DNA from: an uncultured Bacilli bacterium
GTDB lineage: Bacteria; Bacillota_I; Bacilli_A; RF39; UBA660
Reading direction: 5' to 3'
Assembly (NCBI GenBank): GCA_947626115.1
Contig: CANQQX010000012.1
Coordinates: forward strand, 1-35,515
Length of the DNA: 35,515 nt
Part shown: piece by piece, positions 1 to 35,515 of the stretch
How positions within the stretch are numbered: position 1 is the first letter of the stretch
Layout: every line of letters starts with the position of its first letter
Notes under the pieces: model-generated
Database searches by the model: none
The model's input: the letters and a program-made list of their open reading frames with translations, nothing else
Told to the model about the DNA's origin: nothing
Made by a program: the position numbers and the translations under genes

Positions 1-6
1 TTTGCT

Positions 7-66
7 AACATAAAAATGTAGGTTTTCCTACAAAATTATATTAGCCAAAACCTACATTTTTATGTT
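7..66. repeat. 20-bp perfect inverted repeat (AACATAAAAATGTAGGTTTT / AAAACCTACATTTTTATGTT) with 20-nt spacer; probable terminator or element end
   Basis: Arms 7-26 and 47-66 are exact reverse complements; nested alternative hairpin TGTAGG-TTTT-CCTACA at 17-32. Confidence 0.85.
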
Positions 67-707
67 GACATTATCATTCCTGTTGCTTTATACCAACTAA
101 ATCTGTTATTTCCTAGTTCTTTAACTGGTGTTTGTTTTATAAGTTTCATTTCTCCTTCTGGCGTTATTCCTATTATTCTGTACATATAATGATCTTTATC
201 ATTTGTACATTCTTCACTTTCTTTTGTGCCAAAACATATGTAGTTATCATTTACTAACTCACTTGTCCCTTGATATCTATACATATCTCCTTGATCTGGA
301 TTCGGACTTAAACTCTTTGGTTTACTTGCTACTATATCTAACGCATTTATTGTTGTCTTTTTATCAAAATATAATGTACAATATACTGTCTTATTTGTTG
401 TTAATGTTACTTTTCCATTATTGTATTTTACTATATTACTGTCTATCTTACTTCCTTTATTATCTACACATTTTGCTTCTTTAAATTTATATCCTTCACC
501 GGGCCATTTATTATCTTTACTTATATACTCTTCATATCCTGTTTCATTTTGAACCATTACTGCAAATCTTTTAGGATTATTTATTTCATTTGTTTCTGGT
601 AATGATTTACTATTATCTTTCATTAAACTTTTAATACTTACAATTGTTATTATTAATAACATTATTAAAACTACCATAATATATTTTTTATTTTTATTTA
701 TTTTCAT
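60..707 (-). CDS. Membrane-anchored extracytoplasmic protein of unknown function, possibly C-terminally truncated
   Basis: N-terminal hydrophobic segment (YIMVVLIMLLIITIVSI) followed by a polar domain; AGGAG-type RBS (complement of 715-719) upstream of ATG at 707; ends abruptly after ...SWYKATGMIMST inside a hairpin arm. Confidence 0.7.
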   Translation of the reverse strand: MKINKNKKYIMVVLIMLLIITIVSIKSLMKDNSKSLPETNEINNPKRFAVMVQNETGYEEYISKDNKWPGEGYKFKEAKCVDNKGSKIDSNIVKYNNGKVTLTTNKTVYCTLYFDKKTTINALDIVASKPKSLSPNPDQGDMYRYQGTSELVNDNYICFGTKESEECTNDKDHYMYRIIGITPEGEMKLIKQTPVKELGNNRFSWYKATGMIMST

Positions 708-738
708 ACTGACTCTCCTATTACTATAAGATAATTAT

Positions 739-767
739 AATATACCCCCCCCGAATCTGTCCGACAA
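739..767 (-). promoter_or_regulatory. Putative minus-strand promoter with a G8/C8 tract in its spacer, driving ORF 60..707
   Basis: On the minus strand TTGTCG, 17 nt (including G8), TATATT; the -35-like box lies in the IS terminal repeat. Confidence 0.35.
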
Positions 768-858
768 TTCACATATACTATATTATTATATAATCTTATA
801 AATTTATTATAAGGCAAATTACCCCCCCCGAGTCAACCATTTTTTGTTTATATTTTTT

Positions 859-887
859 TTGATTATTATCTTATTTTATTTTATAAT
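859..887 (+). promoter_or_regulatory. Putative promoter of the transposase gene
   Basis: TTGATT (859-864), 17-nt spacer, TATAAT (882-887), about 20 nt upstream of the start codon. Confidence 0.55.
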
Positions 888-907
888 TTTATTAAGGTGA
901 TGTTCTT

Positions 908-2671
908 ATGTATAAAATAGGCTTTGATCGAAATCAACTTGCTCTTTTTCCTACTTCTTTAGATGATATGATTGACAAAGATAGTATTGTTCGTGTTATC
1001 GATGCTTTTGTTGATTCTATTAATTTTGCTAATTTTAATTTTAAATATTCTCAACCTAATTCTAAAGGTAACAGACCTTTTGATCCAAAAGATTTAACTA
1101 AACTTTATTTATTTGGTTACAACAAAAAGGTTCGTTCTTCTCGTTCTCTTATGTATTTTGCTAAAACTAATATTGAGTGTATCTGGCTTCTTAAAGGTTT
1201 AACTCCTGACCATCGTACTATCTCTGATTTTCGTAAAGATAATGCTAATAACCTTAAATCTATTTTTTATGAGTTTAACCTTTCTTTAAAAGAACTTGGC
1301 TCTCTTTCTAATATTGAGTCTCAAGATGGTGTTAAAATTATCGCTGTTAATTCTAAAGAAAAAAACTTTACTTTAAATAAAGTTGATGATCGTATTAATA
1401 GAATTAAAAAACATATTGATGATTATCTTAATATGGTTAATTTTTATGATATTATGGAAAATTATGAAAATCTTAATGATGCTGACAAAGTTAAAAAACT
1501 TATCGAAAATATTGATGAATTTGTTAATAATGATCCTTCTTTTGATAAAGAACAATATGTTGCTGAATTAAAAAATTATATCAATAAACTTGATCATTAT
1601 CAAAACATTCAAAACACTATAACAAAAAATGGTGATACTCAAATTTCTTTAACTGATAAAGAAGCTAAATTAATGAAAAACAATGGTAAATTTAATGTTT
1701 GTTATAACAACCAAGTCCTTGTTGATGAGAATCATTTTGTAACTGACTTTTCAGTTACTGATAAACCTGCTGACTTAGGTAGCATTACTGATATATCTAC
1801 TAATGCTAAAAAAATTTATGACTTTGAAACTTTAACTAATATTACTGATAAAGGTTACAACAAACGTGAAGATATGGTTAGTGCTCTTGAAAATGGTATT
1901 ATTCCAGAGGTTACTCCTAGCAAAAAGCAAGACGATTCTTATTCTCTTGAAACTATATATGAAGAAAATGAAATTACTGATGATATGATTAATAGTTTAA
2001 AAAGTGATGATATTCAAAAATGTTTACGTGCTGGTGTTGTACCTAATATTTATAAAGATAAAATTGATAATATTGAAATTAAAGAAAAAACTATTGTGGA
2101 AAACGATAATACTATTATTGATGATAATGTTAGTGAACAAGAATTAAGAGACAAAGCAATTAATGACCATTGCTTTACAAGACATATAAAATCTAATATA
2201 GTCTTTTGTCCAATGGGTGAAACTTTAAGAAAAAAATCTGTTAACAAATCTGCTACTAGATATTGTAATAAACTTGCTTGTAAAAATTGTAAAAATCCTT
2301 GTTGTAATTCAAAATATAAAACTGTTGATTTTAAAAAAGGTCAAAGTATTGTTATTCCTAAAAATAACAATACTCTTAAAATGACTAGAAAAAAATCTAA
2401 AAAAAAGAAAATTAAAGTTGTTTGTTTTGAATTTAAAATTGACAAAGATTTAATTAAAAAACGAATGTCTTTATCTGAACTTCCCCACGCAATGTTAAAA
2501 AGATGCCGAGATGCTAGTTATGTTTTACTCAAAGGCAAGAAAAAGGTAACTGGAGAATGTGCAATTTACTATTGTGCTGAGAATATTTTGCATGCCAAAA
2601 ATTTAATTGGTGTTGATAAATTAATTGAATATTTCAATAATAAAAAGGATAATATACTAAAAATAGCATAA
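908..2671 (+). CDS. IS1182-family-like DDE transposase
   Basis: N-terminal DUF772-like segment (FDPKDLTKLYLFGYNKKVRSSRSL...DHRTISDFRKDN), SQDGVKI, DKEAKLMKNNGKFNVCYNNQVLVDENHFVTDFSVTDKPADLGS, ITDKGYNK, Cys-rich CNKLACKNCKNPCC; RBS AAGGTG upstream of ATG. Confidence 0.9.
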   Translation: MYKIGFDRNQLALFPTSLDDMIDKDSIVRVIDAFVDSINFANFNFKYSQPNSKGNRPFDPKDLTKLYLFGYNKKVRSSRSLMYFAKTNIECIWLLKGLTPDHRTISDFRKDNANNLKSIFYEFNLSLKELGSLSNIESQDGVKIIAVNSKEKNFTLNKVDDRINRIKKHIDDYLNMVNFYDIMENYENLNDADKVKKLIENIDEFVNNDPSFDKEQYVAELKNYINKLDHYQNIQNTITKNGDTQISLTDKEAKLMKNNGKFNVCYNNQVLVDENHFVTDFSVTDKPADLGSITDISTNAKKIYDFETLTNITDKGYNKREDMVSALENGIIPEVTPSKKQDDSYSLETIYEENEITDDMINSLKSDDIQKCLRAGVVPNIYKDKIDNIEIKEKTIVENDNTIIDDNVSEQELRDKAINDHCFTRHIKSNIVFCPMGETLRKKSVNKSATRYCNKLACKNCKNPCCNSKYKTVDFKKGQSIVIPKNNNTLKMTRKKSKKKKIKVVCFEFKIDKDLIKKRMSLSELPHAMLKRCRDASYVLLKGKKKVTGECAIYYCAENILHAKNLIGVDKLIEYFNNKKDNILKIA

Positions 2672-2823
2672 TATATTCATCTATATTTTGCTATTTCTAA
2701 TATTTTTTTTATTTTTTAAATTTTTATCTTATTTTTTTACTTTAATAATTAAAATTTATTTAATTTTTTTATTTGTCGGACGGTCTCCCCCCGAGAGTCA
2801 ATAGAATCAATTTTTTTAATAAC

Positions 2824-2860
2824 AAAAAAAATCAAACATGTTTGTAATCTTGTCTGATTT
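2824..2860 (-). terminator. Intrinsic terminator of the tilS-ftsH-secG operon
   Basis: Minus strand AAATCAGACA ... TGTTTGATTT stem (10 bp, one G-U) followed by a U tract. Confidence 0.65.
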
Positions 2861-2889
2861 TATAATTAATCTTAATACTATATAATTTA

Positions 2890-3108
2890 TTACATTAAGA
2901 ATAGAATAAATGATATTACAAAGAATAATACACCAAGAATGAAAGTTAAACGGCTTATAAATAACTCAGCTCCTCTTTCTTTCATATTTTGGAATAATTC
3001 TTGATTACCACCAGTGATAATACCTGCTGAATCAGTTGCTTTATTACCTTGTAATAAAACAATAGCAATAAGTAGTACTGAAACTACTAATAAAATTGTT
3101 TCTAACAT
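2890..3108 (-). CDS. secG: Preprotein translocase subunit SecG
   Basis: 72 aa, two hydrophobic helices around LLQGNKATDSAGIITGG. Confidence 0.88.
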   Translation of the reverse strand: MLETILLVVSVLLIAIVLLQGNKATDSAGIITGGNQELFQNMKERGAELFISRLTFILGVLFFVISFILFLM

Positions 3109-3110
3109 TA

Positions 3111-5096
3111 TTATTCATTCCTTTCCTTAATAGCATTTTCTAATTCTTCTTTAGTCATTTTAGTATAGCCTTTAATTTTTAATTCTTTAGCTTGTTCTTT
3201 TAAATCTTCTAAAGAAGGTTCTTCTACTTTAGAATTTTCTTCATTTACTTCAAAATCTATACTACCATTTTTAACAATGTATTCAATTTGTTCTTTGGTA
3301 ATTGTTTCATATTTCATTAAAGCATCACTAAGTAGACTAATTAAAGCTTTATTATTAGAAATTATTTCTTTAGCTTTTTTATAACATTCTTCAATTATTT
3401 TTCTTGTTTCTCTATCTATTTCTAGAGCAACTTGATCACTAAAGTTTTTCGTTTTACCATAATCTCTTCCTAAGAAGACACTACCTTGTTGTTCTTCATA
3501 TTGCATTGGTCCTAAATCACTCATACCATATTCAGTAACCATACTACGAGCAATATTAGTTGCTTTCTTAAAGTCATCTGATGCTCCAGTAGAAATTTCA
3601 TTTAAGAATATTTCTTCGGAAACTCTACCACCAAGTAAACCAGTTATTTGAGCAAGTAATTCCTTTTTCGTTGCTACAACCGTTTTTTCTTCTTTTGGAA
3701 GCATCATTGTATAACCACCAGCCATACCACGAGGAATAATAGTTATCTTATGAACTTCTTGCGCATCTTCTAATTTTAAACCAATAACAGCATGACCAGC
3801 TTCATGTAACGATACTAATTTCTTTTCTTTTTCGGTTATCTTACGAGATGTTTTTGCAGGTCCCATTAATACCCGGTCAGTTGCTTCATCTATTTCGGCC
3901 ATACCTATTGCTGGTTTATTACGACGAACTGCAAGTAGGGCTGCTTCATTAAGTAAGTTTTCAAGGTCAGCACCACTAAAGCCTGGTGTTCTTAAACTTA
4001 AGTTTTCTAAATTTACAGTACTATCTAGTATTTTATTTTTAGCATGTACTTTAAGGATTGCTTCTCTTGATTTAGAGTCTGGCAAGTTAATTGTAACTTG
4101 ACGGTCAAATCTACCTGGACGAAGTAAGGCTGGATCTAAGACATCTGGACGGTTAGTCGCAGCAATTATAATGATACCTTCATTTTCACCAAATCCATCC
4201 ATCTCGGTAAGTAATTGATTTAATGTTTGTTCTCTTTCATCATGGCCACCACCAAGACCAGTTCCACGTTGTCTACCTACCGCATCAATTTCATCGATAA
4301 AGATTAGACAAGGAGCACTTCTTTTGGCTTCCTTAAACATATCACGAACACGAGATGCACCAACACCTACAAACAATTCAACAAAATCAGAGCCACTAAT
4401 ATAGAAGAATGGTACATTGGCTTCACCTGCAACTGCTTTAGCAAGTAGAGTTTTACCTGTTCCTGGAGGACCTACTAATAAAACACCTTTAGGAATTCTT
4501 GCTCCAAGTTTTTGAAATTTCTTTGGATTTTTTAAGAAATCAATTAATTCTTCTACTTCTTGTTTTTCTTCAGTTAAACCTGCAACATCTTTGAAACTCT
4601 TTTTATCTTGATCATTAGAAAGTCTTGCTCTACTACGACCAAAATCAACGGAATTTTTATTAGTCATCGCAAGTTTCTTCATTAAAACATAACCAAAGAC
4701 AATAACAAGTACAAATGGTAGAACATTTACAATAATATATAGAAATGCACTACTACCAGGATCACTATTTGTATCATATTCTGCTATATCATTTTCCGTA
4801 ACATACTCAGTAATTAAAGGTACTTCTGATTCAACTAATTTAGTTTTAAAGCTTTCATTTTCTCCATAATCCTTTAATTTACCTTCAACATAATAAACAG
4901 ATTCATTACTATTCGGAGTAATCATTATCTCTGTTACATTATTATCTTTTAAACTTTTTAAAAGTTCACCAGTTGATAATTCATTTACTTTATTACCTTG
5001 CATATCTAATATAAATAAGACTACTATTACTACTCCAATTAATATTAAATAAGGTAAAGTATTTTTTAATCTATTACTATTATTTTGATTATTCAT
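3111..5096 (-). CDS. ftsH: ATP-dependent zinc metalloprotease FtsH
   Basis: Walker [25 protein letters not shown] region, HEAGH zinc motif; two N-terminal TM segments; extra C-terminal SAP/Rho_N-like tail. Confidence 0.97.
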
Positions 5097-6475
5097 TATT
5101 CTTCCTCCATGTACTTAAGTATTATATCATATTTTTCAGAAATTTCCTTATCAAATATTGATTTTTTTATTCCCGGTAACCAAATAACATTATTTTCGCT
5201 ATCCGTTACAATAGGATAACTCTTTCTTTTGACTTTGTCTAGTTTAATATCAATAAAAATATCTTTTATTTTTTTACTACCTTGTAAATTTTTAATTTGC
5301 ATCTTATCACCAGGTAAAATATTTCTCACAATAAATGGTAATTTAACTTCCTTACTATTAATTCTTGTTGTATAGTTACTTGTATCTTTTGATGATTTTA
5401 TTTCTTTAATAATATATTTATTCAAAATATTAATTTCTTTATCAAAAATATATTTATAGTTATCAACATCATTATTCTTTTCAATAATTAAATAATTATA
5501 ACTTCTTCTGGCAATAAAATTATCCGCTAAATTAATTTGATTATTTTTATCACTTTTAAGTAACTCTAAAATATTATTAAATTCTTTATCATTAATATTA
5601 AATATTTCATATTTTTGAATATCTTCAATAACATATTCAATAATTTTTCTTTGCAGAAATTCATCTTCTTTTAATAAATTTTTAATATTAATTTTATTAT
5701 CTTTATATATATTATCTATTATCTTTTTTATTTCTCTATTTACATAATTATGATAACTTTCTAACTCTTCACTATATTTTAAAAATTTTTGATGAACTAA
5801 TTTTTCTTCTTTTTCTAAAAATGGTAACATATGTTTTCGATATCTATTTCTTGTATGTTTGTCATCTTCATTAGATTTATCTATTACATAAGGAATATTA
5901 TATTTATTTATATATTCTAATATTTCCTTTTTATTTACATATAAAAGTGGTCTTACAATATCATAATCATCATTATGACTAATTTTAGGAATACCTATAT
6001 ACCCCTTTAAATTACTACCTCTTACTATCCGCATTAAAATAGTTTCTTCTAAATCATTACCATGATGAGCAGTCATTAAATATTTAGCGTGGTATTTTTT
6101 AGCAACATCATCTAAGATTTTATAACGCTTTTCTCTTCCTTCACTTTCGGTAAATTTATTATTTTTATAATTTTTTATTTCATCATAGACAAATATTATA
6201 TTATTATCTTCACAATACGTTTTAACCATTTCGGCTTCATCTTTATTTTCGTATCTTGTATTATGATTGATATGGGCACAAATTAGTTTTAAATTTTTTA
6301 TCTTTTGCATTGATAAAAGAATGTGTAATAAACACATTGAATCAGGGCCACCAGATGTAGCAATTACAATTGTATCATTATCAGTAAGTAAATTATTTAA
6401 ATAATTTTGCACTTCTTTCATAATATCACAATGCATATTGTATCTAAAAGTAATTAATTTAGCAAGGAATATCAC
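5096..6475 (-). CDS. tilS: tRNA(Ile)-lysidine synthase TilS (start may be the internal ATG at 6421)
   Basis: PP-loop SGGPDSMCLL, HHGNDLEETILMR; stop overlaps the ftsH start (TAATG). Confidence 0.93.
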   Translation of the reverse strand: MIFLAKLITFRYNMHCDIMKEVQNYLNNLLTDNDTIVIATSGGPDSMCLLHILLSMQKIKNLKLICAHINHNTRYENKDEAEMVKTYCEDNNIIFVYDEIKNYKNNKFTESEGREKRYKILDDVAKKYHAKYLMTAHHGNDLEETILMRIVRGSNLKGYIGIPKISHNDDYDIVRPLLYVNKKEILEYINKYNIPYVIDKSNEDDKHTRNRYRKHMLPFLEKEEKLVHQKFLKYSEELESYHNYVNREIKKIIDNIYKDNKINIKNLLKEDEFLQRKIIEYVIEDIQKYEIFNINDKEFNNILELLKSDKNNQINLADNFIARRSYNYLIIEKNNDVDNYKYIFDKEINILNKYIIKEIKSSKDTSNYTTRINSKEVKLPFIVRNILPGDKMQIKNLQGSKKIKDIFIDIKLDKVKRKSYPIVTDSENNVIWLPGIKKSIFDKEISEKYDIILKYMEEE

Positions 6476-6510
6476 GGAATTATCACAAAAAATGAACTAC
6501 ATTAAGTAAT

Positions 6511-7561
6511 TCATTTAATATTTTTTAAATTAAAATCTAACATTTCCTTAATATTACCATCAAGAATTGCATCAGGATCATTATTTTCATAATTACTTCT
6601 TGTATCTTTAACAAGTTTATATGGTTCTAAAATATAACTTCTGATTTGACTACCAAAATCAATATTCATTTGACTTCCCTTTAAAGCATTCTTTTTCGCA
6701 TCTTCTTCTTGTAAATATTTTTCATATAATTTATTTTTTAAAATTTTTAAAGCAATTTCTTTATTTTTAAGTTGACTTCGTTCATTTTGACAAGTAACTA
6801 CAATTTTTGAAGACAAATGAGTAATTCGAACGGCTGAATTAGCAGTATTAACTGATTGACCACCGGCTCCAGATGAATGATAGACATCAATTTTTAAATC
6901 TGATTCTTTTATTTCAATATTTGGGGTATCAGTAAATTCAGGTGTTACCGTTACAGAAGCAAAAGAGGTATGTCTTCTTTTGCCAGCATCAAATGGTGAA
7001 ATCCGTACTAAACGATGAACACCACTTTCCCGTTTTAAATAACCATAAGCATCTTCACCACTTATTTTAATTAAAACTGATTTAAGACCTGCTTCTTCAC
7101 CCGGTGTTTCATAAATAACTTCATAAGAATAATTATTTTTTTCGCAAAATCTTTCATACATTCGTAAAAGCATTGATGCCCAATCACAAGATTCCGTACC
7201 ACCAGCACCAGGATGAATTTCTAAATAACAATTTAGGCTATCATACTCACCATTTAAATGAATTTTCTTTTCTAATTTTGTTATTTCTTCTTCTAATTTT
7301 GCTAATTCTTTATTATATTCTTCTTCAGATAGTTCATCACTTAATAATTCTAAAGCATTCATACTATCTAATAAACTATTATAATTATCAATAACTTTTT
7401 TTAATTTTTGATATTCTTTATTAATAGAATTAGCATAAGAAAAATCTTGCCAAAAATCTTCTTTATTGGTTAATTTTTCTAATTCTTTTATACGTTCACT
7501 TTTTTTTGTGATGTCAAAGTGACCTCCCAAGATTAATTAATATTTCTTTTAAGTTTTCCAT
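6511..7561 (-). CDS. prfB: Peptide chain release factor 2, with programmed +1 frameshift
   Basis: GGQ motif (SSGAGGQSVNTANSAVRITH); upstream MENLKEILINLGRSL-(CTT TGA C)-DITKKSERIKEL, with in-frame UGA at 7514-7516 and internal SD GGGAGG (complement of 7523-7528). Confidence 0.97.
7514..7528 (-). promoter_or_regulatory. prfB programmed +1 frameshift site (GGGAGG TCA CTT TGA C)
   Basis: Minus strand CTTGGGAGGTCACTTTGACATC; SD-like element 3 nt upstream of CUU UGA C. Confidence 0.95.
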
Positions 7562-7574
7562 AATTATTTCCCTT

Positions 7575-10500
7575 CTATAATATAGGAATTGAATCTTCTA
7601 AATTATCTTCAATTTCTTTAAATAAATTATCTTTTGAAATAATATCAGTAATTTCTAATGAATTTAAATACATTCTTAAAGCCTTACACATTTTTTCATA
7701 TCCTTCTTTTGTCATATTTTTTTTAACAAAATTATCATGTAAATACATATTATCTTCTTTAACACTATAATGATTTTCGCCAAAATCCCATATTTGATAT
7801 TTATCACAAAATTCAGAAAAATCTTGACAAGTTTCAGCAACTTTTAAAAATTCTTTAGCGGCAGTTTCTAAAGAACCACCATTTTGTAGTATCCAATTTT
7901 CTACCCCTACTCCGCCAAGACCACCTTCAACTTCTTTTTTATAAACATGATACTCTTTTAAAAGAGCTTTAGCAGCAATAATGTTCTTTAATACCAAATT
8001 ATATTTATCAACACTTAATTTTTTAATATTAGCTAGTCTTTCTTTAATAGCTTCATCAGTTGAATAAGAAATTTTATCTGTTCTAGTGGCAAAACTAATA
8101 TCAATTTGAACTGGGCTATCAAGTCCCGGTATAATTACATTTTCAAATCTAAAATTTCCTTTTATAATATCTGGTTTACTAACATTTTGATGTGGTAAAG
8201 CTTCTTTTAAAGCTTCTTGAATTTTACTAAAAAGTTCTGGATTTTCCATAATACTTTGATCAAATTTCATCATAAAATCAAAATCACCATCACCATAAAC
8301 ATTTGTACCTCTTCCAGTAGATCCTGTATCAATTAATTCTACTATACCTTCTGATAAATCTTTTTTATGAGTAGTTACAATTGTTAAGCCAAATTTTGCC
8401 AATGATTTTGCTAATATTAAAGAAATGGCTTTTCGTTTAACTTCTACATCTTTTATATTAAGAATATTCATCTTTGCTATTTTTTCGGCACTATCTTTAT
8501 CAAGTATTTCGGCTTCTTTTTCTAGTTCATAAGAGAAAACATAATCACCAGTTTGATAATGCTTTAATCCAGCCATTTTGCTTCTTAATCTATCATAATC
8601 TTCAGGCGTAAATATTAATTTTTCAGTATGTAAATCAACTACTGGAATATAAAAACCATTTTTAGCTATTTCTAAACCAAGTCGTTTATCATTCTCACGA
8701 GAGACAATAAAATCAATATCACTTGATGCAAAACCAGTTCTAATACCATAATGATTAAGTCCATTTGGCCCGGTATAAAATGCTTCTAGTTTTGTAAATT
8801 CCCCCGGTTTAGCAATAGGTCTTTTTTCACTTAAATTTCCCTTAGTTATTGTAAATCTACTATCTCTATTTTTTAAAACAAACCAAAATTTTCCATAATA
8901 AGAAGCCGCTAATGAACTTAAAGTTCCTTCAATATCAGCACTAGGATCTTGTATAATAGAGCAATCAGTATCTAAAGGAGTTAAATCACTATCAGCATCT
9001 GCTCCCAAAAATTCTTTTGATAAAGAACCATTTTGAAAAATATTATTTAAAAATGTAATTGCTTCTCTACTTTTTCTAGTATCATCAGCTATCCCTTTAA
9101 TAAAGTCTCCTTCTTCTAATTTAAATTTTCTTTGTGATGCTTCTCTATTTCTTTGATCTGTTTCTTTAATAATGTCTGTTAAATATTTTTTTAATTGGTC
9201 AAAAGATTTTATTCCTGCTTTGGCTGCAAACATACGCACAATTCGATCTGGTAAATCATATCTTTTAGTTGGTTTAAATAAAGTATTTAAAGTTTCTAAA
9301 TCTGTTTTTAAATCATAAGTTAATTTATAAGGTTTATCTTTACTTAATTGAGATGAATTATATAAAGCATTTAAATGAGCAACAAAAGTTTCTAAAATAT
9401 CTCGTTGTTCTTCTGTTAAATTATCATATGAAAGTGTATTTGATTGTAATTGCATAAATAAATCATTACCAATTTCAATATTTTCAATATATTCTTGTAA
9501 AGAACGGTTATTGGAACCTAAAGCAGCTTTTAATAAATCTGTAAATATAATAATACTACGATGTTCTGCAGTTTCAGCATTTAAAGTTGGCGAATATACT
9601 GGATGATCAAAAGTTGATAAATCACAATTAGGATGTAATAATTCAAATATATTAAATATTTTAGCAATCATTGGTAAATTATTTTTAGTAAATATATCTT
9701 CAATTTTAAGATATGTTTCTTCCGGATTTTCAGTAGCAAGTATAAATGTTAATATTTCTTCACTAAAATTTTGCATTTCTAATGAATTAGATTTCTTTAT
9801 CTTAATGATTATCTTTACATATTTTTCTAATTTATCTAAATCATTTAATATTTCGGGATTTCTAGAAATATAATCTTTAAAAATTTCTTTGGAACTGCGA
9901 TCATTAAGACTACTATATATTTTAGCAATTTCAATATTTATTTTATTTCTATTTTCTATATTTAAATTTTGATTATAGTTTCTTAACCAAGCCATTTTTA
10001 ATCCTACAGATAAATCTGTATTCTTAAAATAAGTTATTAATTTTGGATCATTAATGAAATCTTGGGGTGTTAATAAGTGATTATAAAATTTTTCTTTAAT
10101 ATCTTCGGGAGTATCATCAGGTAAAAATAATTCAGGATTTTTTTCTTTAAATGAACCTTTTAAATTCTCGTAATTAATACTATCCAAAAAAGAATTAACA
10201 AATTCTTCATAAGACAGAATTTCTTTTAAACTATTACTTTGTATAGAATAAAAATCTATACTATTTAAAGAAAATACCTGTGTTTCTTCTTCAAATTTTA
10301 TAATGTTTGCTATACCTAATTTCAAATATTTATCCCTACTGTATTTAGCAATTAAACAATCAGGATCTTTTAAATCTTCAATAGTAGGATAACTTACATA
10401 GTGAAAATTAAACTTATCACTCCATTTTTGACACTCTTCATCACTTAAAGAATATAATAAAGTTTTAACTGTATTTTTAAATGACCTTTTAAGATCACCA

Positions 10501-11615
10501 TCAAAAACATAATGATTAGCTAAAAAATTAACAAAATTATTATCATTTAACAATTCTAATATAATATTATTTTCTTTAATTATATCTAAAAAATCATCTT
10601 GGCCAACTTTAAGAACTAATTTTTTTAAAGCTGTATTATTAATAAAATATGCATATTGTTTTCCCTTTAAATTGTTAGAATATTTTAATAAATCATTTAA
10701 GTTTAAATATTTAGAAAGATAATAATAAGATAAATTTGGATTACTAATTAATGTAAAATCAGGAAAATATTCAGGATATTGTTCTTTGAATGCATCAGTT
10801 ATTTGAAATGGAATTCTGATTTTTTCATCACTCATTATATACTTTTTCAACCATTCAAAGCACGCTTTTTTAATTTCTTCTGGTTTAGTAACTTTAATAA
10901 TATTTTCTAATTCACTTAAAAAGCTTGGATCAATTATTGTTTGAGCATTATTATATATTAACAATTGTAAAACATCAAAAAAAACATTTACTGAATAATT
11001 ATAAATAGTTAATGCTCTTTTTAAACCTATTCTTTTAAAAATTATTTCATTTTCTTCAAAAGATAAACTATCTAAATTTATTAATTTATTTCTATTTAGT
11101 TTATCAATTTGTTCATTACTTATTAAATTAAAATCTGCTAAAGTTAAATTTCTTGCATAATATTTTTTTCTAAATTCTATTGGATAATCAGAGCTTAAGA
11201 AAACATCAGGATTAGATTTTATGACTTCTTCATCAAAAGATTCTTCAGATATACTATATAAATTCTTTAAATTTTTAACATGACAATTATGAAAATCAGC
11301 AATACCATCAACTTGAATAATACTAAAATCAAGATTAGCTCTAGTTTTAGAAAAATCTAATTTATCAGGAAAACTTATAGGGGAACTTATAATATAAATT
11401 CCTTCCCATTCTGAAAAAGGAATATCACTTAAATCTTTAGTTAATAATTTTTTTAATATATGTTGATAATCTTTTATGGCAATTTTTTCATACTCATCTC
11501 GATTAAAATTAGGATTGTCATCATTAAAATCCATTGTATTTTCAATCGTTTCTAAATAATTAGCTAATTCTTTTTTGATTTTTTGAAATTCTTCTAAAGT
11601 CATTTTTTCTAACAT
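7575..11615 (-). CDS. Large repeat-containing protein with C-terminal class I (OAS/CCA-like) nucleotidyltransferase domain
   Basis: 1346 aa; VELIDTGSTGRGTNVYGDGDFDFMMKFD, then SPVQIDISFAT (third Asp), then GGLGGVGVENWIL; N-terminal repeats of type NPxxFLxxxxPxxxxxKFYxxxLTxxDF. Confidence 0.75.
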   Translation of the reverse strand: MLEKMTLEEFQKIKKELANYLETIENTMDFNDDNPNFNRDEYEKIAIKDYQHILKKLLTKDLSDIPFSEWEGIYIISSPISFPDKLDFSKTRANLDFSIIQVDGIADFHNCHVKNLKNLYSISEESFDEEVIKSNPDVFLSSDYPIEFRKKYYARNLTLADFNLISNEQIDKLNRNKLINLDSLSFEENEIIFKRIGLKRALTIYNYSVNVFFDVLQLLIYNNAQTIIDPSFLSELENIIKVTKPEEIKKACFEWLKKYIMSDEKIRIPFQITDAFKEQYPEYFPDFTLISNPNLSYYYLSKYLNLNDLLKYSNNLKGKQYAYFINNTALKKLVLKVGQDDFLDIIKENNIILELLNDNNFVNFLANHYVFDGDLKRSFKNTVKTLLYSLSDEECQKWSDKFNFHYVSYPTIEDLKDPDCLIAKYSRDKYLKLGIANIIKFEEETQVFSLNSIDFYSIQSNSLKEILSYEEFVNSFLDSINYENLKGSFKEKNPELFLPDDTPEDIKEKFYNHLLTPQDFINDPKLITYFKNTDLSVGLKMAWLRNYNQNLNIENRNKINIEIAKIYSSLNDRSSKEIFKDYISRNPEILNDLDKLEKYVKIIIKIKKSNSLEMQNFSEEILTFILATENPEETYLKIEDIFTKNNLPMIAKIFNIFELLHPNCDLSTFDHPVYSPTLNAETAEHRSIIIFTDLLKAALGSNNRSLQEYIENIEIGNDLFMQLQSNTLSYDNLTEEQRDILETFVAHLNALYNSSQLSKDKPYKLTYDLKTDLETLNTLFKPTKRYDLPDRIVRMFAAKAGIKSFDQLKKYLTDIIKETDQRNREASQRKFKLEEGDFIKGIADDTRKSREAITFLNNIFQNGSLSKEFLGADADSDLTPLDTDCSIIQDPSADIEGTLSSLAASYYGKFWFVLKNRDSRFTITKGNLSEKRPIAKPGEFTKLEAFYTGPNGLNHYGIRTGFASSDIDFIVSRENDKRLGLEIAKNGFYIPVVDLHTEKLIFTPEDYDRLRSKMAGLKHYQTGDYVFSYELEKEAEILDKDSAEKIAKMNILNIKDVEVKRKAISLILAKSLAKFGLTIVTTHKKDLSEGIVELIDTGSTGRGTNVYGDGDFDFMMKFDQSIMENPELFSKIQEALKEALPHQNVSKPDIIKGNFRFENVIIPGLDSPVQIDISFATRTDKISYSTDEAIKERLANIKKLSVDKYNLVLKNIIAAKALLKEYHVYKKEVEGGLGGVGVENWILQNGGSLETAAKEFLKVAETCQDFSEFCDKYQIWDFGENHYSVKEDNMYLHDNFVKKNMTKEGYEKMCKALRMYLNSLEITDIISKDNLFKEIEDNLEDSIPIL

Positions 11616-11620
11616 AAAAA

Positions 11621-11659
11621 ATCACCAACTATTATAATTATTTTACAACAATTGGTGAT
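11621..11659 (-). terminator. Terminator-like hairpin overlapping the RBS of ORF 7575..11615
   Basis: Minus strand ATCACCAA ... TTGGTGAT TTTTTATG; 8-bp stem, 23-nt loop, U tract abutting the ATG. Confidence 0.55.
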
Positions 11660-11713
11660 AAATATCTATATTTATAACATTAATTGACAATTATTTTTTA
11701 ATTATTAATTTAT

Positions 11714-13300
11714 TTATCTTTCTACTCTGACTATTTGTGATACTTCCGATTCACTATAAGAAATTTTAATGGTATCTTCTTTCTTTAAGAAAGGTAGAAT
11801 AGTTTTACCTATATTTATATCACAATAATATAATTTATCTTCCATATCTGTTATATAATAATTAGTATTACCATTAATAACCGCATTAGTTATCGTTTTA
11901 ATTGTAATAGTAGCATCTTTTAAATTATTGGTATCAATTGATGGATTTTCTCCCAAATACTTTTTAACGGCCGCATCGATACCTAAAGATGAATCACTAA
12001 CGATTACTTTTTGATAATCAGCTACATCAATAAAAGCATACATTTTAACAAGACCAGCATCATCTTTTAAACTTAAAAGATAAGTTGGCTTATTATTTAG
12101 ATTAATTAAAAGTGGGAATGATGCTTCGTAACCTTTTTCTTGTACTAATCCTTCAGCTGATGCCATTGCACTATATTCTTCTGCACCCGGAGCACTATAA
12201 TAATGAGCATCTTTTGTTCTTAAATTAACTAAGATAAAACCTAAATTAGATTCATCAGATGAAACAGATGTTATACCAGTATATAAATAAACATCATCAT
12301 CCATTACTAAATAATTATAACCTTCGGTAGTATTAATAACATCTTTTTGCCCAAAGATAGAATTTAAGAAACCATTTCGATATTCGCCCCAGTTATCTAC
12401 TTGTTCAATAATAAGATCCGCACTATAAACATGATCTACCCAAGTTGGAATATCTTCAACAGCATACTTTTTACTTTTACCAGTAATAGGATCTAATATA
12501 ACTGCCCCATTAATTTCTTTCTTTAAACCAACACCACTATATTTAACTGTTGGTACTATCCAATAAGGATTTCCTTCATTATCAATTTCAAATGAGGCTT
12601 CATCAAAAATAGTAGTTGGATAACTAAGTCTTAATTTTCGATATAAATTTTCAAAAAAGTAAGCACTAGGCATATACCGCATACCTTTATCCATTTGTTT
12701 TAAACTAGATGCACCACTTACAGAATCAACCATAATATATCCTTTAATACCATCATCACGATTAGTAAAATATTTAATTAAACCAGCATATTCAAGTGGT
12801 GTAACTCTAACTATTTCATTATTATAATTAATTTGCGTATATAAATCACTTACATAAAATTGGCTAACCCAAGATGTGAATTCCCCCATTTTACGGTCCC
12901 CTAATTTTTGACTACTTTCTTTATCAATTAAAGGAATTTTGGTAAAATCAGCTTCTTTAATATCACTAATAAATTCATGAGTTTCATCAACACTTATTCT
13001 TTTGCTATAACTTTTAGCATTGAAAAATGGTGATAAAGCAATATTTATAAATAAAATTAAACCAATAATTGATAGGGCTCCAATAACAAGATAACTAATT
13101 ATGCCATTATTACTATATCTACGCATTCTTATCATGTCTTCAATTTTACTAAATGAACTAACACAGACAAAAATAACAAAGATAATGAAAATAAATGAAT
13201 AAAATTCCGGACTGCTTAAATTAATTGGGGGTAACATAAAATAATATAACACTAGTGTTACTAAAATCATCCCAATTGTTACTAAAATATTTTTTTTCAA
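11714..13300 (-). CDS. Conserved multi-pass membrane protein with large extracytoplasmic domain, unknown function
   Basis: Three hydrophobic segments in the first about 95 aa, then a soluble domain with GYIMVDSVSGASSL and NGAVILDPITGKSKKY (PepSY-like flavour). Confidence 0.7.
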   Translation of the reverse strand: MKKNILVTIGMILVTLVLYYFMLPPINLSSPEFYSFIFIIFVIFVCVSSFSKIEDMIRMRRYSNNGIISYLVIGALSIIGLILFINIALSPFFNAKSYSKRISVDETHEFISDIKEADFTKIPLIDKESSQKLGDRKMGEFTSWVSQFYVSDLYTQINYNNEIVRVTPLEYAGLIKYFTNRDDGIKGYIMVDSVSGASSLKQMDKGMRYMPSAYFFENLYRKLRLSYPTTIFDEASFEIDNEGNPYWIVPTVKYSGVGLKKEINGAVILDPITGKSKKYAVEDIPTWVDHVYSADLIIEQVDNWGEYRNGFLNSIFGQKDVINTTEGYNYLVMDDDVYLYTGITSVSSDESNLGFILVNLRTKDAHYYSAPGAEEYSAMASAEGLVQEKGYEASFPLLINLNNKPTYLLSLKDDAGLVKMYAFIDVADYQKVIVSDSSLGIDAAVKKYLGENPSIDTNNLKDATITIKTITNAVINGNTNYYITDMEDKLYYCDINIGKTILPFLKKEDTIKISYSESEVSQIVRVER

Positions 13301-13353
13301 ATTTAATCACCTAATAAAATTATAGCAAAATAAAGATAAATTTACTACTTATA

Positions 13354-14415
13354 TTATCCTAAAATAAGTATTTGCATTAAAAAAATTAAACTAGTTATTA
13401 AAGATGTAATAGCTATAATAATCGCTACCATCGTAAAGCCATTTTCTTTTTTTACTCTTACACGTTTTAATGAATTTTCTCTTTTTTCAGTTCTACTATT
13501 AGTTAAAAATTCACCATATTCATTCATTTGACCAAGATATTCACCATTTTTATCATATACATTACCATATTCATCAGTAACTGCATCTTTAGGAATATCT
13601 CTTTCTTCATTATTAATATCTTGAGTTTCTTCTCCTACCGCATCTTGTCTTGCATCAGCATTTTGAACTGGCATTTTTTCTTTTATTTCTTCACATTTCT
13701 TTTGTAATTTTTCGGCATAATCATACTCAACATTATTTAAACTTAAAGACGTCTTTTCTTCCGTTTTCAAAAAATAATTACATCTATTATTTAAATCATT
13801 AGCAACTTTAACCATAAAATTGTCTTTTACTTGGCTACGCATAGCAACTTCTAATGTTACTGGTTCAATTAATTCTCTTTTTAAAGTATCAGTATAATTT
13901 AACGTTTCTTTAATATGTTCAAAGCTACCCATATCATCTTGATAATTAAGATGTACTTCACAATACTTTGAACCAAAAGAATTATCTTTAACATTAAAAT
14001 TAATATAAGCTTTTAAATCTGGGGTTTTTTGATTTTTTAAACTATCAATAATTCTATTTTTTAAACCAATAATATCTTCAATACTTAATTCAGAAATTCC
14101 TTCTTCGGCCATTTTTTCTTTTTCTTCTTCACTTAAAGTAGTACTACTAATAAAATTTCTTAATTGATCTGTATTTTTAATAGTACCATTTTTAATTAAT
14201 TCTTTTAACAAGTTAAGATATTCATCATAAGTTTTAGGTTTCTCTTGTTTATTTAAATCTTTAATTTTTTGTAAATTATCTATTATAAATTTTAGTTCTT
14301 CTGGTGTTGGTTTAACTTTAACTCCATTTACTATTTTATATGCTTCATAATTATTATTTTCTAAATTAACAACAAAATTATTACCATTATTATCAGTAAA
14401 AGACAATTCTTGCAT
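13354..14415 (-). CDS. Hypothetical C-terminally membrane-anchored protein
   Basis: Charged soluble protein with one C-terminal TM segment (MVAIIIAITSLITSLIFLMQIL); no family recognised. Confidence 0.65.
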   Translation of the reverse strand: MQELSFTDNNGNNFVVNLENNNYEAYKIVNGVKVKPTPEELKFIIDNLQKIKDLNKQEKPKTYDEYLNLLKELIKNGTIKNTDQLRNFISSTTLSEEEKEKMAEEGISELSIEDIIGLKNRIIDSLKNQKTPDLKAYINFNVKDNSFGSKYCEVHLNYQDDMGSFEHIKETLNYTDTLKRELIEPVTLEVAMRSQVKDNFMVKVANDLNNRCNYFLKTEEKTSLSLNNVEYDYAEKLQKKCEEIKEKMPVQNADARQDAVGEETQDINNEERDIPKDAVTDEYGNVYDKNGEYLGQMNEYGEFLTNSRTEKRENSLKRVRVKKENGFTMVAIIIAITSLITSLIFLMQILILG

Positions 14416-14505
14416 AATATCAACTCTATTCTAAAATAAGTTTACTAAAATTTAAAAATAAGTGCAATAAACTAAAAAAATTTTAAGTAAATAAAATGTT
14501 AATAA

Positions 14506-15831
14506 CTATTTAATTTCCACTAATTTATTAATCTTTTTTAAATAATTAGAATTATCAAGTATAGATTTTACTACTTTACCATCACTACCTGATGCATGAA
14601 TAATATAATGTTTATTATTTTCCATACCAATATATAACATAACATGACCATTCATATATAATAAACTAGGATTAGTATCATCTATAATATTTAATTTTTC
14701 TGAATCATTTTTATTAGTTAAATTAATAACTTTACCAACACTAGAATTTTGACTTGACGTATTTCTTGGAAAAATAAAACCAAATGTCCGATATAAATGG
14801 CTAATAAAACTAGAACAATCAACACCAATATCTTTACCACCCCAACTATATAGAGTATTAATATAAGCATTTGCAAGTTTATAAACATTTTCTTTAGTAT
14901 AAGGTAAATATCCTAAACTAACATCATCATTATTTATAGTTATTTCTTTTCTTTCCACAATCCCATTATTACCTTTTACCGGTATCATTAAAACTCGACT
15001 ATCTTTATTTATTTTAACTAAAGGTAATTTAACACTCATATCTAATATAGTATCATTAACATTAAGAGATGGTTTAGTAATAATACCAAATGAATTTTGA
15101 TTGATAAAATAGTTATAATCAGAATCTCTTGAATATGCTATATCACTTTGTAATACCCAACCATAATATATAGGACTTATTACAAAATACCATAAATTAT
15201 CTAAACTTTGATGAATAATTAAGACTGGTGTATTAACAAGTAATTCTGTTTCTTGTAATCTATCAAAATCTTTAATATTTTTTTTATCATAAAAAGATAT
15301 ATTAGTAGGAAAACTTCTTAAATTAGTTCTTTTTACAACAATTCCTTTTGCCATATTTAAATTAATATTATTTAAATTACGATTATTTAAAATATTACCT
15401 GTATTACTACTATTATATTCTATATCACCATCATATTTAGGCAGTTTTGGTAAATTATAACTGGTTATAAGTTCTATAATTTCTTCTTTAGTTAAATTAA
15501 TAATATTATCTATATCATATAAAGTATTTGTTCTTTCCTTAATTTTTTTATTATATTCTTGGATTTCTTGCAAAGTTAAAATTACTTTTTCATCTTCATT
15601 TTCTTCAACAATATTATTGTTGTTATTTGATACATCTTTATTATTAATGTCTTTTTCTTGATTTTTAATCTCTTTTTCTTCTGAAATATTTTCTATCTTA
15701 TCTTCTTTTTTTATTTCTTCTTTATAATTTATAAGAATTTCTTTATTGATATTATAATAATGCATCCATAACTCACCAATAAATAATATTAAAAATAAAC
15801 CTAAAATAAAAGTTATTCTTTTTAAATTCAT
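14506..15831 (-). CDS. SH3-domain NlpC/P60 family cell-wall peptidase
   Basis: Signal anchor; SH3b-like segments; YSWGGKDIGVDCSSFISHLYRTFGF (Cys), NGHVMLYIG (His), YIIHASGSDG. Confidence 0.9.
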   Translation of the reverse strand: MNLKRITFILGLFLILFIGELWMHYYNINKEILINYKEEIKKEDKIENISEEKEIKNQEKDINNKDVSNNNNNIVEENEDEKVILTLQEIQEYNKKIKERTNTLYDIDNIINLTKEEIIELITSYNLPKLPKYDGDIEYNSSNTGNILNNRNLNNINLNMAKGIVVKRTNLRSFPTNISFYDKKNIKDFDRLQETELLVNTPVLIIHQSLDNLWYFVISPIYYGWVLQSDIAYSRDSDYNYFINQNSFGIITKPSLNVNDTILDMSVKLPLVKINKDSRVLMIPVKGNNGIVERKEITINNDDVSLGYLPYTKENVYKLANAYINTLYSWGGKDIGVDCSSFISHLYRTFGFIFPRNTSSQNSSVGKVINLTNKNDSEKLNIIDDTNPSLLYMNGHVMLYIGMENNKHYIIHASGSDGKVVKSILDNSNYLKKINKLVEIK

Positions 15832-15883
15832 AAAATTTACTCCGATTATTTATAGTATAACCAAAAATTTAATTAAAATAAAA

Positions 15884-15902
15884 AAACTATATCAAATAGT
15901 TT
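15884..15902 (-). terminator. Intrinsic terminator of the HNH endonuclease gene, overlapping its stop codon
   Basis: Minus strand AAACTAT TTGAT ATAGTTT followed by TTTTATTTT. Confidence 0.7.
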
Positions 15903-17154
15903 ATTTTAAATTTTGATAAGTTTTTTGAACAATTTCTTCATAATCATCTGTATTAAAGAAATTTTTAGCAAATTCTAAAGTATTAGGAGCATTCTTAAAT
16001 ATTTTTCTAATCAAATCTTTTTGTTCTTTTTCCGAAGCTCTACCCCTTTTTAATAAATCATGACATGTTGGACAAAGTTTAACTAAGTTATTTTCATCAT
16101 CTAATTCTTTATCTTTGCCAATTGAGATAACATGATGTACTTCAAAATAATATCTATCACTGTTTTTCTTTTTAAATGATCTATCACTTATATCATAGTC
16201 ATCTTTACAAGCGACACATTCATCAGGATAATTCAATTGAATTAATTTAACTAATGTATTATCACGTACTGAATTTGGTGTAGCATCAAATTCTAATTCT
16301 TGACGCATTTTAACAATTTCTTTATTAGATAAATTTTTACCAAATATTTTATTTAAATAGTAATTAATTCTTTCATCAATTAAATTTGATTCTCTGGAAA
16401 CAACTTCATCTTCGTAATCAAAATACCATACGTTTCCTTCTTTTTTTGTATGGGTTAGTCCCGTACCAATTTCATATAAATCCTTTTTGTATTCATTCAT
16501 AATACCAATATTTTTTAAATACCACTTTAAATTTATTCTATATTGAGTATTTCGCATAATACCATCTATATATTGGCTTTGTAATTCACGAAAATTAAAA
16601 TTAACATAATAGTTAGGTATATTTAAACGTTCAATTAAAATTCTTCCTTTAGATATTTCAAATTTAGAATTATAAAAATAATCTTGTGATATAAAATTTC
16701 TACTACGATCAATACTACCCCTTAATTCCATATAACCTCGAATAAATCTTTTTTTATCTTCAGTTAAATCATCAGAAAATATCCAATCACAATCATTATA
16801 TAACTTACCATATAATTTATTATAAAATTTGTCTGGTAAAATATTTAAATCATTTTCTAATATAAAGAAAATTTTAGCTTTAGGAAGCTTTATATCTTTA
16901 CTAATATCCTTTTTTAATTGCCAATAAGGATAATCACCAGATTCTTCATTTAAAATATCACGATATATAGCATAATATTCTTTTAAATCTAGGTTAGGAA
17001 CAGTTATTTTAGGAGATTTATAAAAGCTACTGTAAGCTACAATATATTTATTATCATTAACAAATACATATCTACTAAAAAAAGCTCCTAGTAAAAATGG
17101 ATTAACGTTTTTGGTAAAAAATTCACTTGTTTTCATTATTTTACAACTATTCAT
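15901..17154 (-). CDS. HNH restriction endonuclease, predicted type II; start refined to ATG at 17154 (ORF track start 17208)
   Basis: C-terminal HNH: CVACKDDYD...YYFEVHHVISIGKDKELDDENNLVKLCPTCHDLL; central LAGLIDADG-like WIFSDDLTEDKKRFIRGYMELRGSID; divergent to a DNA methyltransferase; AAGGAG 9 nt upstream of ATG 17154. Confidence 0.8.
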   Translation of the reverse strand: MNSCKIMKTSEFFTKNVNPFLLGAFFSRYVFVNDNKYIVAYSSFYKSPKITVPNLDLKEYYAIYRDILNEESGDYPYWQLKKDISKDIKLPKAKIFFILENDLNILPDKFYNKLYGKLYNDCDWIFSDDLTEDKKRFIRGYMELRGSIDRSRNFISQDYFYNSKFEISKGRILIERLNIPNYYVNFNFRELQSQYIDGIMRNTQYRINLKWYLKNIGIMNEYKKDLYEIGTGLTHTKKEGNVWYFDYEDEVVSRESNLIDERINYYLNKIFGKNLSNKEIVKMRQELEFDATPNSVRDNTLVKLIQLNYPDECVACKDDYDISDRSFKKKNSDRYYFEVHHVISIGKDKELDDENNLVKLCPTCHDLLKRGRASEKEQKDLIRKIFKNAPNTLEFAKNFFNTDDYEEIVQKTYQNLK

Positions 17155-17179
17155 AAAGTTTAACTCCTTTTGTAATTTT

Positions 17180-17224
17180 AATTTAACATATTTTATTGTA
17201 TTATTCAAGTTCTTGTGTTATACT
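17180..17224. promoter_or_regulatory. Overlapping divergent promoters for the restriction enzyme and methyltransferase genes
   Basis: Plus: TTGTAT 17196-17201, 17 nt, TATACT 17219-17224. Minus: TTGAAT (complement 17203-17208), 17 nt, TAAATT (complement 17180-17185). Confidence 0.55.
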
Positions 17225-17226
17225 AA

Positions 17227-17257
17227 TTTTGAGGTAGTAAAAAATAGTACCTCAAAA
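17227..17257. promoter_or_regulatory. Inverted repeat TTTTGAGGTA-N11-TACCTCAAAA in the methyltransferase leader
   Basis: 10-bp perfect arms 17227-17236 and 17248-17257, just downstream of the predicted -10. Confidence 0.6.
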
Positions 17258-17278
17258 TCTTAAGGAGCTTTGAGGACT

Positions 17279-19048
17279 ATGAAATTCAATGTATTAGATT
17301 TATTTTCAGGAGCTGGTGGTTTTTCTTTTGGCTTAGATGCTGTAAAAGGAATAAAAACTGTTTTAGCAGTTGATAATGATAAATACGCAACCGAAACATT
17401 TCAAAAAAATTTTAAAAATGCCACTGTTATTACAGGGGATTTAAAAGATGAAAAAATAAAAAAAGAAGTAATAAAAATTGCCAGAAAGAAAAAAGTTAAT
17501 ATGGTAGTGGGGGGTCCACCTTGTCAAGGATTCAGTTTAAAAGGAAAAAATCTTGGCAAAGATGATTCACGCAATTTTTTGTTTTTAGAATATTTAGCAA
17601 TTGTTAAAGAACTAAAACCAGAAGTATTTGTTATCGAAAATGTTAAAAATATTCTTAATTCAGAAAATGGCTATTTTAAACAACTAATTATAGATAAATT
17701 TAGTGATGTTGGATACATTATTAATTTTGGCGTACTAAATGCAAAAGATTTTGGGGTACCAGAACATAGAGAAAGAGCTATTATAATTGGTTCTCTTACT
17801 AAAAGCATTGAACTACCAAAAGGAAACGATAAAACAGTAACTGTTCGAGATGCTATATCAGATTTAGCATATTTAAATTCGGGAGAAGGCACATTTGAAG
17901 CTAATTATTTATTAGAGCCATTAACTGATTATCAAAAAAAATTAAGAAGTGATAAATTATATAACCATATTGCTACTAATCATTCTAAATTTGCCTTAGA
18001 AAAATTAGCAATGATTCCACCAGAAAAAGATAAAAGCTATTTACCAAAAGAATTGCATGGTAAACAAAAATTTGCTACTACTTGGTCAAGATTACAATGG
18101 GATAATATTAGTCCCACTATTGATACAAGATTTGATACACCTTCTAATGGGCGAAATTCTCATCCAATTTTAAATCGTTCTATAACACCAAGAGAAGCAG
18201 CTAGAATTCAAAGCTTTAGTGATAGCTTTATCTTTTATGGACCTAAAAGTGCAGTATGCAAACAAATTGGTAATGCTGTACCACCACTTTTAGCTAAGGC
18301 AATTGGTAAAGCAATTATTAAAGCATATAATACCAAAAAAATAAAAACAGATAATTATGAATTATATTTAGGAAATGCATATACAATTATAAAAGAATTT
18401 GAAAAAAATCATCTAGAAGTAGATCATATTATAACTGATCCACCATATATGATTTCAAAAGAAAATAATTTTCCAACATTAAGGAATAACCGCCAAGGTA
18501 TAGATTTTGGCCACTGGGATAGATTTTTTGATTTATATAGTTGGATAAACGATTATACTAAAATATTAAATAAAAATGGTTCAATAATAATATTTTGTTC
18601 ATACCGATATATTAGTCATATAATTGATAAATTAGAAGAATGTGATTTAATTGTTAAAGATGTTCTTATATGGAAAAAAAGCAATCCAATGCCTAGAAAC
18701 ACTGATAGACGTTATGTTCAAGATACCGAATTTGCTATTTGGGCTGTCAAAAAAAATTCAAAATGGGTTTTTAATAAGCCAAAATCAATATCATATTTAC
18801 GCTCATGCTTTGAAACATCAACTGTTTCTGGTCGTGAAAAAACAATTCATCCAACGCAAAAAAGTTTAAAATTAATGGAACAAATTATAAAAATTCATAC
18901 TAATGAAAATGATATAATATTAGATCCTTTTATGGGAAGTGGCACAACGGGAATTGCAGCGATTAAAAACAAAAGAAAATTTATTGGTATTGAAATTGAA
19001 AACAATTATTTTGAAATAGCAAAAAAAAGATTTGAAGAAATAAAATAA
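17279..19048 (+). CDS. Fused bifunctional DNA methyltransferase: N-terminal m5C plus C-terminal beta-class N6A/N4C domain
   Basis: m5C motifs: LDLFSGAGGFSFG, GGPPCQGFS, ENVKN, QIGNAVPP. Amino-MTase motifs in order IV..I: TDPPYMIS, NPMPRNTDRRYVQDTEFAIWAV, HPTQKS, LDPFMGSGTTGIAA. ORF track start (TTG) is 17270. Confidence 0.93.
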   Translation: MKFNVLDLFSGAGGFSFGLDAVKGIKTVLAVDNDKYATETFQKNFKNATVITGDLKDEKIKKEVIKIARKKKVNMVVGGPPCQGFSLKGKNLGKDDSRNFLFLEYLAIVKELKPEVFVIENVKNILNSENGYFKQLIIDKFSDVGYIINFGVLNAKDFGVPEHRERAIIIGSLTKSIELPKGNDKTVTVRDAISDLAYLNSGEGTFEANYLLEPLTDYQKKLRSDKLYNHIATNHSKFALEKLAMIPPEKDKSYLPKELHGKQKFATTWSRLQWDNISPTIDTRFDTPSNGRNSHPILNRSITPREAARIQSFSDSFIFYGPKSAVCKQIGNAVPPLLAKAIGKAIIKAYNTKKIKTDNYELYLGNAYTIIKEFEKNHLEVDHIITDPPYMISKENNFPTLRNNRQGIDFGHWDRFFDLYSWINDYTKILNKNGSIIIFCSYRYISHIIDKLEECDLIVKDVLIWKKSNPMPRNTDRRYVQDTEFAIWAVKKNSKWVFNKPKSISYLRSCFETSTVSGREKTIHPTQKSLKLMEQIIKIHTNENDIILDPFMGSGTTGIAAIKNKRKFIGIEIENNYFEIAKKRFEEIK

Positions 19049-19066
19049 GCCCTAGTGGCTTTTTAT
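19047..19066 (+). terminator. Intrinsic terminator of the methyltransferase gene
   Basis: AAGCC CTAGT GGCTT TTTATTT; begins inside the TAA stop codon. Confidence 0.65.
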
Positions 19067-19543
19067 TTCTTTTATTTGTGTATACATTCTTGAATGGTAA
19101 CCATTGTTATTATAGAAATTAATTCCTATTTCATTATAAGCAAAGACATCCACTAAAACATATTCGCAAGCCTTTTCTTTAAAGTAATCTTCCAATTTAT
19201 TAATTAAACTTTTGCCAACATTTTTAGAACGAGCATCTTTAGTAACTATAAGTTCAGTAATTATTCCCCTTTTAGGGCATTTATAATCTAGATAATCATA
19301 TTTATCAAATGGTGGGATAGTACCCATAATTAGTCCAATTACTTGATTATCTTCTAGTGCTAAATAACATTTACCATTATTTTTATTAACATTTTCTAAA
19401 TCAACTAATGCCATTTTTTCATAATAATCAGGGTGTACTTGATCAAGAGCATCTTTATCAATTGCAACAACATATTCTTCTAATTCTGTTAATAATTTTC
19501 TTACATCATCTAAATATTTATCTTCATACTCAATTATTTTCAT
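19052..19543 (-). CDS. GNAT family N-acetyltransferase
   Basis: GNAT pattern: CYLALEDNQVIGLIMG..., ITELIVTKDARSKNVGKSLINKLEDYFKEKA, NNNGYHSRM. Confidence 0.88.
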   Translation of the reverse strand: MKIIEYEDKYLDDVRKLLTELEEYVVAIDKDALDQVHPDYYEKMALVDLENVNKNNGKCYLALEDNQVIGLIMGTIPPFDKYDYLDYKCPKRGIITELIVTKDARSKNVGKSLINKLEDYFKEKACEYVLVDVFAYNEIGINFYNNNGYHSRMYTQIKEIKSH

Positions 19544-20012
19544 TATTAAATATAAAAATTTCTCCTTTCTTAACTTTTTTAATTATGTAATTGTTATTAG
19601 TGTGTTTCGCAATAACATTATGCCAAAAAGAATAAGCAATAGGATTATTTTCCATGGGTTCAACTTCCCAATTTCCTTTAAATTTTGCAAATATATCATA
19701 TGCCACTCTTTTTCCGATATGGTTTCTTCTATATTTAGGTAAAATTAAAAATTCAGCAATACTTTTACCATTTTTATTAAATTTTAAATTTTCATTGACT
19801 AAAACCATTCCTAAATATTTTTCCTTATCTTTTATAAAATATGCTAATCTATCATTATCTGTAAAATAATTATCAAACCAATTATATTCAAAAAGACAAT
19901 CATCATTAATATCATTATCAATATATTGTGAACCATCGTATAATGCAAATTGAAGTAAAGCATACATTTTGTTTTTTTCTTCTTTTTTAGCCTCGACTAT
20001 TTCATAATTCAT
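19530..20012 (-). CDS. GNAT family N-acetyltransferase
   Basis: KEKYLGMVLV, IAEFLILPKYRRNHIGKRVAYDIFAKFKGNWEVEPMENNPIAYSFW; overlaps the next GNAT by 14 nt. Confidence 0.85.
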   Translation of the reverse strand: MNYEIVEAKKEEKNKMYALLQFALYDGSQYIDNDINDDCLFEYNWFDNYFTDNDRLAYFIKDKEKYLGMVLVNENLKFNKNGKSIAEFLILPKYRRNHIGKRVAYDIFAKFKGNWEVEPMENNPIAYSFWHNVIAKHTNNNYIIKKVKKGEIFIFNNENN

Positions 20013-20058
20013 GTTATCACCTTCTATATTATTTATTTTCCTATTTCTTTATTTTTAC

Positions 20059-21069
20059 TTAATTTCTTTTATCATCAATTTTTTTACTAATGTCTTTTAA
20101 TGTTTCTAAATATGCTTTTTCTACAGGACTAATTTCTTTTACTTGATATTTTCTGTATTCTTTTTTTGCTTTTTTTATTGCTTCATCATGACTTATAGTA
20201 CCAGCTCCAATTAATTTCTTTTCTCCTGTAGTGGACAAAATTGAATCAAGTTCTCTTATATAATCTTCCATAAACATTTGTTTATGCCTAATTGCTTGAA
20301 TTTCAGCGAAGTCAAAGTATCCTGATACTAAATTATTTAAAATTTTTAATTCTTCTTCTGTTAAATAATTTTTAGCAATGACTACATCACTCATAACTGG
20401 AATATCACCACTAAAAGTTGTAAGTCCCATAAATGGTTTTTCTGAATCTGCTCTTTCATAGATTACTTCTGAAGCAGTATGACCATGTGTTGCAAAATGT
20501 AGTTTATTTTGCACAATTTTAAAAAATTCAATAGACTTTTCATCATTTGGATTATAATCAACTGCAGTGGCATATAAATCTAAAACTTGGCGATAAAGAA
20601 CTTTTTCTGAAGATCTGATATCCTTTATTCTAGCTAATAATTCCTTCCAGTAATTGCCACCGGCATTGCCTTTAAGACGCTCATCATCTAATGTGAATCC
20701 TTTAATCATATATTCTTTTAATCTTTCGGTTGCCCATTTTCTAAAATTAGTAGCTATTTTAGATTTAATACGATAACCTAAAGAAATAATCATATCTAAA
20801 TTATAATATTTAACATTTCTTTCTACATTTCTACTTCCTTCATTTTGAACTGTCAAGAATTCCTTGACAGTTGAATTTTCATCCAATTCATTTTCATCAA
20901 ATATATTTTTAATGTGTAAACTTATATTTTGCTTAGTAGTTTTATATAATACTGCCATTTGTTGTTGAGATAGCCAAATTGTTTCATTTTCTAATTTTAC
21001 ATCAATTTTAGTTTCTCCATCATCGGATTGATAAATTATTATATTATTAGAATTATTTTTATTATTCAT
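20059..21069 (-). CDS. RhuM family protein
   Basis: IYQSDDGETKIDVKLENETIWLSQQQMAVLYKTTKQNISLHIKNIFDENEL...SRNVERNVKYYNLDMIISLGYRIKSKIATNFRKWATERLKEYMIKGFTLDDERLK; RBS AAGGAGG. Confidence 0.93.
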   Translation of the reverse strand: MNNKNNSNNIIIYQSDDGETKIDVKLENETIWLSQQQMAVLYKTTKQNISLHIKNIFDENELDENSTVKEFLTVQNEGSRNVERNVKYYNLDMIISLGYRIKSKIATNFRKWATERLKEYMIKGFTLDDERLKGNAGGNYWKELLARIKDIRSSEKVLYRQVLDLYATAVDYNPNDEKSIEFFKIVQNKLHFATHGHTASEVIYERADSEKPFMGLTTFSGDIPVMSDVVIAKNYLTEEELKILNNLVSGYFDFAEIQAIRHKQMFMEDYIRELDSILSTTGEKKLIGAGTISHDEAIKKAKKEYRKYQVKEISPVEKAYLETLKDISKKIDDKRN

Positions 21070-21220
21070 TTATATGCACCTCCTTAAATTTAAAAGATAT
21101 CAAACATTTATATTTTTATTTTCAATATTTTTCTATCAATTTAATTATATAAATTTTTTATTATTCAATCAAATTATTTTCATTAACTTATTTTTGTAGT
21201 AATTCTAAATCTTTAAGATT

Positions 21221-22039
21221 TTAATTATTTTTTAATGCTTCCATTTGTCTTCTGGCAGAATTATTTAATCTAATAAGGCTTTCTCTTTGTGATAATTTTT
21301 CTTCAATTAATATGGCATTAATATTTTGTAAATTATTAAGTATGACTAAGTGCAATATATCATTATAGTCTCTCATATTACCATTTTGAGCTAATTTTGG
21401 ATTACTATCTCGCCATTCTTTTGCTGTCATTCCAAATAACGCAACATTTAATACATCTGCTTCATCAGCATAAACAAATTCTTTTTGTTTTTCAGTTAAA
21501 GTAGGAACAATACATTTTTTTATTGCATCAGTATGAATAACATAAGTAACTTTTGATAAAAGTCTAGTAGCATTCCATTCAATTTTTTCTCTATAAGCTT
21601 CATTTGTTTTTAGTCTTTCAAATTCAGTTATTAAATACAATTTAAACTCGGGTGACAACCAACTAGCAAATTCAAAAGCAATATCTGGATGAGCAAATGT
21701 ACCACTATTATATCTCCCTGGTTTTGAAACTATACCAATAGAATTTGTAGCAGTAATCCATTTCTTTGGAGTCATCACAAAAGCATTTGTACCAGACTCA
21801 TTTTTAAACCCATCGAATTCGACGGAATTAAAATTTTGATTATTTAAAAACTCCCAAGTTCCTAAAAATAAAATAGTATTTGTAGTTCTCATCCAGTTTT
21901 GAACTATATAGTCAGTTCTATTTTTATCTTTATATCTTGCTAAATCAGTTAAAGAAATATAATTTACATTATTGATTCGCATAATTCCAATTTTATTTTC
22001 TTTAACAATAATTTCAGTAGTTAATATATCTTTTTTCAT
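21221..22039 (-). CDS. KilA-N domain protein
   Basis: YISLTDLARYKD...DYIVQNWMRTTNTILFLGTWE...NSVEFDGFK...TPKKWITATNSIGIVSKPGRYNSGTFAHPDIAFEFASWLSPEFKLYLITEFERLK; AGGAGG RBS. Confidence 0.9.
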   Translation of the reverse strand: MKKDILTTEIIVKENKIGIMRINNVNYISLTDLARYKDKNRTDYIVQNWMRTTNTILFLGTWEFLNNQNFNSVEFDGFKNESGTNAFVMTPKKWITATNSIGIVSKPGRYNSGTFAHPDIAFEFASWLSPEFKLYLITEFERLKTNEAYREKIEWNATRLLSKVTYVIHTDAIKKCIVPTLTEKQKEFVYADEADVLNVALFGMTAKEWRDSNPKLAQNGNMRDYNDILHLVILNNLQNINAILIEEKLSQRESLIRLNNSARRQMEALKNN

Positions 22040-22062
22040 TTTCCAAAACCTCCTTTATTTTT

Positions 22063-22096
22063 ATACAAAACAATTGTATCACACGAACATTTGTAT
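22063..22096 (-). promoter_or_regulatory. Operator-like ATACAA half-sites at the KilA-N gene promoter
   Basis: ATACAA-N5-TTGTAT at 22063-22079 plus a third half-site TTGTAT within 22089-22096; overlaps TATAAA-like -10. Confidence 0.35.
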
Positions 22097-22127
22097 TTTC
22101 AAGTTATTTTAACATTTTTCTTACAAA

Positions 22128-22156
22128 AAATGCCACCAAATTATTTGATGACATTT
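22128..22156 (-). terminator. secA intrinsic terminator
   Basis: Minus strand AAATGTCATCAAA TAA TTTGGTGGCATTT, 13-bp stem with two G-U pairs, then U tract. Confidence 0.7.
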
Positions 22157-22161
22157 ATTTT

Positions 22162-24660
22162 TTATTTACCACAACAATTTTTGTATTTCTTACCACTGCC
22201 GCAAGGACATGGATCATTTCTACCTATTTTACTCACTCTTTTAGGAGTATTTTTAACTGTTTCTTTACCATCATTAGCAGTTCCTTTTAGAGTTTGTGTT
22301 CTTTCGGTATTTTGTCTTACTTCTGCTTTAAGTAAGAATTGGGCAGTTAAATCTTCAATCTTAACAAGTAAGTCATCGAACATTTCGAATCCTTCCATAG
22401 TATAGGCTTGAATAGGGTTTGTTTGACTATAACCACGAAGACCAATACCTTCTTTTAAATGTTCCATTGCACTCATATGTTCTACCCAGTTTGAATCAAT
22501 AATACGAAGAGATATGGCTTTTTCAAATTCATTCATTACTGGTGTATCAACCATTTTTACTTCATAATCTTTAATAATTAAATCATAAATTTTATCTCTT
22601 AATTCTTCATCTGATAAATCTTTAACATCTTTAAGTTTTAAACTATTATTTTTTAAATAATTAGCATTAACATATTCAACTAATTCTTTTAAATCTTCTT
22701 CACTTATAGAGCCATTTTTATCAAAATGACTAGAAATTAAATTAGTAATTGTATTTCTAAATACTCCAAGAATACTTTCGTGAATACTATCTTGATCTAA
22801 TATTTCATTTCTTCTTGCATAAATTATTTCTCTTTGTTCATTTAAAACATTATCATAATCAAGTAAAGTCTTACGAATATCATAGTTGTTACCTTCAACC
22901 TTCTTTTGGGCTGTTTCAATACTTCTAGTTAAAGTTTTAGAACGAATAGCTTGAGTTTCATCTATACCTAAACTTGTTAACATATTTTTAATTCTCTCTG
23001 TACCAAAACGACGCATTAAGTCATCTTCAAAAGAGACAAAAAATTGACTTTTACCTGGATCTCCTTGACGACCAGCACGACCACGAAGTTGGTTATCAAT
23101 ACGTCTTGATTCATGTCTTTCAGTACCAATTACACAAAGACCACCAAGTTCCTTAACGCCTTCACCTAGTTTAATATCGGTACCACGACCAGCCATATTA
23201 GTAGCAAGTGTTATTGCTCCTTTTTCTCCAGCTTTAGCAATTATTTCAGCTTCTCTTTCGTGATTCTTAGCATTTAATACTTCATGTTTTAAACCAGCTT
23301 TTTTAAGTAGACCACTCAAATATTCATTGGCCTCAACTGAGATAGTACCAATTAGAATAGGCTCACCTGTTTCATGAATTTCTTTAACATAATTTATAAT
23401 AGCGTTATATTTACCTTTACTAGTTGCATAAACTAAATCAGCATAATCTTCTCTTATAACTGGCATATTAGTAGGTATTTCAATAACATACATATTATAA
23501 ATGTTAGTAAATTCTTCTTCTTCTGTTTTAGCAGTACCAGTCATACCAGATAATTTTTTATACATTCTAAATAAGTTTTGGAAGGTAATCGTAGCCATTG
23601 TCTTAGTTTCAGTATTAATAGTTACGCCTTCTTTAGCTTCAATGGCTTGATGTAATCCTTCACTAAATTGTCTTCCTTGCATTAGACGACCAGTAAATTG
23701 ATCAACAATGATTACTTCATCATTTTGCACTACATAATCAACATCTTTTTTAAAACCATAATTAGCTTTTAGGGCTTGATTTAAATGATGAACTAAAGCC
23801 GTATTGTCTAAATCATATAAATTATTTAGATTAAACATCTTTTCAATTTTCTTACTACCTTCAGCAGTTAAAGAAACATTTTTAGTTTTAACATCGATAT
23901 CATAATCTTCAACATCTTTTAATTTTTTAACAGCACGATCTGCTTCTACATATAAATTACGTGAATTCATTTGGCCACCACTTATAATAAGTGGAGTTCT
24001 TGCTTCATCAATTAAAATAGAGTCAACTTCATCGATAATACAATAATTAAGTGGTCTTTGAACACGATCTTCACTTCTTACTACCATATTATCTCTTAAG
24101 TAATCAAAACCTATTTCATTATTTGTTGAATACAAAATATCACAAGCATAAGCAGCTTGTTTTTCTTTTGCACTCATTTCTCTTAGGTTAACACCTACTG
24201 TTACACCAAGAAGTTTATAAGCAGGCCCCATCCATTCAGCATTACGACTAGATAGGTATTCATTTGTTGTAACAACATGTACTCCTTCACCAGTTAAAGC
24301 ATTAACATAGGCTGGGAATATAGTTGTTAAAGTTTTACCTTCACCAGTTTTCATTTCGGCAATATTACCATAATGAATAGCAAGACCACCTAAAAGTTGA
24401 ACATAGAAAGCTTTCTCACCAATTGTACGATAAGCAGCCTCTCTAGCTAAAGCAAAAGCCTCAACTAAAATGTCATCTAATGTTTCGCCATTTTTTAGTC
24501 TTTCCTTAAATTCTTCTGTTTTCTTTTTGAAATCACTATCTTTTAGTTTTTGCATTTCTTCATCTAATGCTACGATTTGATCAGCAATTCCCTCAAATCT
24601 TTTTAATTCTTTATACTCACTATTTAATAATCTTTTGAATAGTCCCATAATCCACCTCAA
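22162..24660 (-). CDS. secA: Preprotein translocase ATPase SecA
   Basis: MKTGEGKTLT, TNMAGRGTDIKLG, IGTERHESRRIDNQLRGRAGRQGDPG, C-terminal zinc motif CPCGSGKKYKNCC; start probably at MGLFKRLL. Confidence 0.97.
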   Translation of the reverse strand: MRWIMGLFKRLLNSEYKELKRFEGIADQIVALDEEMQKLKDSDFKKKTEEFKERLKNGETLDDILVEAFALAREAAYRTIGEKAFYVQLLGGLAIHYGNIAEMKTGEGKTLTTIFPAYVNALTGEGVHVVTTNEYLSSRNAEWMGPAYKLLGVTVGVNLREMSAKEKQAAYACDILYSTNNEIGFDYLRDNMVVRSEDRVQRPLNYCIIDEVDSILIDEARTPLIISGGQMNSRNLYVEADRAVKKLKDVEDYDIDVKTKNVSLTAEGSKKIEKMFNLNNLYDLDNTALVHHLNQALKANYGFKKDVDYVVQNDEVIIVDQFTGRLMQGRQFSEGLHQAIEAKEGVTINTETKTMATITFQNLFRMYKKLSGMTGTAKTEEEEFTNIYNMYVIEIPTNMPVIREDYADLVYATSKGKYNAIINYVKEIHETGEPILIGTISVEANEYLSGLLKKAGLKHEVLNAKNHEREAEIIAKAGEKGAITLATNMAGRGTDIKLGEGVKELGGLCVIGTERHESRRIDNQLRGRAGRQGDPGKSQFFVSFEDDLMRRFGTERIKNMLTSLGIDETQAIRSKTLTRSIETAQKKVEGNNYDIRKTLLDYDNVLNEQREIIYARRNEILDQDSIHESILGVFRNTITNLISSHFDKNGSISEEDLKELVEYVNANYLKNNSLKLKDVKDLSDEELRDKIYDLIIKDYEVKMVDTPVMNEFEKAISLRIIDSNWVEHMSAMEHLKEGIGLRGYSQTNPIQAYTMEGFEMFDDLLVKIEDLTAQFLLKAEVRQNTERTQTLKGTANDGKETVKNTPKRVSKIGRNDPCPCGSGKKYKNCCGK

Positions 24661-24698
24661 ACTATATTATATCACGAGTTTAATATAACTCAAATAAA

Positions 24699-24716
24699 AA
24701 GAAGCCTAAACTTCTT
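24699..24716 (-). terminator. Intrinsic terminator downstream of the HIT-like gene
   Basis: Minus strand AAGAAG TTTAGG CTTCTT TTTATTT. Confidence 0.6.
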
Positions 24717-24733
24717 ATTTTAAAATGCTAATT

Positions 24734-25168
24734 TTATTTGAATTTAAATTCATTTTTTATCATTTCATATAGTTGCAATCTTTCTTCTTTTGTAAAAATA
24801 TCTTTTTGGCATTTAAATTTACTATTAGACCATTTCCAAAAATTATAACCAAAATGTTTATCTTTATATACTTTATTAAATAACTTTAATTCATTTTTAT
24901 ATCTTGGAAAAAGCCAAAAATGAACATGTGGTTTTTCGTTATCACGATAAGCATTATTCATAAGGCAAGTAAAATTAAACATAGTTGTATTAAATAATTT
25001 TTTACATACTCTTTCTAGTTCTTTTTCTAATTTACCTAATTCTATCCATTCTTCACTAGTTAATTCACTTAGAGATTCTTTATTTGATGAGATAATACAC
25101 TGTCCCACAAAATCTTGACACCAATCACAAAATACTACTTCCCAATTTTTACTTTCATATAATTTCAT
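24734..25168 (-). CDS. HIT-like family protein with altered His triad
   Basis: FCDWCQDFVGQCIISSNKES...NEKPHVHFWLFPRYKN; third position of the HxHxH triad is Trp. Confidence 0.6.
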   Translation of the reverse strand: MKLYESKNWEVVFCDWCQDFVGQCIISSNKESLSELTSEEWIELGKLEKELERVCKKLFNTTMFNFTCLMNNAYRDNEKPHVHFWLFPRYKNELKLFNKVYKDKHFGYNFWKWSNSKFKCQKDIFTKEERLQLYEMIKNEFKFK

Positions 25169-25180
25169 TATCTACTCCTT

Positions 25181-25984
25181 TTATTTTAATTTAGGATTAT
25201 CCTCTTTTAAATAATAATTACACGTTATATAGTTTCTATCCAATACTTCTTCTGGATGAATAGGTTTACCATAAATTTCACTAAGTTTAGCAAAGTCAAA
25301 AGTAATGCTTTCTATATTATTAATATCTTCTTTACCAATAATAGAATATGCTGGTACATATCCACTAGTAAGAGTTACTGGATTAGTTACATCAAATAAT
25401 ATTAAAGTACCATCTTTCATTTTTAAAATATTATAGGCATGTTCTTCGACATTATTATCAGAATTTAATTTTCCAAACACTAAATAGCTTTTAATTCCAC
25501 AAAATTCTGCTAAATTTTGAACTGCAGCACTTCTTTCTGAGCATAATGCTGAATCATTTTTATAAAAATCCGCAATGGATACTTGTTTACCTTTTTCCTT
25601 TTGTAAATATACATTAATTCTATTGTTTTGATTTCCTTTAAAACCAAATACTTCAATAGTAAAATCTTGTATTGCATGAAAAAATTGTAATGGATTATTT
25701 AAATTTTTACCTTTAATAAATTTCATAAATTTAATATATAATGTTATATCATTCATATAAAATGGATCAACCATATAAGAAGAAATAATAGGACTTTCTG
25801 AATTAATATAGCCATCGGTGATAGTACCAATTAAACGCCCGTTATTGTTTCTATCGATTGTTCTCTTTTCAGAATTTTTTTCTAATTCTTCTAATCTAGA
25901 CATGACAAATTTTTTAATTTGCTCTTCATTATCCACCGAATTAATATAATTTACTATATCTCTAAAATTATTTAAATTAGCCAT
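25181..25984 (-). CDS. Transglutaminase-like/papain-fold Cys-His-Asp protein
   Basis: ALCSERSAAVQNLAEFCGIKSYLVFGKL (Cys), EEHAYNILKMKDGTLILFDVTNP (His, Asp). Confidence 0.6.
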   Translation of the reverse strand: MANLNNFRDIVNYINSVDNEEQIKKFVMSRLEELEKNSEKRTIDRNNNGRLIGTITDGYINSESPIISSYMVDPFYMNDITLYIKFMKFIKGKNLNNPLQFFHAIQDFTIEVFGFKGNQNNRINVYLQKEKGKQVSIADFYKNDSALCSERSAAVQNLAEFCGIKSYLVFGKLNSDNNVEEHAYNILKMKDGTLILFDVTNPVTLTSGYVPAYSIIGKEDINNIESITFDFAKLSEIYGKPIHPEEVLDRNYITCNYYLKEDNPKLK

Positions 25985-25993
25985 AATATCTCC

Positions 25994-26569
25994 TTAAGAT
26001 TTTTTAATTTCGTATAATATATTCATTATTTCATTACATACATTTGAACTACTATTACTTGTATCATTTTCAGGTTTAATAAAATCATTTATTTCATCTA
26101 ATGCTAAATCAATATTATCTTTATTTATTCGATCTACAATTAATTTTTTACATGTATTAGGATAACCTCTTACCATTAAACCTGCCAAAGCTTTATAATA
26201 AAATTTCTCTGGTAAATCACTTTTTAAATATAAATCCATTGCTATTTCATCAGTTACTCCTCTTGGATTAGAAATAATAATTTTATTAGTACGAAATACC
26301 CCATTAGGTGCAGATTCACTTTGACAATTTACTACTTCAGCATCATCTGGTATTTCTACATCATATAATGTATCACCACGAACTAACCATCTTAATATTT
26401 TGTCTTCGGTACTAAAATTAAAGCCACCCATTTCTTTTGGATCTTGAGTACTCGGATTCCATCTTGGAGCAATATTTACTTCATTTAATTTATACTTAAT
26501 ATTTGAATTAGCACCAGAAGAGTTACCAAACATTACTTTTAATAATTTTTTGTTTTTTAATTCAATCAT
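25994..26569 (-). CDS. Conserved hypothetical protein
   Basis: Intact ORF in operon; no family recognised. Confidence 0.6.
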   Translation of the reverse strand: MIELKNKKLLKVMFGNSSGANSNIKYKLNEVNIAPRWNPSTQDPKEMGGFNFSTEDKILRWLVRGDTLYDVEIPDDAEVVNCQSESAPNGVFRTNKIIISNPRGVTDEIAMDLYLKSDLPEKFYYKALAGLMVRGYPNTCKKLIVDRINKDNIDLALDEINDFIKPENDTSNSSSNVCNEIMNILYEIKKS

Positions 26570-26571
26570 TT

Positions 26572-27300
26572 TTATCCTTCTTCAATTTCAATAATATCAC
26601 CATCATTTGGAATAATAACATTTTTTAAATTTTTCTTAATTAACTCTTCTCGTGCTGAATCATCCATATGACTTACAATAAAAGTACAGTTTTGATATTT
26701 TTCTCTTAAATATTCAACATTATCTATACCCATATGTTTTTCATTTCCTAATAAATTTGCACAATCAGTAAACAAATATAAACATTTTGATGCTAGATAT
26801 TCGACATTTTCACAAAGATTGGTATCACCAGTAAAACCAACACTAATACCATTACGAGTTAAAATATAACCATATGCTGGTTTTAATTTGCCATGATCTA
26901 CTAAAACTTTTTCTACTTCAATATCTTCAATACTAAATCTTAAATTAGTTATATAATTAATAATTGTATTAGCATATATTTTATTTAGACTATTCGGAAA
27001 TCCTAACTTGGTTAATTTTTTTATCTTTTTAATGCCATCTTTACTAGTAAAAAAATAAATATTTTTATCTACATTTTCGGAATGTATTCTACCTAGCAAA
27101 TAAAACGGTATGTCAAAATAATGATCACCATGAAAATGAGTTAAAAGTAAATATTTTATCTCTTTTTCACTATATCCTAATTTTTTCATTGCTTTACAAC
27201 AACCATTTGGCATATCAACCATGATACGATTATCTATTAAATAAGATGCACTATTACAATCACTTGTTATATTTCCTGAACCAATAACTACAACTTTCAT
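26572..27300 (-). CDS. MBL-fold metallohydrolase (RNase Z-like/arylsulfatase-like)
   Basis: LLLTHFHGDHYFDIPFYLLGRI, GFTGDTNLCENV, IVSHMDD. Confidence 0.9.
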   Translation of the reverse strand: MKVVVIGSGNITSDCNSASYLIDNRIMVDMPNGCCKAMKKLGYSEKEIKYLLLTHFHGDHYFDIPFYLLGRIHSENVDKNIYFFTSKDGIKKIKKLTKLGFPNSLNKIYANTIINYITNLRFSIEDIEVEKVLVDHGKLKPAYGYILTRNGISVGFTGDTNLCENVEYLASKCLYLFTDCANLLGNEKHMGIDNVEYLREKYQNCTFIVSHMDDSAREELIKKNLKNVIIPNDGDIIEIEEG

Positions 27301-27614
27301 TATTTTGTCTCCTTATCTATCCAATTTAAAAATTCTTTATTACCATTTAAAATATCATAACAAACTATTTCCGGAACTTCATAACTATGATTTTTCTTTA
27401 TTTCTTTTTCTATTTCTCTAAATAGAATCTTTTTACTTTTCATTTGGATTAAAAATTCATTAGAACTTATAATTTTATCTTGCCACCAATAAGTACTATT
27501 TATTTTTGTTATTTGTCCACCACTAATAAGTCTATTTTTTAAAAGAATATTAACAATTTTTTCGGCTTCTTCTTTACTACTACAAGCTGTTGTAACTAAA
27601 ATATATTTATCCAT
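27300..27614 (-). CDS. cutA: CutA1-family protein
   Basis: ILVTTACSSKEEAEKIVNILLKNRLISGGQITKINSTYWWQDKI...EVPEIVCYDILNGNKEFLNWI. Confidence 0.92.
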   Translation of the reverse strand: MDKYILVTTACSSKEEAEKIVNILLKNRLISGGQITKINSTYWWQDKIISSNEFLIQMKSKKILFREIEKEIKKNHSYEVPEIVCYDILNGNKEFLNWIDKETK

Positions 27615-28197
27615 TATTTATTCCTATTCTATTAATTAGGACACATTCTCGATTTTCTACCTTACCTAAAGCAAAATCTTTTTTACTTTCAGAAAATAAT
27701 CTTTTTAAAGTAACTATTCTATTATGAGTAAATGGTTTATTTAAAATTATTTTTATTTCCGAATCATTTTTGTATTCATTTTTATCTAAATAATATGGAT
27801 CAAATATATAAGCATTCTTTTTATCAATTTTAGTTATAATTACATAATGTTCCGTAAGTTGCCAACATCTTATAAAAACACAGCCAAAATTATCTAAACA
27901 TTCTTTTATTTTAGTAAAATTTACTTCACTACCTTCTAATCTTTCACATTTAATATTAAAATTCTTAGAATTTGCATATCTAGTAATCCAATGAGTTAAT
28001 TTGTTTATTGCTTCTCTACTCGTTCCGCCTTGACCTAAATTACCTTGTTCATCATAGCAATCTAAAGTATATTTATGAATTGCTTTGACAAGTTCAGCCG
28101 GTATTTCTTCTCTTTCAAATAAATAACTAAATGCATTTAGTAAAGATACTGTACCACAATCAAACTCTGTAACTTGAAATCTTAAAGGGACTTTCAT
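27607..28197 (-). CDS. C39-like papain-fold cysteine peptidase/hydrolase
   Basis: FQVTEFDCGTVSLLNAFSYL (Cys), EHYVIITKID (His), YIFDPYY (Asp). Confidence 0.7.
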   Translation of the reverse strand: MKVPLRFQVTEFDCGTVSLLNAFSYLFEREEIPAELVKAIHKYTLDCYDEQGNLGQGGTSREAINKLTHWITRYANSKNFNIKCERLEGSEVNFTKIKECLDNFGCVFIRCWQLTEHYVIITKIDKKNAYIFDPYYLDKNEYKNDSEIKIILNKPFTHNRIVTLKRLFSESKKDFALGKVENRECVLINRIGINNG

Positions 28198-28691
28198 TTA
28201 TTATCACCTACTTTTAGTTCATACACACTAACTTCATTATTAATCTTTAATTTTAAATTCATATATTTATTTGCTAAAATACTGCCTTCTTTTGATATAG
28301 TTAAAGCACAATATAAACCTTTTTTTGCGTTATTTATCAATGTTTCTAACAACAAATTACCCATACCTTGATGACGATATTCTTCTAAAATTACAATTGA
28401 TACTATATAGTTGTAATAAGAATCTTCTATAAACATATTGGGATTTATATTTATATCATTTAATAATACCCCATTTATTAAAGCATCATAAAATTCTTTT
28501 TTTATTGGTACTGATACAATATAACCAACAGCTTTATCATTATCATATAATATATATCCATTATGTTTATTAGTATATCTTTCTAAATACCAATCAATAT
28601 CTAAATTAGATTTATAAAAAGTTTCATCTATGCTTTTTATTTTTAATAAATTATCTTTGGTTAAACTTATTTTTTCTACTCTCATATTCAA
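28194..28691 (-). CDS. GNAT family N-acetyltransferase
   Basis: YILYDNDKAVGYIVSVP, YNYIVSIVILEEYRHQGMGNLLLETLINNAKK; stop overlaps the C39-like start (ATGA). Confidence 0.88.
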   Translation of the reverse strand: MNMRVEKISLTKDNLLKIKSIDETFYKSNLDIDWYLERYTNKHNGYILYDNDKAVGYIVSVPIKKEFYDALINGVLLNDININPNMFIEDSYYNYIVSIVILEEYRHQGMGNLLLETLINNAKKGLYCALTISKEGSILANKYMNLKLKINNEVSVYELKVGDNK

Positions 28692-28695
28692 TCCT

Positions 28696-29178
28696 TTATA
28701 TTACATTATTATTACCAATTAAATTTTTTATAATAGCAATTGCATTATTATGAATATCTACTCCCCATGGACTCATACAATAATTTTTTAAAACTTTAAC
28801 ATTATAATTATTTTCAAATAAATCAACAGCAGTTTTAAGAATACATGCTTCTGTATCAAAACCACATAAATATATTTCATTTATATTATTATCCTTGATA
28901 TATTTTTTTAATTCATCATTTAAAGCTGTATATACTTTTTTATTTAATATTTTATAATCTTTAGTATCTAACATAATTTTTCTATCTTCTTCAGTTAAGC
29001 AACCTTGATAATTTAACTTTTTATACCATGGACTTTCTAAATCATTAATAAATTTAGTAAATAGAACTAAGTCATACTTATTACTATCTATTAAATCTTG
29101 AATTTTTTTAACTACATTTTTATTAGCATCAGTAATAAAACTTTTTTGAACATCAATAACTAATAATAAATTTTTCAT
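28696..29178 (-). CDS. Isochorismatase-family cysteine hydrolase
   Basis: LLLVIDVQKSFI, YTALNDELKKYIKDNNINEIYLCGFDTEACILKTAVDLFENNYNVKVL. Confidence 0.93.
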   Translation of the reverse strand: MKNLLLVIDVQKSFITDANKNVVKKIQDLIDSNKYDLVLFTKFINDLESPWYKKLNYQGCLTEEDRKIMLDTKDYKILNKKVYTALNDELKKYIKDNNINEIYLCGFDTEACILKTAVDLFENNYNVKVLKNYCMSPWGVDIHNNAIAIIKNLIGNNNVI

Positions 29179-29251
29179 AACATCACTTCTATTATAAGAT
29201 TAATATAAATACATTGTAATTAGCAAGAAAATAATAACAAAAAGACACTTT

Positions 29252-29280
29252 TTGACAATTAAATTCTTCTTCTTTATATT
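29252..29280 (+). promoter_or_regulatory. Near-consensus promoter of the lone plus-strand gene
   Basis: TTGACA (29252-29257), 17-nt spacer, TATATT (29275-29280). Confidence 0.7.
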
Positions 29281-29314
29281 TTTGTATGTTATAATAATTA
29301 TTCGAGGTGTAAAA

Positions 29315-29611
29315 ATGAATGAATTAATTAAAAATATTGAAATACTTGCTAATCAAGTTTTAATTACTTTAAAAAAAGATAAAATTACTTATAAGGAATT
29401 TTTAATTGCTTATGAAACATATTTATATATAATAAGATTAGAAGAATATGCATTAGAATTAAATAAATATGAAAGTACCATTAAAAATCTTTTAATAGTA
29501 GCTTCAGTAGAATACAACGATGTATGGGAAAAAATAAATATTGAGCATATTAAATCAGAATTAAATCCTAAAGTGAAAGAAAAAATACCAATAATACCAA
29601 TTAAAAAGTAA
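29315..29611 (+). CDS. Hypothetical protein of about 98 aa (start refined from ORF track 29252)
   Basis: RBS-like GAGGTG just upstream of ATG 29315; TTGACA/TATATT promoter upstream; terminator downstream. Confidence 0.75.
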   Translation: MNELIKNIEILANQVLITLKKDKITYKEFLIAYETYLYIIRLEEYALELNKYESTIKNLLIVASVEYNDVWEKINIEHIKSELNPKVKEKIPIIPIKK

Positions 29612-29615
29612 AAAA

Positions 29616-29638
29616 ATCTACGATTGTAGATCTTTTTA
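29616..29638. terminator. Terminator shared by the convergent plus-strand gene and hpf
   Basis: ATCTAC GATT GTAGAT followed by CTTTTTATTT; A tract on the other side. Confidence 0.65.
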
Positions 29639-30163
29639 TTTAACATTTAATATACCGAATTTATTATCTTTTCTCCGATAAATAACTGATACACATTCTT
29701 CATCAGTATTTTTGAATACAAAGAAATCATGATTTAATAGTTCCATTTGTAAAATAGCTTCTTCTTCATCCATTGGTTTACTATCAACATCTTTTCTTTT
29801 AACTATTTTTAAATCTTCTTCTTCATCAGTATCAAAATCAAAACTTAATTCAGGTACTTCAACTTTTTCATATCTCTTTTTAAGTCTTGTTTTATTTTTT
29901 CTAATTTGACCTTCTAATTTATCGACAACTAAATCAATCGCTGCATATAAATCTTGGTGAGATTCTTCTGCTCTTAAAATAAATTTATTTAAAGGTATGG
30001 TTACTTCAATTGTTTGTAAATTATTTTTACTTCTAATTACTACTTTGCAATTAATATTACTGGCATTTTCATAGTATTTGTCTAATCTTCCTAATTTTTC
30101 TTCGATGTAATTCTTAATTGCCTTAGTTACTGCTAGTTTGTCTCCCCTAATAGTATAATTCAT
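29636..30163 (-). CDS. hpf: Long-form ribosome hibernation-promoting factor
   Basis: MNYTIRGDKLAVTKAIKNYIEEKLGRLDKYY..., LYAAIDLVVDKLEGQIRKNKTRLKK, C-terminal domain KPMDEEEAILQMELLNHDFFVFKN. Confidence 0.95.
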   Translation of the reverse strand: MNYTIRGDKLAVTKAIKNYIEEKLGRLDKYYENASNINCKVVIRSKNNLQTIEVTIPLNKFILRAEESHQDLYAAIDLVVDKLEGQIRKNKTRLKKRYEKVEVPELSFDFDTDEEEDLKIVKRKDVDSKPMDEEEAILQMELLNHDFFVFKNTDEECVSVIYRRKDNKFGILNVK

Positions 30164-30215
30164 GATATCACTCTCTTAATTTAAGTATATCATAAAAGTA
30201 TCTTTTTCCCAAATA

Positions 30216-30241
30216 AAAAAACTATTAGGCAATAGTTTTTT
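30216..30241 (-). terminator. csp intrinsic terminator overlapping the last codons and stop
   Basis: Minus strand AAAAAACTATT GCCT AATAGTTTTTT TATTT, 11-bp stem. Confidence 0.8.
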
Positions 30242-30446
30242 GTTCTTCTACTACATCAACTGCTTGTAATCCTTTGGATGTTTCTACTAATTTAAAGTTT
30301 ACTAGAGCTCCTTCGCATAAAGTTTTATAACCTTCCTTCACAATTGCTGAATAGTGAACAAAAATATCATCTAAATCTTCATACTCAATAAATCCATAAC
30401 CTTTATCATTGTTGAACCACTTAACTTTTCCTTGCATACTTCCCAC
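30225..30446 (-). CDS. csp: Cold-shock domain protein
   Basis: GKVKWFNNDKGYGFIEYEDLDDIFVHYSAI. Confidence 0.96.
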   Translation of the reverse strand: MGSMQGKVKWFNNDKGYGFIEYEDLDDIFVHYSAIVKEGYKTLCEGALVNFKLVETSKGLQAVDVVEEQKTIA

Positions 30447-30596
30447 CTCTTTTCTTCAATTAAATTATGACATTATCACTATTTAAATTCAAGAAAATTC
30501 GTATGCCAAAATTCGACATTTTTTTACCGTGGGACTTTAACATAATATCAAAATATTTAGAAAATTAAAAGTGCTTTTTTAATATTTTTATACACT

Positions 30597-31250
30597 TTAC
30601 AGATTTTGTAAAATTAAATTTAATATTAAATTAGCACTTTCTTCATAATAATAATAGTTAATTTTTTCTTTATCTAGCTTACTGGTTATATCTAAAAAAG
30701 ATTTACCAAATAAATAAACATTTTTCTTTTTTAATAATTTTATATAATCAGTAATAAATACACTTGTTATATTATTATTTAGTAACATTAGCATATCAAT
30801 ATTACCTTTATGATTTTGGTAATAGAAATAAAAATAGGTATCATTATAATTTATAATTAAATTATTTTTATTAACATTTAAATAGTTTATTTCATTTACA
30901 AATTTAATGTTTTTATAATTGAGTTCTTCAAAAACATCTGTTAATACTTTCTTATCTTCTTTAGTATAACTAGAATTTATAATAATTGTAATCGTATTAT
31001 TAAAAATATTCTTATTTAATTTATTATCTCCAATTATTTTACTAAATCTTTTAATAAACTTATCTCTATCAATAATATGACCATTTAATAGAGTATCTTT
31101 ATAAGGTTTAATTACTAATATTTTATTTAATTTTTTATTCCAAAAATTTATATAATCATCTAAGTATAAAATGTTTTCCATCATTATTCTCCTTAAGAAA
31201 AAAATCCTTAACGGATTAATTTTCTGTATAATCAGTAATTTTTGTACCAA
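30597..31250 (-). CDS. Divergent, probably non-catalytic actin/MreB-fold protein; true start probably MMENILYLD or MENILYLD near 31185
   Basis: LVIKPYKDTLLNGHIIDRDKFIKRF aligns with MreB IRPLKDGVIADFDVTEAML; TIIINSSYTKEDKKVLTDVFEELNYKNIKFVNE with the VPSGVTEVEKRAV...IEEP region; KKNVYLFGKSFLDITSKL with GIVLTGGGALLRGL. Confidence 0.5.
   Translation of the reverse strand: MVQKLLIIQKINPLRIFFLRRIMMENILYLDDYINFWNKKLNKILVIKPYKDTLLNGHIIDRDKFIKRFSKIIGDNKLNKNIFNNTITIIINSSYTKEDKKVLTDVFEELNYKNIKFVNEINYLNVNKNNLIINYNDTYFYFYYQNHKGNIDMLMLLNNNITSVFITDYIKLLKKKNVYLFGKSFLDITSKLDKEKINYYYYEESANLILNLILQNL
31196..31217 (-). terminator. Small terminator hairpin at the spoIIQ-like stop codon
   Basis: Minus strand AATCC GTTAA GGATT TTTTT. 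Confidence 0.5.
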
Positions 31251-31854
31251 TAAATTCTTCCGGATTCATAAGTTTATTGTCGCGATATACTTCAAATAGG
31301 AAAGTCTTTTTTGTATTCATTATTTCATTTACTTTACTAGTACCTAAAATTGTTTCACTAGCAACTTCATCACCTACTGATACTTCAATATTATCTAGGC
31401 CATAATAATAAGTTCTTACACTTTGAGTATGTTCAAGAACAATACATTTACCAAAAAATTCATCATCAAGTATTTCACTTACTTTGCCATCGGCAACTGC
31501 TTTTACTTCAAACTCATCATCGCTTGAATATAAAATACCAGTATTAGGTAGATAAGTATTTTCATAGAAGATTAAACTTTTTTGTTGCGTTGCTTCATCA
31601 GCATCTTTACTATAGTAGTGAACACTTATCTCGCCTTCACCTTCTGCAACTGGAGATGCCATATCACTACTTGCGACTGTATCTTCTACTATCACAGATT
31701 CAACATTATCATCTAAAATATCAGTACCATAATTATAATCTTTAGATGTTAATGATAAATCATGACCAAGTAAGATAACTCCTGTAAAAATGCTTATTGT
31801 AATTAGTAAATACAAAGTAGGTAAGACAAATCCTTTTAACTTTCTTTTCTTCAT
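31216..31854 (-). CDS. SpoIIQ-like M23/LytM-fold protein
   Basis: N-terminal TM segment; KAVADGKVSEILDDEFFGKCIVLEHTQSVRTYYYGLDNIEVSVGDEVASETILGTS (HxH replaced by YYY); located just after spoIID. Confidence 0.8.
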   Translation of the reverse strand: MKKRKLKGFVLPTLYLLITISIFTGVILLGHDLSLTSKDYNYGTDILDDNVESVIVEDTVASSDMASPVAEGEGEISVHYYSKDADEATQQKSLIFYENTYLPNTGILYSSDDEFEVKAVADGKVSEILDDEFFGKCIVLEHTQSVRTYYYGLDNIEVSVGDEVASETILGTSKVNEIMNTKKTFLFEVYRDNKLMNPEEFIGTKITDYTEN

Positions 31855-31902
31855 TAATTCACCATCCTACTTAAAGTATTAACTAATTTTTAATCTTTAT
31901 AC

Positions 31903-32808
31903 TTAAATAGGAGCAATTTCAATATTTTTATAATAATATTTCAAAATTTTATCATAAGTATAACCGGCATTCGCCATTCCATTAGCACCATATTGACTCA
32001 TACCAACCCCATGACCATAGCCTCTAGTTGTAATAGTTACCTTATCACCATCTACATCTATATCAAAATCAGTTGATCTAAGGCCGAGAAGACTTCGAAA
32101 ATTAGTACCCTTAAATTCTTTACCACTTACTACTAATGTATTAACACGATTGGTATTACTTCGTTTAATATCGGTAAATGTTAAGTTATCACAACTGATT
32201 TGTAGTTTTTCACATATCTCGTTTTTAGTAAATTCTTTGGTATAGGTAAAATTTTTTAAATTATTATTATCATAAGTTGAAGGAACACTTTGTAAATAAT
32301 CTCTATCTTCACTAAATACTAGACTAACATCTTCGGTAAAACCATTACTCATCGCAAAATAATAGGCTTCCACTATTTCATCATTGTAATACATTACTTC
32401 ACCGTTTGTAGCATTAACAGCATTTTTAACTTTAGTATAATACTTATCAAAATCATCAAGCCATTTATTTTTCATCTCATCAACTGTAATATAACTTTGG
32501 TTAGAAACATCTGTTACCACATCATAAGTTTTGTCACTACTAGCAATTTTATAAGCAGCATAAGTACGAGCCGCTACAGCTTGAGCTTTAAGTGCTTCAT
32601 CATTAAAAGATGCTGGCATTTCCGCTGCTACTACGCCAACTATATAATCTTCTAATTCTAATTTACTAATATTGTTTGTTTTCGAATCTAAAACACTTAT
32701 CTTTTTATTAGCTTTAGTATTAAAAAAAGTAGTATGGGTACTACTACTTACAAATACTAAAATTAAACTTAATGCTATAGTTATTACTAGAAGTATTCTA
32801 TTTTGCAT
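31903..32808 (-). CDS. spoIID: SpoIID/LytB-type lytic transglycosylase
   Basis: LELEDYIVGVVAAEMPASFNDEALKAQAVAARTYA, TTRGYGHGVGMSQYGANGMANAGYTYDKILKYYYKN. Confidence 0.94.
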   Translation of the reverse strand: MQNRILLVITIALSLILVFVSSSTHTTFFNTKANKKISVLDSKTNNISKLELEDYIVGVVAAEMPASFNDEALKAQAVAARTYAAYKIASSDKTYDVVTDVSNQSYITVDEMKNKWLDDFDKYYTKVKNAVNATNGEVMYYNDEIVEAYYFAMSNGFTEDVSLVFSEDRDYLQSVPSTYDNNNLKNFTYTKEFTKNEICEKLQISCDNLTFTDIKRSNTNRVNTLVVSGKEFKGTNFRSLLGLRSTDFDIDVDGDKVTITTRGYGHGVGMSQYGANGMANAGYTYDKILKYYYKNIEIAPI

Positions 32809-32820
32809 TGCTATTCTCCT

Positions 32821-33024
32821 TTATAAATTTAGAAAATCTACAACAAAATTAGTTAACAAATAAGATAACGCAATACTTAAACACATAAACAATAATTTAG
32901 CTTCAACCGCTTTATTCTTTCGCATTATGCTATTAAAATTGATACCTGATAAAACAAATATACTTAAAAATAGAAATATAGCATATAAATACATTTTATA
33001 ATTCATTATATTCTCCATTTTCAT
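32821..33024 (-). CDS. DUF1146-family small membrane protein (YwzB-like); true start probably downstream of 33024
   Basis: Two TM segments, GINFNSIMRKNKAVEAKLLFMCLSIALSYLLTNFVVDFL. Confidence 0.75.
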   Translation of the reverse strand: MKMENIMNYKMYLYAIFLFLSIFVLSGINFNSIMRKNKAVEAKLLFMCLSIALSYLLTNFVVDFLNL

Positions 33025-33466
33025 ATTTTATGATACTATCAATTCTTTTTAAATATCTTGGAATTGATGCTGGTTCTGTTTCAATAAATGTATCAACTAT
33101 TTCCTTAGCTAAATCAATACCTAGATTTGCACCGATAGCTAAAACATTTGCCCCATTATGATTTTTACCTTTAAAAGCATCTTCAACAGATGTTGCTCTA
33201 ACACAACGAATACCTTTTACTTTATTGGCAGCAATTGACATACCAACACCATTACCACAAATTAAAATACCTAAAGCATCTTTATTATCTCTTACTAATT
33301 CACTTAATTTAAATGCAAATACAGGATAATCATCATAATCACTATTAGGAATACCTATTTCTTTTATATCGATATTTTTATTTTGTAAATAATTAAATAA
33401 TTCTTTTTTGATTTCTACTCCTAAATGATCACATGCAATATAAACAGTCATTTTATCACTCTCCAA
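32996..33466 (-). CDS. rpiB: Ribose-5-phosphate isomerase B
   Basis: IACDHLGVEIKKEL, DDYPVFA, GILICGNGVGMSIAANKVKGIRCVRATSVEDAFKGKNHNGANVLAIGA. Confidence 0.95.
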   Translation of the reverse strand: MESDKMTVYIACDHLGVEIKKELFNYLQNKNIDIKEIGIPNSDYDDYPVFAFKLSELVRDNKDALGILICGNGVGMSIAANKVKGIRCVRATSVEDAFKGKNHNGANVLAIGANLGIDLAKEIVDTFIETEPASIPRYLKRIDSIIKYENGEYNEL

Positions 33467-33657
33467 ATTAATTATATCAAATATGTTAAATTAATTAAAG
33501 TTATGAATGAGCTTTTAAGTGTCTAATATTGTCGGACGATTTTTATTTACATATATTACCTTTTATATTTTAATAGAGACTTATGGAAGTGTGAATGGCA
33601 TCGCCTTAGCTTAATTTTTTTAGGGGCTATTAAATTTTAGATTATAATAAATTAATA

Positions 33658-33683
33658 ACCTTATTTTTTGCTTAAAATAAGGT
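33658..33683 (+). terminator. Hairpin ACCTTATTTT-TTGCTT-AAAATAAGGT, terminator-like
   Basis: 10-bp perfect stem, 6-nt loop, followed on the plus strand by ACTTTTATTTTT. Confidence 0.65.
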
Positions 33684-33753
33684 ACTTTTATTTTTAATTA
33701 AATTATTATAAATTAAAAAATCATATAAATAGTAATTTGTATGAGTTATTATT

Positions 33754-34254
33754 TTAAATATTTATTAACACATTGTTTTTTGTATTCCAATAAAATAATT
33801 CTATATTTCCTTTTAAATCTTTAATTTCCTTTTGAAATTCTTTAGGTAAATTTTTTATATCTTTATTATAATTATAATTTTCATCAATTTTAGTTTCTGA
33901 TAATCCACTATATAACCATCTCTTTTTACTATTTATAATTATTACACATTTTTCATTTGTTAAAATATCAATTAAATCTTGGCATAATATTTTATAACCA
34001 TCTTCTTCACCAAAATAATGTGAATGCCATTTATAATATGTTAAAGTAAATTCTCCTTTATTTTCTAAATCGATATATATTGGATATTCACATTTTGGAT
34101 TAGGTATTGTGATACAAATATCTCCTTCATTCAAATACTCGTATTCACTTTCAATATTTGAAGTATGAACATCATATTTATAATTAAATTTTTCTATTAA
34201 AGAGCATAGTTCTCGTTCTTTATCTACTGGATTTATTTCAATGTTATTTTCCAT
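33754..34254 (-). CDS. Hypothetical protein
   Basis: Intact 166-aa ORF with upstream purine-rich RBS (complement of TCCTCCT near 34261); no family recognised. Confidence 0.65.
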   Translation of the reverse strand: MENNIEINPVDKERELCSLIEKFNYKYDVHTSNIESEYEYLNEGDICITIPNPKCEYPIYIDLENKGEFTLTYYKWHSHYFGEEDGYKILCQDLIDILTNEKCVIIINSKKRWLYSGLSETKIDENYNYNKDIKNLPKEFQKEIKDLKGNIELFYWNTKNNVLINI

Positions 34255-34322
34255 TTTTAATCCTCCTCTTTATACAAATTACTATTTGTTTTACTAAATA
34301 TTATATCAATTTTTTTAAAATA

Positions 34323-34350
34323 AAAATAGTCCTATACTAGCAACTATTTT
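34323..34350 (-). terminator. Hairpin AAAATAGT ... ACTATTTT, probable terminator of ORF 34498..35358
   Basis: 8-bp perfect stem followed by U-rich tract on the minus strand. Confidence 0.45.
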
Positions 34351-34369
34351 AAAAAAAATTCCATTTGAA

Positions 34370-34397
34370 AACAACTTACAATAGTTTGCAAGTTGTT
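34370..34397. terminator. Hairpin AACAACTT ... AAGTTGTT
   Basis: 8-bp perfect stem, 12-nt loop, between ORFs. Confidence 0.4.
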
Positions 34398-34497
34398 ATT
34401 TTGTAAAACAATAATAGTTTCCTAACGATGAGAAATTTTCTTATTTTTTTAAAATACTTTTTATTAATAATCACTTAAAGGCATTTATTTTTTCTAT

Positions 34498-35358
34498 TTA
34501 TCTTCTCTTGATTCCACTATTATAATTATTTTTACTATTTTTAGAATAATTATAGTCTCTATACATTATTTCATCAATTTCATCTGTAGATAAAGTAAGG
34601 CCTAATTTTTTATTAAATTCATTTATAAATCTTTTAGACCGTTCATATCCTCTTTCAGGAATAGTGTTTTTTGAATATAACAATTTGAGTGCTGTAAGTT
34701 GTAATATTCTATGCCTTAATTCCATATCAGCATTATGGTCATAAATACATTCTTTTAATTCAGTAAAGTCTAGTTTATCTGAATATTTTTCATTAAAAAT
34801 TGATAATAATTCATCCAATTTTATACTTTCACTATTATTTAAATATTCATCTATTTCAAAATCTTTTTCTACTTCACCTGTAATATAGTCAGCATGAATT
34901 AGAAAAAATGGTAATGTTCTAAATGTATTACAATTATCTTTGTTTTTTTTACTTATGGACATAAATATTTGGATTTTTGAACCTACTTCCTTGCCATCTT
35001 CATAAATTGGAGTTTGTCCCCAACCTTTTGCTCTATATCCACATTCCATTAAACATAATTGATTATGTGGTAATCTAAAAAATAATTGTCGAACATCCAT
35101 TACTTGAGAAATTCGTTTAATATCTTGAAAATCCAAATATCTTGTACCTTCATAGTATGCTAATTCTCTTTCAGGATATTTAATTTCATACCAATTAACG
35201 ATACTATCAATTAAATTTTGTAATTCTTCAATGCTTATATAACAATGATAACCGTCAACTATTGTATTTTTTAACCAATTTAAAAATTCTTGATTTTTTT
35301 CTATTTCATAATCTCTTGTATCTTGTTGATAAAATTTTTCTGTTTGTGCAATAGTCAT
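34498..35358 (-). CDS. Hypothetical protein
   Basis: 286-aa intact ORF; RBS GGGAGG; no family recognised. Confidence 0.7.
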   Translation of the reverse strand: MTIAQTEKFYQQDTRDYEIEKNQEFLNWLKNTIVDGYHCYISIEELQNLIDSIVNWYEIKYPERELAYYEGTRYLDFQDIKRISQVMDVRQLFFRLPHNQLCLMECGYRAKGWGQTPIYEDGKEVGSKIQIFMSISKKNKDNCNTFRTLPFFLIHADYITGEVEKDFEIDEYLNNSESIKLDELLSIFNEKYSDKLDFTELKECIYDHNADMELRHRILQLTALKLLYSKNTIPERGYERSKRFINEFNKKLGLTLSTDEIDEIMYRDYNYSKNSKNNYNSGIKRR

Positions 35359-35442
35359 TATAAAAACCTCCCTGTTACTTGCTTGTTATAACATAATTAC
35401 GGGTAAAAATCAATAAAAATTACTTATGTTAATTCATCTTCT

Positions 35443-35496
35443 TACTTGGACAAGTAAAAGCAATTATTATAAAAGCAGTTGCATTTACTTGTCCAA
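35443..35496. promoter_or_regulatory. Inverted repeat/operator-like sites upstream of ORF 34498..35358
   Basis: TTACTTGGACAAGTAA palindrome at 35443-35458; larger stem TTGGACAAGTAAAAGCAA (35446-35463) against TTGCATTTACTTGTCCAA (35479-35496) with one mismatch. Confidence 0.7.
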
Positions 35497-35515
35497 AATA
35501 AATTGCATTAAGTTG

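What the first reader, a model, noticed from the sequence alone, without database searches (positions are those of the whole stretch)
739..767. C8/G8 homopolymer forms the spacer of a putative promoter: possible phase variation of a surface protein
On the minus strand the sequence reads TTGTCG-GACAGATTCGGGGGGGG-TATATT, with a 17-nt spacer whose last 8 bases are a G run, positioned about 25-30 nt upstream of the start of a membrane-anchored protein. G8 runs are extreme outliers in this AT-rich DNA. Homopolymers between -35 and -10 are an established slipped-strand phase-variation architecture (e.g. Neisseria porA). The -35-like box would come from the IS terminal repeat, so the insertion may have created the switch.
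Basis: partly seen in the sequence, partly recalled or inferred. Interest (0 to 1): 0.6.

Follow-up and report, generated by a model that had tools for sequence, protein, structure and literature searches.

The report
Genome-wide poly-G switch promoters for surface proteins
The odd run of eight Gs is one of about fifty near-identical runs in this small gut bacterium's genome, nearly all sitting inside the promoter of a predicted surface-protein gene where gaining or losing a G would change expression, and a mobile element has inserted itself into this one.

Summary
The G8 tract and its neighbours are exactly as described. It is not a one-off, and the IS did not create it. The 1.27-Mb genome has 49 runs of at least eight Gs (about 0.6 expected); nearly all share one architecture, TTGA(C/T)T–G8–TATAAT, upstream of paralogous membrane-anchored or secreted proteins. 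The same oriented motif occurs in 32 of 38 genomes of the genus (524 sites against 8 in the reversed control), is patchy across the family, and is at background level elsewhere in the class. In two relatives, near-identical promoters differ in tract length (8 or 9) about half the time. Three relatives carry a G9 tract inside the first codons of ~500-aa membrane proteins, out of frame. Best explanation: slipped-strand phase variation of a surface-protein repertoire, mostly by promoter spacing (porA / tp0126 type), at regulon scale. In the window, an IS1182-like element split the native promoter inside its G tract, separating the original –35 (2793–2801) from G8/–10 (734–752). All nine IS junctions seen in four genomes abut G5–G8 tracts in one orientation. 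The window gene also looks truncated. Switching and length-dependent expression are inferred, not shown.

The parts
745..752 (-). G8 tract (gene strand), promoter-proximal copy of the interrupted native tract
   Evidence: same context in nearly all of the other G7-G9 promoter tracts of the genome
734..739 (-). Native -10 TATAAT, 5 nt downstream of the G tract (position conserved in this promoter class)
739..744 (-).
762..767 (-). TTGTCG, -35-like hexamer contributed by the IS terminal repeat
713..718 (-). Shine-Dalgarno-like GGAGAG
60..707 (-). Membrane-anchored surface protein (family C), truncated to 215 aa; a close intact paralogue is 428 aa
753..2786 (+). IS1182-like element inserted in the G tract; terminal repeats GAATCTGTCCGACAA (753-767) and, inverted, AGACCGTCCGACAA (2773-2786)
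   Evidence: other copies in G000, G010, G017, G005
908..2671 (+). Transposase, 587 aa, DUF772 domain
   Evidence: Pfam PF05598 E=1.7e-11
2787..2792 (-). G6, promoter-distal copy of the interrupted tract
2793..2801 (-). TTGACTCTC: the original -35 and spacer start, now about 2 kb from its -10
   Evidence: same as intact paralogous promoters in L027 and L032
822..829 (-). Second G8, inside the left end of the IS, in an outward-facing promoter-like sequence
831..836 (-). -35 TTGACT of the IS outward promoter; -10 candidates TATAAT 806-811 (spacer 19) or TTATAA 807-812 (spacer 18)
7..66 (.). 20-bp inverted repeat at the contig edge, end of a second element that truncates the surface-protein gene
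   Evidence: the flanking sequence TTTTTATGTTGACATTATC recurs in L093

Best explanation
The G8 tract is one unit of a genome-wide set of slipped-strand switches. About 50 promoters of paralogous membrane-anchored and secreted proteins carry a pure G7-G9 tract in the -35/-10 spacer. Gain or loss of a G during replication changes the spacer (15, 16 or 17 nt in the main class of this genome; mostly 17-19 in the class whose tract abuts the -10) and so RNA polymerase binding and expression, giving each cell a different surface repertoire. In the window, an IS1182-like element that targets such tracts inserted within the G run, splitting one of these promoters. Shown: the motif, its orientation, its gene association, its conservation, length polymorphism among near-identical promoters, out-of-frame coding tracts in relatives, and the IS junctions. 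Inferred: slippage within a population, effect of spacing on transcription, surface exposure and the biological purpose.
For: (1) 49 runs of at least G8 against about 0.6 expected; at least 46 precede predicted membrane or secreted proteins, most starts 26-100 nt downstream. (2) 24 of 24 class-i promoters found with a tract-blind pattern have a pure tract (G7 x2, G8 x21, G9 x1). (3) Genus: 524 oriented sites in 32 of 38 genomes against 8 reversed-control sites (summed by hand); elsewhere in the class 64 against 86, no bias. (4) Tract length: G000 7:5, 8:44, 9:4; G009 7:1, 8:14, 9:16, 10:2; G003 8:18, 9:7. Pairs with at most 3 of 60 flank mismatches differ in length in 42 of 86 (G009) and 13 of 25 (G003). 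On the G009 paralogue tree length changes 8 times against 8.6 +/- 1.3 for shuffled labels. (5) In G015, G025 and G028 a G9 tract lies about ten codons after an SD-preceded ATG, and that ATG is out of frame with a ~500-aa membrane-protein frame, the classic translational version of the same switch. (6) Precedent: T. pallidum tp0126 and tprL promoter poly-G tracts, tp0126 optimal at 17-nt spacing (PMC7864442).
Against: In the window's own genome lengths are narrow (44 of 53 are G8) and near-identical promoter pairs did not differ (0 of 5), so switching there may be slow. MutS is present, so mismatch repair is not obviously missing. Some family members have tract-less promoters (4 of 17 in family A; more than half of family C). 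No reads, RNA data or isolates were available; the genomes look like metagenome assemblies whose homopolymer lengths are consensus calls.
Confidence: 0.8

Rival explanations
1. The G tract is a fixed cis-element, for example a binding site of a dedicated regulator or a structural requirement of these promoters, that marks a surface-protein regulon. Length varies neutrally by a base or so without a switching role.
For: Strong modal length of 8 in G000; conserved tract-to-(-10) offsets of 0 or 5; a TACA-N7-TGTA palindrome upstream of many class-ii promoters suggests further regulation.
Against: Length has no phylogenetic signal among near-identical promoters of G009; the tract sits at variable distance from the -35; similar tracts occur in N-terminal coding sequence out of frame in three relatives.
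Confidence: 0.15
2. One reading: the IS insertion created a new hybrid promoter (IS TTGTCG, 17-nt spacer, TATATT) that switches the downstream gene.
For: Exact 17-nt spacing; TTGTCG matches 4 of 6 and TATATT 5 of 6 of the consensus hexamers.
Against: The tract and -10 are native and found in about 50 promoters without an IS; the original -35 is on the far side of the IS (2793-2801); the IS carries a better outward -35 (TTGACT 831-836); the gene looks truncated.
Confidence: 0.1
3. Assembly or sequencing artefact: the tract length differences are homopolymer errors in draft assemblies.
For: The genomes searched are multi-contig drafts; many contigs end beside these repeated promoters.
Against: Lengths cluster tightly (7-10), the core promoter around the tract shows no indels in the near-identical copies, and the tracts are located and oriented non-randomly (524 against 8); artefact could explain length scatter but not the motif.
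Confidence: 0.05

Closest known systems
Treponema pallidum tp0126 and tprE/G/J/L promoter poly-G phase variation (PMC7864442)
   Same: Poly-G of about 7-11 in surface-protein promoters; for tp0126 between -35 and -10 with 17 nt optimal; variable within isolates
   Different: In T. pallidum the poly-G loci (17 further ones surveyed there) lie at varied positions in a GC-rich genome; here about 50 promoters of one shared design in a 27% GC genome of an unrelated lineage, plus an IS that targets the tracts
Neisseria meningitidis porA promoter poly-G (as discussed in PMC7864442)
   Same: Poly-G between -35 and -10; spacing sets transcription
   Different: One gene, not a paralogous repertoire with a shared promoter
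Multigene surface repertoires of mycoplasmas (M. gallisepticum vlhA promoters, PMC6258824, abstract only; M. hyorhinis vlp from memory)
   Same: Families of surface proteins with simple repeats in or near each promoter
   Different: GAA or A-tract repeats rather than G tracts; not shown to be related to these protein families
IS1182 family, e.g. IS1272 (PMC5678879)
   Same: Single transposase gene with terminal inverted repeats; structure-biased target choice is known for the family
   Different: IS1272 targets inverted repeats; here every junction seen lies in a poly-G tract

Membership tests
Promoter-spacer homopolymer phase variation (porA / tp0126 type) | Homopolymer lies between -35 and -10 | tested here: met
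   -35 TTGAYT, tract, -10 TATAAT/TATACT in most promoters; at the window locus itself the -35 has been displaced by the IS
Promoter-spacer homopolymer phase variation (porA / tp0126 type) | Single-base tract changes move the spacer through or around 17 nt | tested here: met
   15/16/17 for G7/G8/G9 in G000; 15/16 for G8/G9 in G009 and G003
Promoter-spacer homopolymer phase variation (porA / tp0126 type) | Tract length is hypervariable | tested here: met
   Among paralogues of G009 and G003; within one population not testable; own genome narrow
Promoter-spacer homopolymer phase variation (porA / tp0126 type) | Expression depends on tract length | not testable with these tools
   No RNA or reporter data
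Promoter-spacer homopolymer phase variation (porA / tp0126 type) | Controls surface-exposed products | tested here: inconclusive
   N-terminal hydrophobic helix or signal peptide in the families read, weak LPXTG match in family D; no experimental localisation
IS1182 family transposon | DUF772 + DDE transposase | tested here: inconclusive
   PF05598 (DUF772) E=1.7e-11, over cut-off; the DDE_Tnp_1_6 hit is below its cut-off; family name recalled from memory, no ISfinder comparison
IS1182 family transposon | Terminal inverted repeats | tested here: met
   GTCCGACAA core shared by both ends
IS1182 family transposon | Palindromic target (reported only for some members, so not decisive) | tested here: not met
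   Nine of nine junctions are G5-G8 tracts, not palindromes

The most novel reading that the evidence does not exclude
The IS1182-like element is specialised on phase-variation switches: it recognises poly-G tracts, always inserts with its left end toward the gene, and brings its own outward G-tract promoter, so the captured surface gene stays expressed and switchable under the element's promoter.
Probability: 0.35. Interest if true: 0.75.

Novelty: new variant of a known kind. Interest (0 to 1): 0.62.

Why it matters
A family of gut Bacilli known here only from uncultured draft genomes would carry unusually dense promoter-type phase-variable repertoires: about 50 switches of one design in a 1.27-Mb genome, in a host-associated lineage where surface variation is largely unexplored. 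The pattern can be tested directly in existing metagenome reads, without culture. The mobile element that targets the switches would be a rare case of a transposon using a hypermutable regulatory repeat as its niche.

Tried and rejected
Viral contigs: the promoter pattern was not found. A class-wide search with the narrow pattern GGGGGGGTATAAT misses the main promoter class and was replaced by GGGGGGGTAWW. Loss of mismatch repair as the driver: MutS is present. Pfam and NCBIfam give no confident family for the main protein families apart from DUF6591 and an InlB-like repeat in two minor ones; FGE-sulfatase for family A is below cut-off. Structure of the window family is low confidence (pLDDT 61) with no significant PDB match; the family A model is too poor to use (pLDDT 46). 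Literature: no paper found combining RF39 with phase variation, and none holding all terms for an IS inserted into homopolymeric phase-variation tracts.

Full report
Observation. In a genome of about 27% GC (25% in the window) the expectation for runs of eight or more Gs is about 0.6; there are 49 distinct runs, 45 of length 8 and 4 of length 9.

What it is. Listing all runs showed that nearly all lie in one context: TTGA(C/T)T, about three bases, the G tract, five bases, TATAAT, then a start codon mostly within 100 nt. Two further layouts exist: a class with TAATATATACT after the tract, and a class whose tract abuts the -10 with 7-11 bases after the -35 hexamer. A pattern blind to the tract content found 24 class-i promoters, all with pure G tracts. 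At least 46 of the 49 runs precede proteins with an N-terminal hydrophobic helix or signal peptide, most of them paralogous: family A (17 genes, 13 with a tract), family B (all clear members with a tract), family C, which includes the window gene (fewer than half with a tract) and smaller families.

Spread. The oriented motif GGGGGGGTAWW occurs in 32 of 38 genomes of the genus, 524 times against 8 for the reversed control (sums by hand). In 288 genomes of the order, all bearing one family code, it is patchy, with tens of copies in several genera. In 106 genomes of other families of the class the counts are 64 against 86 in the control, so there is no excess. Group codes carry no names; related named records are 'uncultured Bacilli' MAGs (isolate names Lapin-007 and Lapin-016). 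Placement in GTDB order RF39 is my inference only.

Why a switch. In G009 about 25 promoters are nearly identical in flanks yet have G8 or G9 in about equal numbers; pairs with at most 3 of 60 flank mismatches differ in tract length in 42 of 86 cases, in G003 13 of 25. On a tree of the G009 copies tract length changes 8 times, as for shuffled labels (8.6 +/- 1.3). In the window's own genome the spread is smaller (7:5, 8:44, 9:4), and the five most similar promoter pairs do not differ. In G015, G025 and G028 a G9 tract follows an SD-preceded ATG by about ten codons, and the start is out of frame with about 500 aa of membrane protein. That is the coding-sequence form of the same device and argues against a pure DNA-binding role. 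Spacers pass through 15-17 nt (mostly 17-19 in the abutting class), the range in which promoter strength is sensitive; tp0126 of T. pallidum is optimal at 17 (PMC7864442).

The IS. The element 753-2786 has a DUF772 transposase and short terminal inverted repeats. Its two flanks are the two halves of a family-C promoter: TTGACTCTC-G6 on one side, G8-TATATTATAAT on the other, matching the intact paralogous promoters in L027 and L032. The C runs on the + strand are in the same direction at both ends, so they are duplicated target, not inverted repeat. All nine junctions available from complete and partial copies in four genomes abut G5-G8 tracts, with the left end always toward the gene side. The left end carries an outward promoter-like sequence with its own G8 in the window and in G010; in G017 the tract is degenerate. 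So the IS did not make the switch: it landed in one. Whether its outward promoter drives the gene is unknown.

State of this locus. The window gene ends after 215 aa where a close paralogue has 428 aa, at the edge of a second element with a 20-bp inverted repeat. It may be inactive whatever its promoter does.

Limits. The assemblies are drafts; homopolymer lengths are consensus calls; no reads or RNA were available. The statements on hyorhinis vlp and on general promoter spacing rest on memory.

Noticed in passing
window 7-66: 20-bp perfect inverted repeat (AACATAAAAATGTAGGTTTT) at the contig edge that truncates the surface-protein gene; the same flank sequence lies just upstream of a G8 promoter in L093 of another genome.
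   Followed up: partly
L017, L019, L025, L031, L034, L040 and others, about 20-35 nt upstream of the -35: Palindrome TACA-N7-TGTA upstream of many class-ii G-tract promoters: possible binding site of a shared regulator.
   Followed up: no
L075, L084, L087 (G015, G025, G028): G9 tract inside the first codons of ~500-aa membrane proteins, with the start codon out of frame: translational phase variation candidates.
   Followed up: yes
L207, L145, L118 (family B/C proteins): Family B and C proteins share a C-terminal region, typically ending in VRPVFYL...GTGT..PY, with no Pfam or NCBIfam match: an unnamed surface domain.
   Followed up: partly
G000 C5:36757-37781 (L204): A family A gene behind a G8 promoter is split into two ORFs (265 and 226 aa): apparent pseudogene among the repertoire.
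   Followed up: no
G003 contigs C6, C7, C12, C18, C26, C27, C34, C37: Many contigs end within about 130 nt of a G-tract promoter, so repertoire size is probably underestimated in draft genomes.
   Followed up: no
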